60,034 nucleotides of DNA from Clostridia bacterium. GTDB taxonomy: Bacteria > Bacillota > Clostridia > Christensenellales > Aristaeellaceae. The notes under the pieces are model-generated. The model saw only the letters and a list, made by a program, of their open reading frames with translations. It searched no databases and was not told the origin of the DNA. Where the stretch lies: assembly GCA_017552615.1 (NCBI GenBank), contig JAFZPI010000015.1, positions 1 to 60,034 on the forward strand, written 5' to 3'. The position numbers were made by a program, and so were the translations under genes. This document shows, one piece after another, positions 1 to 60,034 of this stretch; position 1 is the stretch's first letter, and each line of letters opens with the position of its first letter.

Positions 1-93
1 CCATGATTCCATATGTTGCCGCAAGGCCGGTGGATCACGGAAGGGATCATTGTTTTCTTCAATCAAGAGATCATAATGGGTTTTGATGTTCAT
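1..93 (-). CDS. Class I SAM-dependent methyltransferase, N-terminal fragment
   Basis: Only the first 31 codons are in the window; the gene runs off the left edge. The start ATG has GGAG nine bases upstream. The opening MNIKTHYDLLIEENNDPFRD matches, from memory, the start of a Firmicutes methyltransferase family that precedes the AdoMet-binding Rossmann domain. No motif I-III can be seen, so substrate and function are unknown. The start codon overlaps by four bases (ATGA) the stop of a 54-codon reading frame just upstream, which suggests coupled translation. Confidence 0.55.
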   Translation of the reverse strand, partial: MNIKTHYDLLIEENNDPFRDPPALRQHMESW

Positions 94-254
94 ACGTTAT
101 TGCTCCAAATCCCGGTTTGTCGATAGCCGACAATTTCAAAAGTTAATCTGGCATCCATCAATCCCAGTCTCTTGATCCAAAGCCCATTAATGATTCTACC
201 ACCTACGACATATTCCTGCAATCGAATTTTTGCACCAGTTCCAAACCCTTGCAT
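90..254 (-). CDS. Small open frame (54 aa) coupled to the methyltransferase
   Basis: An open frame from an ATG at 254 to a TGA that overlaps the methyltransferase start (ATGA). It reads like real protein (for example LWIKRLGLMDARLTFEIVGY near the C-terminus), but I do not recognise the family. The ribosome binding site is poor and the proposed start lies inside the divergent proS promoter, so this may be the tail of an older, truncated gene. A minus-strand promoter-like pair inside it (TTGCAG at 216-221, 17-base spacer, TAGAAT at 193-198) could instead serve the methyltransferase alone. Confidence 0.3.
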   Translation of the reverse strand: MQGFGTGAKIRLQEYVVGGRIINGLWIKRLGLMDARLTFEIVGYRQTGIWSNNV

Positions 255-277
255 TTCCCGATCAAACGTGCTATCAT
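249..277 (+). promoter_or_regulatory. Sigma-A type promoter for proS
   Basis: TTGCAT at 249-254 and TATCAT at 272-277 are separated by exactly 17 bases. The predicted start near 284 leaves a leader of about 265 bases that contains the T-box. Confidence 0.6.
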
Positions 278-283
278 GCCGTC

Positions 284-511
284 ACAGGCAATGAAGGGCC
301 TGGTGATCCGGGATGCCCAAGCGAGCGTGCGGCGGTGGAAGGCGCGCGGCGGAGCGGATGACCTCCCCAGCCCGGAGCCGCGGCTAATCCCCGCCGCCTC
401 ATCCCCGTGAACGGATGCAACGAGAGGGCCCCCTCGGGGGTCAAGCCGGGTGGTACCGCGAATGCAGCAAACCTGCCTTCGTCCCTGCAAACACAGAGGC
501 GAAGGCTTTTT
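284..511 (+). promoter_or_regulatory. T-box riboswitch leader of proS
   Basis: The leader carries the T-box hallmark GGGTGGTACCGCG (448-460), which pairs with the free acceptor end of uncharged tRNA. Upstream are the stem I features GCGAGC and GGTGGAAG (about 321-341). An intrinsic terminator follows the T-box. In this family uncharged tRNA-Pro stabilises the antiterminator and turns on proS. CCC triplets near 364-373 could be the proline specifier, but I could not fix the specifier loop with certainty. Confidence 0.9.
475..511 (+). terminator. T-box controlled terminator
   Basis: GCCTTCG (475-481) and CGAAGGC (500-506) form the stem and TTTTT follows at 507-511. The hairpin competes with the T-box antiterminator. 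Confidence 0.85.
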
Positions 512-548
512 GATACCTGCGCCCAGATCAAATCAAGGAGGTTGCCCC

Positions 549-2000
549 ATGGCCAAGAAGGAGAACAAACAGGAATTCGTCAGCTTCATCACGCCCCGGA
601 ACGAGGACTTTTCCCAGTGGTACACCGACGTCATCACCCAGACCCAGCTCTGCGACTACGCCCCCGTGCGCGGCTGCATGATCGTTCGGCCCTACGGCTA
701 CGCGATCTGGGAGCGCATCCAGGCCGAGATGGATGCCCGTTTCAAGGAAAAAGGCGTGGAAAACGTCTACTTCCCCATGCTGATCCCGGAAAGCCTGCTG
801 TTGAAGGAAGCCGAGCACGTCGAAGGCTTCGCGCCGGAAGTCGCCTGGGTCACCCAGGGCGGCGGCGAGACCCTGACCGAGCGTTTGGCGATCCGTCCCA
901 CATCCGAGACCATCTTCTGCACGATGTTTGCAAAGTGGGTCCAGACCTGGCGCGACCTGCCCATGAACTATAACCAGTGGTGCTCCGTCATGCGCTGGGA
1001 GAAGGCCACACGCCCCTTCCTCCGCACAAGTGAGTTCCTCTGGCAGGAAGGCCACACCATGCACGCTTCCGCCGAGGAAGCCCAGGCCAAGACCCTCGAG
1101 ATGCTCGAGGTGTACCGCGAGTGCGCCGAGGACGTGATGGCGCTGCCCGTTTATGTCGGCCAGAAGTCCGATAAGGAGAAGTTCGCCGGCGCCCGGGCCA
1201 CTTATTCCATGGAGGCCATGATGCAGGACGGCAAGAGCCTCCAGGCCGGCACGAGCCACAACTTCGGTACCAACTTCGCCGAAGCCTACGGCATCCAGTT
1301 CCAGAACAAAGAGGGCAAACTCCAGTACGCGGAGGAGACCAGCTGGGGCGTCTCGACCCGCCTGATCGGTGCGATCGTCATGACGCACGGCGATGAGCGC
1401 GGCTTGCGGCTGCCGCCCCGCATCGCCCCGATTCAGGCTGTCATCCTGCCCATCGCGGCGCATAAGCCCGGCGTCACCGAGGCCTGTGAGAAGCTCTTTG
1501 CCGAGCTGAAGGCCGCCGGCATCCGCGTGAAACTCGACGATCGCGATACCGTCAGCGCCGGATTCAAGTTCAACGACTGGGAGCTCAAGGGTGTACCCGC
1601 CCGCCTTGAAGTCGGTCCCCGCGACCTGGAGAACGGCGTCGTGACCATTTTCCGCCGCGACACTTGCGAGAAGTCCACCCTGCCCCTCGAAGGGCTGGCA
1701 GACGCGGTCAAAGCACTGCTCGACGAAATTCAAAAAGGCCTGTACGAGCAGGCAAAGGCCTTCCGCGACGCCCACACCTATGTCGTACACGACATGAACG
1801 AACTCGGCGAGGCCGTGAATCAGGGCTTTGCCAAGGCCATGTGGTGCGGTGAGCGCGCCTGTGAGGATACGATCAAGGAACGCTTCAATGCCACCAGCCG
1901 CAATATGCCCTTCGACCAGGCCGCCAACCGTGTCGGTGACACCTGCGTCTGCTGCGGGAAGAAAGCCGACAAGGTCATGTACTTCGCCAAGGCCTACTGA
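549..2000 (+). CDS. proS: Prolyl-tRNA synthetase, short eukaryote/archaeal-like type
   Basis: Class II synthetase charging tRNA-Pro in the cytoplasm, 483 aa, the size of the type lacking the bacterial editing insertion. The start at 549 is chosen because AAGGAGG lies seven bases upstream. Visible features are PYGYAIWERIQ near the N-terminus, the class II motif 2 region (RPFLRTSEFLWQEGH, about residue 155), a C-terminal anticodon-binding domain, and the family's terminal Cys-containing segment (CVCCGKK) ending in Tyr. The upstream T-box independently supports proline specificity. Type assignment is from family knowledge and overall length. Confidence 0.95.
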   Translation: MAKKENKQEFVSFITPRNEDFSQWYTDVITQTQLCDYAPVRGCMIVRPYGYAIWERIQAEMDARFKEKGVENVYFPMLIPESLLLKEAEHVEGFAPEVAWVTQGGGETLTERLAIRPTSETIFCTMFAKWVQTWRDLPMNYNQWCSVMRWEKATRPFLRTSEFLWQEGHTMHASAEEAQAKTLEMLEVYRECAEDVMALPVYVGQKSDKEKFAGARATYSMEAMMQDGKSLQAGTSHNFGTNFAEAYGIQFQNKEGKLQYAEETSWGVSTRLIGAIVMTHGDERGLRLPPRIAPIQAVILPIAAHKPGVTEACEKLFAELKAAGIRVKLDDRDTVSAGFKFNDWELKGVPARLEVGPRDLENGVVTIFRRDTCEKSTLPLEGLADAVKALLDEIQKGLYEQAKAFRDAHTYVVHDMNELGEAVNQGFAKAMWCGERACEDTIKERFNATSRNMPFDQAANRVGDTCVCCGKKADKVMYFAKAY

Positions 2001-2053
2001 GAAGCAACAGGCGCGTTTGAATTTGAAATGGATCCAGGAAAGGAAGGTGCCGC

Positions 2054-2911
2054 ATGAGAGTCGGAGCCTATTTCCCCGCCAAATTCAGGAACATGCGCCT
2101 GGTGCCTTTCGCGTACCGCTGCAGTCAATGCGGCGCTTTGAACGACGGCTTCTATCCGGCAGACGCATCGGTCGTCGCCGATGAACTCACGAGTGATTCA
2201 CTGTCCGCGTCCGGCCGCGAGCTCACCGACGCGGAGTCTCTGAGCCGCAGTGAGCGCGAGATGCGCCTGATCGCAGCCAGAATGAAACAGGACATCGCAG
2301 AGAAAAAATGGAACGGCTCAGCCACCTGCATCGCCCAATGCGGCGCCTGCGGGCAAAAAATGCCCTGGAGCCGGCAGAGTATGCGCACCAGTGACTGGAT
2401 CTTCACCCTCCTCATCCCCTTCGGCATCGGGATGTATGAACTGCTGTATGAGGGCTTCTACTACCACGAACCGAGGGCAATCCTGTACGGCACGATCCTG
2501 CTCGCCATGTCGGTCGTCCTGATGCTGATCATCGCGCTGATCATGGGGAAGCAGAAGCGGCGCATCTATAAACTCCCGCCGGAAAGCTTCCCGACTCCTT
2601 TCAGCAGTGTCGAGGAACTCGAAGCCTGGCTCAACGAAGCGCGTCGGGACGGTGAACCCCTCTACCGAAGCATCGACCCGCGCAGCCCCGACACCCCGTA
2701 TCTCTCCGAGCAGAATGAAGCCGTCCAAAAAGAAAACGACCCGGAACCGATCGTTCTCTGCAAGTGGTGCCTGCAGCCCCTGAACCGTGACAACACGCGC
2801 ATCTATAACGGAAAAAAGTACTGTTCGGAATGTTACGGCATCGTCCGCCAGGAAGCCGAGATCCACTCTTTCAACAAAAGCCATCGGAAACGGGGCGGGG
2901 AAATCATGTGA
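2054..2911 (+). CDS. Membrane protein with CxxC zinc-ribbon pairs
   Basis: 285 aa, unknown function. Cysteine pairs are visible at 23/26, 96/99, 236/239 and 257/260, so one cytoplasmic zinc site could lie on each side of the two membrane segments (about 115-131 and 142-164). The linker 45-85 is charged and probably helical. AGGAAGG precedes the ATG. It follows proS by 53 bases with no terminator between, so it is probably co-transcribed and may respond to the T-box. Similar double zinc-ribbon membrane proteins occur in Clostridia but I know no assigned role. Confidence 0.75.
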   Translation: MRVGAYFPAKFRNMRLVPFAYRCSQCGALNDGFYPADASVVADELTSDSLSASGRELTDAESLSRSEREMRLIAARMKQDIAEKKWNGSATCIAQCGACGQKMPWSRQSMRTSDWIFTLLIPFGIGMYELLYEGFYYHEPRAILYGTILLAMSVVLMLIIALIMGKQKRRIYKLPPESFPTPFSSVEELEAWLNEARRDGEPLYRSIDPRSPDTPYLSEQNEAVQKENDPEPIVLCKWCLQPLNRDNTRIYNGKKYCSECYGIVRQEAEIHSFNKSHRKRGGEIM

Positions 2912-2927
2912 ACCGAATGATTTCAGC

Positions 2928-2953
2928 AAAAAAGCCGCATTGCGGCTTTTTTT
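2928..2953. terminator. Bidirectional terminator
   Basis: A perfect short stem (GCCGCA/TGCGGC) is flanked by A6 on the left and T7 on the right, so it can end the rightward proS operon and the leftward cystatin-like gene. Confidence 0.85.
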
Positions 2954-2971
2954 CTGAATTGAAGTCCGGAC

Positions 2972-3334
2972 TCAATAGATGCACAGCGCTCCGAAATCAA
3001 AGTCGGAGATGCTCAGCACCGTGACAGTGCCGTCGAGCGCCTGATAGAGGTAGACCAGTTTCCACTGGGGCTGGGCGCCGGGCGCCACCACGGTAGCCTG
3101 GCACAGGAAGCAGTGGTTGGTGCCAGCCACCACCTGGGAGCCCAGATAGGCCACAGGCACATAGTTCACGCCGAGCAGGCCTTCCATCGCGGTGTCAAAG
3201 AGCTGCTGGCGTTCCTCGGTGACGGCAAAGTCTTCCGCCGGAGCCCAGCCGCCCATCAGGGCACCGTCCGCCAGCGCGGAGACAGCGGTGAGGGCAAAGA
3301 GTGCGGTGAGAATGATGGCTAAGAGTTTCTTCAT
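2972..3334 (-). CDS. Secreted cystatin-like protein
   Basis: 120 aa with a clear signal peptide (MKK, hydrophobic 4-20, cleavage near Ala20-Leu21). The mature part shows the three landmarks of cystatin cysteine-protease inhibitors: a glycine pair at 28-29, the first loop QVVAG at 67-71 followed by TNH, and QPQW at 88-91 where cystatins have the Pro-Trp loop. Cys75, Cys78 and Cys118 could form a disulfide. AAGGA precedes the ATG. The cystatin call is inference from motif order; bacterial cystatin-like proteins are known, but whether this one inhibits a protease, its own or a host's, cannot be told. It has no operon partner. Confidence 0.65.
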   Translation of the reverse strand: MKKLLAIILTALFALTAVSALADGALMGGWAPAEDFAVTEERQQLFDTAMEGLLGVNYVPVAYLGSQVVAGTNHCFLCQATVVAPGAQPQWKLVYLYQALDGTVTVLSISDFDFGALCIY

Positions 3335-3478
3335 GTTCAGTTCCTTCTTTCGTTTTTCTTTATTGTGAACCGGATTGATCGGTCACACCTATATATACGC
3401 AGAAGCATTATGCTTTGTTCCGCTTAGTGTGAAATTTCTTGTTTCAAAATATACATAGGGATTCATTGCATCTTTGTA

Positions 3479-3509
3479 TTGCCTTTGTTAATACAATATG
3501 CTATATTGT
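3479..3509 (+). promoter_or_regulatory. Promoter and operator of the RelB/RelE pair
   Basis: TTGCCT (3479-3484) and TATATT (3502-3507) are 17 bases apart. Over the -10 lies a perfect inverted repeat ACAATAT-GCT-ATATTGT (3493-3509). Autoregulation by the antitoxin or antitoxin-toxin complex is usual for such loci. Confidence 0.65.
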
Positions 3510-3530
3510 CTTTGGAAAGGCGGTGACAGT

Positions 3531-3851
3531 ATGGCTGGAAAAAGTGCAAACGTGGTCGCAAGAATCAAGCCGGAAGTCAAAGAACAGGCGGAAGCGATCC
3601 TCGCGGAAATGGGGATTTCTGCTTCTCTCGGGATCAACATGTTTTACCATCAAATCATCAACACGCACGGACTTCCCTTCACTCCCACAGGCATTTCCCG
3701 CCCGAGGTCTCTGGATGAAATGACGGATGAAGAATTTGACGCACGCATGACAACAGGCCTGGCACAAGCCAAGGCAGGAATGGGCAGCCCTGCCGAAGAG
3801 GTATTTGCGCGTCTGAGAGCGAGGAACAGCCATGAGCGAAACGCTTTATAA
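3531..3851 (+). CDS. RelB/DinJ family antitoxin
   Basis: 106 aa. The N-terminal MAGKSANVVARIKPEVKEQA begins a ribbon-helix-helix DNA-binding domain like DinJ/RelB. The C-terminal part (MTDEEFDARMTTGLAQAKAG, then SPAEEVFARLR) resembles the toxin-binding tail. The ATG at 3531 is preferred over earlier in-frame starts because the domain begins there and an AAAGGCGG-type site precedes it. The gene overlaps the toxin gene by 20 bases. The antitoxin should neutralise the downstream RelE/ParE-fold toxin and repress its own promoter through the inverted repeat at 3493-3509. Confidence 0.88.
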   Translation: MAGKSANVVARIKPEVKEQAEAILAEMGISASLGINMFYHQIINTHGLPFTPTGISRPRSLDEMTDEEFDARMTTGLAQAKAGMGSPAEEVFARLRARNSHERNAL

Positions 3852-4194
3852 GGTTGTTATCACACCCTTCGCAGAAGCCGCGCTTCAGGCCACCTACGGC
3901 TACATACGGCTTGAACTGCTGGCAGAACAAGCCGCAGACGACTGGCTTGACTTGATGGAACGGGAGATCTTCAATCTGTTCTGCCTGCCGGGCCGGTATC
4001 CCCTCGTCCGCCGGGAACCGTGGCACAGCGAGGGGATCCATGTGCAGCCGGTCAAAGGCTACAACATCTATTATTGGATCAATGAAGAACAGTGGAAAGT
4101 CTTTGTAATTGACGTGGTCAACCATCGGATACAGCAGGATAAACGACTGACCAAATCCACGCAGTCATTCCGTCAAACAATTTCCGAACAATGA
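3832..4194 (+). CDS. RelE/ParE superfamily toxin
   Basis: 120 aa. The pattern YKVVITPFAEAALQATYGYI, then LPGRYPLVRREPW, then VKGYNIYYWINEEQWKVFVIDVVNHR is typical of the RelE/ParE fold (paired helices followed by a beta sheet). Whether it cuts mRNA on ribosomes (RelE) or attacks gyrase (ParE) cannot be decided by eye. The 20-base overlap with the antitoxin gene and shared promoter fit a type II system. The last 15 residues are an unpatterned tail. The gene looks intact. Confidence 0.88.
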   Translation: MSETLYKVVITPFAEAALQATYGYIRLELLAEQAADDWLDLMEREIFNLFCLPGRYPLVRREPWHSEGIHVQPVKGYNIYYWINEEQWKVFVIDVVNHRIQQDKRLTKSTQSFRQTISEQ

Positions 4195-4225
4195 TCGAAA
4201 GCACATCCAACATCGGTCCTCATAA

Positions 4226-4255
4226 CCGGGATCAGCCTCATGCTGACCCGGTTTT
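4226..4255 (+). terminator. Terminator of the toxin-antitoxin operon
   Basis: CCGGGATCAGC pairs with GCTGACCCGG (one bulged A) and is followed by TTTT. It touches the stop codon of the convergent VTC gene. Confidence 0.7.
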
Positions 4256-4962
4256 CACGCTTCCAGCCCTTCAAACGTCCGGCACCATGTGTATTTGCTG
4301 ATCGCACTCGAAACCGCGTTGGCAGCATAAGTGCAAAGAATATCCCGGATATAGGGCGGGAGGGAATGGTTGTACTTGACTTCTAAAATGGTTTCGTCGT
4401 GTTCAAAAGGCGGGACCGTGGGCACGTTCGGATTAAAGAGGTCAATAGACCGCAGGCCGGAACGCAGACGCTTGTCGAAGGTGATACGGACCTCTTCCGC
4501 CGGGTGCAGGTAGGCTTCGCGGACATAGTCCACGAGCACGACCGGGCGCAGCAGATGGATCGTCATCTCGCGGTAGACATCGTTCAGGAGGCCGGAGCGG
4601 GTCATCTCCAGGCCGCTGGGATCCCCGGCCATCAGCTGCTCGCACAGGTCCCGGGGAATAGAGATCGATCGTTTGGAAATCAGCGTGCCGATCTTCGTCT
4701 TGCATTCAAGCTTAATGACGCGGTCAGAAAAATTATAGATACGGATGCGGTATTTGTCGCGGTTCTGCACGCCGTCCAGCTTGTCGTAGAGCGCAGTGTT
4801 GAACACCGTGTCGAAATACAGCGAACGGATGGCATACTCGTTGTTCTCATCCCCGTTGGGATCCCGGGCCAGAACGCGGTCCAGCGCGCGGGACAGCAGG
4901 AAGTGCTGCGCCGGGGAGATGAAATACTTGAGCTCATGCCGCAGGGGCAGGGTGGAAGCCAT
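4255..4962 (-). CDS. VTC-domain protein (polyphosphate polymerase fold)
   Basis: 235 aa, a stand-alone VTC domain. Family features are RHELKYFIS at 8-16, SLYFDT near 47, KYRIRIYNF near 70, the basic stretch IKLECKTKIG near 84 and a late EVKYN. In yeast Vtc4 these residues line a tunnel that makes polyphosphate from ATP; bacterial stand-alone proteins are mostly untested. GGGGGAGG precedes the ATG. It is the last gene of the CotH-DUF4956-VTC operon (19-base gap), an arrangement I recall from Firmicutes and Actinobacteria. Its association with DUF4956 suggests a membrane-linked complex. Confidence 0.88.
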   Translation of the reverse strand: MASTLPLRHELKYFISPAQHFLLSRALDRVLARDPNGDENNEYAIRSLYFDTVFNTALYDKLDGVQNRDKYRIRIYNFSDRVIKLECKTKIGTLISKRSISIPRDLCEQLMAGDPSGLEMTRSGLLNDVYREMTIHLLRPVVLVDYVREAYLHPAEEVRITFDKRLRSGLRSIDLFNPNVPTVPPFEHDETILEVKYNHSLPPYIRDILCTYAANAVSSAISKYTWCRTFEGLEA

Positions 4963-4981
4963 GCGCGCACCTCCCCCGGGC

Positions 4982-5674
4982 TCAGACGCCGGCCTCGGTC
5001 TGGCAGGCCACCAGCGTGGCGTCGTACACGCCCTCGATGCTCAGGACATTCGCCACTAGGGACTGGCGGTCGTCCAGGCGAACCTCCACGGTCATCTCGG
5101 CGCTGGCGCGGGTGACCGTCTTGGAGCGCAGGCGGCGCTGGCGCACCGTGGCCCGCAGGAGTTGCTGGATGTCCTCCTCCGCCGCCTCGTCATAGTGCAC
5201 AACGAGCAGGTAGGCCGCCTTGTTGCTGAAATGAATGAACGTCACGGCGAAGAGGATACCCGCGATGCCGAGGGCCACCAGGATCGCCGGGAGATAGAGC
5301 TTTGCCCCGAGCAAAATACCCATGGTCAGCGCCCAGAACATATAGGCCGTGTCGAGGGGCTCCTTCACTGCTGTGCGGAAGCGGACGATGGACAGCGCGC
5401 CGACCATACCCATGGACAGGGCAATATTCGAGCCGATGCACATAACCACCGGCGTCGTGATCAGGGTCATCATGATCAGCGTCAGTGAAAAGCTCGGGCT
5501 GTAGAGGACTCCGCGGTAGCAGATCTTGTAGGTGAAGGCCACCAGCAGACCCACCAACAGACCCAGGCCAAGCCCGGCGAGAATGTTGCCGACCGTCAGG
5601 TCATGGAACTGCTGCTCAAAGAATGCGGCAAGACCGGTCGTGGTTCCGGATTCAGCCAGGGCGGTGGAAATCAT
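4982..5674 (-). CDS. DUF4956 membrane protein
   Basis: 230 aa. About four membrane segments lie between residues 30 and 150, with a conserved core GMVGALSIVRFRTAVKEPLD near 90-110, and a soluble C-terminal domain (about 155-230) that looks like a small alpha-beta ACT-like or cytosolic domain. The ATG follows a GAGGAGGAAG site. DUF4956 genes commonly neighbour VTC-domain and CotH genes, as here. Function is unknown; the core resembles MgtC-type membrane proteins (an impression only). Confidence 0.85.
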   Translation of the reverse strand: MISTALAESGTTTGLAAFFEQQFHDLTVGNILAGLGLGLLVGLLVAFTYKICYRGVLYSPSFSLTLIMMTLITTPVVMCIGSNIALSMGMVGALSIVRFRTAVKEPLDTAYMFWALTMGILLGAKLYLPAILVALGIAGILFAVTFIHFSNKAAYLLVVHYDEAAEEDIQQLLRATVRQRRLRSKTVTRASAEMTVEVRLDDRQSLVANVLSIEGVYDATLVACQTEAGV

Positions 5675-5735
5675 AGGTCTTCCTCCTCGAATGATAAGTA
5701 TATGATTCTGAATTCAAAGCACAGGTTTTCGTATC

Positions 5736-8700
5736 TCAGCGGCCGTAGGTTTCGATCTCGCTTTGGCTGAGGTTCGCGTCGGCGGGGAAATGGGGCTGCT
5801 CGCCAAAGCCATACTCGATCATCTGGGCTTCGGTGAGGTTAAACTCATTCTTGATCATTGCCCACAGCTTGCGCGGGCGCTTGCGGATAACGTTCCGGAT
5901 GAACTCCACGCGCTGCTGCCAGTAGCGGTACGCTCCGTCGGCGGTCGTGGGCACGTCTGAGATGACCATCTTGTCGTTCTCCGGTCCCCAGCGTTCCCAG
6001 TGCAGCGTCATCTCCGGGGTAATCTCCTCAACCATGGGCTCAAGAATCGAAAGCATCTTTTCTGTCGTGCAAAAAGTGAAGACATCCGCGAGTTTTCTCA
6101 GAAACTTCTCTTTGTACTCGGGAACAGACAGGAGTTTCAGGAAAACCGTATTGTTGATATTCTGCTCGCCCATGCCCTTGGTCTTGGTGTAGCTCCGGGG
6201 ACTGTTAAAGCCGGAGTTGAACAGGCCGTAGTCCACGTCGTATAGGATCCAGCGCCACTTGCTGCCCTCTTCGTGCAGGCGGTAGAAGCGCAGGTTACCG
6301 ATGTCGGAGTTGCCGAGGAACATCTCGAGCGCCATGTATTCAAAGAAGTTATCGACGTCCACAGCATCCAGGATGTACTGCAGGTCGGCATTGGGCACTC
6401 CGTTCACGACCGCAGGCTTGAAGGACTTCTCCGTCATCGCGTTGCGCCAGCTGCGATAGGCGCGGCGTTCGGTGTCCGTGCCATATTTCAGCGCTCCGCT
6501 GGCTTCGAGGATCACCATCTGGTCAGCCTCGGAAAGCTCCAGGCCCTCGTGCTGGGCCACAAAGAAGCGGTCACAGCGTTCACGCAGGTTCATGTGGCCC
6601 CAGTATGCCCCATTGATGTAAACGACCACGGGTTTCCACGCCAGGTGAATGACGGGGATCGTATCCTCCGAGTATGTGGTCTGGGCCTGGTAGGCATCAA
6701 TCAGCCGAGACTGGAATCCGTCTGCCAGCCGGGAGAACATGCAGTCGTTGCCGCTGTTGCGCAGGACAAAGGACTTGTACTCGGTGAAATCCCTGTCTTC
6801 AAAGAGCGCGGCGTCGAACGTCTTGGCCCCGTAGACGGACTTTGCCCGGAACTTCATGCTCTTCTGGGGCATGTCGAGCGAGTAGTCACCCATCAGCGAG
6901 AACTGCGCGTCTTGGTTCAGGAGCTGGGTGCCATCCACGTCATAATACTCCACGTGAACCGGGCGGGGGATCTTGCCGAACTGGCGGTAAACCGTATTTT
7001 TGAAGGGCAGCTTGCCCGGGGCTTCCTTCACGCCGTTGGCGCCAAAGACCAGCATGCCGTCGGTCTCGTTCCAGAGCTCATCCGGGTCGGTGACGACCGA
7101 GAAAACGGGCAGCGTATGGTGCGTTTCGATCAGGTATGTCCCCGTGAGAATGCTGCTCGCGTATGTCAGCGGGTTGTCGCCGAAAGCCCGGGCCCGGATG
7201 ACGGTCGTATGGTTCATGGCGATGATCTCGCCGTTATACAGCGCGCTGGAGCGGGTGGGAATCGATCCGTCAAGCGTGTAGTAGACGGTCGTTCCCTCCG
7301 GAATCGTGATCGTCGTCTCAACATATGGGCTGTCGGAACTCAGATTGTGCATACCGGGCGCGAGCGTAAACTCGGGCATCTTTGCGTATCCGAGGAACCC
7401 GCCCACGTTGTCCTGCCCCGGCGAGGGGGTGTCATAATAAAAAAGTCCGGAAGCCATCAGGGTGCGACCGTAGGAGACATTGGTGGGAATCTCGCTGAGA
7501 ACCAGCCGGTCCAGGATGAAGCCTGTGGGATCGCTGAGGCAGACTGTTTCGCCACCGCCGCGCCGGATCTTGAAGCTCGAGTGGAGTCGGCCGTCCTTCA
7601 CCGCGGTGTTACCGTCACAGAGAATCACAAGGCAGGCTCCGGCCTGCAGGCGTGTTCCGTTCGGGAACTGCCACCGCCGGGGCCTGCCGATCCGATCCGA
7701 CAGACCGTATCCGCTCAGGTCAATCTCCGTATTCGATGTGTTCCGGATCTCGATCCAATCGGTAAACGTCGTGTCATCAACCGTCTTGACTGAGTCGTTC
7801 GAGGCCATGACCTCGGTGATGATCACGCCTGTCCGGTTACGGCGGCGCATGTCGATGTCGGCCCCGTCGGTGTCATCGTTCGCGCGGCCCGGGGTCGCGA
7901 ACGGGGTGTAGGCGAAGGTGCCATCCTGCCCCCGCGCGTAGCTGTTATCCTCGGGCACATTGTCGAGGATCACACGGTCCACGATACGCCCACGAGAATC
8001 CGAGAGTACTACCGTGTCGTGTTCGGCGCTGATCGAGAAGTCCGTGTGCGGGATGGCGGAGGGATCCGTTGCACGATTCTTGCCGGAGCAGTAGACCACA
8101 TAATAGCCATGCGCCGGGATCGTGGCACCCTGCGGGAAGCGCCAGCGGAGCGGGCGGTTCTCCCGGTCGGAGAGCGCGTAGTTGTCAAGGGAGATGGGGC
8201 TGTCGGTGGTGTTGCGGAGTTCAACCCAGTCGCAGCGCTCCCCGTCTTCGTCATAGATGGAGGACTGGTTTGACGCCATCACTTCGTTGATGATCAGCGC
8301 GCCGTCGGTGACCGTGGAGCTCACATAGTAGGCTTCGTGGCCGCCCTGGTTGTTCACCTCACCGGGGCTGAAGTCCGTCGTCTCCACCCACCGGCCGTTG
8401 TCCAGCAGCGCCCAGGCATAATCCGCGGCCATGTTCGGGAAAGAGGCGCTGTCGATCAGGTAGCTGTGGGGGTCAAAGAGATAGACCGTTTCACCGTAGC
8501 TCGAAAGCTTGAACTTGGCGTGCAGGGGTTCCTTGATGCTGTTGGTGTTGTCGCAGAAGATCACGATCCGCTCGTCCGCCTGCAGAATGATCCGCGGGAA
8601 GATGAACTTGATATCGTTCGGATCATCGCTCAGGCCCACATCCAGCAGGTCGATGGCATGGCCCGAGTTGTTCCACAGCTCAATCCAGTCGCCAAATTTG

Positions 8701-9059
8701 CCGTTCTCATCCGGTACGGCGGTGTGGTTGGCGCTCATGATCTCGCTGATGACCAGCCCGTCATAGCCTTCCGTGAGGGAAGGTGTGGCTTCCGGATCAT
8801 TGGGGCTGTCCGCACGGTAGCTCGCCTGGGTCGGAGGGCCGAAGAGCAGCGTATTCCAGGAGACCCCCGTCGCCAGCGGCACCAGAAAGCCCACCAGCAC
8901 CAGCGCCCCGAAAACCGCAAGCATGGCAAAGAGCGCGGCCGCCCGCTTGCGTCTGCGGGTCCGCGTCTTGACATCCTTCCGCGTCTCCGGCAGGGGCATG
9001 CCCTCGAGATAGGGCTCTCCCTCGGCGCGTCCGGCGCGGCGGTTGCGGGGCTGGTTCAT
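5736..9059 (-). CDS. CotH kinase family protein with three lamin-tail domains
   Basis: 1107 aa, anchored by one N-terminal membrane segment (about 41-65) after a basic cytoplasmic tail. Outside are three lamin-tail domains starting near 101, 254 and 411 (each opening like LIINEVMASN and containing DWIELxN), a chitobiase C-terminal-like domain near 575-640 (TTVYYTLDGSIPT), then a CotH domain to about 1060. CotH landmarks are FVLRNSGND, the GHMNLRERCD loop and ILYDVDYGLF. CotH of Bacillus phosphorylates spore coat proteins; substrates of this membrane-anchored form are unknown. GAGGTG precedes the ATG. It heads the DUF4956/VTC operon. Lamin-tail domains usually bind surfaces, so it probably works at the envelope. 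Confidence 0.9.
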   Translation of the reverse strand: MNQPRNRRAGRAEGEPYLEGMPLPETRKDVKTRTRRRKRAAALFAMLAVFGALVLVGFLVPLATGVSWNTLLFGPPTQASYRADSPNDPEATPSLTEGYDGLVISEIMSANHTAVPDENGKFGDWIELWNNSGHAIDLLDVGLSDDPNDIKFIFPRIILQADERIVIFCDNTNSIKEPLHAKFKLSSYGETVYLFDPHSYLIDSASFPNMAADYAWALLDNGRWVETTDFSPGEVNNQGGHEAYYVSSTVTDGALIINEVMASNQSSIYDEDGERCDWVELRNTTDSPISLDNYALSDRENRPLRWRFPQGATIPAHGYYVVYCSGKNRATDPSAIPHTDFSISAEHDTVVLSDSRGRIVDRVILDNVPEDNSYARGQDGTFAYTPFATPGRANDDTDGADIDMRRRNRTGVIITEVMASNDSVKTVDDTTFTDWIEIRNTSNTEIDLSGYGLSDRIGRPRRWQFPNGTRLQAGACLVILCDGNTAVKDGRLHSSFKIRRGGGETVCLSDPTGFILDRLVLSEIPTNVSYGRTLMASGLFYYDTPSPGQDNVGGFLGYAKMPEFTLAPGMHNLSSDSPYVETTITIPEGTTVYYTLDGSIPTRSSALYNGEIIAMNHTTVIRARAFGDNPLTYASSILTGTYLIETHHTLPVFSVVTDPDELWNETDGMLVFGANGVKEAPGKLPFKNTVYRQFGKIPRPVHVEYYDVDGTQLLNQDAQFSLMGDYSLDMPQKSMKFRAKSVYGAKTFDAALFEDRDFTEYKSFVLRNSGNDCMFSRLADGFQSRLIDAYQAQTTYSEDTIPVIHLAWKPVVVYINGAYWGHMNLRERCDRFFVAQHEGLELSEADQMVILEASGALKYGTDTERRAYRSWRNAMTEKSFKPAVVNGVPNADLQYILDAVDVDNFFEYMALEMFLGNSDIGNLRFYRLHEEGSKWRWILYDVDYGLFNSGFNSPRSYTKTKGMGEQNINNTVFLKLLSVPEYKEKFLRKLADVFTFCTTEKMLSILEPMVEEITPEMTLHWERWGPENDKMVISDVPTTADGAYRYWQQRVEFIRNVIRKRPRKLWAMIKNEFNLTEAQMIEYGFGEQPHFPADANLSQSEIETYGR

Positions 9060-9117
9060 CGGATCACCTCATGTTCTCCGTGTGCGGCGGTCCATTGCGC
9101 GTCACACGGTCTTGTGT

Positions 9118-9146
9118 ATTGTAGCACATTTCCGGCCAATCGGCAA
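9118..9146 (-). promoter_or_regulatory. Promoter of the CotH-DUF4956-VTC operon
   Basis: Reading leftward, TTGCCG (9146-9141) and TACAAT (9123-9118) are separated by 17 bases, about 58 bases before the CotH start. Confidence 0.6.
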
Positions 9147-9229
9147 CCATTCAAAGATGTCGAGATTGTAAATTCACGGCCGGAAGCGCCGTCAAACTTT
9201 CGTTGCATATAGCTTTTCCGGAAAAAAGA

Positions 9230-9238
9230 TGCTATAAT
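9230..9238 (+). promoter_or_regulatory. Extended -10 promoter of the NYN-LOTUS gene
   Basis: TGcTATAAT is a perfect extended -10 element. No good -35 box lies at the right distance (a TTGCAT at 9203 is 24 bases away). It is divergent from the CotH operon promoter. Confidence 0.45.
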
Positions 9239-9294
9239 GTCCCCGCCGGTCTGACCGGCAGATGTATTTGTTGTATTCAGAAAGGAAACTCTTT

Positions 9295-10302
9295 ATGGCG
9301 AAATTTGCCGTTTTTGTGGATCTGGAGAACTGCGGCGCGAAAGAAGCGACCCTGGCCTCCATCATCGAGAAGGTCAAGATGCGCGGCGAAATCCTGCTGG
9401 GCCGTGTATACGGCTATACGGACCGCTTCTCTGACCTGAAACAGATCTTACTGTCCAATACTTTTTCTGTTGTGCCATCCATCCGTTACGGGTATGCCCA
9501 GAAGAACAATGCCGATATCCAGCTGGTCGTGGACTCCCTTGAGGTCGCCTACACCAACCCGCTGATCGACTCCTTCTGCATCGTATCGGGCGACAGCGAC
9601 TACATGCCGCTGGTTGGCCGCCTGAAGGCCATGGGCAAGTATGTGCTCGGCATCAGCCGTTCCGAGGCCGCAAGCAATATCTTCATCAACGCCTGCAACG
9701 AATTCCAGTTCCTTGAGAGCATGGGCAGCCGTCCGGCGCCGAGAACGAAGCAGGCCAGCCGCACCAAGCAGAAGACACCGGCTTCCGGCGGCGACGACAT
9801 GGACCTCGCCGCGCTCAACAAGCTCCTGTGCGATGTTTTCGACGAGCACGACGACACCGACGAAATGTACGCGAGCGAACTCAAGGGCGTGCTGACCCGC
9901 CTTCGCCCAGACTTCAACGAAAAGACCTACGGCTGCGCGACATTCTACAAGCTTCTGCAGAAGCTGGCCACTAAATTTGGCGACCTGCGCGTGACCAACG
10001 ACAACTTCAACGTCATGGTCTCCCTGGCCGCAACGCCCGACGCGTCTGAGGAGCAGGTCCAGCTGACCCGCGAGAACTGGCGCGACGCCTTCGAGGCCCA
10101 GCTGAACGCCTACAAGGAGGGCGGTTTCGACCGCATCAACCCCTCCATCCTGAAGGCGGACATCCTCACCACCTATCCCGACTTCAACGAACGCGCCATC
10201 GGCTTCAAGCGCTTCTCCGACGTGATGAAGCAGCTGGAGAAAGACGGCATGGTGAAGGTTGAGATGGACGAAGAGAACACCATGATGATCAAACTCCTGT
10301 GA
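9295..10302 (+). CDS. NYN-domain nuclease-like protein with two OST-HTH/LOTUS domains
   Basis: 335 aa. Residues 1-140 are a NYN (LabA-like, PIN-fold) domain with the acidic positions expected of a metal-dependent RNase: FVDLEN at 7-12, NADIQLVVDSLE near 75 and VSGDSDY near 102. Two OST-HTH/LOTUS domains follow, near 165-235 (YASELKGVLTRLRPDFNEKTYGC...) and 260-330 (the parallel INPSILKADI... segment). LOTUS domains bind RNA, including G-quadruplexes, in eukaryotes. The architecture resembles MARF1-type RNases and is common but unstudied in bacteria. AAAGGA precedes the ATG. The role in RNA decay is inferred. Confidence 0.88.
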   Translation: MAKFAVFVDLENCGAKEATLASIIEKVKMRGEILLGRVYGYTDRFSDLKQILLSNTFSVVPSIRYGYAQKNNADIQLVVDSLEVAYTNPLIDSFCIVSGDSDYMPLVGRLKAMGKYVLGISRSEAASNIFINACNEFQFLESMGSRPAPRTKQASRTKQKTPASGGDDMDLAALNKLLCDVFDEHDDTDEMYASELKGVLTRLRPDFNEKTYGCATFYKLLQKLATKFGDLRVTNDNFNVMVSLAATPDASEEQVQLTRENWRDAFEAQLNAYKEGGFDRINPSILKADILTTYPDFNERAIGFKRFSDVMKQLEKDGMVKVEMDEENTMMIKLL

Positions 10303-10344
10303 CCGTATTCCCGATCATTCTGACGGGAAAGGAGGGAACCCACC

Positions 10345-10947
10345 ATGAAAAAGCGATTCCTGGCCTGCCTGCTGCTGTGCCTGATGGTTTTTGCCTGTGC
10401 CGGCGCAGAGGACGGTTCCCGCTGGCAGGGCTTCCGCGGCCTCCCCTGGGGATCCATTGAGGAAGAGATCGCGGAGAAGGAAGAACGGGTGGCGGACCGC
10501 TATCTGGAAATCAGTGAGCTCTGCCTGGACCTGGTCTACACGGGCATGGTGTACGAAGAGTACACCGGCGCGGAGACCGCTTACATCCTCTATGACGGGG
10601 TCCTCGTCTGCGCGGGCTATATGATCCCGGGCGCGGAGGAGGAAGCCATGGCCGAGGCTTTGAAAGAACGCTTCGGCCAGCCCAACGCCGACGGGCGGCT
10701 TATCTTCCGCTCCATCCTGAGCCTGGTGCGCCCGGAAGAGGAGAACAGCGCCATCCTGCAAAAATCCCCCACCGCCTGGAATATCGACGGAACGGGCATG
10801 ATCCTCTACGCCGAAGACGACCGGCTGATCCTCCTCTGTATCGGCCTCGACTACATGAACAGCATGGAAGACGAGGAGCCGGAAATCCCCGAGGATGAAG
10901 AAGAAGAGGAACAGGAAGAACCCGGCGAGCCGGAAGAAGAGCCGTAA
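10345..10947 (+). CDS. Secreted protein with acidic tail
   Basis: 200 aa with a signal peptide (KKR then hydrophobic 5-19, cleavage near AGA at 20-22). The mature part opens with WQGFRGLPWGSIEEEI, a pattern seen in small exported proteins of Clostridia that I cannot name. The last 27 residues are almost all Glu, Asp and Pro (EDEEEEEQEEPGEPEEEP), a low-complexity acidic tail. AAGGAGG precedes the ATG. It lies 42 bases after the NYN gene and 37 before the next gene, so co-transcription is likely. Function unknown. Confidence 0.75.
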   Translation: MKKRFLACLLLCLMVFACAGAEDGSRWQGFRGLPWGSIEEEIAEKEERVADRYLEISELCLDLVYTGMVYEEYTGAETAYILYDGVLVCAGYMIPGAEEEAMAEALKERFGQPNADGRLIFRSILSLVRPEEENSAILQKSPTAWNIDGTGMILYAEDDRLILLCIGLDYMNSMEDEEPEIPEDEEEEEQEEPGEPEEEP

Positions 10948-10984
10948 ATCAATCAGGCATGTAGAAGGAAGGGGGTGACCCGGG

Positions 10985-11524
10985 TTGAAATACCTGCGCA
11001 GGCTGACCGGCTGGCTGGCCGGTGTGCTGCTGATCGCAGCGCTGGTGATCGGCCTGGCCATCATCACCTTCTTCGAAGCCATGAACTATTCCAACATCCA
11101 GATCGTCCTCAAGGGCGGCATGGCCTACCGGGCCCAGGTCATCACCGGCGTGGAGCCCGACACCGACCCGTGGAACTTCTTCACCGGCGACCTGCAGGAG
11201 AGCGACCCGGTTCACGGCACCCTGAATTCGCCGGCCTCCACCTACAGCGCCTATAATGTGGTCGGCTTCGACCACCGGCTGGACATCAGCTTCGCCTGGA
11301 TCTGGCCCAAGCAGCAGGAAGTCACCCTGGAGGTGACGGAATCCATCCCCCGTATCGACGGGCGCGCGAAAGCCAGCACAGCCGTGGCTCTCGTGGCCGC
11401 CGGCGGGCAGGATGCCGTCTATCCCCCGGCTTGGGGAACGGCCCGCTACCGGGTCACCCTGGTCCAGGACAGCCGGAACAAGCAATGGCGCATCCGCAGC
11501 ATCACGTGGATCGCAGACGAATAA
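10985..11524 (+). CDS. Membrane-anchored extracytoplasmic protein, TTG start
   Basis: 179 aa. The start is TTG, preceded by AAGGAAGGGGGTGA; no better ATG exists before the membrane segment. Residues 10-30 form a signal anchor; the rest (about 35-179) is a soluble domain with a beta-rich pattern ending in RYRVTLVQDSRNKQWRIRSI, which resembles ligand-binding NTF2-like or DUF4829-like folds, though I cannot assign it. It lies between the acidic-tail protein and glnS and is probably in the same transcript. Confidence 0.65.
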   Translation: MKYLRRLTGWLAGVLLIAALVIGLAIITFFEAMNYSNIQIVLKGGMAYRAQVITGVEPDTDPWNFFTGDLQESDPVHGTLNSPASTYSAYNVVGFDHRLDISFAWIWPKQQEVTLEVTESIPRIDGRAKASTAVALVAAGGQDAVYPPAWGTARYRVTLVQDSRNKQWRIRSITWIADE

Positions 11525-11561
11525 ACCATCAACAAAGAAAGCACCGAAGGGAGAACCATCC

Positions 11562-13280
11562 ATGGACGACATGAACCGCACCAACTTCATCTGGGACGCC
11601 ATCGAGAAGGACCTGGCTGAGGGCGTATACAACGAGGTTCACACCCGCTTCCCGCCCGAGCCGAACGGCTATATGCACATCGGGCACTGCAAGGCCCTGA
11701 TCATGGACTTCCTGACCGCGGAAAAGTTCGGCGGCAAGTGCAACCTGCGCTTTGACGACACCAATCCCGCCAAGGAGGACATGGAGTTCGTCCGGAACAT
11801 CGAAAAAGATATCCGCTGGCTTGGCTTTGACTGGACCGGCGGTCTCTTCTACGCGTCCGACTATTATGACAAGTGCTATGAAATCGCCGAGGACTGGATC
11901 CTGCGCGGGCTGGCCTATGTGGACGAACTGAATAAAGAAGAGATGCGCGCCTACCGCGGCACTCTCACCGAGCCCGGCAAGAACAGCCCCTGGCGCGACC
12001 GCCCGGCAGAGGAAAGCCTCGACCTGTTCCGCCGCATGCGGGCCGGCGAATTCCCCGAGGGAACGAAGACCCTGCGCATGAAGATCGACATGGCCTCTCC
12101 GAACATCGTCATGCGGGACCCAGCCATGTACCGCATCCTCTATAAAGAGCACTGGCGCACCGGAAACAAGTGGTGCATCTATCCGATGTACGATTTCTCC
12201 CACCCCATCGGCGATGCTCTCGAAGGCATCACGCACTCCCTGTGCTCGCTGGAATACGAAATTCACCGTCCGCTCTACGACTGGGTGGTCGAACACGCGA
12301 AGAACATGCTGCCCGGACATCCGCGGCAGATCGAGTTCGCCCGCCTGAACATGACCCGCACGGTCATGAGCAAGCGCTACCTGCGCCAGCTCGTCGAAGG
12401 CGGTTATGTCAAGGGCTGGGACGACCCGCGCATGCCCACCCTCTCCGCCCTGCGCCGCCGCGGTTACACCGGCAGGGCCATCCGCGATTTCGTCAGCCGC
12501 ATCGGCATGAGCAAGGCGGACTCCGTGGTCGATCTCGCCCTTCTGGAGAGCTGCGTCCGCGATGACCTCGGCGAAACCTCGCCCCGGGCAATGGCGGTCC
12601 TGCACCCGCTCAAGGTCATCCTCACCAACTGGCCCGAGGGTGAAACCAAGACCATCGAGATGGAAAACCATCCCGACCATCCGGAGATGGGCACGCACAC
12701 TGTCACCTTCGGCCGCGAACTGTGGATCGACAGCGAGGACTTCATGGAAGTTCCGGTCAAGAAGTATCAGCGCATGTTCCCCGGCAACGAAGTACGCCTC
12801 AAGGGCGCCTACATCGTCCGCTGCGAGGGCTGCGAAAAAGATGAAAACGGCAATGTGACTGCTGTCCTGTGCACAGTCGATTTCGACACCGCCAGCGGAA
12901 CCGCCGGCGCGGACCGCAAGATCAAGGGCAAGACCCTCCACTGGGTCAGCGCGGCAGACGCCGTGCCCTTTGAGGCCCGGCTCTACGAACCTCTGCTCAT
13001 GGACGAGGAAGCCGTCGAGGCCGAAGATGAGACGGCTGAAGAAGGCGAGGAGAACACGACCCCCGCTAAGAAAGACTTCATCAGCCGTCTCAATCCGGAC
13101 AGCCTGACCATCCTGCACGGCTACGCCGAACCCTATGTCCAAGCGGCAAACGTCGGCGACACCTTCCAATTCCTCCGCACCGGCTACTTCTGCAAAGACC
13201 CCGATTCCACGGAAGAACTGCCGGTGTTCAACCGCACGGTGGGACTGAGGGATACATTCACCAAGCAGGTGAAAGCTTAA
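11562..13280 (+). CDS. glnS: Glutaminyl-tRNA synthetase
   Basis: 572 aa class I synthetase. The HIGH signature is HIGH at 39-42 inside PPEPNGYMHIGHCKA, the GlnRS/eukaryotic GluRS form, and the KMSKS loop is VMSKR at 268-272. Both catalytic motifs and the C-terminal beta-barrel anticodon domains (about 335-572) are present. The start at 11562 has GAAGGGAG upstream. Many Firmicutes lack GlnRS and use GluRS plus GatCAB amidation, so a glnS here probably traces to transfer, although codon usage matches the neighbours. It sits 24 bases before gltX, so both Glx synthetases share an operon. An acidic insertion (EAVEAEDETAEEGEE) lies near residue 490. Confidence 0.95.
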   Translation: MDDMNRTNFIWDAIEKDLAEGVYNEVHTRFPPEPNGYMHIGHCKALIMDFLTAEKFGGKCNLRFDDTNPAKEDMEFVRNIEKDIRWLGFDWTGGLFYASDYYDKCYEIAEDWILRGLAYVDELNKEEMRAYRGTLTEPGKNSPWRDRPAEESLDLFRRMRAGEFPEGTKTLRMKIDMASPNIVMRDPAMYRILYKEHWRTGNKWCIYPMYDFSHPIGDALEGITHSLCSLEYEIHRPLYDWVVEHAKNMLPGHPRQIEFARLNMTRTVMSKRYLRQLVEGGYVKGWDDPRMPTLSALRRRGYTGRAIRDFVSRIGMSKADSVVDLALLESCVRDDLGETSPRAMAVLHPLKVILTNWPEGETKTIEMENHPDHPEMGTHTVTFGRELWIDSEDFMEVPVKKYQRMFPGNEVRLKGAYIVRCEGCEKDENGNVTAVLCTVDFDTASGTAGADRKIKGKTLHWVSAADAVPFEARLYEPLLMDEEAVEAEDETAEEGEENTTPAKKDFISRLNPDSLTILHGYAEPYVQAANVGDTFQFLRTGYFCKDPDSTEELPVFNRTVGLRDTFTKQVKA

Positions 13281-13304
13281 CAGATCGAAAGGAAGATAAA
13301 ACCC

Positions 13305-14765
13305 ATGACCGTCAGAACCCGTTTTGCCCCGAGCCCCACGGGCTTTATGCACCTTGGCGGGGTGCGCACCGCGCTGTATGCATATCTGTTTGCCAAACAG
13401 AACAACGGCAAGTTCATCCTCCGCATTGAGGACACCGACCAGGAGCGCTATGTCGAAGGCGCGACCGATGTCATCTACGATACCCTCCGCGCCTGCGGCC
13501 TGAACTGGGACGAAGGTCCCGACGTGGGCGGCCCCGTAGGCCCCTATGTGCAGTCCGAGCGCAAAGACACATATCTTCCGTATGCAAAGCAGCTTGTAGC
13601 CTCCGGTCATGCCTATTACTGCTTCTGCTCCAAGGAAGAGATCGATACCCGCCGTGCCGCGGTGGAAGCCGCCGGCGGTACCTGGAAATACGACAAGCAC
13701 TGCCAGCACCTGACCCAAGAAGAGGTCGAGGCGAAACTTGCAGCCGGGATTCCCTGGACGATCCGCATGAACGCTCCCACGGAGGGAGAGACAAGTTACC
13801 ATGACACCGTTTTCGGCGATATGACCTTCCAGAACAGCGAAGCCATGGACGACATGGTGCTGATCAAACAGGACGGTATGCCGACCTACAACTTCGCCAA
13901 TGTCATTGACGACCACCTGATGGGCATCACCCATGTGATGCGCGGCATGGAGTACCTCTCCTCCACCCCGCGCTATAATTACCTCTATAATGCCCTAGGC
14001 TGGGAGATCCCGACCTATATCCACCTGCCCACCGTCATGCGGGACGCCACGCATAAGCTCTCCAAGCGCGACGGCGACGCCTACTATTCCGACTACATCG
14101 ACAAGGGCTATCTCACCGAGGCGCTGGTCAACTACCTGGCACTGGTCGGCTGGAACCCCGGCGATGAGCGCGAATTCTTCACGCTTCCCGAGTTGGTGGA
14201 AGCCTTTGATGTGCACCGCCTGAACAAATCCCCGGGCATCTTCGACGTAAACAAGCTCACCTGGTTCAACGCCGAGTACATCCGCCGCATGAATCCGGAG
14301 CGCTACCTGGAACTGGCGACACCTTGGTTCGACAAGGTGCTGGCCGGAAAGAACATCGACTATCACCGCCTCGCAGAGCTGATGCAGGAGCGCACGGAGA
14401 TCTTCAGCCAGGTCCCGGACATGGTCCGCTTCCTGGGCGAGTTGCCGGATTACGATATCGAGCTCTATACCCACAAGAAGATGAAAACCAACCCGGAGGT
14501 CGCCCGGACAGCCCTGGCGCTTTGCAAGCCCATGTTGGAGGGCATCCCGGAGGCTGAGTGGCAGGAGACCGTCATTCACGACCGGCTGATGGAGGCCATC
14601 GCCGCGTCCGGGATGAAGAACGGCGCGGTCCTATGGCCCCTGCGCATCGCCATCTCCGGCCAGGCTTCCACCCCCGGCGGCGCGATGGAGATCGCCTATC
14701 TCCTCGGGAAAGGCGAAACCTTACGGCGCCTGGCAGACGGCGAGTCCAGGCTGGCCAACGCGTAA
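13305..14765 (+). CDS. gltX: Glutamyl-tRNA synthetase
   Basis: 486 aa, normal length for a bacterial GluRS. The HIGH-type motif is HLGG at 16-19 (PSPTGFMHLGGVRTAL) and the KMSKS loop is KLSKR at 251-255. Cys106, Cys108 and nearby residues may be part of the zinc-binding insertion. AGGAAG precedes the ATG. With glnS immediately upstream, this enzyme is expected to charge only tRNA-Glu, but discrimination cannot be read from sequence by eye. Confidence 0.95.
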   Translation: MTVRTRFAPSPTGFMHLGGVRTALYAYLFAKQNNGKFILRIEDTDQERYVEGATDVIYDTLRACGLNWDEGPDVGGPVGPYVQSERKDTYLPYAKQLVASGHAYYCFCSKEEIDTRRAAVEAAGGTWKYDKHCQHLTQEEVEAKLAAGIPWTIRMNAPTEGETSYHDTVFGDMTFQNSEAMDDMVLIKQDGMPTYNFANVIDDHLMGITHVMRGMEYLSSTPRYNYLYNALGWEIPTYIHLPTVMRDATHKLSKRDGDAYYSDYIDKGYLTEALVNYLALVGWNPGDEREFFTLPELVEAFDVHRLNKSPGIFDVNKLTWFNAEYIRRMNPERYLELATPWFDKVLAGKNIDYHRLAELMQERTEIFSQVPDMVRFLGELPDYDIELYTHKKMKTNPEVARTALALCKPMLEGIPEAEWQETVIHDRLMEAIAASGMKNGAVLWPLRIAISGQASTPGGAMEIAYLLGKGETLRRLADGESRLANA

Positions 14766-14773
14766 TCACAAGT

Positions 14774-14799
14774 AAAAACCCTCACTTTTGCAGTGAGGG
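14774..14799 (-). terminator. Terminator of the AI-2E permease gene
   Basis: CCCTCACT/AGTGAGGG stem; on the minus strand it is followed by TTTTT (14778-14774). The plus side has no T-run, so gltX is not clearly terminated here. Confidence 0.75.
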
Positions 14800-14810
14800 C
14801 CACGGACGGG

Positions 14811-16031
14811 TCATTCTGCCGGAGGATCGGCAGGCGGCCCGTCTTTTTCGTGTGCTTCTTCTTTGGGTTCTTCCGGCCGAACCGTTTCCTCCGGCGGGAG
14901 GATCAGGTTTTCATTCCGCCAGCGCCGCTGCATGGTGTGGTAGAGTAAGACAATATCGTCCTTCATCGAAGTCAGGTACCCGCCGCGGAAGATTGCCACC
15001 ACAACAGTCATCAGCACCGGCCCCAGGATCATGCCGAGAAGGCCTCCGGCCCGGTATCCGATGTACATGCTGATCAGGGAAAGCAGGGGCGATAGGCCGA
15101 TATTGTGGGCCATGATCCGAGGCTCGGTGATCCTTCGGATGATATACAACGCAACCCAGATGGCCAGCGGCAGGATTCCCTCGGCAAAGTTCCCGAGGAT
15201 CATCTCCACCAAGGTCCAGGGAAGATACAGGGCGCCGTTGCCGACAAGCGGGATGAACTCCAGGATACCGGCGGCCAGGCCGATCAGAAAGGCGTATGGA
15301 TTCCCGAAGGCGGCCCAGAACACGGTTCCGGCGATCACGGAGAGCGCCGCATAGATCAGCTGGACCTTCAGATAACCGATGGTCCCTCGGATGGCGGAAT
15401 TGGTCAGCTTGGCCGCGCCGGAATCCGTGAGATTCTTGCGCCGGTGCGGGAGGAAAGACAGCAGCTGGTCATAGTCCTTGGCGATAAAGAAGAGGCCCAT
15501 GAACAGGAAATTGACATAGATCAGGATCGTGGGCACACCCCACGCGGCGTTCCAGAGGATGCCAAGGAACTGTTTGGCAACGTCTGTTCCCCAGGTGGTG
15601 ATCTCCTCCATGGCATTGCTGACGGAACTGTTCAGGCTGCCGGGATCCTGCAGGCGTGCGTCCAGCGGCCCCAACACTTCTTCGACCGCTTTCTGGACCG
15701 TCTCCATGATCCCGGCAATGAGCTGATCCGGGTTTTCCAAGATTTCCCCCGCGCGCTGGACACCATAAGAGAGCACCCAGATGACCGCGGTCAGGAGGAG
15801 GCATAACAGCAGCAGCACCATGATCAGGACCGCCAGGGAGTGCTTCAGGTGCAGTTTCCGCTCCAGAAAGCGCGTCACGGGCTGGATCATCGCCGCAAAG
15901 GGCAAGGCGATGATGAAAGGAGAGAGATATTTCCAGGCCAGCGGCGACAGGAAATAAGCAGCCGCCAGCACGGCCAAGACAATGCCGAACTTGATGCTCA
16001 GGCGCTCAACGGCACGCCGTTGCGGAGTCAT
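14811..16031 (-). CDS. AI-2E/YtvI family membrane protein
   Basis: 406 aa integral membrane protein of the PF01594 family. Two N-terminal membrane helices (about 15-60), a third near 65-90, a long amphipathic middle (90-150), then four to five helices to about 350 and a charged Pro-Glu tail. The motif GILEFIPLVGNGALYLPW near 238 is characteristic. Members include AI-2 exporters, Na/H antiporters and the sporulation protein YtvI; which applies is unclear. I start at the ATG (16031), which is nine bases from AGGAG, rather than the GTG two codons earlier, which is too close. It follows the dehydrogenase gene by 35 bases. Confidence 0.85.
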   Translation of the reverse strand: MTPQRRAVERLSIKFGIVLAVLAAAYFLSPLAWKYLSPFIIALPFAAMIQPVTRFLERKLHLKHSLAVLIMVLLLLCLLLTAVIWVLSYGVQRAGEILENPDQLIAGIMETVQKAVEEVLGPLDARLQDPGSLNSSVSNAMEEITTWGTDVAKQFLGILWNAAWGVPTILIYVNFLFMGLFFIAKDYDQLLSFLPHRRKNLTDSGAAKLTNSAIRGTIGYLKVQLIYAALSVIAGTVFWAAFGNPYAFLIGLAAGILEFIPLVGNGALYLPWTLVEMILGNFAEGILPLAIWVALYIIRRITEPRIMAHNIGLSPLLSLISMYIGYRAGGLLGMILGPVLMTVVVAIFRGGYLTSMKDDIVLLYHTMQRRWRNENLILPPEETVRPEEPKEEAHEKDGPPADPPAE

Positions 16032-16066
16032 ATCCACACTCTCCTTTCCTCATGATTACGGCACGG

Positions 16067-17068
16067 TCAGTACCCCCGTCCCGGATCCACCGTATGCGTC
16101 AGGGGCTCCCCGGCGCCGTAGCGTTCGAGATTGTCCGTAAAGATCTGAACCACCCGGTCCATCGTCCATCGCAAGGTCATATTGCCGGAGATATGAGGTG
16201 TGACGATGAGATTCGGCGCATCCCACATTGAACTGTCCGTCGGAAGAGGTTCCTGCCGGAAAACATCCAGCGCCGCACCTCCGATGCGTCCCGTCCGCAG
16301 CATCTCCAAGAGGGCTTCCTCATCCAGGCAGTTTCCCCGCCCCACGTTTACCAGATATGCGCCTTCCGGCAGCATGGCCAGCCGGCGGGCGTCCAGTAGG
16401 CCGGATGTCTCGGGTGTACCGGGAATGCAGAGGATCAGCAGGTCGGCTTCGGGCAATACCTCTTCAATGCGCTCCACCGTCAGCACCCGGTCAAAGGCGG
16501 GTTCCCGGCAGACACCGCTGCGGTTGATGCCAATAATGCCCTCCGGGACAAAGGCCCGAATGCGCCGCGCCGTCTCCCGGCCGATGTCCCCCGTCCCCAC
16601 GATCACGACCCGGGCGCCGTGGATGGATCGGATCGGGAGATCCCGCCTCCATTCCCGGCGGGACACGATATCCAGATAATCCGCCCGGCGGCGCATCATT
16701 TCGAGCGTCACCATGATAATGTGCTCGGAGATCGTGACGCCATAGGCGCCGGCGGCATTGGTGAGCTGCACGCCCTCCGGGAGAGCACCCGGCTGGGTGA
16801 AGGGCTCCGCACCCGCGCTCGGCAGGGCGATCCAGCGAAGCTTCTTCGCACGGTCTTCCAGCGGGAACCCGGGTCCGAAGTAAACTTCCGTCTCGGGAAG
16901 GAACGCTCTGGCATCCTCTTCGTTTTCACAAAAGGTACAGTCAAATCCGGCCTTTTTTGCTGTCTCCTGGATATGCTTCCGATGATCTTCGGAAAGCATG
17001 GGGATCATCACGGTGACCAGTCCGCGTGTGCTTCCGGTTTCATCATCATTCTCATAAGTCTCAAACAT
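16067..17068 (-). CDS. D-isomer specific 2-hydroxyacid dehydrogenase
   Basis: 333 aa. NAD-binding motif GTGDIG at 158-163 and the family catalytic triad Arg244 (NVGRG), Glu273 (RQEP) and His292 (TPHISG) are all in place. It reduces a 2-keto acid to a D-2-hydroxy acid or the reverse; closest in feel to glyoxylate/phosphoglycerate-type enzymes, substrate unknown. The start at 17068 is set by AGGAGAACATTT just upstream; an in-frame extension to 17176 has no ribosome site. A long leader precedes it. Confidence 0.9.
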   Translation of the reverse strand: MFETYENDDETGSTRGLVTVMIPMLSEDHRKHIQETAKKAGFDCTFCENEEDARAFLPETEVYFGPGFPLEDRAKKLRWIALPSAGAEPFTQPGALPEGVQLTNAAGAYGVTISEHIIMVTLEMMRRRADYLDIVSRREWRRDLPIRSIHGARVVIVGTGDIGRETARRIRAFVPEGIIGINRSGVCREPAFDRVLTVERIEEVLPEADLLILCIPGTPETSGLLDARRLAMLPEGAYLVNVGRGNCLDEEALLEMLRTGRIGGAALDVFRQEPLPTDSSMWDAPNLIVTPHISGNMTLRWTMDRVVQIFTDNLERYGAGEPLTHTVDPGRGY

Positions 17069-17344
17069 AAATGTTCTCCTGTTTGATCGGCGGGAACTCC
17101 ATCGAAAGGAAAATCCACCGCCGGAGCGATGGATCGTCATAGATGCCCCGGAGTGCCGGTGCCCTCGTTTTTTCACCCGCTATGTAAAGCAGGCTGGTTC
17201 CCTGCCGCTGCTTCTCTGCCGTCCCCTAGCGCACGAAGCGGGGGCATGACATCATCAGACTTGGACTCGGGTACCATTTTGTGAAGTGTGGGGAAAACCG
17301 AAAAGCTGCCGCACACCCCAGGATCATCCGTTGCTTTTATTATA
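17069..17344 (-). promoter_or_regulatory. Long structured leader of the dehydrogenase-permease operon
   Basis: No gene lies here. After the promoter, about 260 bases of leader contain several possible hairpins, for example GTGTG...CACAC near 17265-17300, CCCC...GGGG near 17225-17245 and GCAGG...CCTGC near 17188-17208. I could not match it to a riboswitch, T-box, 6S, SRP or tmRNA consensus. It may be an unknown regulatory leader or a small RNA. Confidence 0.3.
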
Positions 17345-17366
17345 ATCATTCTCTGCGCCGTGTCAA
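17339..17366 (-). promoter_or_regulatory. Strong promoter upstream of the dehydrogenase
   Basis: TTGACA (17366-17361) and TATAAT (17344-17339), both perfect, 16 bases apart. Confidence 0.7.
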
Positions 17367-17433
17367 GTCTTTGAACAAAGCAAATTGTCGATCGGCGATC
17401 CCGGGCAGAACGGGCCATCTGTGATCCCCTTGC

Positions 17434-18336
17434 TCACCCTTCCTTCGACCACTCGCTGAAGCCCTCGCCCAGCGCCTCGTGCGCCTGCGTCACAAAGACG
17501 AAAGCGCGGTCATCTTCTTCCCGGACAATGTCTTTCAAACGAGGTAGTTCATTACGGGCGATAACCGCCAGCACCATCGGCTTCTCCGCCATGCTGTATC
17601 CGCCCCGGGCCTTGAGCTGGGTCACGCCGCGATCCATCTCTTTCAGGATGCGTTCCGTGATGCGCTCCCATTTTTCGCTGATGATAAAGCAGGCTTTGTT
17701 GGCCGTCAAACCGATGATCACCACATCAATGATCTTGGAACAGACATAGATGTTGATCATGGCATACAGGGTGGCTTCAGCCTGGCCAAAGGCGATACCG
17801 GCCGCCACGACCACCATCAGATCAAGTGCAAAGAGAAACATGCCGACGGAAATAAAGGAGAACCGCTTATGGACCATCCGGGCCGCCATGTCAGTCCCGC
17901 CGGTGGTGGCGCCGCCGCGCTGAATCAATCCCAGCCCGATCCCCAGCAGGATCCCGCCAAAGAGCGATGCCAGGAGCAGATCATCGGTCATGGTCTGCAT
18001 AAACGGTAGCTCACCGAGCAAGTCGATCGAGACCGAAAACAAAACCGTCGCTACCAGACACCGGAACACAAAGATCGGTCCGGAAGACCTGTACCCGATC
18101 AGGAAAAGCGGGACGTTCAACGCCAGGGATGTCGCGCCAATGGGCAAGAACTTGAAAAAGTGGTTCAGGATCATCGCCACGCCGGTCAGTCCGCCCGGTG
18201 CAATGCTGTTGTCATTCAGGAATAGCGGATAAGCCGCAGCAGCAATCAAGCTGCCCAGAATAATCTGGGTATAAGCGCTCAGCATTTCCTTCCGCGAAGA
18301 ACGGTTGCGGAAGGACTGGGACAGGTTCAGTTTCAA
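17434..18336 (-). CDS. YitT family membrane protein (DUF161/DUF2179), TTG start
   Basis: 300 aa. Five or so membrane helices in residues 20-195 with the YitT signature GGLTGVAMIL near 48 and RGGATTGGTDMAAR near 140, followed by the cytosolic DUF2179 domain (about 215-295, KACFIISEKWERITERIL). The start is TTG with GGAGGAG seven bases upstream. YitT proteins are abundant in sporeformers; the role is unknown. It follows the helicase gene by 63 bases on the same strand. Confidence 0.88.
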   Translation of the reverse strand: MKLNLSQSFRNRSSRKEMLSAYTQIILGSLIAAAAYPLFLNDNSIAPGGLTGVAMILNHFFKFLPIGATSLALNVPLFLIGYRSSGPIFVFRCLVATVLFSVSIDLLGELPFMQTMTDDLLLASLFGGILLGIGLGLIQRGGATTGGTDMAARMVHKRFSFISVGMFLFALDLMVVVAAGIAFGQAEATLYAMINIYVCSKIIDVVIIGLTANKACFIISEKWERITERILKEMDRGVTQLKARGGYSMAEKPMVLAVIARNELPRLKDIVREEDDRAFVFVTQAHEALGEGFSEWSKEG

Positions 18337-18399
18337 TTTGAGTCTCCTCCGTTACAAAAGCCACAGCCCGCCATCCTAGCAGGTCCATGGCTCATTCCT

Positions 18400-19581
18400 T
18401 TACACATCCTCGAAGAAGGGCTCGCCGTCCTCCGTCCGCAACACCTCATGCTCGAAGTGGAGAGGGACAGGCTTGGCGATCATGTACTTGAGGATTTCGT
18501 CCATCCGCACGCTCTCTTGGAAGGTCACCAGGGAGAAGCTGACGCCGTGTTTGTGGGCGCGGCCCGTACGGCCGATGCGGTGGAGGTAGTACTCGTTCTC
18601 GTTGGGCAGGTCGAAGTTGATGACGGCTTCGACATCATCCACGTCGATGCCGCGCGCGGCAACATCCGTGGAGATCAGGATCGGGAAGCGTCCGCGCTTG
18701 AAATCGGCCATGACCACATTGCGCTTGCTCTGCGGGATATCCCCGTGGAGGCACTGCACGTCGTAGCCGTCCTTCTGGAGTTTGCTGGTCAGGCGGTCGG
18801 TCATGAACTTCGTGTTGCAGAAAATCATGATCCGCTGGTATACATCCGAATCCAGCAGGTACACAAGATCATCGATCTTGCGGTTCGGCTCGGTATGAAT
18901 GACATACTGGGTGATCTGGGGACGGTCTTTCTTCGTGGCCTCGACGGTGATCTCCACCGGGTCATGCTGGTATTTCCACGCGATGGTCAGCACGTCCTGG
19001 TTCGTCGTGGCGGAGAAGAGCACAAGCTGGCGGTCCGGAGGCGTGGCCTCGATGATCCGGGTGACCTCCTTCAGGAAGCCCATGGACAGCATCTCGTCCG
19101 CCTCGTCCAGTACCATTGTGTGTACTGCATCGAGCCGGATATTGCCACGCTGCATGTGATCCAGCAGGCGGCCCGGCGTCGCGACGACGATCTGCGGCTT
19201 CTTCTTCAGTGCGCTGATCTGTTTGGTGAAGGACTGGCCGCCGTAGATAACGGTGATGCGGACTCCCGGGATATATTTCGCAAGCCGCGTCAGCTCTTCG
19301 CCGATCTGCACGGCGAGTTCGCGGGTCGGCGCCAGCACGATTTCCTGCACGCGCTGATCCTTCAGCTGCACGTACTCCAGCATCGGGATGCCGAAGGCAC
19401 ACGTCTTGCCCGTGCCGGTAGGCGCCTGGGCATTGATGTCGGCGCCTGCCATCATCAGCGGAATGGTTTTTTTCTGCACAGTGGAAGGCTCGTTAAAGCC
19501 CATGTCGCGCACAGCCCTGAGGATCTCCCTGGACAGATCCATCTCCTCAAAGCGCTGCGGAATGTTTTCGGTCTCGGACAA
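18400..19581 (-). CDS. DEAD-box ATP-dependent RNA helicase
   Basis: 393 aa RNA helicase core of the CshA/DbpA type without a long C-terminal extension. Motifs: Q motif (FNEPSTVQKKTIP, about 29-41), Walker A APTGTGKT at 53-60, PTRELA near 85, DEAD at 149-152, SAT near 181, and HRIGRTGR near 331. The start is set at a TTG (19581) ten bases after GAGGAG; the next ATG would remove part of the domain edge. It probably unwinds structured RNA during ribosome assembly or decay. The TSCPD and lipoprotein genes lie upstream in the same direction. Confidence 0.93.
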   Translation of the reverse strand: MSETENIPQRFEEMDLSREILRAVRDMGFNEPSTVQKKTIPLMMAGADINAQAPTGTGKTCAFGIPMLEYVQLKDQRVQEIVLAPTRELAVQIGEELTRLAKYIPGVRITVIYGGQSFTKQISALKKKPQIVVATPGRLLDHMQRGNIRLDAVHTMVLDEADEMLSMGFLKEVTRIIEATPPDRQLVLFSATTNQDVLTIAWKYQHDPVEITVEATKKDRPQITQYVIHTEPNRKIDDLVYLLDSDVYQRIMIFCNTKFMTDRLTSKLQKDGYDVQCLHGDIPQSKRNVVMADFKRGRFPILISTDVAARGIDVDDVEAVINFDLPNENEYYLHRIGRTGRAHKHGVSFSLVTFQESVRMDEILKYMIAKPVPLHFEHEVLRTEDGEPFFEDV

Positions 19582-19610
19582 AACGAACGGTCTCCTCTTC
19601 TCTCGTGTTC

Positions 19611-19853
19611 TCAGGCGGTATAGGCACGGATCGCCCTGGACAGCTGGTCCGGACAGGACGTATCGCCGCGGCAGGGAACGCCCTGCAGAATCTCGGCGAC
19701 TTCGTCGGCCTTGCGGCCGGTCACCATGCGGCAAAGGCCTTCCGTGTTCCCCTTGCAGCCTTCAATAATCTTGCAGTAAGTGATGATGCCCTGCTCGTCA
19801 ATCTCCAGGTCAATACCGGTGGAGCAGGTGCCTTTGCAGGTGTAATGGAACAT
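19611..19853 (-). CDS. TSCPD domain protein (TIGR03905 type)
   Basis: 80 aa. Begins MFHYTCKGTCSTGIDLEID and ends with the defining TSCPDQLSRAI. Several cysteines (Cys6, Cys10, Cys27, Cys33, Cys41, Cys61, Cys67) suggest metal or iron binding. The domain also occurs at the C-terminus of some ribonucleotide reductases; the stand-alone form has no known function. AAAGGAG precedes the ATG. Gaps of 23 and 29 bases to its neighbours indicate an operon with the lipoprotein and helicase genes. Confidence 0.88.
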   Translation of the reverse strand: MFHYTCKGTCSTGIDLEIDEQGIITYCKIIEGCKGNTEGLCRMVTGRKADEVAEILQGVPCRGDTSCPDQLSRAIRAYTA

Positions 19854-19876
19854 TGATTTCACTCCTTTGGGTTTTC

Positions 19877-20203
19877 TCACTTCTTCGTAAAGCTCATCTT
19901 TTCCCCGTTCATGGTAATGGTGAGCCTGTTTCCGTTGAGGATACATTCATAGGACTCCCCGTCCAGGGTAATGCGGCTGTTGTCCTGGTCAAAGGAATAG
20001 GTGCCGTTCCGGCTTTGCCCAAACGCAACTGCCGTATAGGTCTTGTCTGATTTGAACTCGAACCACAGATCCTGCTCCGTGCCTTCGGGCAGGACCGCTC
20101 CAGTGGTGTCCAGTTTCCAGGTTCCCACAATGCTACTGCCACAGGCAGTCAGTACAAGCATCGCAATCGCCAGCACGGCGGCCAAAGCTACAAGTTTCCT
20201 CAT
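19877..20203 (-). CDS. Small lipoprotein with lipocalin-like (DUF5640-type) domain
   Basis: 108 aa. Signal peptide with lipobox LTAC; Cys21 should be lipidated. The mature domain begins SSIVGTWKLD and has a repeating beta pattern (LWFEFKSDKTYTAV, then GTYSFDQDNSRITLDG), typical of small lipocalin-like DUF5640 proteins. AAAGGAG precedes the ATG. It is a paralogue of the next lipoprotein upstream and of the repeats in the 53405 gene. Outer surface of the membrane; ligand unknown. Confidence 0.8.
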   Translation of the reverse strand: MRKLVALAAVLAIAMLVLTACGSSIVGTWKLDTTGAVLPEGTEQDLWFEFKSDKTYTAVAFGQSRNGTYSFDQDNSRITLDGESYECILNGNRLTITMNGEKMSFTKK

Positions 20204-20237
20204 TCGTACCTTCTCCTTTCGGTTCCGTACCTTCGCC

Positions 20238-20266
20238 ATCATACCCTCCCGAGCCATCCCTGTCAA
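20238..20266 (-). promoter_or_regulatory. Promoter of the lipoprotein-TSCPD-helicase operon
   Basis: TTGACA (20266-20261), 17 bases, TATGAT (20243-20238), just upstream of the 20203 start. Confidence 0.7.
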
Positions 20267-20272
20267 GCACAG

Positions 20273-20302
20273 AAAAACCGGAGCCCTGTCGCGGACTCCG
20301 GC
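20273..20302 (-). terminator. Terminator of the upstream lipoprotein gene
   Basis: GCCGGAG/CTCCGG stem followed on the minus strand by TTTTT (20277-20273). Confidence 0.8.
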
Positions 20303-20316
20303 ATCAATGATTCGCA

Positions 20317-20646
20317 TTACTTGCGGGTCAGCTCCAGGGAACCACCCAATTCGGGAATGCTGATGGACAGCTTATTGCCTTCAATTTTGTATTCAGACTC
20401 AGACCCGTCGATGGTAATCTTGTTGCCATCCACCTTGTAGGTGCCGCTGCTGGTTTCGGGCGTTACGCCCTCCATCGTGGATGTCATGGTCATGGTGTAG
20501 GTGTTGTCGGACTTGAACTCAAACGTCACGGTGGCCACGCCCATCATGCTGGCTTCCCACTTGCCAACGATCCCATTGCCGCCGCAGGCCGCGAGCGCAA
20601 CAACAGCGATTGCCAGAACCGCAACCAAAGCAATGATTTTCTTCAT
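20317..20646 (-). CDS. Small lipoprotein with lipocalin-like (DUF5640-type) domain
   Basis: 109 aa. Lipobox ALAAC puts the lipidated Cys at about 20. The mature part (GGNGIVGKWEASMMGVATVTFEFKSD...) parallels the neighbouring lipoprotein: IVGxW opening, an FKSDNTYTMT strand, GTYKVDGNKITIDG. GAAAGGGG precedes the ATG. It has its own promoter and terminator, so it is transcribed separately from the paralogue. The two probably arose by duplication. Confidence 0.8.
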   Translation of the reverse strand: MKKIIALVAVLAIAVVALAACGGNGIVGKWEASMMGVATVTFEFKSDNTYTMTMTSTMEGVTPETSSGTYKVDGNKITIDGSESEYKIEGNKLSISIPELGGSLELTRK

Positions 20647-20701
20647 TTTTGTTTCCCCTTTCAGTTCATGTGTGTTATAATGCCCATGAGGCACTGTATT
20701 G

Positions 20702-20730
20702 ATTCTATCACGCACCGCTGTGGCTGTCAA
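20702..20730 (-). promoter_or_regulatory. Promoter of the lipoprotein gene at 20646
   Basis: TTGACA (20730-20725), 17-base spacer, TAGAAT (20707-20702). Confidence 0.65.
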
Positions 20731-20772
20731 GTACGCGGCAGATTGCACGATTTTGCATTGGGAGGTCTGACC

Positions 20773-22287
20773 ATGAAATCATCCGTCCGCAGACTGATTG
20801 CGTTGTTCCTGTCCCTGGGGCTGTGTGTTCCCGCCATGTCCCTGGCGGATCTCACAGTTGAAGAAGCCGTCCCATCGCTCCCGGCTGAATCCACCGGTGT
20901 GCGCGTCAAGCCGCAGGTCAAACTGATCTCCTCCGGCAATCCGATCTCGGCGGAGTTCTTCTGCGCCGATCCGACAGCCGTGGAATACAACGGGCGGCTT
21001 TATGTCTACGGCACCAACGACCATCAGCAGTATGTCGAAAAGGGTGCAAACGCCGAGAACACCTACGAGCGTATCAAGTCCTTCGTCATCTTCTCGACGG
21101 ATGACATGGTCAACTGGATCTACCACGGCCAGATCAGTACCTCGCTTATCGCTCCGTGGATCATCGCTTCCTGGGCGCCTTCAGTCATTTCACGGGTGGA
21201 GGACGACGGCCTGACGCATTTCTACCTTTACTTCTCCAACAGCGGCAACGGCATCGGCGTCCTGACGGCAACCGATCCCCTCGGTCCGTGGACCGACCCG
21301 CTCGGCCACGCGCTCATCACACCCCAGACACCGGGCCTGACCAACTGCCCGCAGCCCTTTGACCCCGGCGCGGTCATCGACGAGAACGGCGTTGGCTGGC
21401 TGTCCCTCGGCGGCGGCGTGGCGCCAAACGGCACCGACGAGATGCCCGGTACCGCCCGCATCGTGCGGCTCGGCAACGACCTGCTCTCCTTTGACAGCGA
21501 ATTTGCGGAAATCCCCGCGCCTTACTTCTTTGAGGCGAGCGAACTGAACGTCATCGGGGATACCTATGTCTACACCTACTGCACCAACTGGAAGGAACGC
21601 GCCGCATGGGATCGCGACTTTCCCCTCCCCACGACCGCCTGCATGGCCTACATGACCACAAAAACGCCTCTGGACCCGGAGAGCTGGGTCTACCGGGGAG
21701 AATGCTTCAAGAACCCCGGTATGTCGGGTTTTGAGTATTCCAACAACCACACCCATATGCACAAATTCAACGGCCAGTGGTATATGATCTACCATACCAT
21801 GGCCCTGAAAAAGCTGATGTATATCCAGGGTGGCTACCGGAGTCTGTGCGTTGACCCCATTGAGGTGGACGAAGTCACCGCAACCATCACACCCACGGGC
21901 GGAACCCAGCGCGGGATCGTGAACTCGATTGCGCCGGTCGACGCCATGCAGGAGCAAAACGCCGCCCTGCGGTTCAACGCTGCGGGTCTGCGAAGTTTCG
22001 GCCTCGGTGGACCATACAGCCTGGAAGCCGGTGCATGGTTCGCTGTGCGGCAAGTTGCCTTCCCGGAGGATGCTCCGGCCGCAATGCTCGCCCGTGTCAA
22101 GGGCAAAGGCATCATCGAGGTCCACACGGACGCCCTGAACGGCGAGATCGTCGCACGTCTTGCTTTTGACAAAGGCTGTGTCGTTCGCGCAGAAACATTG
22201 GCGGAAGTCACGGGACTTCATGACCTGTACTTCGTCTTTTCCGACAACAATATCCAGATCGACGCATGGCAGTTTGTTACGAAATAA
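20773..22287 (+). CDS. Secreted glycoside hydrolase family 43 enzyme with C-terminal CBM-like domain
   Basis: 504 aa with a signal peptide (cleavage near Ala25). The five-bladed GH43 domain spans about 45-390. The three catalytic acids are visible: Asp66 (FFCADPTAVEYNGRLYVYGT), Asp197 (FDPGAVIDENG) and Glu254 (YFFEASEL). The last 120 residues form a beta-sandwich resembling CBM6 (LRSFGLGGPYSLEAGAWFAVRQV..., ending in a VFSDNNIQIDAWQF-like strand). It should remove xylose or arabinose from xylan side chains outside the cell. GGGAGG precedes the ATG at 20773. Together with the GH8 gene at 55343 it points to growth on plant xylan. Confidence 0.92.
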   Translation: MKSSVRRLIALFLSLGLCVPAMSLADLTVEEAVPSLPAESTGVRVKPQVKLISSGNPISAEFFCADPTAVEYNGRLYVYGTNDHQQYVEKGANAENTYERIKSFVIFSTDDMVNWIYHGQISTSLIAPWIIASWAPSVISRVEDDGLTHFYLYFSNSGNGIGVLTATDPLGPWTDPLGHALITPQTPGLTNCPQPFDPGAVIDENGVGWLSLGGGVAPNGTDEMPGTARIVRLGNDLLSFDSEFAEIPAPYFFEASELNVIGDTYVYTYCTNWKERAAWDRDFPLPTTACMAYMTTKTPLDPESWVYRGECFKNPGMSGFEYSNNHTHMHKFNGQWYMIYHTMALKKLMYIQGGYRSLCVDPIEVDEVTATITPTGGTQRGIVNSIAPVDAMQEQNAALRFNAAGLRSFGLGGPYSLEAGAWFAVRQVAFPEDAPAAMLARVKGKGIIEVHTDALNGEIVARLAFDKGCVVRAETLAEVTGLHDLYFVFSDNNIQIDAWQFVTK

Positions 22288-22290
22288 TCC

Positions 22291-22319
22291 TTGTCATCCA
22301 ACGGAGAATATGGTAAGAT
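22291..22319 (+). promoter_or_regulatory. Promoter of the secreted protein gene at 22364
   Basis: TTGTCA (22291-22296), 17 bases, TAAGAT (22314-22319). Confidence 0.5.
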
Positions 22320-22363
22320 AAAAAGCAGCAAAACATGCCAATCACAGCAAGGAGGCACGGAAT

Positions 22364-23107
22364 ATGAAACGTTTTGTCTGGATTTTCCTCATCGCGCTCC
22401 TGATCTGCCTCTGCCTGGCAATTACAGCCCAGGCGGACAGCCTAGAGATCACCCGTGTGAACCGCGATCCTTACGGTGATGTCACCGTGACCTGGACCGG
22501 CGGCGACTCCCCCTACATGCTGGTCTTCTGTGCGGTAGACGGCGAAGATTCTACCGTCTGGACCGTGGACGACAACATTCGCTCGCACTCCTACGTGATC
22601 GATAATCTTGCGCCAAATTTCGGCTTCATGATCGGAGTCATTGACAGCAACCAGAATTATGACATCTATGAATTGGATGGCAATAACAAGCGCTTCACCG
22701 ATGTATCGGGAATACGACTGACCTTTACCCTCCGTCAGCGTGTGAATGGCCGCTCCAGTACCATCCAGCAATACTCCGCCTTTGAACTGGAAAACAGCAT
22801 GACCAACGGAAATCTGTACGGCGCAACGATTAAGCTGTCAGGCTATAAAACCACGCAGCCCCTGCCCTTCACCTTCCGCATGGCCGTTACCCTGCCGGAT
22901 GGGGAGCCACTAGTGTTCTTTGTGGAACGCGGCAATCTCCCAACGGGCTACAACGGCGGATACGTGTACTGGGACTTCTTCGATTTCAGTGACCTCTGGT
23001 CCTACATTCTCCAAGCAAAGGACGAAATCCCGGTCGGAAATTACATTTTCTACATCTATATGGATGACGGCCTGGTCGCTACCGCACAATTCTCGGTCGG
23101 CCGGTAA
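22364..23107 (+). CDS. Secreted beta-sandwich protein of unknown function
   Basis: 247 aa with a signal peptide (hydrophobic 5-22, cleavage near AQA-DS). Residues 25-105 look like a fibronectin type III-like repeat (LEITRVNRDPYGDVTVTWTG...). Residues 115-247 are a second beta-rich domain (PFTFRMAVTLPDG, later GNYIFYIYMDDGLVATAQF). AAGGAGG precedes the ATG. It has its own promoter and terminator. No catalytic motif is apparent; probably an envelope or binding protein. Confidence 0.7.
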   Translation: MKRFVWIFLIALLICLCLAITAQADSLEITRVNRDPYGDVTVTWTGGDSPYMLVFCAVDGEDSTVWTVDDNIRSHSYVIDNLAPNFGFMIGVIDSNQNYDIYELDGNNKRFTDVSGIRLTFTLRQRVNGRSSTIQQYSAFELENSMTNGNLYGATIKLSGYKTTQPLPFTFRMAVTLPDGEPLVFFVERGNLPTGYNGGYVYWDFFDFSDLWSYILQAKDEIPVGNYIFYIYMDDGLVATAQFSVGR

Positions 23108-23125
23108 GCCGGTATTCTCCACTGT

Positions 23126-23155
23126 AAAACCCCGTCGGTCATTCGGCGGGGTTTT
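23126..23155. terminator. Bidirectional terminator
   Basis: AAAACCCCG ... CGGGGTTTT hairpin between the convergent secreted-protein gene and thrC. Confidence 0.85.
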
Positions 23156-23162
23156 GCGATGT

Positions 23163-24656
23163 TTACGCTTCCAGGACAGCGCGGGCCATATCCTCGGGAT
23201 CCTTTGTGCAGCGGCGCTTGTGCAGGACCGGAAGTTCCCGCAAAGCGCTGACCTGGCGTGGGACCGGGACGCCGCTGATCTTCTCAAGCTCCTCCGCGCA
23301 GGCAAAGGCGTCCTTGCCCTCGGCTGCCCCTTTGCCTTTCAGGGCCGAGAGGACATCCGCACAGAACTTGTACGGACTCGCCGTTGAGACGACCACAGCA
23401 GGAGACAGATCGTGGGTACGGGCCCGGTAGTCCCGCAGGACGCGGGTAGCCACGGCGGTGTGAGTGTCCACGACGCAATTCGTATGCGCGTAAAGCGTGG
23501 CGATTTCCTCCGCCGTCTCACGGTCGTTGGCAAAGCCCGCCGTGAACGTCCTCATCAACTCGTCCCGGCGCTGTTCACCGACGGAATAGCTGCCTTTCTC
23601 TTTCAGTTGGTCCATCCACACGCGCACCAGATCCCCGTCACGGTCCGCGATCTCGTAGAGCAGCCGTTCGAGGTTGGAGGATACAAGGATGTCCATGGAA
23701 GGCGACGTGGTCTTGTAGAAAAGCCGATGTGTATTGTATAGGCCTGTATTAAAGAAATCCGTCAGCACATTGTTCCGGTTGCTGGCACAGATGAGCCGTT
23801 TCACGGGAAGGCCCATGTTCATGGCGTACCATCCCGCGAGGATGTCGCCGAAATTCCCGGTCGGCACCACAAAGTTGACCGGATCGCCCATCATCACTTC
23901 GCCGCCGGCACAGAGATCCGCATACGCGCTGAAGTAATAGACCACCTGGGGCACCAGACGCCCGAAGTTGATGCTGTTCGCAGAGGAGAGCACCCGTCCG
24001 GCCACGCCCATCCGTTCCGCGAAATCCTTCGAGCCAAAGAGGGTCTTCACGCCGGTCTGCGCATCGTCAAAGTTACCCTCAACGGCGATGACCCGGGTGT
24101 TGCTGCCGCCGGTGGTGGTCATCTGCAGCTTCTGGATGTCGCTGACGCCCTCCTCCGGGTAGAAGACCGTGCAGGAAGTTCCCGGCACATCCCGAAAGCC
24201 CTCCAGAGCTGCCTTGCCGGTATCACCGCTGGTGGCGACCAGGATACTGATCTCCCGGTTCTCCCCGTTCTTCCGCGCTGCCTGGCAAACCAAGTGGGGC
24301 AGCAACTGCAGGGCCATGTCCTTGAATGCAAGGGTCGGCCCGTGGAAGAGTTCCAGCAGCCAGGTGGTGCTGTCGAGCCTCCGAACAGGTGCAATTTCGG
24401 GCGTGTCAAAGCGCTCCGGCGTGTATGCCATCGCCGTCGCATCCGCGATCTCCTGGGGCGTATAGTCCTCCAGATACAGCGAGAGCACCGCCGCCGCCCG
24501 TTCCGCATAGGGCATGGATGAGAGGGAAGAAATCCACGCCCGGGACACCTGCGGATACATGGCAGGCACATAAAGTCCGCCTCCCGGGGCAAGTCCCGTC
24601 AGGATCGCCTGGGAAGCTGTGACCACGGCGCCGCCGCGTGTGGAGAAAAAAGACAT
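23163..24656 (-). CDS. thrC: Threonine synthase
   Basis: 497 aa, the longer threonine synthase class. Converts O-phosphohomoserine to threonine with PLP. The PLP lysine is Lys112 in LAFKDMALQ, and SGDTGKAALEGF near 142 and VPTGNFGDILAGW near 265 bind phosphate and cofactor. The N-terminal STRGG is typical of this class. GGAGGAA precedes the ATG at 24656. It lies 74 bases after the P-loop gene, with a hairpin between them. Confidence 0.95.
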   Translation of the reverse strand: MSFFSTRGGAVVTASQAILTGLAPGGGLYVPAMYPQVSRAWISSLSSMPYAERAAAVLSLYLEDYTPQEIADATAMAYTPERFDTPEIAPVRRLDSTTWLLELFHGPTLAFKDMALQLLPHLVCQAARKNGENREISILVATSGDTGKAALEGFRDVPGTSCTVFYPEEGVSDIQKLQMTTTGGSNTRVIAVEGNFDDAQTGVKTLFGSKDFAERMGVAGRVLSSANSINFGRLVPQVVYYFSAYADLCAGGEVMMGDPVNFVVPTGNFGDILAGWYAMNMGLPVKRLICASNRNNVLTDFFNTGLYNTHRLFYKTTSPSMDILVSSNLERLLYEIADRDGDLVRVWMDQLKEKGSYSVGEQRRDELMRTFTAGFANDRETAEEIATLYAHTNCVVDTHTAVATRVLRDYRARTHDLSPAVVVSTASPYKFCADVLSALKGKGAAEGKDAFACAEELEKISGVPVPRQVSALRELPVLHKRRCTKDPEDMARAVLEA

Positions 24657-24679
24657 CGCGCGTTCCTCCTCTATGGAAA

Positions 24680-24709
24680 GGGAGACGGCCTGGCTCTCAG
24701 CCGTCCCCC
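24680..24709 (-). terminator. Hairpin between the P-loop gene and thrC
   Basis: GGGGGACGGC pairs with GCCGTCTCCC (one G-U pair) and TTT follows on the minus strand. A weak terminator or attenuator that may lower thrC expression. Confidence 0.4.
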
Positions 24710-24730
24710 GCAAAATCAACTGTTCCGGTC

Positions 24731-25141
24731 TCAGATAATATACTTCCGGACAAAATCAGGCAGGACTTCGGGATCCGCAGAGACAGAGAGGACGAAGTTG
24801 ACCTGATGCTTCGCGCACAGCTCCTCCATCGCCTCAAACAGCCAGGCCGCCTCGTTGAGATCCGTCTTGCACAGCTTCGTAAACGCATCGATGAAGACAT
24901 AGCTGATGTCGAAATTCTGGCTGAGCATCCCCGACAGGAAGCCCAGGAACATTTCGGCCGTATGGACATGGTATTCGCCCGCATTGATGAAGCGGACCCG
25001 GTGGTCTATGTCAAACATGTAGCGGTTGTCGTCGTCGAGGAATGTTACATCGCCCGCGGTTTCGTGGGCTGTCCGGTTGGTCATGTCGATGAGACGCTTG
25101 GTCTTGCCGGAGCCCTTGTTTCCCGCGATGATCTGTATCAT
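24731..25141 (-). CDS. Small P-loop protein
   Basis: 136 aa. Walker A is GNKGSGKT at 7-14, and a Walker B-like strand ISYVFIDAF lies near 80. The rest (FLDDDNRYMFDIDHRVRFINAGEY...) belongs to a Clostridia-wide family that I recognise but that has no function assigned. AGGAGG precedes the ATG. The start of the transcript is set by a good promoter at 25175-25203. Confidence 0.75.
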   Translation of the reverse strand: MIQIIAGNKGSGKTKRLIDMTNRTAHETAGDVTFLDDDNRYMFDIDHRVRFINAGEYHVHTAEMFLGFLSGMLSQNFDISYVFIDAFTKLCKTDLNEAAWLFEAMEELCAKHQVNFVLSVSADPEVLPDFVRKYII

Positions 25142-25174
25142 GGGAATCCCTCCTCACTAAGATTTGCTGATTTG

Positions 25175-25203
25175 ATTATACCCCATCTTTGATGGTTTTG
25201 CAA
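25175..25203 (-). promoter_or_regulatory. Promoter of the P-loop protein gene
   Basis: TTGCAA (25203-25198), 17 bases, TATAAT (25180-25175). Confidence 0.65.
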
Positions 25204-25220
25204 GCCATGTGCAAAATGAC

Positions 25221-25249
25221 TTGACATTCACTGCTGAAAAGCTTACAAT
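25221..25249 (+). promoter_or_regulatory. Strong promoter facing the small peptide gene
   Basis: TTGACA (25221-25226), 17 bases, TACAAT (25244-25249). It fires rightward into the 3' end of the leftward 29-residue peptide gene. Confidence 0.7.
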
Positions 25250-25255
25250 GACAAC

Positions 25256-25360
25256 GAAGAGTGAACCACGCATGCGGTTGCTCCTCAAATCAACGCTATA
25301 CTAAGTGGCTTTCGCCACAAGACAGCCGTCACTTGCCAGAGTGGCGGTTGTTCTTCTTAT
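25256..25360 (+). ncRNA. Candidate antisense RNA of about 105 nt
   Basis: Defined by the promoter at 25221-25249 and a hairpin (CCGTCACT/AGTGGCGG, 25326-25347) followed by the T-rich TTGTTCTTCTT. It contains a second hairpin with a perfect GTGGC/GCCAC stem (25305-25318) and overlaps the end of the peptide gene on the other strand, the layout of convergent type I antitoxin RNAs. It also holds a possible 9-codon frame from the ATG at 25272. Existence is inferred from sequence signals only. Confidence 0.45.
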
Positions 25361-25418
25361 GGGTCCAGCGAATCACGATGGAGACCGTAAACGGTCCGAC
25401 ATGAAACGTCAGTCGCAT
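25329..25418 (-). CDS. 29-residue basic peptide, possible type I toxin
   Basis: MRLTFHVGPFTVSIVIRW then a basic tail THKKNNRHSGK: a short beta- or membrane-prone core followed by positive charge. The ribosome site AGAAGGAGGTGATG is close to ideal, far better than chance for so short a frame. Its own promoter lies at 25510-25539. The stop codon falls within the hairpin at 25326-25347, where the facing transcript also ends. I recall similar short genes in other Clostridia but no name. Toxin function is inference from layout: small peptide, strong ribosome site, overlapping antisense promoter. Confidence 0.55.
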   Translation of the reverse strand: MRLTFHVGPFTVSIVIRWTHKKNNRHSGK

Positions 25419-25423
25419 AAGCA

Positions 25424-25462
25424 TCACCTCCTTCTGGAGGGATGGAGCAACCGCCTGCGCAT
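25424..25462 (-). CDS. 12-codon leader frame before the 29-residue peptide
   Basis: ATG at 25462 reads MRRRLLHPSRRR then TGA, and its end runs through the ribosome binding site of the peptide gene. Six of twelve residues are Arg. Translation of it could open or block the next ribosome site. Its own start has no clear Shine-Dalgarno, so it may not be used. Confidence 0.3.
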   Translation of the reverse strand: MRRRLLHPSRRR

Positions 25463-25509
25463 TTGTTGTTCACTCTTCGACCTTCCGGATTTCCCCGGTC
25501 GGCAAAATG

Positions 25510-25539
25510 ATTGTAAAACTTCCCCTATGGTTCTGTCAA
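25510..25539 (-). promoter_or_regulatory. Promoter of the 29-residue peptide gene
   Basis: TTGACA (25539-25534), 18 bases, TACAAT (25515-25510), giving a leader of about 85 bases. Confidence 0.65.
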
Positions 25540-25554
25540 GGATTTTGCATTCCC

Positions 25555-25583
25555 TTGCAATCCCGCCCCGCCTATGGTATACT
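25555..25583 (+). promoter_or_regulatory. Promoter of secA
   Basis: TTGCAA (25555-25560), 17 bases, TATACT (25578-25583), about 90 bases before the start codon. Confidence 0.6.
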
Positions 25584-25673
25584 TTGACCTGCGCGCGTGA
25601 GCGAGGATTTTTGCGTGTGCACAGAAACAGAATGATCATAAGGATTCCCCTAATATAATGAGGAGAGAACGCT

Positions 25674-28481
25674 ATGCTTGATTTTGTCCGCAAGATCCTG
25701 GGCGGATCCAACGACGCCCAGATCAAGAAACTTGAAAAGACCATAGATGCCATCGAGGCTCTGGAGGATGAATACCGGAAACTCACCGATGAGCAGCTTC
25801 AGGCCAAAACCGCGGAGTTCAAGAAACGGTTGGAGAACGGCGAGACCGAAGATGATATCCTGCCGGAAGCCTTTGCCGCAATCCGCGAGGCCGATGACCG
25901 CGTGCTGGGCCTGCGGCCCTTCCGGGTGCAGCTCATCGGCGGTCTGGTGCTCCACCAGGGGCGCATCGCTGAGATGAAGACCGGTGAAGGCAAAACCCTG
26001 GTAGCCACCCTGCCATCTTACCTGAACGCACTGCGCGGCAAAGGCGTCCACGTCGTGACCGTCAACGACTACCTGGCCCGCCGCGACAGCGAGTGGATGG
26101 GAAAAGTCCATCGCTTCATGGGCCTCTCCGTGGGCCTGATCGTTCACGACCTTACCCCTGATGAGCGCCGCAAAGCCTATGCCTGCGATATCACCTACGG
26201 CACCAACAACGAACTCGGCTTTGACTACCTGCGCGATAACATGGTCATCCGCCGGCAGAACCTGGTGCAGCGCGGACACTATTTCGCCATCGTGGACGAG
26301 GTCGACTCGATCCTGATCGACGAAGCCCGCACGCCGTTGATCATTTCCGGCCAGGGCGAAAAGTCCACCGACCTGTACCAGAAGGTCGACGCAGTGGTCT
26401 GCGGCCTGACCAACGAGACCGACTATACAGTGGACGAGAAGAAGAAGAGCGTTGCCCTCACTGACGAAGGCGCCCAGAAAGTGGAACGCGCCTTCAAGAT
26501 CACCAACATCAACGATGCGGACAACGCCGAACTGAACCACCATGTTCACTGTGCCCTGCGCGCACACACCCTGATGAAACGCGATGTGGACTATGTGGTC
26601 AAAGACGGCCAGGTCATCATCGTGGACGAGTTCACCGGACGCCTGATGATCGGCCGCCGGTACTCCGAAGGCCTGCACCAGGCCATTGAGGCCAAGGAGC
26701 ATGTAAAGGTCGAGCGCGAGAGCAAGACGCTCGCCACGATCACTTTCCAGAACTACTTCCGCATGTACGAGAACCTCTGCGGCATGACCGGCACGGCCAA
26801 GACCGAGGAAGACGAGTTCCGGGCGATCTACAACCTCGACGTCGTGCAGATCCCCACGAACAAGCCCAACATTCGCAAGGACCTCGACGACGTGATCTTC
26901 AAGAACAAGAAGGCCAAGTTCAACGCGGTGGTCGAGCAGATCGTCCAGCGCCACGCGACCGGCCAACCCCTGTTGGTCGGCACCGTGACGGTCGAAACCA
27001 GCGAGATGCTCTCCGGGATGCTGAAGCGCCGCGGCATTGACCACGAGGTTCTCAACGCGAAGAACCACGCGCGCGAGGCTGAGATCGTGGCTCAGGCCGG
27101 CCACTTCGGCGCGGTGACCATCGCAACGAACATGGCAGGCCGCGGCACCGACATTTCGCTGGGCGGCAACCCGGAATACCTGGCCCGCCGCGCCATGCGC
27201 CAGGAAGGCTATGAAGACGAGGTCATCGAAGCCGCCGTAGGCCACAATGATGACGTGCCCCAGGAAGTCCTGGATGCCCGCGTTCATTTCAATGAGCTCT
27301 ATGCCAACTATAAGAAGGAAACCGACGCCGAGCACGAGCGGGTTCTGAAGGTCGGCGGTCTGCACATCATCGGCACCGAGCGCCACGAATCCCGCCGCAT
27401 CGATAACCAGCTGCGCGGCCGTTCCGCCCGCCAGGGCGACCCGGGCTCCACGCAGTTCATCATTTCGCTGGAGGACGACCTGCTGCGACTCTTCGGCTCC
27501 GAGCGCATCGGCACGATGGTCGACCGCCTCGGCATGAAAGAAGACGAACCTCTGACGGCCGGCATCCTGACCAAGCAGATCGAGTCCGCTCAGAAGCGCG
27601 TTGAGGGCCGCAACTTCGAGACCCGCAAGAACGTGCTTGAGTACGACAACGTGATGAACCGCCAGCGCGAGGTCATCTACGGCCAGCGCCACCGTGTGCT
27701 CATGGGCGAGAACGTCCGCGACAACATCCTCGGCATGGCGGACAAGCTCATCGACGCCGCCATCGACCGCGAGTGCGCCTCCGACGAGAGCAGCGAGTGG
27801 GCCATGCATCAGCTCACCCCCTACCTGGAGAACCTGTGTATCCGCCACGGCTACTTTGAAAGCCATCAGTACCTGATCGACAACGAGGACAAGGAGGCCC
27901 TCGCAGCCGCCCTGAAGGAGGACGCCCACAGCCTCTACGAAGAGCGCGAGGCACAGCTGACCGACCTGGGCATCAACATGCGCGAGTTCGAGCGCGTCAT
28001 GCTGCTCCGCTCGGTCGACCGCCGCTGGATGGACCACATCGACGCCATGGCCATGCTCCGCGACGGCATCGGCTACCGGGCCTACTCCGGCAAGAATCCG
28101 GTCACCGAATACCAGATCGAAGCCGGCCACATGTTCGAAGAGCTGAACTACCTGATCCGGGAGGATACCGTCCGCGCCATCTACCAGGCAAAGGTCGAAC
28201 GGACCCCCGAGCCCACGCAGCAGGCAAGGGCGACTTCCGAGAACGATCCCAGCCAGCAGCCCACGGCCCCGCGGCGTCCCGCACCGGGCAGTGCTGCCCT
28301 GAACCGGAATGTCATGCAGGCCCTGAACCGCCCCGTGGCCACCGTCAACTCCACCGGCCCCCAGGGGCCTCGCCGGGTCAGCGCCGCCGCCAAGATCGGC
28401 CGCAACGATCCATGCCCCTGCGGAAGCGGAAAGAAATACAAGAACTGCTGCGGAAAAGCTGTTAATGAAAACGCGGAGTAA
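25674..28481 (+). CDS. secA: Preprotein translocase ATPase SecA
   Basis: 935 aa motor of the general secretion pathway. Walker A TGEGKT near 103-108 within [21 protein letters not shown] near 208, [13 protein letters not shown] and [18 protein letters not shown] in the second nucleotide domain, and the zinc-binding C-terminus with Cys914, Cys916, Cys925 and Cys926 ([13 protein letters not shown]), which contacts SecB or ribosomes. The linker before the zinc tail (about 845-905) is Pro/Ala-rich and disordered-looking. GAGGAGA precedes the ATG. prfB follows after 12 bases. Confidence 0.97.
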
Positions 28482-28493
28482 GGAGAAACCACC

Positions 28494-29600
28494 ATGATTG
28501 CCTATGATCAATACGCCAACGACCTGGCTGCCATCCGCAAGAGCGTGATGTCCGCCGGGGAAGCGCTGCACATCGAGCAGATGCGCGAGCAGATCGACGA
28601 GCTGACCGAAGAGATGAACCAGCCCGAGTTCTGGTCCGACACCGAGCACGCTAACCACATCAACCAGAAGCTCGGCCGCCTGAAAAACCGCCTCGCACAT
28701 TACGAGAAGCTTCTGTCCACCGCCGACGACATCGAAGTCATGATGGAGCTCGCCCAGGACGAGGGTGACGAGGAGATGGGCGCTGAAGTCGGCATCGAGC
28801 TGGCTGCCCTGAAGACCAAGGCTGACGAGTTAGAGCTCGAAACGCTGATGCGAGGCACCTACGACAGCTGCAATGCGATCCTCTCCCTCCACGCCGGCGC
28901 CGGCGGCACCGAGGCCCAAGACTGGTGCCAGATGCTCTACCGCATGTACACAAGATACTGCGAGCAGATGGGCTTCTCCGTGAAGGTCCTCGATATCCTC
29001 GACGGCGACGAGGCAGGCCTCAAGTCCGCCACGTTTGAAGTGGACGGGGACAACGCTTACGGTTTCCTCCGCGGGGAAAAAGGCGTGCACCGCCTGGTGC
29101 GAATTTCACCCTTCGATGCCAACGCCCGGCGGCATACCTCTTTCGCCTCCCTCGACGTTGCCCCGATGATCGAGGAAGACGACGGTGAGATCGAGATCGA
29201 TATGAAGTATGTCCGCGTGGACACCTACCATTCCTCCGGCGCCGGCGGCCAGAACGTCAACAAGACTTCCTCCGCTGTCCGCATGACCTATGTAAAAGAT
29301 GACGTGACCATCGTTGTGGCCTGCCAGACCGAGCGCGACCAGGTCCAGAACCGCGCGACCTGCTTGAAGATGTTGAAATCCCGCTTGCTGGAACTCCGCG
29401 AACGCGAAAAAGAGCAGCAAATGGCCGACATCAAGGGTGAGATGAAGAAGATCGAGTGGGGCAGCCAAATCCGCTCCTACGTCTTCCAGCCCTACACCAT
29501 GGTCAAGGACCACCGTACCGGCTACGAAGTCGGCAACATCGACGACGTGATGAACGGGAATCTCGAGGGCTTTGTCACAGCGTATCTGAAGATGCAGTAA
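28494..29600 (+). CDS. prfB: Peptide chain release factor 2
   Basis: 368 aa. Catalytic GGQ at 251-253 and the UGA/UAA-reading SPF tripeptide at 205-207 identify RF2. Unlike many bacteria, the frame runs straight through the N-terminal region (GEALHIEQMREQIDELTEEM) with no internal TGA, so the usual programmed +1 frameshift autoregulation is absent. AAGGAG precedes the ATG and the gene follows secA by 12 bases, the common secA-prfB order. Confidence 0.96.
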   Translation: MIAYDQYANDLAAIRKSVMSAGEALHIEQMREQIDELTEEMNQPEFWSDTEHANHINQKLGRLKNRLAHYEKLLSTADDIEVMMELAQDEGDEEMGAEVGIELAALKTKADELELETLMRGTYDSCNAILSLHAGAGGTEAQDWCQMLYRMYTRYCEQMGFSVKVLDILDGDEAGLKSATFEVDGDNAYGFLRGEKGVHRLVRISPFDANARRHTSFASLDVAPMIEEDDGEIEIDMKYVRVDTYHSSGAGGQNVNKTSSAVRMTYVKDDVTIVVACQTERDQVQNRATCLKMLKSRLLELREREKEQQMADIKGEMKKIEWGSQIRSYVFQPYTMVKDHRTGYEVGNIDDVMNGNLEGFVTAYLKMQ

Positions 29601-29603
29601 GAA

Positions 29604-29629
29604 AAAAGAGCCATAATGTGCGGCTCTTT
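29604..29629. terminator. Bidirectional terminator
   Basis: AAAAGAGCC/GGCTCTTT hairpin; the minus side has six T, the plus side only TTT then GG. Separates prfB from the DUF2442 gene. Confidence 0.7.
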
Positions 29630-29637
29630 GGTCTGTC

Positions 29638-29922
29638 TCAGGATGCCAGTCGATCTTCTGCGGAAGAAAGCGAGTAGAGCATATCCGGCGCAATGTCAAT
29701 GCATGCAGTTGGGTCACCGGTCTGGGTATAATCCCAGGCAAGCGTATCATTCATGATCGTGCATGTGTGCAGGAATATGTCCGGATCCTGCAGCGCACGG
29801 AAAACACCCAAATCCAGTTTGGGCTTCACATCGTAGGATACGATTTTCCCATCTGCAAAATAAACGGATACCGTATAATCCGGGAAGGGGACAACCTGAA
29901 CGATTTCAGGGAAGCTTTCCAT
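29638..29922 (-). CDS. DUF2442 domain protein
   Basis: 94 aa. Typical pattern: VQVVPFPDYTVSVYFADGKIVSYDVKPKL, then GVFRALQDPDIF and DTLAWD near the middle. GGAGGG lies seven bases before the ATG at 29922. It is downstream of a DUF4160 gene (13-base gap), a pairing I know from many genomes; a toxin-antitoxin role has been suggested by gene neighbourhood but not established to my knowledge. Confidence 0.88.
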   Translation of the reverse strand: MESFPEIVQVVPFPDYTVSVYFADGKIVSYDVKPKLDLGVFRALQDPDIFLHTCTIMNDTLAWDYTQTGDPTACIDIAPDMLYSLSSAEDRLAS

Positions 29923-29935
29923 CAGCAAACCCTCC

Positions 29936-30196
29936 TCACTCCAAGGGCAGAATCTGTTTAAGCGGTTCATGGTCTTTGGTGAGCAGCCAGTCCTCCATCA
30001 GAGCTTCGCGGCGCAGGATCGTCCAAGCAAGCACGACCTTGAGCTGACTGGACGGAAGAGAGCCTCTGATCACCCGTGCATGCTCAATGTCAATCAATGC
30101 TTTGTTCCCGGCATATTCAGCATGGAAGTGCGGCGGCGTGTGATCGTCATAATACATAGTGATGCGGATACCAAAGAATCTGCTGATTTCCGGCAT
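29936..30196 (-). CDS. DUF4160 domain protein
   Basis: 86 aa. Begins MPEISRFFGIRITMYYDDHTPPHFHAEYAG, the signature of DUF4160 (conserved HxPPHFHxxY), followed by LKVVLAWTILRREALMEDW. The His-rich motif may bind metal. AAGGGGGTG precedes the ATG. It heads the two-gene operon with DUF2442. Function unknown. Confidence 0.88.
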   Translation of the reverse strand: MPEISRFFGIRITMYYDDHTPPHFHAEYAGNKALIDIEHARVIRGSLPSSQLKVVLAWTILRREALMEDWLLTKDHEPLKQILPLE

Positions 30197-30222
30197 CGTG
30201 GCCCACCCCCTTGTCCTGATTC

Positions 30223-30251
30223 ATTATACCATGAATTGTCAGCAAAGGCAA
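30223..30251 (-). promoter_or_regulatory. Promoter of the DUF4160-DUF2442 operon
   Basis: TTGCCT (30251-30246), 17 bases, TATAAT (30228-30223). Confidence 0.65.
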
Positions 30252-30276
30252 CTACTGACCTCAGGAGGCCAATTGG

Positions 30277-30975
30277 ATGGTTCGAGTCTCGTCACACCCC
30301 CGCCTTGCCCTGTTTCTCGGCGCAGTCCTGGCGCTTGCCCTTGGTATTGCCGTCCTCGGGGGAACCCTCTGGTTCCTTGGCACCAATGAGCCATTGCTGA
30401 AAAGCTGGCTGGACTGGGATGCCGTGCCGGAGGAGCTGGGTCTGACAGAAGCGGACCGGAAGCCCATCGCACAGCTGGTCGCCGATACCATGGCCGGCCG
30501 AGAGAAGGTTTTCCAGTACAAAGGTCTGTTCAGCCACCAGGCAGAAACCCACATGGCGGACTGTGCACCGCTGTTCGGCCTTGCGCGAACGGTGGGGCTC
30601 GTGGGCTTCGGGGTATTTCTCGCGGCGCTGGGTGGTTGTTTTTTCTGCCGAGCATGGCGGGAATGCGCCATCGGGATGCTGATCGGTGTGGGATTATTGC
30701 TGCTGATCGTGCTGGTGCTGGGCGTGTGGGGGCTCATTGATTTCGACAGTCTGTTCACCGCTTTCCACAAGACTTTCTTTACCAATGATGACTGGCTGTT
30801 CCCGGCAGATGATTTGCTGATTACTCTGATGCCCATTACTTTCTTTATCCGCTATGCTGCGGTGGGCTGTGGGTTATGGCTGGCCTGCTTGATTGCCACG
30901 GCTGCCGTGGCTGGACTGATCCTGCGTAAAACCTCATCCGCCCTTCGGGCACCTTCCCCTAAAGGGGAAGGCTGA
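30277..30975 (+). CDS. TIGR01906/DUF1461 family membrane protein
   Basis: 232 aa. Membrane helices near 9-33, 104-125, 131-155 and 190-213; between the first two is an extracytoplasmic part with the family element HMADCAPLFG near 92. Function is unknown. AGGAGG lies eight bases before the ATG. The last dozen residues (RAPSPKGEG) are encoded by the left arm of a palindromic repeat that starts at 30932, so the C-terminus seems to have been extended or replaced by repeat insertion. Confidence 0.82.
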   Translation: MVRVSSHPRLALFLGAVLALALGIAVLGGTLWFLGTNEPLLKSWLDWDAVPEELGLTEADRKPIAQLVADTMAGREKVFQYKGLFSHQAETHMADCAPLFGLARTVGLVGFGVFLAALGGCFFCRAWRECAIGMLIGVGLLLLIVLVLGVWGLIDFDSLFTAFHKTFFTNDDWLFPADDLLITLMPITFFIRYAAVGCGLWLACLIATAAVAGLILRKTSSALRAPSPKGEG

Positions 30976-31041
30976 ATGCGTAGAAAAGTAACGAAAAGCC
31001 TTCCCCTTTAGGGGTAGGGGGACCGCTTGCGGTGGATGAGG
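30932..31041. repeat. Palindromic REP-like element
   Basis: A 110-base inverted repeat: CCTCATCC at the left end matches GGATGAGG at the right, and each arm contains a small hairpin (TTCCCCTAAAGGGGAA on the left, CCTTCCCCTTTAGGGG on the right). Related units occur at 37770, 38942, 47009 and 47119. The sequence looks like the non-coding palindromes scattered through gut Clostridia genomes. Confidence 0.8.
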
Positions 31042-31072
31042 TCCACCCAGGCAACAGACAGGTGCTGTAACC

Positions 31073-32110
31073 ATGATTGATGCAAAACCCGTGCGCATCC
31101 TTGCCCTCGAATCCTCCTGCGACGAGACCGCCGCCGCCATCGTCGAGGACGGACGGAAGCTCCTGGCGGATGTAGTGTTCAGCCAGGTGGATCTGCATGC
31201 CCTTTACGGCGGGGTCGTGCCGGAAATCGCAAGCCGCGCCCATGTGGAGGCCTGCGACCGGGTCATTGACGAGGCGCTTCGGCAGGCCGGGCTGACCTTT
31301 GACGATATCGACGCCCTGGCCGTGACCTACGGTCCCGGGCTGGTCGGGGCGCTGCTGACAGGTGTCAGCTGCATGAAGGGCCTGAGCTACGCGCTGGGGA
31401 AGCCGTTGATCCCTGTGAACCACATCGAGGGCCATATCGCCGCTAACTTCCTTTCCCATCCGGAGCTTGAACCATCGTTCCTGTGCCTGGTGGTTTCCGG
31501 AGGGCATTCCCATCTGGTGAATGTCCCGGATTATGCCACATATGAACTGCTCGGGCAAACCTTCGACGACGCGGCAGGCGAAGCCTTCGACAAGGCGGCT
31601 CGGGTGCTGGGCCTGCCCTACCCCGGCGGCCCGCGGGTGGACGCTCTCGCCGAAGAGGGTGATCCCGGTTATCTGAAGCTCCCCGAACCCCACACCGAAG
31701 GCCGGTACGACTATTCGTTTTCTGGCGTGAAGACAGCGTTTCTTAATGCGGTAAACAAGCTCGAAATGACCGGCCAGACCCTGCCCAAGGCTGACCTCGC
31801 TGCTTCCTTCCGCCATGCGGTGGTGGAACAGCTCGTAGGCCGCGCGATGCTCGCCGCAAAGGAAACCGGAACGGAACGAATTGCCCTGGCCGGGGGCGTC
31901 TCAGCCAACCGGGAACTGCGCCGCCGCATGACCGAGGAATGCGCAAAGGCCGACCTGCCGTTATACATGCCGGAATTGCGCTTTTGCGGGGACAACGGAG
32001 CAATGATCGCTTCAGCTGCCTACTGGCGTTACCTGCGGGGAGAAGTTGCCCCGCTGACGCTAAACGCGGTGCCGGGACTGAGGCTGGTAACCCCGCAGAC
32101 GAAAGGATGA
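31073..32110 (+). CDS. tsaD: tRNA N6-threonylcarbamoyladenosine transferase subunit TsaD
   Basis: 345 aa. Transfers threonylcarbamoyl to A37 of ANN-decoding tRNAs together with TsaB and TsaE. N-terminal ILALESSCDETAAAIV, metal-binding His117 and His121 in NHIEGHIAANF, GGPRVDALAEEG near 187 and CGDNGAMIASAAY near 303 are all conserved. The ribosome site is weak (AGGTG). The palindromic element at 30932-31041 ends 31 bases upstream and must lie in the leader or just before it. Confidence 0.95.
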   Translation: MIDAKPVRILALESSCDETAAAIVEDGRKLLADVVFSQVDLHALYGGVVPEIASRAHVEACDRVIDEALRQAGLTFDDIDALAVTYGPGLVGALLTGVSCMKGLSYALGKPLIPVNHIEGHIAANFLSHPELEPSFLCLVVSGGHSHLVNVPDYATYELLGQTFDDAAGEAFDKAARVLGLPYPGGPRVDALAEEGDPGYLKLPEPHTEGRYDYSFSGVKTAFLNAVNKLEMTGQTLPKADLAASFRHAVVEQLVGRAMLAAKETGTERIALAGGVSANRELRRRMTEECAKADLPLYMPELRFCGDNGAMIASAAYWRYLRGEVAPLTLNAVPGLRLVTPQTKG

Positions 32111-32116
32111 CACACC

Positions 32117-32617
32117 ATGAGCAATCCGGGCAATCAGACGAAGAAGCCCCTGATCCGGGAGACCGACCAGAACCGCGAATGGCTGCGGACGCTAAAGTTC
32201 ACGCTGTTCTCGATCTCGGCGGGCATCATCCAAATCGGGACCTATGCGCTTTTTTACGGGGTGCTCGGCTGGGCTCCGTGGCTTGCTTATCTGGTCTCCC
32301 TCATTCTCAGCGTGCTGTGGAACTTCACGTTCAACCGCAAGTATACCTTCCGCAGCGACGCCGACATCAAAAAGGCCATGCTTCTGACGGCGCTGTTCTA
32401 CGCGGTCTTCACCCCCGTCAGCACCTGGTGGACAGCCGCCCTGACCGGGGAGAATCCCTTCACCGGTGCGGAGGCCAACGAGCAGACCGCGCTGATCAGC
32501 CCGTGGATCGTTCAGATCGGCACGATGCTGATCAACTTCGTGACCGAATTTCTCTGGCAGCGCTTCGTGGTCTACCGCCACCGGGTGGACACCACCGTAA
32601 AACCGGAAAACAAGTGA
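32117..32617 (+). CDS. GtrA family membrane protein
   Basis: 166 aa, four membrane helices (about 25-50, 56-72, 88-110 and 130-152) with the GtrA features FTLFSISAGIIQIGTY, LSVLWNFTFNRKYTF and a final NFVTEFLWQRFVVYR. GtrA proteins are thought to flip lipid-linked sugars for surface glycans. The gene starts six bases after tsaD with GAAAGGATG upstream and is clearly co-transcribed. Confidence 0.9.
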   Translation: MSNPGNQTKKPLIRETDQNREWLRTLKFTLFSISAGIIQIGTYALFYGVLGWAPWLAYLVSLILSVLWNFTFNRKYTFRSDADIKKAMLLTALFYAVFTPVSTWWTAALTGENPFTGAEANEQTALISPWIVQIGTMLINFVTEFLWQRFVVYRHRVDTTVKPENK

Positions 32618-32648
32618 TCCGAAAAGCTCCTGCACCTGCAAGAAAACA

Positions 32649-32679
32649 CCCTCCTTGTCCGTTGAATGGACGAGGGGGG
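32649..32679 (+). promoter_or_regulatory. Hairpin burying a ribosome binding site
   Basis: CCCTCCTTGTCC pairs over 12 positions with GGACGAGGGGGG, whose G-rich end is the Shine-Dalgarno of the 32687 gene. No T-run follows, so it is more likely a translation control hairpin than a terminator. Confidence 0.5.
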
Positions 32680-32686
32680 ATTGTTG

Positions 32687-33529
32687 ATGAAGCGAATGAT
32701 CGGATGGGCGCTGCTGATGACGCTATGTGCAAGCTGTGTTTCCGGAGTGGCAGAAACCGCTACGCCAACAGACTTTGACTGGCTCCTGCCGCAGAACGCG
32801 GTCGTGATCTCCCTGTCCGGGCCCGTGACCACTTCCGGGAGTATGATCGCCGTCGCTTGTCCCGCGGAAGGCGCGGTGCGCCTGCGCATCACCGGGCCGG
32901 ACAGCAGCCCGGTCTATGACACAACTGGTTATTCCGTCAACGGAAGATTCACTTCCGAGGCCATCTATCTGCCCCTGCAAAACGGCAATACCGTGTACAC
33001 GGTGACCCTGACCAGCGACCTCGGCACCCGAACCGCCACGGTCACCCGCACCCAGCCCTATCTGGAACGTGTCCGTGCCAGCGCCGGAACGTTACCGCTG
33101 TCCGCAGTCACCGGCAGGCAAAGCGAAGAACGAATCCTCCTGCTGCGCAACGAAAACAACGAACAGCGTTTCCCTCTGGTGGCAGGCGGTCTGTACGTGA
33201 TCGGGGAAGCGGTTTGCACGATTTCGGACGGCTGGTTGACCGTCCGGGTGGAGCTCCGTCCGGGAGCAAAGGTGTCTGTTGCAAAATCCCGGGTACGGGT
33301 GGCTTTCACAGCAGACGAGATCCCACTCCTGCCTCGGTACAACGACAGCATTCTATCCGGCCAACCCGGCGAGCCGATCGACTTGCAAGGCCACGATATC
33401 GCGGTCGTATGGGTCGGACTGACCGTGAGTTTTGACCCCGCGCTCACCGACTCCGCTCCCAAGAGTGCTGACCCGGAGCAAGTCCGGCTGTGGCAGGAAA
33501 TGGACAACGGGGAGGAACCGCTTGGATAA
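32687..33529 (+). CDS. Secreted protein of unknown function
   Basis: 280 aa with a signal peptide (KRMIGWALLMTLCASCVSG, cleavage near ETA). The mature protein has an Ig-like pattern at 30-130 (AVVISLSGPVTTSG..., VYTVTLTSDLGTRTATVTR) and a second beta-rich part at 140-260. No active site is visible. The ATG at 32687 is chosen over 32666 because GAGGGGGGA is spaced for it, although that site lies in a hairpin. It follows the GtrA gene by 69 bases. Confidence 0.7.
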   Translation: MKRMIGWALLMTLCASCVSGVAETATPTDFDWLLPQNAVVISLSGPVTTSGSMIAVACPAEGAVRLRITGPDSSPVYDTTGYSVNGRFTSEAIYLPLQNGNTVYTVTLTSDLGTRTATVTRTQPYLERVRASAGTLPLSAVTGRQSEERILLLRNENNEQRFPLVAGGLYVIGEAVCTISDGWLTVRVELRPGAKVSVAKSRVRVAFTADEIPLLPRYNDSILSGQPGEPIDLQGHDIAVVWVGLTVSFDPALTDSAPKSADPEQVRLWQEMDNGEEPLG

Positions 33530-33542
33530 TCCAATCGAAAAG

Positions 33543-33580
33543 AAGCGCGAAGAGTTTTTGTTCGGCTCTTCGCGCTTTTT
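33543..33580. terminator. Bidirectional terminator
   Basis: AAGCGCGAAGAG/CTCTTCGCGCTT stem with T5 on the plus side and an A/T-rich flank on the minus side; ends the secreted protein gene and the ABC operon. Confidence 0.85.
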
Positions 33581-33589
33581 CATGTTTTG

Positions 33590-34360
33590 TCAAAGCTGTT
33601 TTCGGTTGAAGATGGCGATGCTTGCGGCGAAGCAAGCCGAGATCATAGCCGCAACAATGATCAGGGAGGCCGTATAGGCGCTTGGTTCTGCCGAGCCATA
33701 GATCAGAGAAGTCCCATCCGTCAGAAGCGTCGGCAGATACTCGCTGATTTTCGGAAGCATGGCAAGCAGATAAGACAGGATCACCGCGCCGCCCACCCCG
33801 GCGAGCACACCCGTGTTGGATGTCGACAGGGTGGAGAACAGGATCATCAGTGCCACAAGCCACAGACCGAACATCCATGAACAGAACAGGGAAAACAGGA
33901 GGTTCTTCACAACGCTGTTATCCCAGTAATAAGCGGCGTATCCATAGGTGACACCCGCGCACAGCCAGTAGCCCAGTGTCCAGAGGGTCACGAGAATAAC
34001 GGCCTTCGCAATCACGACCTTGTGGCGTTCCAGCCCTTTGGTCAGGGAGAGCACCAGGGTGCCCGACTGGTATTCGCGGGTGAAGATGCCGCTCTCCAGC
34101 AGGACAAAGGCGATGATCCCGATTAGCAGATTCTTGAAGAACTGTACCCAGGCGTCCAGGGCGGTGACGGGAACGGGTGTGATGGTCATGCCGCTCTCGG
34201 CCATGGAGTCCGCCAGCATCTCATAGATCCAGGGCGTCAGTTTGGCGGTGGCCGGACCCAGGATCCCGAGCAACACGAACAGGATGCCGAGGATCAGCAG
34301 GCGGCCCGAGCGAAGCTGTTCAAGGAGTTCCTTCCGGATCAGGGCGAAGAGGGTCTTCAT
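33590..34360 (-). CDS. ABC-2 type transporter permease
   Basis: 256 aa, six membrane helices with an N-terminal amphipathic start (MKTLFALIRKELLEQLRSGRLL) typical of ABC-2 exporters. A large outside loop lies between helices 1 and 2 (about 45-80). The start overlaps the ATPase stop by four bases (ATGA). With that ATPase it forms an exporter; substrate unknown. It is the last gene of the MerR-controlled operon. Confidence 0.88.
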   Translation of the reverse strand: MKTLFALIRKELLEQLRSGRLLILGILFVLLGILGPATAKLTPWIYEMLADSMAESGMTITPVPVTALDAWVQFFKNLLIGIIAFVLLESGIFTREYQSGTLVLSLTKGLERHKVVIAKAVILVTLWTLGYWLCAGVTYGYAAYYWDNSVVKNLLFSLFCSWMFGLWLVALMILFSTLSTSNTGVLAGVGGAVILSYLLAMLPKISEYLPTLLTDGTSLIYGSAEPSAYTASLIIVAAMISACFAASIAIFNRKQL

Positions 34361-35256
34361 TTCTCCACCACCTCCATGAACAGGGATTCCAGCGTCGGTT
34401 CGGCGCGCTCGATCTTCAGGAGGGGGATTTGTTTGTCCGCGACGCATCGCATGACTTCAAACATCCCGCCGTCCTTTTCTGAGAAAGAAAGCTGGTTCCT
34501 CCCGGTCTGCTTCATCCAGGGGAAAGCTTCCCGAAGAAGCAGAAGATCGGCCTCGTTTTCGGTTTCGACAATGTATTCGTCTCTGCGGTATTGGGTTTTG
34601 ATGTCGGAAAGCTTGCCCTGGAGGTCCGCTGCGCCGTGATCGAGGAAGGCCACGTCCGTGCAGATGCGTTCCACGTCCGAGAGGATGTGGGTGGAAAAGA
34701 GAACCGTCGTCTGCTCGCGGACCGCCAGGAGGAGTTCCAGGATCTCCTTCCTGCCTACGGGGTCGAGGGCGGAGGTCGGCTCGTCGCAGATCAGCAGTTT
34801 CGGGTGATTTAGAAGCGCCTGCGCAATACCCAACCGCTGCTTCATGCCGCGGGAAAAACCGCGAATGCAGTGCTTCTCGCCGCTGAGGCCGACGAGTTCG
34901 AGGAGTTCCCGGCCACGCTTTTCGTTCTCTGCTTTATTCAGTCCGGTGATGTCCCCGCAGAAATGGAGATACTCCTGCGCCGTCATGAACGGATAGAACT
35001 CCGGCACATCCGGGAGATAACCAATGAAACGGTTGGTAGCGGTCTGCCCGTAGGCAACCTTCTCCCCGTTGACCGTGATCTCCCCGGTGTCTGCTTTCAG
35101 CAGACCGAGGATCAGTTTCATCGTGGTGGTTTTCCCGGCGCCGTTCTTGCCGATGAACCCGAACACGCAGTGCTCCGGCACCGCGAGGTTCAGCCCGTTC
35201 AGGACTTCTTTGCTGCCGAACCGCTTCCGCAGGCCGGTGATGCGCAGCATGTCCAT
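34357..35256 (-). CDS. ABC transporter ATP-binding protein
   Basis: 299 aa. Walker A GKNGAGKT at 36-43, signature FSRGMKQRL near 132, Walker B LLICDEPTSAL near 154 and the H-loop FSTHIL near 189. The C-terminal 80 residues form the extra domain common in antibiotic-export ATPases of the BcrA type. AGGAGG lies seven bases before the ATG at 35256, which itself overlaps the preceding gene's stop (TGATG). Confidence 0.92.
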   Translation of the reverse strand: MDMLRITGLRKRFGSKEVLNGLNLAVPEHCVFGFIGKNGAGKTTTMKLILGLLKADTGEITVNGEKVAYGQTATNRFIGYLPDVPEFYPFMTAQEYLHFCGDITGLNKAENEKRGRELLELVGLSGEKHCIRGFSRGMKQRLGIAQALLNHPKLLICDEPTSALDPVGRKEILELLLAVREQTTVLFSTHILSDVERICTDVAFLDHGAADLQGKLSDIKTQYRRDEYIVETENEADLLLLREAFPWMKQTGRNQLSFSEKDGGMFEVMRCVADKQIPLLKIERAEPTLESLFMEVVEK

Positions 35257-35459
35257 CACGCGTCCTCCTTGCCGAGGACAAAGTACAGGATCGGCCCGAC
35301 AAAGCCCATCAGCACGATCGTGACCACCAGCCACAGGGTCCGGTTCCCGCGCTTGTAATGGTCGTGGGTCAGGATATGATACAGCGTATAGCCCAGCAGC
35401 GCAAACTGCGCAATGGCCAGCGGGATCAGAAACGGAAGATATCCTTTGATGGCATCCAT
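35256..35459 (-). CDS. PLDc_N domain small membrane protein
   Basis: 67 aa with two membrane helices (about 8-28 and 41-62) and the phospholipase D N-terminal domain signature ending MGFVGPILYFVLGKED. Such two-helix proteins often sit beside BcrA-like exporters and may be an accessory subunit. AAGGAG precedes the ATG and the stop overlaps the ATPase start by one base. Confidence 0.85.
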   Translation of the reverse strand: MDAIKGYLPFLIPLAIAQFALLGYTLYHILTHDHYKRGNRTLWLVVTIVLMGFVGPILYFVLGKEDA

Positions 35460-35481
35460 ATCATTTTCTCCTTTTCGTGTG

Positions 35482-36852
35482 TCATGGTTCAGCTACGGTT
35501 CCGGCGATAAAGTTGAATATCTCCCGGATGACGCCCTCGTCCACGTGTTCTGTGCGAGTATAAGCTGCGGAGCCCTCCGTCTTCTGTCCGGACGTGAAAG
35601 CATGCGTCAGTCCCGGGAAGGAAATCAGCGTCCAGTTGTCCTTCCCACTGAGGGTTTCCTGCCAGATCCGGAAGTCCTCCATGGTGACCTGGTAGTCCTC
35701 CTCTCCCTGCAGGAGCAGACAGGGCTGCCCGATCTCCGTCGCCGCCTCCGCCGCGTCATACGCCGCAAGCCATCTCCAGTAGGGCGGGTAGGCGCCCGCG
35801 ATCGACTCGTCGTCCGGCAGCGTGTCCAGGTCCGCGAGCTTGTCCAGCGCCGCAAAGAGCGCGTCTTTCTCCGCCTGCATCTCCGGGGTCACCTCCGGCA
35901 AGAGTGAATACAGGAAGTTGTATTGCTCCCGCATCAGCGCATCCAGTGGGCGGGGAGACGCTGCCATCATGATGTATCCACGGGCGGTAACCGGCTGCTG
36001 CCTCAGGGCACGGTCGATCGCGGGGATCAGGTTGCCACCCAGGCTATGCCCAAGGACATGAATCCGGCCGGGGTCGATCCCTTCCTGAGCGGCCAGCAGC
36101 TGAACGGCCGCAGCCGCGTCCCGGATCGTCTCGCCTTCCGGTGTGATCCCGCAGTCGGCTGCCATCTGCGCGCCATACACATAGGTACGCTTGTCATAGC
36201 GATAAACCGCGATGCCCATCTCTGCGAGTCCATCGGCCAGGTCCCGGAACGGCCGGAGGTTCACGATGGTCTCGTCCCGGTCGTTAGGGCCGGAACCATG
36301 CACCAGCACCACCGCTGGGAAAGGTCCTTCCCCTTTGGGCATGAGCAGCGTGCCGGGTAGTTCCCCGTTCAGCTCGGGTACCGGCAGCGCCAGTTCTCTG
36401 CTCTCGAAGGCCCCGGAGACCGTCTCCGGTTCGGTCTCCCCGCTGTAGGGACCCGTGTTCAGCCCGGCCAGGGCCCCGTCCTGGGTCACCAGAATCAGGT
36501 CCGCCCGCATGGTCGAAAAGACACAGGGAATATAGAAAGCCTTGTAACCCCGAATCTCGCCCTCGCGCGCAGAGCCGATCCACTCGGGCGTCCCCAGTGC
36601 TGCCAGCGACTGCGCCATCCCGCGCAGCCCGCCGAGCTGGGTAGCTGCCGCTTCCATCTGGGGGGTCATCAGCCAGGCGCCCTCAAGGTCTTCCGGGTGT
36701 TCGCCAAGGAATACAGCGATCCACGCATCCGCGTCCGCGGCAGTCTCCAGTTTGCAGATCTCTTCCTCCGCGCCAGCCGCGCACAGGGCAAACGGGATCA
36801 GACTCACAGACAAAAGAACAGACAGCAGTTTTCTCATGCGATTCGTCTTCAT
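35482..36852 (-). CDS. Secreted alpha/beta hydrolase with N-terminal DUF3887-like domain
   Basis: 456 aa with a signal peptide (cleavage near Ala26-Gly27). Residues 35-140 look like a DUF3887-type domain; 150-456 is an alpha/beta hydrolase with oxyanion segment VLVHGSGPNDRD near 183, nucleophile Ser270 in GHSLGG and catalytic His417 in GLTHAF; the Asp is probably in QGEEDYQV near 387. It could be an esterase or peptidase acting outside the cell, for instance on an antibiotic or peptide handled by the adjacent exporter (inference). GGAGGAG precedes the ATG, which overlaps the MerR stop (ATGA). Confidence 0.88.
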   Translation of the reverse strand: MKTNRMRKLLSVLLSVSLIPFALCAAGAEEEICKLETAADADAWIAVFLGEHPEDLEGAWLMTPQMEAAATQLGGLRGMAQSLAALGTPEWIGSAREGEIRGYKAFYIPCVFSTMRADLILVTQDGALAGLNTGPYSGETEPETVSGAFESRELALPVPELNGELPGTLLMPKGEGPFPAVVLVHGSGPNDRDETIVNLRPFRDLADGLAEMGIAVYRYDKRTYVYGAQMAADCGITPEGETIRDAAAAVQLLAAQEGIDPGRIHVLGHSLGGNLIPAIDRALRQQPVTARGYIMMAASPRPLDALMREQYNFLYSLLPEVTPEMQAEKDALFAALDKLADLDTLPDDESIAGAYPPYWRWLAAYDAAEAATEIGQPCLLLQGEEDYQVTMEDFRIWQETLSGKDNWTLISFPGLTHAFTSGQKTEGSAAYTRTEHVDEGVIREIFNFIAGTVAEP

Positions 36853-37574
36853 GTCAGGTCTCCTCCCCATGTTTCCACACAGAATCCGTGGTGTCCGCAC
36901 TTCATGCAGGTCAATTTCCGGGTCTTGAGGGTATGCTTTGCCCAAACCATTTCCTTAAAGGCCGGTTTGAAAACCTCATGACATTGCGGACAAATGTAGT
37001 CGATGCTCCGGTAGTAGTACCGCATGATCAGAATGACATAGGGGATCGCCACAGCGACCCATACCAGGAAGGGCCACCAGATCCCCTTGAAGATCCACAG
37101 GGCAATGCTGCCCCATTGCAGGATCCCGACAGGAATCGCGCTCAGCGTCAGGTTCACTCGGAAACGGCTGAGTCTCTTCTTGTTTTCCATGACGGTTGCG
37201 ACGTCACCGATCGATTCGACGGAGACCGGACCGAGTGCCCTGAGGCCCTTCCTCAGGTCGGTCAATCGCTCCAGTTTTTCGCGGCGCTCATCCATTTCAT
37301 CCCGCAGGACTGTTTTCTGCTGGTCGAGCAGAATCGAGATGACGCTCCCGGGGTCTTCCTCTTTCAGGAGCTGGCCGATGGTATCGATAGACAGGCCGAT
37401 CTCCCGCAGGAAACAGATGATCCGCATCTTCCGCAGGTCGTCGTCGGAATACAGGCGGCGACCCCCTTCGGAAAGTGTGCTGGGGATCAGGATGCCCCGG
37501 GTATCGTAATACTGGACCGTGCGGACGGTCACACCGCACGCTTTGGCGATTTCTCCGGTGGTGTACAGTGACAT
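36849..37574 (-). CDS. MerR-family regulator with membrane helices and zinc ribbon
   Basis: 241 aa. Winged helix-turn-helix at 4-70 (TTGEIAKACGVTVRTVQYYD), a coiled dimerisation helix at 75-110, then two membrane helices (about 141-160 and 161-184) and a C-terminal zinc ribbon with Cys195, Cys198, Cys223 and Cys226. Most MerR proteins are soluble, so this is a membrane-bound sensor form. AAAGGAGG precedes the ATG. It leads the operon with the hydrolase, PLDc_N protein and ABC exporter, and its promoter has the MerR-type 19-base spacer with a palindrome, so it should activate its own operon on sensing an envelope signal. Confidence 0.88.
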   Translation of the reverse strand: MSLYTTGEIAKACGVTVRTVQYYDTRGILIPSTLSEGGRRLYSDDDLRKMRIICFLREIGLSIDTIGQLLKEEDPGSVISILLDQQKTVLRDEMDERREKLERLTDLRKGLRALGPVSVESIGDVATVMENKKRLSRFRVNLTLSAIPVGILQWGSIALWIFKGIWWPFLVWVAVAIPYVILIMRYYYRSIDYICPQCHEVFKPAFKEMVWAKHTLKTRKLTCMKCGHHGFCVETWGGDLT

Positions 37575-37596
37575 CGCGGTACCTCCTTTCGGCGCT

Positions 37597-37627
37597 ACCA
37601 TAGCACATGACGCAGCGTCATGAGCAA
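37597..37627 (-). promoter_or_regulatory. MerR-type promoter and operator
   Basis: TTGCTC (37627-37622) and TATGGT (37602-37597) are 19 bases apart, the lengthened spacer that MerR activators correct by twisting DNA. The spacer contains the perfect palindrome CATGACGC-A-GCGTCATG (37606-37622). Confidence 0.8.
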
Positions 37628-37769
37628 TACCTGACGTAAGGGGATTTTTTGATTTTGGGCGATTTTCACGAGTTTTTGGGAAAATCGAAGGGATCTTTGC
37701 AAGTATAGCAAGATACGGAGAGAATGGCAATGAGAGCGACAACGATCTTTTCCATCTTCTCATCAAGAA

Positions 37770-37813
37770 CCCCTCACCCGCTTCGCGGGAGCTCCCCATT
37801 GCGATGGGGAGCC
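37770..37813. repeat. REP-like palindromic unit, left of the IS
   Basis: CCCCTCA, a CCCGC/GCGGG hairpin, then GCTCCCC/GGGGAGC hairpin. Reverse complement of the unit type at 47119-47170. The IS630 element begins three bases after it. Confidence 0.7.
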
Positions 37814-37829
37814 TAATACTAATCTCAAT

Positions 37830-38372
37830 TTAAATTAGCGATAAAATCCATTGACGACCAGTAATGCTCCGAATGATATCCGGAGTCAAGGAGATAATTG
37901 TTTGACACAGGCGATCGATTACGTCATTGAGTGTATGAAAGACCTCATTTCGAAAGCCTCGGGTACGGATTTCACGCCAGATCTGCTCAATTGGATTCAT
38001 CTCAGGTGTGTACGGTGGAATATGGAAAAGGTGAATGTTATCTGGTACTACAAGGGTATTTGATTTATGCCATGAGGCTCCATCACAAACAAGCAGGATC
38101 TCATCATCCAGGTATTGGTCTGAAAGCCCTTTGAGAAAAACATTCATGCACGCCGTATTGCACCAAGGCATAACCAGAAAGAAGTCATCACCGGAACAAG
38201 GGTCGACAGCTCCAAAGACATAACGGTATTCACGAATATGATGGCAGGGAACACTGGGCCTGTTCCCTGCTGTCCAGCAGTACTTTGGTGTGTTAATCCT
38301 CCCGAAACCAGCTTCATCCTGAAACATAATCCTGACATGTTTGTTCAGGCTGACTAACTGGATTTCTTTCAA
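37830..38372 (-). CDS. IS630 transposase, DDE catalytic part (orfB)
   Basis: Carries the catalytic triad of the DDE superfamily: Asp in FQDEAGFGR, Asp in LLVCDGASWHKS and Glu in PEMNPIEQIWREIR. It has no good start of its own (first codon TTG) and lies in the -1 frame to orfA. After slippage at T7 (38384-38390; A7 on the coding strand) orfA continues as KIKTRLKEIQ into this frame, giving a fused protein of roughly 340 residues, the usual IS630 length. Confidence 0.88.
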   Translation of the reverse strand: MKEIQLVSLNKHVRIMFQDEAGFGRINTPKYCWTAGNRPSVPCHHIREYRYVFGAVDPCSGDDFFLVMPWCNTACMNVFLKGLSDQYLDDEILLVCDGASWHKSNTLVVPDNIHLFHIPPYTPEMNPIEQIWREIRTRGFRNEVFHTLNDVIDRLCQTIISLTPDIIRSITGRQWILSLI

Positions 38373-38857
38373 ACGGGTTTTAATTTTTTTGAGGCGTTGA
38401 TCTCTTCATCACTCGCCTTCTTTGGATGCCTGGAACGTGGCTTGATTTTGCGCCATCCGTGACGCGCCAGAAGCATGTAGATGTATCCCCGGCCGGTGTC
38501 CCTGCCCAGCTTTTCATCAAATGCCGCTTTGATTCCCTTGACTGTGATGATTTGCCCTTCCGCCGCAGATGCATCGAAACTATCCAGGATCGCTTGTTCT
38601 TCCTCGTATGTCATGTTCCGGTGATTGCCTTCATATTTGATCCTGATATATTCTTTCAATCCGTCACGCTTATACTCACTGACCAGATGGCTCACACGAC
38701 CGCTGGACAAGTCAAGCTTCTTGGCAATCTCTGGGTTCTTCATCCCCTCGTAACGCAACATCAGTGCTTTGAGCTTTTTCGATATATTCTTATCGTTTGT
38801 TTTCTTTTCTTCTGCCTTTATCTCCTGATACTCTTCTGCCGTAATTCGGTATGCCAT
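38369..38857 (-). CDS. IS630 transposase, DNA-binding part (orfA)
   Basis: Helix-turn-helix protein: LKALMLRYEGMKNPEIAKKL followed by a second winged region near 100-150 (GYIYMLLARHGWRKIKPRSRHP). It binds the inverted repeats. The ATG at 38857 is six bases after GAGGTG. Unshifted translation stops at KLKPV; -1 slippage on AAAAAAA just before the stop makes the full transposase. Confidence 0.88.
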   Translation of the reverse strand: MAYRITAEEYQEIKAEEKKTNDKNISKKLKALMLRYEGMKNPEIAKKLDLSSGRVSHLVSEYKRDGLKEYIRIKYEGNHRNMTYEEEQAILDSFDASAAEGQIITVKGIKAAFDEKLGRDTGRGYIYMLLARHGWRKIKPRSRHPKKASDEEINASKKLKPV

Positions 38858-38941
38858 CTTCATCACCTCGTGGCTATTATACCACAAAATGTTTGATTTG
38901 GCTAGTTTTATTTGAGATTAGTATAAGGAAGTGCGTGCAAA

Positions 38942-38991
38942 GCCCCTGCCTCCCCACCGCAGTGGGGAGGTGGCCCGCAGGCCAGAAGGGT
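38942..38991. repeat. REP-like palindromic unit, right of the IS
   Basis: CCTCCCC/GGGGAGG hairpin then GGCCCGC-AGGCC, similar in plan to the right arm of the element at 30932. With the unit at 37770 it probably formed one larger inverted element before the IS landed between the arms. Confidence 0.6.
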
Positions 38992-39076
38992 CCTCTTGTA
39001 GGCGGCAAGCTCAAGTTTTGATCATTCACCCACAAAAAAGTCAAAATATTCCATGTCAACTTTGCATCATTTTTCA

Positions 39077-39106
39077 TTGACAATAGGGGAACGAATGTTC
39101 TATATC
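39077..39106 (+). promoter_or_regulatory. SOS-box promoter of the phage-derived cassette
   Basis: TTGACA (39077-39082) and TATATC (39101-39106) with an 18-base spacer. The spacer holds GAACGAATGTTC (39089-39100), an exact GAACN4GTTC LexA/DinR box of Gram-positive bacteria. LexA bound here would block polymerase, so the cassette should be induced by DNA damage. Confidence 0.75.
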
Positions 39107-39152
39107 TCGCTCACCGGCCGGGAGAAGGCCGGATCATGAGAGGAGGAACGCC

Positions 39153-39623
39153 ATGAACGAAGACCCATGCCAATCGGAAGCCCTGCCCGGGATTTCACCC
39201 CCGGCAAACCCTGCACCTGCCCCGGCTGAACCCACGCAGGAGGTTGCCCTCCTGCGGGAAGCCCTGCAGAAAGCGCGGGAGGAAAGCGAAGCCCTGCGCA
39301 CGCGAAGCCTTGCCGCGCGGACCCTGCGGGATAGCCTGGCTGCGGCGGGTGCGCTACCGGAAGCGGTGGAACTGCTGGCGGGGGCTGTGCCCGGTGAGCG
39401 CCTGCGGCTGACCCCGGAAGGTGCGCTTGCGGGCAGCGAAAGCCTATTAGCCGGGCTGCGCAGCCGCTACGGTTTCCTGTTCCGCCCGAAATCTGTGCTG
39501 CCCACCCCAGCCCTGACCCCGCCCCGGGACGGCGCGCCGCTGAGCCAGGCAGCCCTGCGGAACATGACCGCGGAGGAGATCAATAAGCGCTGGTCAGAAG
39601 TCCGCGAAGCCCTGAAACCTTGA
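39153..39623 (+). CDS. Phage scaffold-like protein
   Basis: 156 aa. A Pro/Ala-rich N-terminus, a coiled-coil stretch at about 28-75 (EVALLREALQKAREESEALRTR), then YGFLFRPKSV and a C-terminal LSQAALRNMTAEEINKRWSEV, the pattern of small phage scaffolding proteins that precede P22-like coat genes. Such proteins organise the capsid and leave. AGAGGAGG precedes the ATG. First gene after the SOS promoter. Confidence 0.65.
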   Translation: MNEDPCQSEALPGISPPANPAPAPAEPTQEVALLREALQKAREESEALRTRSLAARTLRDSLAAAGALPEAVELLAGAVPGERLRLTPEGALAGSESLLAGLRSRYGFLFRPKSVLPTPALTPPRDGAPLSQAALRNMTAEEINKRWSEVREALKP

Positions 39624-39664
39624 ACCTCAACGAACCGACACCATGAAAGGAAAGAAGAAAGAAA

Positions 39665-40465
39665 ATGTCTGTCACTTCATTCATCCCCAAGGTCTGGAGC
39701 GCACGCCTCCAGGAGAACCTGCACAAGCAGCTGGTCTTCGGCGCCCTGTGCAACCGCAACTATGAGGGCGACATCAGCCGCTACGGCGACACAGTGCACA
39801 TCAACACCCTCACCGACGTCACGATCCGCCCCTACACCCGCGGCGCGGAACTCGCCGCACCGGAGGCGCTCTCCGGCACCGACCAGACGCTGACCATCGA
39901 CCACAGCGTGTACTGCCACTTCTGCCTGAATGACTTGGATGCTGCCCAGGCCCGGGCCGATGTCCTCGAAGCCGCCATGCGCGGCGCCGCTCGCCGCCTC
40001 GCGGAGGACACCGAGAGCTACCTGCTCGGGGTCATCGAGGACGGCGCGGGTATCACCGGCACACTCGACCCCACCGGCGACATCTTTGCGCAGATCGTGG
40101 GGATCAAGACCGCCATGGACCTGCGCAGCGTCCCACGCACAGGTCGTGCCCTGGTGATCCCGCCCACGCTCGAAGGCGCGCTGATCCAGGACAGCCGCTT
40201 TGTGACAGCGGGCGGCGCGATCGCCGGTTCCGCCCTGGCGGACGGTGTCGTCGCGCGCGCCGCGGGCTTTGACATTTACATCAGCAACGACCTGACCGAC
40301 GAGGTTGTTGCCCTGACCGAAGATGGCGTGACCTTCGCTCAGCAGATCGCCGAGATGGAGGCCTACCGCCCGGAGAAGGCTTTTGCGGACGCGGTCAAGG
40401 CCCTGTCCCTGTGCGGCGCCAAGGTCGTTGTGCCCGACTGCGTGGCTGTGTACAGCATCTCCTGA
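39665..40465 (+). CDS. P22-type major capsid protein
   Basis: 266 aa, short for the P22 coat family. The N-terminus (FIPKVWSARLQENLHKQLVFGALCNRNYEG), DTVHINTLTDVTIRPYTRG near 40 and LTIDHSVYCHFCLNDLDAAQA near 80 are typical, as is the late FDIYISNDL. It keeps the HK97-like core pattern. Loss of the P22 insertion domain and the small size suggest either a small particle or a slimmed variant. AAAGGAAAG precedes the ATG. Confidence 0.85.
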   Translation: MSVTSFIPKVWSARLQENLHKQLVFGALCNRNYEGDISRYGDTVHINTLTDVTIRPYTRGAELAAPEALSGTDQTLTIDHSVYCHFCLNDLDAAQARADVLEAAMRGAARRLAEDTESYLLGVIEDGAGITGTLDPTGDIFAQIVGIKTAMDLRSVPRTGRALVIPPTLEGALIQDSRFVTAGGAIAGSALADGVVARAAGFDIYISNDLTDEVVALTEDGVTFAQQIAEMEAYRPEKAFADAVKALSLCGAKVVVPDCVAVYSIS

Positions 40466-40478
40466 GGAGGCTGACGCC

Positions 40479-40931
40479 ATGGCCATCCGTGTTCCCGATG
40501 TGATGCGGGAAGTCCGCAACACGTTTCCCGTCCACTGCCTGGAGGGCACCTGGTCCGTCATCGGCGGCTGCCTGACCCCTTGCGACCTCCTGCTCGAAGG
40601 CGACTGGATCGCCATCGCGGCGGGCGCCCGCGCGGACGGCATCCGCCAGGTCGGTCCCGGCGGGCAGCTGGACGACGGCACCCTCCCCGACGAGACCTTC
40701 ACCGGCGAGGTCTGGCTGCTGGACCCGCCGGAAGGCTTCCTCGCCCTTTGCGGGGAGATCGCGGACTGGGCGGAGCGCAACACCCTCGACGCAATCGAGA
40801 GCAAGCGCTTCGGCGATTTCAGCCAGCGCCGCGCCGTCGGCCGCAACGGCCTGCCGCCGGACTGGCCGACCATGTTCCGCTACCGCCTGATGCCCTATCG
40901 CAAGATGTTCGGGGAGGTGGGCAAGAAGTGA
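40479..40931 (+). CDS. Head-tail connector-like protein
   Basis: 150 aa. MREVRNTFPVHCLEGTWSVIGG, EVWLLDPPEGFLALCGEIADW and FRYRLMPYRKMFGEVGKK recall a protein that follows coat genes in Clostridia prophages and is taken as a connector or completion protein. The ATG follows TGAGGAGG, overlapping the coat gene's end. GTGA overlap with the next gene. Family assignment is from memory of context. Confidence 0.6.
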   Translation: MAIRVPDVMREVRNTFPVHCLEGTWSVIGGCLTPCDLLLEGDWIAIAAGARADGIRQVGPGGQLDDGTLPDETFTGEVWLLDPPEGFLALCGEIADWAERNTLDAIESKRFGDFSQRRAVGRNGLPPDWPTMFRYRLMPYRKMFGEVGKK

Positions 40932-41080
40932 GCGAACAGTTCTCCGAATCCCGCAATGCCGGTTTTGAAAGTTCAGAAGAAGAAACGGAACAGACTCCTT
41001 CTGAGCCCTCCCCGGAAGCCATTTTGGAAGCCCTGACCCAGGCGGAGCGCCTTCGCCGCTTGGGATACGGGTGGCAGTGA
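40928..41080 (+). CDS. 50-residue protein of the phage cassette
   Basis: Starts GTG, overlapping the previous stop (GTGA), with GGGGAGGTG upstream. Acidic, Ser/Glu-rich middle (ESSEEETEQTPSEPSPEA) and a helical end LEALTQAERLRRLGYGW. It occupies the place where a complete phage would have tail tube, chaperone and tape-measure genes. It may be a linker or a remnant. Confidence 0.55.
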   Translation: MSEQFSESRNAGFESSEEETEQTPSEPSPEAILEALTQAERLRRLGYGWQ

Positions 41081-41093
41081 AAGGAGACCACCC

Positions 41094-41873
41094 ATGCAGA
41101 CACCCTGGTTTCTCTGGAAAGGAACGGACAGCCGCATGCAAGGCGTGGTCGTTGAGCAATACCCGCCTATCACACGGGCCGGAACGCGGAATCCGCGACT
41201 GACCATCCCGGGCCGAAGTGGCTCTCTGGCGCTTGGCGGTCTTCCCGTCTATGCCGATATGCGCTTGACCCTGAAAGTCCTGCTGAAGCCCGGCACGCGT
41301 CCCGCGGACGTCAACGGATGGCTCAGCGGCAGCGGCCTTCTGGTACTGGGCTCCGAACCGGATCGCTCGCTGGAGGCGCGACTTGCCGCCCCTCTTCAGT
41401 TCACGGTCCTGCCCGACGGCTGGTACGGCGGCTATCTCCGCTTTGACTGCCACCCGCTGAAACACAAGTATCCGGAAGAATCTGATATCGCGGTCACACC
41501 CGCCCAAGTTTCAGATTCCACATGGACGGGCATATCCAATCCGGGCGATGTCCCCGCCCGTCCCCGCTACACTCTCCAGGGCAGCGGCTGTCTCACCCTG
41601 ACCTGGCACCTGCCGGTTCGAGATAACCCGCCCCAATTCACGGTGGATCTCCGCGATACCCCGTTTGCAAACAACGGCGGCGCGGTTTTCGACAGCGAGA
41701 GCATGACGGTCACAACACTGGACGGCAGCGCCAGTCTTTCTTCCCTTTCCCGTCTGGAGAACGGCGAAGTGGAAGACTTCGGATTGCCGTTGGGTATCAC
41801 CCGACTCTCCGCTGTTTCGGAGGGCGGCATCCTTGAGGGTCTTACTGTGACCCCGCGCTGGAGGTGGCTGTGA
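41094..41873 (+). CDS. Distal tail (Dit) protein
   Basis: 259 aa. The N-terminal half (VEQYPPITRAGTRNPRLTIPGRSGSL..., then KVLLKPGTRPADVNGWLSG and LRFDCHPLKHKY) is the Dit ring domain of siphophage tails; the C-terminal half is a galectin-like beta domain. It would form the ring between tail tube and tip. GAAAGGAG precedes the ATG. No tail tube or tape-measure gene exists in the cassette. Confidence 0.82.
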   Translation: MQTPWFLWKGTDSRMQGVVVEQYPPITRAGTRNPRLTIPGRSGSLALGGLPVYADMRLTLKVLLKPGTRPADVNGWLSGSGLLVLGSEPDRSLEARLAAPLQFTVLPDGWYGGYLRFDCHPLKHKYPEESDIAVTPAQVSDSTWTGISNPGDVPARPRYTLQGSGCLTLTWHLPVRDNPPQFTVDLRDTPFANNGGAVFDSESMTVTTLDGSASLSSLSRLENGEVEDFGLPLGITRLSAVSEGGILEGLTVTPRWRWL

Positions 41874-43465
41874 TGATCTGTGTCTATGATCCGTTTGAGA
41901 CGGTCGGAGCTTCCCTCGGGGAAGGTGTTCTTTCCCCTATCTCCTGCACGGTGCGGGAAGAAGCCGGTGGCCTCTACGCCCTGACGCTTGTTCTTCCGTT
42001 AACGGATGACGGTGTCTGGCAATCCGTGCGTCCTTTCGCCCTGCTGCGGGTGCCTGTGCCCCGGTGCGAGACACCGGCCGTCAACACGGCAGACAACCTG
42101 ATCGTGGACGCGGGCTGGCAGGTGTGGCAGGTCACCCGGGATCGGGCGGGGCTGTACGCTTCGACCGCCTATATCCGCTACACCGCCTTTGTCAACGGCA
42201 ATCTGTATGTGCGGGGTGACCGGGTGCGGCACAACAGCCGCAACTGGGAGTGCATCACCGCAGCGACCCTCCTGACTCCGTCCGCCGAGAACAGCGCTTC
42301 CTGGCGCGACCTGGGCACAGGAGATCCCGTGCCGAGAGCCTATCTCCCCGCCGGGGAACAGTTCGCGGTTTCAAACGCGGGAGAAACCTGGCTGGAGGTC
42401 AAACGGGCCGACGGCACCCGCGGCTATGTGCGCCGAGCCGACTGTACCTACCTCTACACCCCCGACGCCAATGCCCAGCTCCCCGGGCCGGTCGCGTCCC
42501 GCACCCTGACGGACCAGCTCTTCCGGGTAACGGACGTGCAGATCGACAGCACGACCGGCCTGCTCACCGCCCACGCCCTGCATCTCAGTTATGACGCCAG
42601 CGCGATCCTGCTCGACCGCGTCACCCTGAACCATACGGATCTGCCCACCGCCGTGGCCGCCCTGCGCTCCGCAGCCCTCCCGGACGGCAGCGCCGGGGCC
42701 GCGTCGGTCTTCTGCCAGGGAACAGGCTGCGAGGTCTCCGGCACCTTCACCCGGATGACCCTGACAGCGGCCCTGCTGGACCCTGAGATCGGCCTGGTCC
42801 GGCAAGCCCGGGCAAGACTGGTGCGCGACAATCGTGACTTCTTTCTCCTGCGGAACGAAGAGACTGACAGCGGCCTGCGCCTCACCCACGGCGTCAACCT
42901 GCGTGGCGTCCGCTGGTCCCGGGACTGTGCCGACGTGACCACGCGCCTGCTCCCCGTCGCCCGCGCTGCCGACGGCAGCGACCTGCTCCTCCCGGAGCGC
43001 TTTGTAGACAGTCCGCTGCTCGACCGCTACCCCTTCCCCGTCACCCGTCCGCTGCGGGTCAACGCCCGTGTCGGCCGGGACAACCTGACCGAGGCCAATG
43101 TCTATGCCCGTATGCGAGCCGAAGCGCAGGCACGCCTCGCCATCGGCATCGACCTGCCCCGGACCACGCTGACGGTTGACTTCCTCCTGTTGGGAGACAC
43201 GGAAGAATACAAAGCCTACCGCGATCTGGAACGGTTGACACTCTACGACGTCGTCGAAATCCACCATCCGGATTTGGGTTTGTCTGTCCGCGCTCAGGTC
43301 AAAAGCTATGAATGGGACGCCGTTGCAAAGAGATACACCCGCATCACCCTGGGTGACGTTTTCGGAACAGCTGACCACACTGTCTATGGCTACAGCCTGG
43401 CCGACGGCACCGTCAGCGTACGGAAACTCTCACCCGAAGCAATCGATGAAATCCGGAACGGATAA
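41873..43465 (+). CDS. Tail-associated tip protein (Tal type)
   Basis: 530 aa. N-terminal gp27-like domain (ICVYDPFETVGASLGEG..., ALTLVLPLTDDGVW) and a late segment LTLYDVVEIHHPDLGLSVRAQVKSYEWD typical of phage tail endopeptidase proteins. Between them lie a carbohydrate-binding-like insert near 100-130 (YVRGDRVRHNSRNWECITA) and an SH3-like segment near 160-195. No catalytic residues of a lysin are evident, so it is probably a cell-wall contact tip. The ATG at 41873 overlaps the Dit stop by one base and has GGAGG eight bases upstream. Confidence 0.8.
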   Translation: MICVYDPFETVGASLGEGVLSPISCTVREEAGGLYALTLVLPLTDDGVWQSVRPFALLRVPVPRCETPAVNTADNLIVDAGWQVWQVTRDRAGLYASTAYIRYTAFVNGNLYVRGDRVRHNSRNWECITAATLLTPSAENSASWRDLGTGDPVPRAYLPAGEQFAVSNAGETWLEVKRADGTRGYVRRADCTYLYTPDANAQLPGPVASRTLTDQLFRVTDVQIDSTTGLLTAHALHLSYDASAILLDRVTLNHTDLPTAVAALRSAALPDGSAGAASVFCQGTGCEVSGTFTRMTLTAALLDPEIGLVRQARARLVRDNRDFFLLRNEETDSGLRLTHGVNLRGVRWSRDCADVTTRLLPVARAADGSDLLLPERFVDSPLLDRYPFPVTRPLRVNARVGRDNLTEANVYARMRAEAQARLAIGIDLPRTTLTVDFLLLGDTEEYKAYRDLERLTLYDVVEIHHPDLGLSVRAQVKSYEWDAVAKRYTRITLGDVFGTADHTVYGYSLADGTVSVRKLSPEAIDEIRNG

Positions 43466-43499
43466 TATTAATGAAGAAAAAGGAAGGAGATGAAGTCCC

Positions 43500-44165
43500 A
43501 TCATTCAAAAAAGCGATCTGATTGCCCTGTTCCAAACGATGTACAAAGAAAAGTGGAAATACCTCTGGGGACATGCCGAGCGCGGCTGTGTGGACTGCTC
43601 CGGGGCCTTTGTATGGGCGTACCGGCAGTTGGGAGAAACCATCTACCACGGCTCCAACACGATCGCGCGGCAGCATGTGCAGGAACTGCTCCCGCTCTCT
43701 GAAGCCAAACCGGGAATGGCCGCCTTCAAGATCCGCAAACCCGGCGCGAGAGGTTACGCGATTCCGAAGAGGTTTCAGGCAGGCGGAAGCGCGTATAACG
43801 GCGACCTGAACGACTATTACCACATCGGCCTGGTGGACGAAGATGGCAAGCACGTCCTCAATGCCCAGAGTGAAAAGGCCGGCTTCACCCGCACGCTAAT
43901 TTCGAAATGGCACGCCGTTGGCGCTCTGTCCTCTGTCCAATACGAAGAAATCCCCATGCGGATCATGACCGTCACCAGCGAGAACGGCCTGCCAGTACGA
44001 GTCCGGAAGGCTCCGTCAAAGTCTGCGGCCATCATCGCCAAACTGGCCGTCGGAACGCCTGTCATTGCGGGTGAAGAGCGGAATGGCTGGCGGGAGATCG
44101 TCTTCGGGGACGAGAGCGGATATATGATGAGCCGGTGCCTGCGGAACGCAGGTGAAACAGAATGA
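43500..44165 (+). CDS. NlpC/P60 endolysin with SH3 domain, apparent ATC start
   Basis: 221 aa if begun at ATC 43500. NlpC/P60 fold with catalytic Cys33 in GCVDCSGAFVWAY and His in YYHIGLV; a bacterial SH3 domain ends the protein (about 160-215, LPVRVRKAPSKSAAII). It should cut peptidoglycan peptides. AAGGAG sits ten bases before ATC, and IQKSDLIALFQTMYKEKW fits the family's usual beginning, while the first ATG (43539) lacks a ribosome site and lies inside the domain. So either an AUC start or a start-codon mutation. Confidence 0.8.
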   Translation: MIQKSDLIALFQTMYKEKWKYLWGHAERGCVDCSGAFVWAYRQLGETIYHGSNTIARQHVQELLPLSEAKPGMAAFKIRKPGARGYAIPKRFQAGGSAYNGDLNDYYHIGLVDEDGKHVLNAQSEKAGFTRTLISKWHAVGALSSVQYEEIPMRIMTVTSENGLPVRVRKAPSKSAAIIAKLAVGTPVIAGEERNGWREIVFGDESGYMMSRCLRNAGETE

Positions 44166-44395
44166 AGCGAGGAAACACGATGAAGCGAAAGACAAAACGG
44201 AACTGGATCGCTTGGGCCCGAGCCGCCGGGCTGCGGGCGGTCCGCACCTTTGCCGAAGCCATGCTTGCCTATATCGGCACCGGAGCCCTGGTGCTCGGGG
44301 ATGTCTGCTGGTCCGGAGCTCTGTCTGCCGGCGCATTGGGCGCTGTCAGCGCCCTGCTGCTGGCCCTTGCGGGGCTCCCGGAAGCCGATTCCTGA
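44162..44395 (+). CDS. Phage r1t-like holin
   Basis: 77 aa. Basic N-terminus, then two membrane helices (about 26-48 and 53-70) with AEAMLAYIGTGALVLGDVCW and a final LLLALAGLPE, the pattern of r1t-type holins. It would release the endolysin across the membrane. The ATG overlaps the endolysin stop (ATGA); a second start at 44180 with GAGGAA upstream is equally good. Last gene of the cassette. Confidence 0.85.
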   Translation: MKRGNTMKRKTKRNWIAWARAAGLRAVRTFAEAMLAYIGTGALVLGDVCWSGALSAGALGAVSALLLALAGLPEADS

Positions 44396-44447
44396 CCTGT
44401 AGAGCAGGAAAAATACAATCATTTCCATCATCAATGGCATAAAAACC

Positions 44448-44476
44448 TTGCGTTTTTGGCCAAGTGGTGCTATGAT
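44448..44476 (+). promoter_or_regulatory. Promoter of the small protein gene at 44571
   Basis: TTGCGT (44448-44453), 17 bases, TATGAT (44471-44476). The leader of about 88 bases contains GC-rich hairpins. Confidence 0.6.
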
Positions 44477-44570
44477 AGCCCCCGGCGCGGAAAAGGATCC
44501 CGCGCAAGCATCACACCGCGCCCGACTTCACACTCGGTGGAGCGGCGGGCGCAGAAAGAAGAGGCATCAT

Positions 44571-44804
44571 ATGCAGAAAGTCATTTGCAAGGTCACGTAC
44601 GACACCGATACCGCCGAGCTCCTGGGCAAGAAGACCGAGGGCGCTTTCGGGGATCCGGCAGGCTATGAAGAGTGCCTGTTCAAGACTCCCGACGGGAAGT
44701 TCTTCCTGTACGGCAACGGCGGCGAAGCTTCTGTCTACGCCGAAGAGACCATCAAGCGCCTCGCCGCTGCCAAGGCGGACGAGTGGCTGGCGGCCAACAA
44801 GTGA
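44571..44804 (+). CDS. Small conserved protein of Clostridia
   Basis: 77 aa, starting MQKVICKVTYDTDTAELLGK, with GDPAGYEECLFKTPDGKFFLYGNGG and AEETIKRLAAAKADEWL. I have seen this compact family in many Clostridia, often next to phage or plasmid genes, but no function is known. GAAGAGG precedes the ATG. It has its own promoter and a strong terminator, so it is a single-gene unit. Confidence 0.75.
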   Translation: MQKVICKVTYDTDTAELLGKKTEGAFGDPAGYEECLFKTPDGKFFLYGNGGEASVYAEETIKRLAAAKADEWLAANK

Positions 44805-44813
44805 CCCACGAAA

Positions 44814-44841
44814 GCCCCGCATCACACGGTGCGGGGTTTTT
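44814..44841 (+). terminator. Terminator of the small protein gene
   Basis: GCCCCGCA/TGCGGGG(T) stem followed by TTTTT. Confidence 0.85.
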
Positions 44842-44865
44842 GCGTGGGAACATGAACCGGACAAA

Positions 44866-44890
44866 GAAAAACCCCGCATCACTGCGGGGG
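44866..44890 (-). terminator. Terminator of the PspC gene
   Basis: CCCCGCA/TGCGGGG stem; on the minus strand TTTTT follows. Nearly the same stem as the neighbouring plus-strand terminator. Confidence 0.8.
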
Positions 44891-44925
44891 AAAACAGGAA
44901 GTAGGGGGCAGCGCGGGTCCACAGA

Positions 44926-45123
44926 TCAATGGACCTCGTTGCCGCTGTCGGCGCTCGGCATGATGATGGCCGCCACGATGTAAGCGAGCAGGCCGCTGCC
45001 AAAGATGATGGAGAAGCCCACAAAGCCCAGGCGGACGATGGTGGGGTCGATGTTGAAGTATTCGGCAATTCCGCCGCAAACGCCGCAGATCATCTTGTTG
45101 TTGCTCTTGTGAAGGGTCTTCAT
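44926..45123 (-). CDS. PspC domain protein
   Basis: 65 aa. A single PspC domain: LHKSNNKMICGVCGGIAEYFNIDPTIVRL then a membrane helix (about 34-55, FVGFSIIFGSGLLAYIVAAIIM). PspC proteins sense or buffer envelope stress. GGAGGAA precedes the ATG. The leader contains a strong hairpin GCAAGCT/AGCTTGC (45156-45176). Confidence 0.92.
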   Translation of the reverse strand: MKTLHKSNNKMICGVCGGIAEYFNIDPTIVRLGFVGFSIIFGSGLLAYIVAAIIMPSADSGNEVH

Positions 45124-45182
45124 ATCCGTTTCCTCCTCAGTCGGTTCTCATTGGTGCAAGCTCAATCTCAGCTTGCAGGCAC

Positions 45183-45211
45183 ATCATACCGCGGTCACGG
45201 ATGAGAAACAA
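45183..45211 (-). promoter_or_regulatory. Promoter of the PspC gene
   Basis: TTGTTT (45211-45206), 17 bases, TATGAT (45188-45183). Confidence 0.55.
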
Positions 45212-45271
45212 GAGGGTTGGATGAGAAAAAGATTAGAAGATTGTGAAAGGGTTGGCAGGAAGGAAAAGCTC

Positions 45272-45300
45272 TTGCAATTCTTTCAGCTAATGGTTATCAT
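45272..45300 (+). promoter_or_regulatory. Promoter of the orphan gene at 45344
   Basis: TTGCAA (45272-45277), 17 bases, TATCAT (45295-45300). Confidence 0.6.
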
Positions 45301-45343
45301 ATTCTTACATCCTGAAAAATAGCGAGTGTTAAGGAGGGCAGCC

Positions 45344-45700
45344 ATGACAAGCATGAAAGAGATCGAACAGTTGATTGCTTCGTTGGATAATACCGGTCAT
45401 CTGTTGTATTCTTGCCCAGACAACCCATATGAATCAATCTATATCCGCGCAAAGATTTCCGAAGGGTCACTTACGATCACAGATGAAGAGTCTGAACATG
45501 CTCCCGGTGGTGGTTCATCTTTAGAAGAATTGAAATTTGACACAATGAATACACAGAAAGTCTTTCTTTTCTTACTCGAAATCGATCCAAATCCATACCT
45601 CGCTCTATCATCCATGATGAGTTATATGCAAAGAACAAAAGTCTTTCAAGCAGCCTGTCAAGTCAGAAGCATTCAATTCCAGAAAAAACTGTTCTTATAG
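45344..45700 (+). CDS. Orphan protein, AT-rich gene
   Basis: 118 aa, cytoplasmic, no signal or membrane segment. Pattern: helix (MKEIEQLIASLDNTGHLLY), acidic middle (DEESEHAPGGGSSLEELKFD), FLFLLEIDPNPYLALSSMM near 85. I recognise no family. AAGGAGG precedes the ATG. Base composition and codons are much more AT-rich than the neighbours, which suggests recent transfer. Size and acidity resemble immunity proteins (speculative). Confidence 0.6.
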   Translation: MTSMKEIEQLIASLDNTGHLLYSCPDNPYESIYIRAKISEGSLTITDEESEHAPGGGSSLEELKFDTMNTQKVFLFLLEIDPNPYLALSSMMSYMQRTKVFQAACQVRSIQFQKKLFL

Positions 45701-45860
45701 ACATCTCTTCAGATAAAGATTTCATGTTACAAAAGCCTAAGCCACACTGATCGTAACACTATGACTGATTTAGAGAATATCTCCGATTCTCTTCTATATA
45801 ATCAAGAAAGGCATATTTCGAAAAGCTGACAACTATCTTTTGAAAGAGGTGAATTGAAAA

Positions 45861-46298
45861 ATGAAGGAGAAAATTCTTGGGTATCTGCAACTGGAAGCAG
45901 AATCGAAACTAAAAGAACAGCTGCGGCATTTGTTCTCAGCTATCGCAGGAAGAAGCGCCACTCATGAATATCAAAATGAAAATGAGTGGACAATTGAATA
46001 TGAGGATGGTGGGTCGTTCCACTCGGATTATCACTATATCAAGCACGCAATCAAGCTATTAAAATCTAAGCCCAAAGAGCGCGACAGCTACAAGCCCGAT
46101 TTTACTTGGAAATCATATCAGGATGCACCTGCTGAATACCTAAAGGATTATGACTGGGAACTCATTGAAATCCGCGAATCAAAAGTTCCATTCTCGGATG
46201 CAGAACTCCAAGAATATATTATACGAATTAACAGCTCATCTGACCATTTGAAGGTTCCCCTGTGGATTGTGCTGGAATATGAATCAGGCATCAGCTAA
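45861..46298 (+). CDS. Orphan protein, AT-rich gene
   Basis: 145 aa, cytoplasmic and charged: an N-terminal helix (KILGYLQLEAESKLKEQLRHLF), a central WTIEYEDGGSFHSDYHYIKHAIKLL and a late VPFSDAELQEYIIRINSSSD. No family recognised. AAAGAGG precedes the ATG; a TATAAT at 45797-45802 may be its -10. AT-rich like the gene at 45344, and the two may have arrived together. Confidence 0.55.
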   Translation: MKEKILGYLQLEAESKLKEQLRHLFSAIAGRSATHEYQNENEWTIEYEDGGSFHSDYHYIKHAIKLLKSKPKERDSYKPDFTWKSYQDAPAEYLKDYDWELIEIRESKVPFSDAELQEYIIRINSSSDHLKVPLWIVLEYESGIS

Positions 46299-46361
46299 AG
46301 CTAATATGAATCTATTACCTACAACAAGGAGTAACACCACAGCCCAAAGGAGGCCCACCCC

Positions 46362-47003
46362 ATGAACAACCCCCACCGCCGCGATATGGAACTCCCCTAT
46401 ATCTCCGACAGCGCCGTCTTTGAAGAGCAGAAACGCGCGCGCCGCCTGACCCAGGAACTGAACACCATGGATCGCTCGGACCTGGAAGGCATCTCGAAGA
46501 AGTGCGAGGAACTCCTGGGCAAGTCCGACCGCCCGTTCATCAACCCGCCCTTCTACTGCGACTACGGCACCCACATCGAGATGGGCCGCAACTGCTTCAT
46601 GAACTATAACTGCTGCATCCTCGATGTCGCAAAGGTGGTCATCGGCGACAACCTGCAGTGCGGACCGAACGTGGCCATCTACACCGCCGGCCACCCGCTC
46701 CACCCCGACGCCCGGAACTCCGCGCTGGAGTACGGCATCGGCGTAACGATCGGCGACAACGTGTGGATCGGCGGGAACACGGTGATCCTGCCCGGCGTAA
46801 CCGTCGGCGACTGCGCGGTCATTGGCGCGGGCTCGGTGGTAACGAAGGACGTCCCGGCCTGGACCATTGTCGCCGGAAATCCCGCCCGGGTTATTCGGAA
46901 GATCACCGATGCCGACAAGCAAACCTATTACCGCGACCGCAAGTTTGACGATGAGGCCTGGGAGGTTTTGAAGAAGCTGTATCCGGATTGGGAGAGGGAA
47001 TGA
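46362..47003 (+). CDS. Maltose/galactoside O-acetyltransferase family
   Basis: 213 aa. N-terminal Mac domain (about 10-60) and a left-handed beta-helix of hexapeptide repeats (CILDVAKVVIGDNLQCGPNV..., VTIGDNVWIGGNTVILPGVTVG). The active-site His is in YTAGHPLHP near 109. Acetyl-CoA dependent sugar acetylation. AAAGGAGG precedes the ATG. The C-terminus is followed directly by palindromic repeats. Confidence 0.93.
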   Translation: MNNPHRRDMELPYISDSAVFEEQKRARRLTQELNTMDRSDLEGISKKCEELLGKSDRPFINPPFYCDYGTHIEMGRNCFMNYNCCILDVAKVVIGDNLQCGPNVAIYTAGHPLHPDARNSALEYGIGVTIGDNVWIGGNTVILPGVTVGDCAVIGAGSVVTKDVPAWTIVAGNPARVIRKITDADKQTYYRDRKFDDEAWEVLKKLYPDWERE

Positions 47004-47008
47004 GAGAA

Positions 47009-47110
47009 CCCTCTCTGTCGCTTCGCGACATCTCCCCCAAAGGGGGAGACAAGACAGTTGGTGAACTTGTCTCTCCCTCTGGGAGAGGTGCCCCGAAGGG
47101 GCGGAGAGGG
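47009..47110. repeat. REP-like inverted element
   Basis: CCCTCTC at the left matches GAGAGGG at the right; each arm has its own hairpin (CTCCCCCAAAGGGGGAG and CTCCCTCTGGGAG). Same plan as the element at 30932, different sequence. Confidence 0.75.
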
Positions 47111-47118
47111 TCGACAAA

Positions 47119-47170
47119 AGGCTCCCCAGCTCGGCTGGGGAGCTGTCACCGCGAAGCGGTGACTGAGGGG
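47119..47170. repeat. REP-like palindromic unit
   Basis: GGCTCCCCAG/CTGGGGAGC hairpin, then TCACCGC/GCGGTGA hairpin, then GAGGGG. Inverse of the unit at 37770-37813. It lies just past the stop of the convergent protease gene and may act as its transcript end. Confidence 0.7.
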
Positions 47171-47181
47171 CAACCCTCACT

Positions 47182-50073
47182 TTACATCTTCGTAACCTTC
47201 CATCCTTCATCCAGCCCTTCCAGCGCCGCCTGGCTGCCGACAATGCAGCGGCGGCTCTTTTCGACTATTTGAGTGAAAAGGGGCAGGCGGGCCAGGATGT
47301 CGTTCTTCTTCATGGCCAGCATAGCAGCGCGGTCAGCCCGGCGTTCTTCTCGCGTGATGCCGGAGAACCAGGCCCAGTCGGCGCCGGTGCCCAGATCCGC
47401 CGGGGACTGCAGGGGCTCGCTGTTGCCGATAGCGGAGATGATGTAGCGGTCGAGACCCTCGTCGCTCTCCACAAAAGCCTTCAGGAAGTCGGCGGTGTGA
47501 TCGAAAACGGACTCACTGCCGACCGGAGAGGGATCGCGGAAGGAGTGGAAAGCGATATTGCCGCTGTACTGGGACATGAACCCGCAGCCGTAGGCCCCGC
47601 CCTTGACGCGGATCTCATTCCACAGGTAACCGTATGTCAGCACGCCTTCAAGAACGCTGAGATCCGGGGCCCATTTCTCTCCGAGTACATTGGCGTGCGT
47701 CGCCAGCGCCGCGAAGGAAACGCCCGCAGGAATCACGACCGCTTCTTTCTCAAAGCTGTCGCTAACGGGGAGTGTAAGCGTTTCCGGAACTGTGCCCTCG
47801 CCCTTGGCAAAACGCAGGGGCAGGCTGTCCATCAGCGGGTTCCGGCGGGTAGCGGTCTGGCTCACGATCAGGCGGTTACGGGTGAAGAACGTGTCCCGGG
47901 TGCGCTCCGCCAGGGCGATCAGGCCGTCAACGCGCTCGTCAAAATGGTCGCGCAGGTCGGTCAGCCACTTCAGATAGGTGAGGCCACTCATCTGCTCGCC
48001 CAGATAGCCGGACGCGGAGAAACTGCTCTTGGCCCGCGTGACCGCATACCGGGTGCCCGAATAGAGCACGGACTGGGTCATCTGCTCGATCTGCTGGTTC
48101 AGCAGGTCTCGGATGGTCTTTTTGTCGTTGTATTGGGTATCAGTCAGGATCTCCGCGACGAGGTCTGCGCCGTCCTCGGCACACTCGTCGAGGCTAGAGA
48201 ACGTCACCTTCAGCACAGGTTTGGCCGTCGTGCGGTCTCCGGTGTCATAGCCGCTGCCGTCCAGATTGAAACGGCCCAGCTTCTGCTTGATCAACCGGTT
48301 CAATTCGCTGACCGTGTGTTTTGAAGTCGGAAGGTTCCGCATCAGGCTCAGCATGAAGGTCTGGGCCTGCATGTCCTCGATGGACTGGTCGGTGATGGCA
48401 AAGTACAGCGCGCTGTGCACAATGCCGTTGGATGCCACGGGGTGGAACAGCGTGCGGACACCGTTCGTCTCCCCGACTTCGGTCTCCGTCCAGAAGGGCT
48501 CCGGCGAGACATCCTTGAGCTCCAGTTGGGGCAAGGTCGCCGTCTGCTCGGCGGTGTCAGGTGTGTTGTGCCAGCGCTCAAGCTCGGCAAACTCGGCAAT
48601 CACCTGCGCGCGATCGGCGTCGGTCCAGTCGGCGGAAGCCGCCTCAAGGCGGGCCTGTTCGGCTTTGCGCTTTTCCTCACCGCGAGTCTTCGAGGGCACG
48701 AGGCAGGCTTCGCAGAGATGATCATCGTCCAGGAGCATATCCCGGAGGACATCGGCGTAATAGTCCGTGTCAAGAGCTTCGCGAAGTTCTTTGATGACCG
48801 GACCGTTCAGGAGATAGAGCATCGGGTCGCCGCCGTGCAGCCAGGAACCCAGCGCGGTAATGCAGCGGATCAGGCCCGCGGGTTCATGACGATCCTTCAG
48901 GCGGTATTCCGCCTGGTCGAGCTGGGCCTCGAGTGCCGCGCGGTCCAGGCCCTTTTCAAGCTGGGCTTCAACCGTCTCACGGACGATCTTCCGCAGGGCG
49001 TCGCGGTGCTTTTCTTCGGTGTTGCGCAGGGTAACGGTGACGATGGGCTGGGCAATCTCGGGCGAAATGTCGATACTGACATCCTGGGCAAGGCCGCTGT
49101 CGAGGATCGCTTTGGTCAGCGGGGCCTCGACCGAATCTGTCAGCCAGGTCGCAACGATGTTAGCGGCGGAGATGCGCTTGCGATCCTGCCAGTCGCAGAG
49201 GATCTTGCCGAAAGTGATGTAGGCCTTATTGGCCTCGTCCTCCTCGTCACCGATCTCATAGGGAACGGTGACGCGCTTTGCCGCGACAGGCGTCTGCATG
49301 GCGATCCCGGGTGTCTCCCTCGGCGCGCCGAAGCGGGAGAGGTATTCCTCATCCATCAACCGCAGCACTTCGTCCAGCGGCACCGCGCCGTCGAGCCAGA
49401 TGCGTGCGTTCCCGGGATGGTAGAAAGTACGATGCGCGTCAAGGAAGCGCTCATAGGTCAGCTCCGGGATGTGCTCCGGGTCGCCGCCAGAATCCTTACC
49501 GTAGCAGGAGTCCGGGAAGATCAGCATCTGCAGCTGACGAGTCAGCTGCTCATCCACGGAAGCATAGGCGCCCTTCATCTCGTTAAAGACCACGCCGTTG
49601 TAGGTGGGGGTCGTCTCCCCTTCCTTCATCTCATAGTGCCAACCCTCCTGGCGGAAGATGTTCGGGTTGGTGTAGACCGCCGGGCAGAACACCGCGTCAA
49701 GATACACCTGCGTCAGGTTCAGGAAGTCCTGGTCATTGCGGCTGGACACGGGATAGATCGTCTTGTCCGGGAAGGTGATTGCATTCAAAAATGTGTTCAT
49801 GGAGCCCTTGAGCAGGTCCAGGAAAGGTTCTTTCACCGGATAGCGCTCCGAGCCGCCCAGTACCGAGTGCTCGAGGATGTGGAACACGCCGGTGTCGTCC
49901 CAGGGGACTGTCTTGAAGCCCACGCAGAAGAGTTTGTTGCTCTCCCCATTGTCCATCCAGCAAAGCTGTGCGCCGGTGCGCTCGTGCCGCATCTCCCAAA
50001 GCGTGCCTTCCAGTTCCTCGCTCTCGCGGCAATTGATAACGGTAAAGCCATGAATGGTGTCGCCGATTTTCAT
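47182..50073 (-). CDS. M16C metallopeptidase (presequence protease type)
   Basis: 963 aa, full length for the M16C group. The inverted zinc motif HILEH is at 65-69 (TGVFHILEHSVLGGSERYPVKEPF), with the third ligand Glu expected in the NEMKGAYASVDEQ region near 140. Two homologous halves with a hinge form a closed chamber that degrades peptides up to about 70 residues. No signal peptide, so cytoplasmic. AAAGGAG precedes the ATG. In bacteria a role in clearing leader or signal peptides is likely but unproven. Confidence 0.93.
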   Translation of the reverse strand: MKIGDTIHGFTVINCRESEELEGTLWEMRHERTGAQLCWMDNGESNKLFCVGFKTVPWDDTGVFHILEHSVLGGSERYPVKEPFLDLLKGSMNTFLNAITFPDKTIYPVSSRNDQDFLNLTQVYLDAVFCPAVYTNPNIFRQEGWHYEMKEGETTPTYNGVVFNEMKGAYASVDEQLTRQLQMLIFPDSCYGKDSGGDPEHIPELTYERFLDAHRTFYHPGNARIWLDGAVPLDEVLRLMDEEYLSRFGAPRETPGIAMQTPVAAKRVTVPYEIGDEEDEANKAYITFGKILCDWQDRKRISAANIVATWLTDSVEAPLTKAILDSGLAQDVSIDISPEIAQPIVTVTLRNTEEKHRDALRKIVRETVEAQLEKGLDRAALEAQLDQAEYRLKDRHEPAGLIRCITALGSWLHGGDPMLYLLNGPVIKELREALDTDYYADVLRDMLLDDDHLCEACLVPSKTRGEEKRKAEQARLEAASADWTDADRAQVIAEFAELERWHNTPDTAEQTATLPQLELKDVSPEPFWTETEVGETNGVRTLFHPVASNGIVHSALYFAITDQSIEDMQAQTFMLSLMRNLPTSKHTVSELNRLIKQKLGRFNLDGSGYDTGDRTTAKPVLKVTFSSLDECAEDGADLVAEILTDTQYNDKKTIRDLLNQQIEQMTQSVLYSGTRYAVTRAKSSFSASGYLGEQMSGLTYLKWLTDLRDHFDERVDGLIALAERTRDTFFTRNRLIVSQTATRRNPLMDSLPLRFAKGEGTVPETLTLPVSDSFEKEAVVIPAGVSFAALATHANVLGEKWAPDLSVLEGVLTYGYLWNEIRVKGGAYGCGFMSQYSGNIAFHSFRDPSPVGSESVFDHTADFLKAFVESDEGLDRYIISAIGNSEPLQSPADLGTGADWAWFSGITREERRADRAAMLAMKKNDILARLPLFTQIVEKSRRCIVGSQAALEGLDEGWKVTKM

Positions 50074-50170
50074 TCGCGTATCTCCTTTTTCTCCGGGACC
50101 CGAACCCCGGTTGATTATGGATTGTAATTCCCCGCCAAACATGGTACACTGTCTGCGCGGTGATGGATTG

Positions 50171-50200
50171 ATTGTACCCCATCGGCGCGGGGTGTGTCAA
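50171..50200 (-). promoter_or_regulatory. Promoter of the M16C protease gene
   Basis: TTGACA (50200-50195), 18 bases, TACAAT (50176-50171). Confidence 0.6.
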
Positions 50201-50234
50201 GGTGGATGGTCCATAGAGAGCAGAGGGCATTTTG

Positions 50235-51368
50235 ATGATATACGACGAAGCCGTAAAGGCCATTAAGACCGCAATTCTGCAAAGCCAGTATAGTGCGGCG
50301 CAATTTGTCAATGAGAAACAGTTGATGCTGTACCTCTCCATAGGAAAATACATATCCCTGAACTCCCGAAAAGGTTCCTGGGGCAAAGGAGCAATTGATG
50401 CAATCGGAAACCAGTTGGACAGGGAACTTCCTGGTCTCCGAGGATTCTCACCTCGCAATTTGCGATACATGCGCACATTTTATGAAGAATGGGCTTATCT
50501 GGATAACCCAAGTGCGGAACTGTCAAAGACAAGCAATGCTAATTTGGCACCGGCGGGTGCCAAATTGCAAATCACAAATTGGCACCCGTCGGTGCCGGAA
50601 CAGACCGGCTTCCCATATGAAGCATTTTTCTCCATTGGGTTTTCTCATCATCGCGTCATTCTTTCAAAACTCAAAGATAATAGTGAAAGACTTTACTACA
50701 TCGTCAAAACTGCAGAAGAGAAACTCAGCCGCGAAGCACTGGAAGTAAGCATTGCCCGAGATGATTATCACCATCAAGCCAAATTGCCAAACAACTTTTC
50801 ACAGACACTGCCTGCGGCAGAACAGGCATTCCGGGCAATCAACACATTCAAAGATGAGTACCTGCTGGATTTTATCAATGTGGAGGAACTAGGGATCCGG
50901 GATCGGCAAGATCTGGACGAGCGAGTCGTGGAAAACGCCATCATCCACAACATCAAGAACTTCATTCTGACCTTCGGCAAGGATTTCACTTTTGTGAGGA
51001 ATCAATATCATCTGGATCAATTTGGTGTAGATCAGTATATTGACCTGCTCTTCTTCAACCGGGATTTGAATTGCCTGGTTGCTGTCGAACTGAAAAGAGG
51101 CGCTTTCAAGACCGCGTATCTCGGACAATTGCAAGGTTATCTGAGCATTCTGGATGGTTTTGAGAAAAAACCGCATGAAAACCCATCGATTGGGCTCATC
51201 TTGTGCAAAGATATGGAAAAGTCATTCGTTGACTATGTGATCCAAGATTACAAGAAACCAATGGGAGTTGCAACTTATAAAACATCAAAAGATATGTCTG
51301 AAAAGTTGAAAAAAGCATTGCCGGATATTGATGATTTGAGAAGGCTGCTTGAAGCAGAGGATTCATGA
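50235..51368 (+). CDS. DUF1016 (YhcG-type) PD-(D/E)XK nuclease domain protein
   Basis: 377 aa. N-terminal DUF1016_N helical domain (IYDEAVKAIKTAILQSQYSA..., LMLYLSIGKYI, GFSPRNLRYMRTFYEEW), then a C-terminal nuclease-like domain with DQYIDLLFFNRDLNCLVAVELKRG (catalytic Asp, Glu and Lys). Often found with type I restriction genes, here alone. GAGGG lies seven bases before the ATG. More AT-rich than neighbours, consistent with transfer. Between the two domains the frame contains two G/C-rich palindromes encoding LAPAGAKLQITNWHPSVP. Confidence 0.85.
   Translation: MIYDEAVKAIKTAILQSQYSAAQFVNEKQLMLYLSIGKYISLNSRKGSWGKGAIDAIGNQLDRELPGLRGFSPRNLRYMRTFYEEWAYLDNPSAELSKTSNANLAPAGAKLQITNWHPSVPEQTGFPYEAFFSIGFSHHRVILSKLKDNSERLYYIVKTAEEKLSREALEVSIARDDYHHQAKLPNNFSQTLPAAEQAFRAINTFKDEYLLDFINVEELGIRDRQDLDERVVENAIIHNIKNFILTFGKDFTFVRNQYHLDQFGVDQYIDLLFFNRDLNCLVAVELKRGAFKTAYLGQLQGYLSILDGFEKKPHENPSIGLILCKDMEKSFVDYVIQDYKKPMGVATYKTSKDMSEKLKKALPDIDDLRRLLEAEDS
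50541..50600. repeat. Tandem palindromes inside the DUF1016 gene
   Basis: First palindrome AATTTGGCACC-GGCG-GGTGCCAAATT (50541-50566), then nine bases, then a related one with core GGCACC-CGTC-GGTGCC. Both stay in frame. Confidence 0.75.
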
Positions 51369-51419
51369 TCAGAGAGCCTTAAGCAAGATGAAAGAAGCAA
51401 AAAACGGAGGCACATATCC

Positions 51420-52727
51420 TTGAAAATCGGAATGATATCCCTCGGCTGCAATAAGAACCGGGTGGATTCGGAATTGGCGCTGGGACTGATGACCGAGCGC
51501 GGGTGGACTGTGACCGCGGACCCGGCGGAAGCCGACGTGCTGATGGTCAACACCTGCGGGTTTATCGGGCCCGCAAAGGAAGAATCCATCGACACGATCC
51601 TGGAAATGGCGCAGTACAAGCAGACCGGCCGCTGCCGCCTGCTGGTGGTGTCCGGCTGCCTCAGTCAGCGATACCAGCAAGCCCTGCTGGACGAAATGCC
51701 GGAGATCGACCTGCTTTTCGGCGTGAATCAGTACGGCCAGCTGGCAGACGCGATCGAGTCCGCCCTGAAAAGCCCCACAAAGCGCCTGTGGTGCGATGAC
51801 CCGAAGACCTTCTACGAACACGGGCGCACCCTGACCACGCCGTCATGGACCGCCTACACCCGCATCGGCGAGGGCTGCTCCAACCGCTGCACCTTCTGCG
51901 CAATCCCGCTGATCCGCGGCGATTACCGCTCCCGGGACGAAGCAGCGATCCTCAACGAAGTCGCCTGCCTCGCGAAACAGGGCGTGCGCGAGCACATCCT
52001 TGTCGCCCAAGACACAACGCGCTGGGGAACCGATGACGGCGGCCACTCGAAACTCGCGGACCTGATGAAGAAATGCGCCGCCATCGAGGGCGTGGACTGG
52101 CTGCGGGTCCTCTACTGCTACCCGGACGAGACCGACGAGCGCCTGCTCGACGTGATAGCGGAGACGCCAAACATCTGTTCTTACCTCGACCTGCCAATCC
52201 AGCACATCAACGACACCCTGCTCCGGCGGATGCACCGGCGCGGCGATTCCGGGGACATCCGGCGCTGCCTGCGGCTTGCCCGGGAGCGTGGGTTGACCCT
52301 GAGGACCTCGATCATCGTGGGCTTCCCCGGGGAGACCGAAGACCAGTTCCGGGAGCTGCTGGATTTCGTCGAAGAAGCGCAGTTCGACCGGCTCGGCGCC
52401 TTCGCCTACTCCGCGGAGGAAGACACCCCCGCCGCCCGCCTGCCCGACCAGATCCCCGAAGAGGTCAAGCAGGAACGCCTCGACCGTCTGATGACCCTGC
52501 AGGCCGGGATTTCCCTGAAAAGGAATCAGGCGAGACTGGGTCAGGAAATCAAAGTTCTCGTCACGGACACCGACGGGCGTTACGCGCTCGGGCGTTCGGA
52601 ACGGGAGGCCCCGGAGACCGACGGGGAAATCCGTTTCACGGTCCATCCACAAGTGAAACCCGGCGATTTCGTCACTGTCCGGTTAACAGAAGCCGATACC
52701 TATGATTTGAAGGGTGAAATGCTATGA
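51420..52727 (+). CDS. rimO: Ribosomal protein S12 methylthiotransferase
   Basis: 435 aa radical SAM enzyme that methylthiolates Asp of ribosomal protein S12. First cluster ligands Cys10, Cys46 and Cys80 (SLGCNKNRVDSE, VNTCGFI, VSGCLSQRY); radical SAM CxxxCxxC at Cys143, Cys147 and Cys150; C-terminal TRAM domain (about 370-435). LGCNKNRVDSE is the RimO rather than MiaB form. The start is TTG, nine bases after CGGAGG. pgsA overlaps its end by four bases. Confidence 0.93.
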   Translation: MKIGMISLGCNKNRVDSELALGLMTERGWTVTADPAEADVLMVNTCGFIGPAKEESIDTILEMAQYKQTGRCRLLVVSGCLSQRYQQALLDEMPEIDLLFGVNQYGQLADAIESALKSPTKRLWCDDPKTFYEHGRTLTTPSWTAYTRIGEGCSNRCTFCAIPLIRGDYRSRDEAAILNEVACLAKQGVREHILVAQDTTRWGTDDGGHSKLADLMKKCAAIEGVDWLRVLYCYPDETDERLLDVIAETPNICSYLDLPIQHINDTLLRRMHRRGDSGDIRRCLRLARERGLTLRTSIIVGFPGETEDQFRELLDFVEEAQFDRLGAFAYSAEEDTPAARLPDQIPEEVKQERLDRLMTLQAGISLKRNQARLGQEIKVLVTDTDGRYALGRSEREAPETDGEIRFTVHPQVKPGDFVTVRLTEADTYDLKGEML

Positions 52728-53251
52728 ATTTACCCAATATCCTCACCATCATCCGCTGCGCTCTGGTCCCGGTCATGGTTGGCCTGTGCTATCTCCCGGA
52801 GGAGTACCTCTGGATCCCCGGCGTCGTGTTTGCCGTCGCATCGCTGACGGATTTCCTTGACGGCTACCTCGCCCGGAAGCACAATCTTGTCACCGATTTC
52901 GGCAAGTTCCTGGACCCCCTGGCGGACAAACTCCTTGTGCTCAGCGCGCTGGTCATGCTCGTACATCTCGGGCGCATCCCCGCCTGGCTGACCGTCCTGG
53001 TGCTGGCACGCGAGCTGGCCGTCGACGGCTTGCGGATGATTGCCGTCGGCAAAGGCCGGGTCATCGCCGCCGCTTGGACCGGCAAAGTCAAGACCTTCAG
53101 CCAGATGATCCTCATCCTGGTGCTGTTCTTTCTGGGCTGGAAGTGGAACGAGAATCTCTTTGTCCTGGTCGGCAGCATCTGGGTTGCCTTTATCACCCTG
53201 TTCAGCGGGGTGCAGTATTTCGTGCGGAACGGGGACGCACTGAAGTCGTAA
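52724..53251 (+). CDS. pgsA: CDP-diacylglycerol-glycerol-3-phosphate 3-phosphatidyltransferase
   Basis: 175 aa membrane enzyme making phosphatidylglycerol phosphate. The CDP-alcohol phosphotransferase motif DG(x2)AR(x8)G(x3)D(x3)D is complete at about 46-68 (DGYLARKHNLVTDFGKFLD). N-terminal MNLPNILTIIRCALVPVMV is typical. The ATGA overlap with rimO is a common Firmicutes arrangement. Confidence 0.94.
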   Translation: MNLPNILTIIRCALVPVMVGLCYLPEEYLWIPGVVFAVASLTDFLDGYLARKHNLVTDFGKFLDPLADKLLVLSALVMLVHLGRIPAWLTVLVLARELAVDGLRMIAVGKGRVIAAAWTGKVKTFSQMILILVLFFLGWKWNENLFVLVGSIWVAFITLFSGVQYFVRNGDALKS

Positions 53252-53404
53252 TGGCAGTCGGAAAGGGACAATAGGGACAGCACCTCTTGCGCTTCATAAA
53301 TGTAAATTTTCTATGGCAACAGGAAGCCGTCTTCATAAAACATAATCTATAAACAGCGTCGGTATCATGGCGTGAAATACGATCAACAATGAGGAGGGAT
53401 CCCG

Positions 53405-55267
53405 ATGCGGAGATGGATCATCATCACGGCCGCTTTCTTATGGATGTTTTGTCTTATGCCGTTCTTTTGTACAGCAGAGGCCGGCGCAGGCATAACAACT
53501 GTAACGGATAAAACCGAAACACTGGTTGGCGTCTGGGCCGCGTCTGGCGCGGAAGCAGAAGGCGAAATCCTGAATTGGGAGGATGGAGACCACCGCGATT
53601 CTTTTGTCCTGGAACTCCGGGAGGACGGGACCCTGTCCGTATCCATCACAGGCATCCGGAACAATGGCACCTGGTCCGTTGAAGAAGGCCTTCTGCGCCT
53701 GGAAGATGGCACGGAGTTTGCCTTTGCCCCAGAAGGAGACAGACTTCGCGTGGAAGTCAGCGATGGCATATATTACTTCCTGGCGCGGACCGAGGACTCC
53801 TTTGAGGAGATCCTGTCCTGTGCAAGTGATATTCAGGATGCGCTGATCGGTCGTTGGCGGCTCACCATGATCGAATCAGACGATGGGGAGATACGCCGCC
53901 GGGCCGCGCTTGACGCCGAGGGCTATGACATGACGGTGGAATTCACCGCCGACGGCACGATGACCATGGTCACCTGGCTCAACGGCGAAGAAGCCATGAC
54001 CGCTTCCTTCGGCTACGAGGTGAGCAGCAGCGAAATTCTCATGCTGGACGGGGACTTCGCGGTCCGTTTCTCCCTGAACGGCAACCTTCTGGCGATCGTC
54101 CAGCGTGGAGGCGTCTATTACTATCTGCCGTGGAACGAGCCGGACCCGGAAGGCACCGCAGCGGAAGAAGCGGGTCTGATCGGCGTGTGGCGCCTCGAAT
54201 CGTACTGTGATGCGGACGGTTCCCACGCCGTATCCCGTGAAATGATGGACCAAGCTGGCTTCGACGAGACGCTCGAGTTCACAGCAGACGGCCAGAGCAT
54301 TATGACCATTCTGAAATCGAATAACCCAAATTCTGAACCGAGTATCAACAATTATGTGATCGAGCAGCCCGGTGTCATCGTGCTGGACGGCCGCTATGTA
54401 GAACGCTATGCCATCGAAGGCGACACCCTGACCATCACCGAAACCTCTTCGATCATGGTTTTCAAGCGCGTAATATCAGAAGAAGCGGAAGATGATTCCG
54501 AGCCTGCCCCGGACGGCGAAGTCGAAGACGAGGAATGGGATGAGTACTGGGATGAGGATGAAGAGCCATTCGACGCCATTGCCGCCCTGACAGGCCACTG
54601 GCAGCTGGACGGAATCGAGTACGATGACGGGGATACCTGGAACAGATTAGACCTGACACTCGCTGGCTACTCGGAAACCGTCGAGTTCACCGCAGACGGA
54701 TCGTTCAGCCTTAAAGCATATCAGGATGAAGAGATCGTCACGGATACCACCAAGAGTTATGAACTGACCGGGGCAAACTTCGTGACTTTAAACGGTAGCA
54801 CCATGCTTCCTTTTGGCTTCAGCGACGGGCGTCTTGTCCTGATCCGTCAGGACGCGAAATATTTCTATATCCCCGAAGTGGACAGCCCCGACAACCCGGT
54901 GGATGAAGTCATTCCGCTGATTGACGAATCCCTTCTCGGTCTTTGGAAGATCGAATCCTTGAGTATCACCGACGAGAGCGGCGGCATTCTCGTGCTGGAC
55001 CGGAAAACCATGGACGCCCTTGACTATAATGATTTTGCCGAATTCTCGTCAGAAGGCGTCTGGATCGAAAGCTTCTATGGCGCAGATGGCAGCTTGATGG
55101 ATCAAACCACATCTTCCTATGTGATCACCGCTCCAGGCATCATGCTCGTGGACAATTCCTATCACGAGAACTACATCGTCGAGGACAATACTCTGATCAT
55201 CTCGGATCCGGATATGGTGACGGTTTATATCAGGGTAACAGAATCCCCGGAAAACGAGATACCATGA
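53405..55267 (+). CDS. Secreted protein of five lipocalin-like repeats
   Basis: 620 aa with a signal peptide (cleavage near AEA, 24-26). Five repeats of about 95-115 residues open like LIGxWRL (near 38, 145, 260, 395 and 510); most contain a strand like VEFTADGTMTM and a turn like VxLDG. They match the single-domain lipoproteins at 19877 and 20317, so the gene looks like an internal multiplication of the DUF5640-type domain. An acidic linker (about 355-390, rich in Glu/Asp) separates repeats three and four. GAGGAGG precedes the ATG. Ligand unknown. Confidence 0.78.
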   Translation: MRRWIIITAAFLWMFCLMPFFCTAEAGAGITTVTDKTETLVGVWAASGAEAEGEILNWEDGDHRDSFVLELREDGTLSVSITGIRNNGTWSVEEGLLRLEDGTEFAFAPEGDRLRVEVSDGIYYFLARTEDSFEEILSCASDIQDALIGRWRLTMIESDDGEIRRRAALDAEGYDMTVEFTADGTMTMVTWLNGEEAMTASFGYEVSSSEILMLDGDFAVRFSLNGNLLAIVQRGGVYYYLPWNEPDPEGTAAEEAGLIGVWRLESYCDADGSHAVSREMMDQAGFDETLEFTADGQSIMTILKSNNPNSEPSINNYVIEQPGVIVLDGRYVERYAIEGDTLTITETSSIMVFKRVISEEAEDDSEPAPDGEVEDEEWDEYWDEDEEPFDAIAALTGHWQLDGIEYDDGDTWNRLDLTLAGYSETVEFTADGSFSLKAYQDEEIVTDTTKSYELTGANFVTLNGSTMLPFGFSDGRLVLIRQDAKYFYIPEVDSPDNPVDEVIPLIDESLLGLWKIESLSITDESGGILVLDRKTMDALDYNDFAEFSSEGVWIESFYGADGSLMDQTTSSYVITAPGIMLVDNSYHENYIVEDNTLIISDPDMVTVYIRVTESPENEIP

Positions 55268-55342
55268 ACGGAATTCTCATGCTACCACTACACTAGGCAT
55301 GAAGAGCTGATACTGTTAATCATCATCACATCGGAGGTCACC

Positions 55343-56467
55343 ATGGAAGCGAGGGATTATCCCAATTTCTTTACCCGCATCGGCATCACGGACGAGGAAG
55401 TCCGCGCCAGGGTGCAGGCATGTTTTGACACAATCTTCTTCGACCCGGAAGAGAACTTTTATCATCCGGTCGACGCTGACAGCGCCTGCATGATCGACAC
55501 CGGCAATATCGACGCCCGCACCGAGGGTATGAGCTACGGCATGATGATGGCCGTGCAGATGGACCGGCAGGACATCTTCGACCGCCTGTGGACCTTCTCC
55601 ATGCGGTACATGCACCTGGATGCAGGCCCGCACGCGGGGTATTTCGCCTGGTCCACCAATCTCGAGGGACGCCACAACGCCGAGGGCCCGGCCCCCGACG
55701 GCGAGGAGTATTTCGCGATGGCGCTCTTCATGGCCGACGCCCGCTGGGGTTCCGGCGAGGGCTGGTATGACTACGCCCACTGGGCACGGGATATCCTGCG
55801 CCACGCCCTCCACCAGCCGGAACTCGCCGAGGGCGGACAGCCCATGTGGAACCCATCCAATCACCTGATCAAGTTCGTGCCAGAAATGGAAACCTCCGAT
55901 CCAAGCTACCACCTCCCCCACTTCTACGAATGGTTCGCAAAGCTTGCAGACGAGGCCGACCGCCCCTTCTGGGCCGAAGCCGCCCGGGCCAGCCGCGCCT
56001 ACATCGCCCTGTGCGCGCATCCCGTGACCGGCCTCAGCCCCGAATACGCCGCCTATGACGGCAGCCCGGTTCTGTTCTTCCGCAAACCCTGGGCCTTTTA
56101 TTCTGACGCGTACCGCGTGGGGATGAATATCGCCCTCGACTGCCTGTGGAACGGGCGCTCCCCCGCCCTCTGCGCCGTGGCGACCCGCTTGCAGGACTTC
56201 TTTGCCGACAAGCGCGAAGAGGACTATAAAGCCTATGACCTGGACGGCCGCGCCTGGGACGAGCCCGCCATGCACCCCGTGGCCATCACCGCCACCTGCG
56301 CCGCTGCCACCATCGCCTCCGACAGCCCCACTGCCGAGGCCTGGCTGCGCCGTTTCTGGGAGCTCCCCCTGCGCAAGGGCAACCGCCGCTACTACGACAA
56401 CTGCCTATATTTTTTCAGCCTCCTGATGCTCGCGGGGATGTACAGGCCATGGGTCGACGCTGACTGA
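55343..56467 (+). CDS. GH8 reducing-end xylose-releasing exo-oligoxylanase (Rex)
   Basis: 374 aa, no signal peptide, so it acts on imported xylo-oligosaccharides. The catalytic Glu61 in [14 protein letters not shown] and Asp255 in [13 protein letters not shown] fit the Rex enzymes (Glu70 and Asp263 in the Bacillus enzyme, from memory). (alpha/alpha)6 barrel along the whole length. GGAGG precedes the ATG. It complements the secreted GH43 enzyme at 20773. Confidence 0.92.
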
Positions 56468-56483
56468 GCCCGAAAACTCGGGG

Positions 56484-56512
56484 TTGACAATGACCGGGAA
56501 ACGTGATAGGAT
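56484..56512 (+). promoter_or_regulatory. Promoter of the tRNA-like array
   Basis: TTGACA (56484-56489), 17 bases, TAGGAT (56507-56512). The first tRNA-like unit starts 14 bases after the -10, as in tRNA operons. Confidence 0.7.
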
Positions 56513-56525
56513 AGTCGCGTTCCCC

Positions 56526-57119
56526 GGTCGCATGGCTCAGTTGGTAGCACCAGCTGGTCAAGTCACCAAGCGCAGTGATGTAGAGTATCTTCGATGGTCG
56601 CCCATACTGGTCACATCTACAACAATGTAGAGGTTACCAGCAAATCCGAACAATTTCCGCTAAAGAGTGAAAATCGTTCGAAAAACAATCGCATAAGGTC
56701 GCATGGCTCAGTTGGTAGTTCCAGGCGGTACAAACCATCGAATCCAGAATGTAGATGTTGACGGAGTGCTGGCAAGCCGTTAACACCGATGACCAGAAGC
56801 CTCAAGCAAATTTTCGGACGATTTGCGAGAGTTGCCAGAAAAGTTCGGAACAAGGTCGCATGGCTCAGTTGGTAGAACCAGCTGGTCAAGTCACCAACCG
56901 CGGTGATGTAGAGTATCTCCGATGGTCGCCCATACTGGTCACATCTACAACAATGTAGAGGTCACCGGCAAATCCGAACAATTTCCGCAGAAATTCGAAA
57001 ATCGTTCGGAAAACAATAGCATAAGGTCGCATGGCTCAGTTGGTAGAACAACCATTCCCTGGAGCACATCCGAAATTCTGGCTATGGATGTAAAATATGG
57101 TCGGAAAACTTTCCAAAAT
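56526..57119 (+). repeat. Tandem array of four units starting with a tRNA-like 5' half
   Basis: Units start at 56526, 56697, 56854 and 57025 (periods 171, 157, 171 and 95). Each opens with the same 22 bases, GGTCGCATGGCTCAGTTGG plus TAG: an acceptor strand, the TG linker and the D-arm up to its loop. The intact tRNA-Val at 57120 begins with the same plan but differs in the acceptor (GGTCCGT). After these 22 bases the units depart from tRNA. Units 1 and 3 agree along their whole length (about 14 differences in 171); unit 2 is related in part; unit 4 is short. Each ends with a T-loop-like TTCGRAAAAC or GTCGGAAAAC motif 10-20 bases before the next unit. No 3' acceptor strand is seen. Confidence 0.75.
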
Positions 57120-57192
57120 GGTCCGTTGGCTCAGTTGGTAGAGCACATCGTTCACATCGATGGGGTCACTGGTTCGAGTCCAGTACGGACCA
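57120..57192 (+). tRNA. tRNA-Val (CAC)
   Basis: A full cloverleaf: acceptor GGTCCGT/ACGGACC, D-arm GCTC/GAGC, anticodon stem CATCG/CGATG around loop TTCACAT (anticodon CAC), T-arm ACTGG-TTCGAGT-CCAGT, discriminator A. CCA is not encoded. The 73-base gene is the last unit of the transcript begun at the 56484 promoter. Confidence 0.95.
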
Positions 57193-57199
57193 CTCAATT

Positions 57200-57227
57200 C
57201 TCCCACCCCTAGTGGGAGGATTTTTTT
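57200..57227 (+). terminator. Terminator of the tRNA transcript
   Basis: CTCCCAC/GTGGGAG stem followed by GA and seven T. Confidence 0.9.
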
Positions 57228-57492
57228 GTCTATTATGGAATTGTTGGCTAAATTGGTTGTAAGGAGTACGACGAAATGATGTGCAAAGCATATCTTCCTC
57301 CGTAAAAGGTGATAGAAAATCAACTTCATAAAAAAGCTCAATGTGTAGAAAATAAGCTTTGAGACCCGAGAACAGCAAAAAAGCCACACAACCACTTCAA
57401 ACTTTAGTACTGGTTAAGACTTGTCAAAACATTTTGTGCAGAAAGAAAAGAATCGCGTGATATAAACAATAATAATACTAATGATCCTATTC
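57228..57492. other. AT-rich spacer without recognisable genes
   Basis: No plausible coding frame, RNA or repeat seen. It separates the tRNA terminator from the decayed McrB region. Confidence 0.5.
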
Positions 57493-57660
57493 TCAGTCAT
57501 CCTTACCTGGTATCCAATCCATTTTCACAAACTGATCCTTTTTATCATCATAGCAGTAGCATTCACAGTAATCTCCATCTGTCACAATATAGTTTTTTAC
57601 CTTCAGCGCTCTGACATAATCAATCGCCTGTTGAAAAGGAGCTTCACTGTATATGCCAGC
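57493..57660 (-). pseudogene. 3' remnant of an unidentified gene fused to the McrB fragment
   Basis: In the frame next to the McrB fragment, about 55 codons read as good protein (SEAPFQQAIDYVRALKV, then KNYIVTDGDYCECYCYDD) to a TGA at 57493-57495. It resembles the restriction-subunit style segment AIxYxxALxVxxYIVTDG but is too short to name. It has no start and joins the McrB frame at about 57655, so a deletion removed the DNA between two genes. Confidence 0.55.
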
Positions 57661-58646
57661 AGCGTTTCTTCTCCCCGGTAATCCGTCTCGATGAGCTGAA
57701 GCAGTTCCCCAAAGATTTTTGACAGGTTTCCACGATTGATCTCATCGATGATAAAGAAGTATTCTCTATTAGGATCCTGACGGGCCTTCTCGCAGAAATC
57801 ATAGAACACACCAGTTTGCAGCACGAAATCTGAGCCCACAGGCTTGTATCCCATGATGAAATCTTCATAGGAATAATTCTGATGGAATTGGATAGAAGCA
57901 ATTCTGCTCTTATCCTTCATTCCCATCATCACATACGCTAGGCGCTTTGATGTAAAGGTTTTACCTACACCCGGTGCACCTTGTAAAATAACGTTTTTCT
58001 TTCTCCTGACTAATCCGATCAACTGATCTAGGTGTTCTTCTGACATGAAAACTTCAGAGAGGAAGTCTTCCTTGTTGTAATATTCACATGCTTGCTTTTC
58101 TTTCTCAGTCTCATCAAGCAAATCTTCATTCTCTGGCTTTACTGCCTTTTCCCAGAGAAAACGTTCAATGCCAAACTCGCCCAGTGCTTCCTTTAATTCA
58201 TCACGAAGACGCCAGATAAAGCTTCCTGGTGTTCCAGAATCTGCCTTTTTTCCCAAGAAAAGAATTGGCCAGTACCGTGTTGTCCCATTCTTCCGGATAG
58301 AAAGCGGGCAACTTGTTATCTTGTGAATATGTTTTGCCAGATTTGTACAATACCCGCTTATAGACATAGCAGATTTGCCAAAAATCTGCCCAATCTGCGT
58401 GCATGTACCCTGACCACCAGCATCATAAAATGCTGCAAGCGTACCGCCCCATACTGGACCAATCACATTCGGATCGTTCAGTAGCTTTAACCAATCATCT
58501 TTTGTGAATCCAGGATTGTACGTGCAGAACAACTTCCACAATTCTCCAACATTAATTTGATCTTTATCCTGCCAAAGCAAATTATCCAACTGCATCTTCA
58601 GAAGCGTTGGTGCCCACTGAACAATCAACTGTTCATTCTGCTGCAT
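57603..58646 (-). pseudogene. Truncated McrB-type AAA+ ATPase
   Basis: 347 codons. An N-terminal domain (about 1-150) is followed by the AAA+ core: Walker A GAPGVGKTF near 229, QFHQNYSYEDFIMGYKP near 259, Walker B FFIIDEINRGNLSKIFGELLQLIE near 304. The family then needs a sensor segment like the IGTMNTADRS region and the rest of the helicase-like fold, but after LAYT the frame turns into unrelated residues and stops. McrB is the motor of McrBC restriction of modified DNA; without its end and without McrC this copy should be inactive. The frame also stays open upstream of the first ATG, so the 5' end may be lost too. Confidence 0.75.
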
Positions 58647-58663
58647 CTTACGTGCTGCTTTCG

Positions 58664-59407
58664 TTACAATGCTACTTCTTCTCCGTCATACATCATAAAG
58701 ATCTTATCAGTGTAATCGCGAATGTTGAAATCTTCAGGCTGCGGCACCCGATCCTCTTCCGTTACCGTGACCAGATCAATGCGATCAATCCGGAACTTAA
58801 CCACCTTTTCGTGCTTATCGGAGTATCCAAGGACATAGTAACGGTCATCCTTCCAAATAGTGGCATAAGGAGAAAGGGTGTACACTTCGCCATCATTACG
58901 GTGCACCCTTTTCTTTTCCAAATTGTAGTTGAAATACTGGAACTGGATTTTCTTATTCGTCTCGATGCCTTCCTTGATGGACTGTACGTTGATGAAGACC
59001 ATGCTGTTCTTGGCCTTGATGTTTTCAGAGACCAGAATGCTCGGGTAAAGGATGGATTGTTCGGAAGGGCCGTTCAGATCCACCAGTCGCTTGATCAGTT
59101 CCTTGCTTCTCTCGATTGTCAGGAACTGGGAGGAAGAGACGGCATCAATCAGGATCTGCAGTTCAGGGGTTGTCCACTCCCGGTCTACGTAACTGTAAGT
59201 CGTTGTGACCCCGGAACCTTCGAAAACAGAGATATCGAATCCAGAGTCAATCAGCGTCTGGATGTCATCCCGCAAGGTTGGCAAAGATGTGGCATAGCCA
59301 TGATCAGACAGAGCCTTCCGAAGCTCCGCTGTTGTCAGTGCATGTTGTTCGTCAGAATTCTGCTGGAGATACTTCAGCAGAAATAGCACCCGATTCTTAT
59401 TCGCCAT
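58664..59407 (-). CDS. WYL-domain transcriptional regulator, shortened
   Basis: 247 aa; relatives are usually 310-330. N-terminal winged helix (RVLFLLKYLQQNSDEQHALTTAELRKAL) and the WYL domain near 150-215 (IQFQYFNYNL, YATIWKDDRYYVLGYSDKHEKVVKFRIDRI). The C-terminal WCX extension stops abruptly after MMYDGEEVAL, apparently at a deletion point, 17 bases before the McrB fragment. WYL regulators with WCX tails control phage-defence operons, and ligand binding by the tail is probably lost here. GAGGAG precedes the ATG. Confidence 0.85.
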   Translation of the reverse strand: MANKNRVLFLLKYLQQNSDEQHALTTAELRKALSDHGYATSLPTLRDDIQTLIDSGFDISVFEGSGVTTTYSYVDREWTTPELQILIDAVSSSQFLTIERSKELIKRLVDLNGPSEQSILYPSILVSENIKAKNSMVFINVQSIKEGIETNKKIQFQYFNYNLEKKRVHRNDGEVYTLSPYATIWKDDRYYVLGYSDKHEKVVKFRIDRIDLVTVTEEDRVPQPEDFNIRDYTDKIFMMYDGEEVAL

Positions 59408-59438
59408 GTTGTCTACTCCTCATTAAGAGTTTCGCTAA

Positions 59439-59472
59439 ATGGTATTGTACCATGAAGCCCTTGAAAAGTCTA
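59439..59472 (-). promoter_or_regulatory. Promoter and operator of the WYL gene
   Basis: TAGACT (59472-59467), 17 bases, TACAAT (59449-59444). A perfect inverted repeat ATGGTA-TTG-TACCAT (59439-59453) covers the -10, so the regulator probably represses itself. Confidence 0.65.
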
Positions 59473-59521
59473 TCAGAATCGGCAACTATTCAAAATTTCT
59501 TTTAGGGTACAAAAACAGGGG

Positions 59522-59575
59522 TTGATTTTGGATTTCGGGTCCGATATAATCCAAAACACATCGAGGACGATGTGT
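59522..59575 (+). promoter_or_regulatory. Promoter and operators of the LexA-like gene
   Basis: TTGATT (59522-59527), 17 bases, TATAAT (59545-59550). Two inverted repeats: TTTTGGATT...AATCCAAAA (59526-59556) enclosing the -10, and the perfect ACACATCG-AGGA-CGATGTGT (59556-59575) over the start of transcription. Confidence 0.7.
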
Positions 59576-59599
59576 CCACGATAGAAACGGAGGGGTGTT

Positions 59600-59896
59600 A
59601 TGAGGCAGAAGAATCCCAAGTACATGAAGGAGATCGAGGCCTTTGTGGATCATTATTATTCCCAGCATCATAAGTCTCCCAGCTGCCGGGAAATTGCTGA
59701 GAACACTACCCTCCAGCGCAGTGCCGTCCAACGGTATCTGACAGCCATGAACGATCAGGGAATGATCCAGTACGACGGTCGAACCATTCGTACCAGGAAG
59801 ATTCAGGGAAACACTCCCCGAATGACCTCTGTCGGCATCATTGGCTCGATTAACTGCGGCCCGCTGATGATGGAAGAAGAATCCGTGGAAGGGTAA
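59600..59896 (+). CDS. LexA-like repressor cut off after the cleavage region
   Basis: 98 aa. The N-terminal winged helix (YMKEIEAFVDHYYSQHHKSP, SCREIAENTTLQRSAVQRYL, NDQGMIQYDGRTIRT) is that of a LexA-family regulator. The linker holds INCGPLM where LexA has its Ala-Gly cleavage site. The frame stops ten codons later, so the Ser/Lys peptidase and dimerisation domain is missing. It could bind its operator but not be cleaved, or be a dead fragment. GGAGGGG precedes the ATG. The genome presumably has a full lexA elsewhere. Confidence 0.8.
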   Translation: MRQKNPKYMKEIEAFVDHYYSQHHKSPSCREIAENTTLQRSAVQRYLTAMNDQGMIQYDGRTIRTRKIQGNTPRMTSVGIIGSINCGPLMMEEESVEG

Positions 59897-59924
59897 AGAT
59901 CTGCCCCGTAACAGGAGGATTACG

Positions 59925-60034
59925 ATGGATCTGAATTCATTTCAGTGGACAAGGGAACCGAAAGCCTGTGAAATTCAAAACGGTATCATTCGGGTGACGA
60001 CTTTACCGCATACAGATCTCTGGCAGCGTACGTA
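59925..60034 (+). CDS. DUF1349 domain protein, N-terminal fragment
   Basis: The first 36 codons before the right edge: MDLNSFQWTREPKACEIQNG, then VTTLPHTDLWQRTY. The PHTDLWQRTYY segment is characteristic of DUF1349 (concanavalin-like lectin/glucanase fold). AGGAGG precedes the ATG. It begins 28 bases after the truncated LexA-like gene, probably joined to it by the same deletion event. Confidence 0.75.
   Translation, partial: MDLNSFQWTREPKACEIQNGIIRVTTLPHTDLWQRT

Follow-up and report, generated by a model that had tools for sequence, protein, structure and literature searches.

We find that the eight-gene cassette of the window (the whole stretch of 60,034 nucleotides analysed here, from the draft genome G000) is rather likely the head, tail-tip and lysis locus of a domesticated, vertically inherited particle system derived from a phage, most likely a gene transfer agent (GTA). 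The particle genes are fully endogenised over several loci: besides the cassette, the genome holds a second locus with the packaging genes, and each of the two lies among host genes. As a yardstick for GTAs we used six features given in PMC9662315: proteins that descend from tailed phages, packaging of mainly random host DNA, complete endogenisation that often involves several loci, a head too small for the whole GTA genome, chiefly vertical inheritance along with the host, and delivery of DNA to other cells.

The cassette at the window locus

On the whole, the interval 39153-44395 is 97% coding, with eight frames on one strand, and the close packing described in the original prediction is confirmed, including the overlaps GTGA (40928-40931, connector-like gene and p50) and ATGA (44162-44165, NlpC and holin); Dit and Tal overlap at about 41870-41873. 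The features are as follows.

39077..39106, + strand: promoter, with -35 TTGACA (39077-39082), an 18-base spacer and a -10-like TATATC (39101-39106)
39089-39100, + strand: LexA-type box GAACGAATGTTC, read in the sequence, within the promoter
39153..39623, + strand: scaffold protein, 156 aa; own match weak (PF06810, E 0.09), shares homology with scaffold genes in full clusters
39665..40465, + strand: major capsid protein (coat), P22/HK97-type, 266 aa; PF11651, E 5.5e-9; phrog_267, E 4e-53
40479..40931, + strand: connector-like protein, 150 aa; conserved position after the coat gene (27-row alignment A3)
40928..41080, + strand: small protein p50, 50 aa, GTG start; similar small frames in relatives
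41094..41873, + strand: distal tail protein Dit, 259 aa; phrog_33, E 3e-10
41864..43465 (start 41864 or 41870), + strand: Tal, prophage endopeptidase-type tail protein; phrog_1067, E 5e-39
43539..44165, + strand: NlpC/P60 hydrolase with SH3 domain; PF00877, E 0.0015 (below cut-off); PF08239, E 1e-6 (above)
44162..44395, + strand: holin, r1t type, 77 aa; PF16945, E 5e-8 (above cut-off); phrog_443, E 7e-10

Among the names first proposed for these genes, coat, Dit and holin are borne out by family matches, and the coat profile A1 also matches PDB 8e16 (E 2e-47). Tal and NlpC stay below the Pfam cut-off, Tal narrowly so (PF06605, E 7e-7), and the scaffold protein has no significant family match of its own. 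The connector is named by its position, having no match in Pfam or PHROG and no convincing relative in PDB. A small frame like p50 lies immediately 5' of Dit in G154, G200 and G167 by eye (loci L166, L164 and L163), and these three loci hold Dit orthologues. Phage families are matched by coat, Dit, Tal and holin here, and by TerL, portal and scaffold in relatives; judging from these matches, the proteins are derived from tailed phages, which is a feature of GTAs.

No phage family is seen in the flanks, in line with what had been stated: nine of ten scanned genes have a Pfam match, and none of the nine is to such a family. The composition, which had been called host-like, proves to be different, with a GC content of 0.638 in the cassette vs 0.574 in the whole window. 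The frames said to be intact are indeed open, except that NlpC has no ATG, GTG or TTG where its start is expected and its listed frame opens at an internal ATG. An IS630-like element (37812-38928) lies left of the cassette, at a distance of 225 bases from the scaffold gene. Matches to the window flanks are dispersed across contigs in six relatives, so the position of the locus within the genus is uninformative.

A second locus and the separation of the two

Terminase and portal are absent from the window locus, as first noted, but not from the genome, since both lie on contig C37. This contig carries, with an HTH repressor and an M78-type (ImmA-like) protease, the activator-like gene F6, terS, terL and portal; the terL and portal frames are full-length, and two LRR genes sit between them. 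By eye, we take F6 to be ArpU/RinA-like and the repressor and protease to be presumably a pair of the ImmR/ImmA kind. Coat and terL occur in the same 10 of 12 genomes of the genus, on different contigs in all ten, and the coat gene is single-copy in each. In the nine of these genomes whose loci were mapped (the contig of G200 begins at the coat gene and is left out) coat is apart from terL, and the joint of separation in most genus genomes is portal/scaffold. In another genus, three genomes are split at a joint similar to that of FpGTA, the GTA of Faecalibacterium.

The packaging genes missing here are elsewhere in the genome. This answers to the first half of the refuting condition in the original prediction; the second half, a recent split, does not hold, the separation being genus-wide. 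An ordinary prophage split lately by rearrangement, or a binning error, is hardly credible: the neighbouring IS630-like element would suit a rearrangement, but the coat-terL separation recurs across the genus, and a contaminant would not yield the matching trees described below. An autonomous prophage was also considered and rejected, given the two contigs in G000 and the absence of integration and replication genes from the fully assigned L104 cluster of a relative.

The idea that the cassette is a satellite, borrowing packaging and tail parts of other phages, draws on the small size of the window locus and its missing modules. We regard it as very improbable. It is not supported, because the same genome holds packaging genes that belong to the system's own lineage, and no integrase is found among the scanned or assigned genes of the two loci and of the L104 cluster. 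Replication genes are likewise absent among these genes at both loci, and the single coat copy per genome diverges as the host does.

Unsplit clusters in relatives

Several relatives outside the genus keep the whole set in a single cluster of 9-13 kb. The gene mnmE lies 0.4-3.4 kb away in 6 of 35 loci (L175, L177, L179, L180, L181 and L186), and a divergent 16S 5' end adjoins the cluster in L104 and L180 as well as the genus packaging locus L140; such adjacency is seen in three of eight loci in one set and in none of six in another. In L104 all genes from F9 to the second holin are assigned. Among the assigned genes of the relatives' clusters, none is an integrase, replication, tape-measure or sheath gene, and a beta-helix, fibre-like gene is present. 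The tape measure had been listed among the absent genes; its absence is normal for the lineage, since none is seen in the full clusters mapped. Six loci of Ruminococcaceae (L191-L196) were tried as relatives of the whole system and rejected, since four of them, searched with 16 profiles, match by coat alone, L193 adds a weak scaffold match and L196 a weak F6 match; L195 has a replication-initiation gene.

Compared with these clusters, G000 and G154 have lost the genes for head closure, tail completion and tube (htj1, htj2 and tube) from the gap between connector and Dit. The tube profile has no match in the G000 assembly (72.8% complete); of the 12 genomes of the genus it finds a match in 6, the match in G154 sitting in a different phage cluster; tube is also absent from some unsplit loci.

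Inheritance and selection

Overall, the frames are full-length in 19 of 19 genomes for coat and in 18 of 19 for TerL (the match in G030 is partial). Pairwise distances correlate with those of GyrA at 0.81 for TerL, 0.76 for portal and 0.69 for coat (16-17 genomes, permutation p 0.0005), and coat vs portal distances within the genus give 0.24, which is not significant (p 0.14). In each of the coat, TerL and GyrA trees a branch separates the two genera, support being middling in the coat and TerL trees. Distances and trees leave out the additional terL copies of G044, G119 and G154. By the NG86 method, dN/dS in seven close pairs is 0.04-0.14 for coat, 0.10-0.19 for TerL, 0.10-0.23 for portal and 0.06-0.15 for GyrA, six of the pairs coming from four genomes of another genus and one from this genus. 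These ratios, the check originally proposed, indicate purifying selection on coat, TerL and portal in close pairs. In the six pairs of the other genus, coat dS does not exceed GyrA dS and is well below it in five, and TerL dS is above GyrA dS in five, hence the gene histories are not identical. As far as distances and trees can tell, the system is inherited mostly vertically and diverges together with its host, with some single-gene discordance.

The same data bear on the possibility that the system is a vertically inherited remnant in slow decay in this species and functional elsewhere in the genus. Between G000 and G154 dN/dS is 0.26-0.39, exceeding the 0.14 of GyrA, at high dS; the sister genome G074 (GyrA 90%, completeness 89%) has neither coat nor terL; and the losses between connector and Dit, the LRR insertion that separates terL and portal, and the lack of a usual start codon at the expected start of NlpC point the same way. 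Against this, the remaining genes are open at both loci, with coat, TerL and portal full length, and each of the two promoters keeps a LexA-type box. On balance we hold slow decay to be quite unlikely.

LexA-type boxes at the promoters

The start given for the cassette, 39077, is that of the -35 hexamer of the promoter with the LexA-type box. Two such boxes are found in the window vs 1.06 expected, so presence in 60 kb alone is not unusual; the placement of the one at the cassette promoter is. The box lies at the promoters of both G000 loci, and G099 has an identical layout upstream of its scaffold gene. Perfect boxes stand at five of nine structural promoters of the genus (shuffle mean 0.06; nine scaffold regions counted, the G200 contig beginning at coat) and are missing at the other four; in five genus genomes both loci bear boxes. 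Upstream of F6 the box is found in 16 of 16 regions, counted from 19 genomes with G200 left out and with no F6 found by profile in the loci of G002 and G030; the region of G119 belongs to an F6 copy at C72, away from its terL. The box was spotted by eye and counted afterwards, so that these counts test a motif picked post hoc. The lexA promoters of relatives are a separate check, and a matching box with at most two mismatches is found at 12 of 12 such genes, a count made without shuffle control. A pairwise 18-base search for a common promoter word gives 12-15 of 18 matches, likewise without control. No box is present at the tail loci that stand apart in three genomes of another genus, and in the incomplete G000 assembly the search for lexA itself finds only an HTH match below cut-off. 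Taken together, the boxes suggest that both loci are probably under SOS control.

Proposed working and its alternative

The claim of a domesticated particle released by lysis thus gains ground from coat in 10 of 12 genomes, purifying selection, co-divergence with the host and the LexA-type boxes; from its genes, the system probably makes small DNA-carrying particles, GTA-like, set free when the cell bursts. Upon DNA damage LexA would be inactivated and leave its putative boxes, and the M78-type protease may inactivate the HTH repressor by cleavage. Both loci would then be transcribed, with F6 as a putative activator. Scaffold and coat would form a small head, portal and terminase would load it with cellular DNA, Dit and Tal would make up a minimal tip, and holin and the NlpC hydrolase would lyse the cell, allowing release and delivery.

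The same genes and the same lysis could instead serve an SOS-induced, PBSX-like killing particle that harms neighbours rather than delivering DNA, which we consider unlikely. The LexA-type boxes together with lysis genes, Tal here and the fibre-like gene of relatives would fit it, and the same question is left open for FpGTA (PMC12946183). Against it speaks that the assigned genes include neither a sheath nor a tape-measure gene, as does the purifying selection on terminase, portal and coat in close relatives; the latter weighs little, since PBSX particles, too, are said to contain DNA (PMC12946183).

Returning to the GTA reading, we tentatively offer a possible history. An ancient, SOS-governed GTA of ruminant-gut Clostridia would have lain in one cluster near mnmE and been broken at least two times, at portal/scaffold in one genus and at tube/Dit in part of another. 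Its pieces would have stayed as open frames, the displaced structural piece having its own LexA-type box in five of nine genomes, and with the head-tail joining genes discarded here and in G154 the product would be a nearly tailless DNA capsule released by lysis.

Significance and comparison with known systems

Few GTAs are known outside Alphaproteobacteria. The system described here is a sequence-based candidate for a GTA lineage among Clostridia of the ruminant gut. Its chromosomal site recurs, its co-divergence can be measured, and its separated loci bear an apparent SOS switch of the host. It offers a way to test how a tamed phage stays functionally whole once its genes scatter, and to ask if DNA damage is a driver of gene exchange in rumen and hindgut.

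Compared by description, the candidate is like PBSX of Bacillus subtilis in having phage-like particle genes in a Gram-positive host. PBSX is larger and has a contractile tail. RcGTA-type GTAs are endogenised, multi-locus and mostly vertically inherited (PMC9662315). The candidate shares these features by description, and differs in host phylum from these GTAs of Alphaproteobacteria. RcGTA-type GTAs also have a tape-measure gene, and their regulation differs. BhGTA/VSH-1 of Brachyspira, whose genome is likely dispersed over multiple loci, is another multi-locus GTA by description, unlike the candidate in its spirochaete host and its 16.3 kb structural cluster (PMC9662315). Among titles and abstract starts on GTAs of Clostridia, such a system appears only in PMC12946183 (Borodovich et al. 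2026), where FpGTA is presented as the second GTA of Gram-positive bacteria and the first from the human gut microbiome. According to that paper, FpGTA has two chromosomal operons, one with terS, terL, portal, scaffold and capsid and the other with baseplate, fibre, holin and endolysin, with no identifiable tails and with replication genes not identified. The candidate, known from genes alone, is like FpGTA in its host among Gram-positive gut Clostridia and in genes dispersed over two loci, compared by description; it is unlike FpGTA in its portal/scaffold joint in most genus genomes and in the LexA-type boxes borne by both loci in five.

Two loci in the source genome

The source genome (G000) is a draft of 2.03 Mb in 49 contigs, 72.8% complete, and the window corresponds to C29:1-60034 in it. 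The portal (phrog_64) and terminase (phrog_38) profiles each find a single copy in it, and both lie on contig C37. There the M78-type peptidase gene F9 and the HTH gene F7, both named from scans of relatives' proteins, run in one direction, while the activator-like F6, terS, terL and portal run in the opposite direction, with recR and gyrA on the far side of the portal. Two LRR genes interrupt the row:

L134 (G000, C37), 9525-12580, strand opposite to terL and portal: two LRR_5 (BspA-type) genes between terL and portal

The larger of them has a G+C content of 0.377, with surroundings of 0.67-0.68. In another locus, L097, a member of the same blast family is placed ahead of the portal.

The structural part of the system lies in the window, where eight frames stand side by side at 39153-44395, with a G+C content of 0.638 vs 0.574 for the window. 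Coat, Dit, Tal, SH3/NlpC and holin are backed by family searches, and scaffold and connector by conservation among relatives. Nine of ten scanned flanking genes have a Pfam match, none of them to a phage family. Just 5' of the cassette promoter is an IS630-like element (37812-38928; HTH and DDE_3 frames, G+C 0.44, imperfect terminal inverted repeats), with 225 bases between its end and the scaffold gene. A repeat of about 60 bases (38933-38992) has similar copies at 11 further places in G000, on nine other contigs. At 43465-43560 the NlpC frame stays open 5' of an internal ATG, without any of the usual start codons, and an ATG with a ribosome-binding-like stretch before it lies in a different frame.

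Distribution and the single-cluster form

In the family sample, 45 of 200 genomes have a coat match; 18 of these, G000 counted, are at least 44% identical and spread over four genera, and the remaining 27 are distant and mostly partial. A search of all 12 available genomes of the genus found one coat in 10 and terL in the same 10, always on different contigs; neither was found in the sister genome G074 (89% complete) or in G198 (66%). In all nine genus genomes whose loci were mapped, terL does not adjoin the structural genes, over an inspected 5' stretch of 0.9-1.3 kb (G167) up to about 10 kb. The portal lies with terL in seven of 10 (G000, G138, G154, G167, G178, G188 and G200), whereas G044 and G119 have it close to their structural genes; in G099 the profile did not find it, and the contig stops after terL. 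In three genomes of another genus (G131, G064 and G194), Dit, Tal and hydrolase are on a different contig from coat and terL, which we read as a second, independent joint of separation.

At loci from beyond the genus, and on small IMG/VR contigs, the genes stand in a single cluster, whose arrangement we treat as the presumed ancestral form:

F9, F7, F6, terS, terL, portal, scaffold, coat, connector, htj1, htj2 (head-tail joining genes), usually tube, Dit, Tal, hydrolase, holin

Past the second holin, mnmE follows at 0.4-3.4 kb in six of 35 genome loci. A divergent 16S 5' end is present on the side away from mnmE in L104 (same locus as L175) and L180, and also flanks L140, a packaging locus of the genus of G000; such an end was seen beside three of eight loci in one scan and none of six in another. 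The packaging locus of G000 has recR and gyrA as neighbours instead. L016, filed as viral, is probably chromosomal, because its TerL is 98% identical to that of L179 and it carries mnmE. TerL and portal of this pair are 98% identical, coat 77% and Dit 70%, which makes it a mosaic pair.

On a Candidatus Fournierella contig (L195, 1489-10834), a relative of this coat is found together with a replication initiator and a different TerL and portal. G154 C21 and G119 C30 (L139, L141) carry a further phage cluster of another kind, which has a TerL and a portal of its own.

Integrity, co-divergence and selection

All 19 genomes compared have a full-length coat, and 18 a full-length TerL, the one in G030 being partial; the portal was found in 18 of the 19, that of G002 being incomplete. 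Distances correlate with those of GyrA at 0.81 for TerL, 0.76 for portal and 0.69 for coat, and inside the genus at 0.62, 0.58 and 0.49, respectively; coat and portal distances inside the genus show a correlation of 0.24, not significant. The trees of coat (94/89), TerL (84/91) and GyrA (100/99) all place the two genera on opposite sides of one branch. G000 and G099 pair in the TerL and GyrA trees and not in the coat tree, where the node is open, and the position of G148 varies.

For seven close pairs, dN/dS of coat, TerL and portal is 0.04-0.23. The dS of these genes, in that order, is close to GyrA in G131/G064 (0.21, 0.22, 0.18 vs 0.24) and G138/G188 (0.43, 0.48, 0.40 vs 0.32). In the other pairs dS is below GyrA for coat and above it for TerL, which suggests some recombination. 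The genes for scaffold, joining proteins and Dit evolve more quickly. Between G000 and its genus relative G154, dN/dS is 0.26-0.39, with GyrA at 0.14.

LexA-type boxes at both loci

The window promoter consists of TTGACA, an 18-base spacer containing GAACGAATGTTC, and TATATC. Upstream of F6 in G000, CGAACGTTTGTTCG lies at C37:57699-57712, immediately 3' of a TTGACA...TATGAT pair; its 13-base form has 10 genome matches, two of them being this single palindromic site, and the reversed control has 25. Counting one region per genome against shuffled sequences, a box with no more than one mismatch precedes F6 in 16 of 16 (shuffle mean 0.8, maximum 4), being perfect in nine, and a perfect box precedes scaffold in five of nine (mean 0.06, maximum 2). 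No perfect box was found at the structural locus of G188, G138, G044 or G119, and none at the separate tail loci L282-L284. Among 14 genomes searched, lexA is above cut-off in 12, the exceptions being G000 and G188, and a similar box precedes it in all 12 (one mismatch in eight, two in four). Close to the window end, 59630-59791 has a sub-cut-off LexA-type HTH match. On G119 C89, lexA lies about 3.9 kb 5' of coat.

Proposed mechanism and comparison with GTAs

On paper, the parts would be adequate to assemble a head, fill it and lyse the cell. Among the full clusters mapped, no tape measure was seen, and therefore very short tails would be expected. In G000 and G154 the connector-Dit interval is cut down to one small frame; the particle may therefore be a capsule with no tail, or decay may have begun. 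Three of the six GTA-defining features listed in PMC9662315 are found. Judged by its genes, the system probably works like a GTA, with host-DNA packaging and delivery putative. For the Faecalibacterium gene transfer agent (FpGTA), PMC12946183 likewise supposes very short tails.
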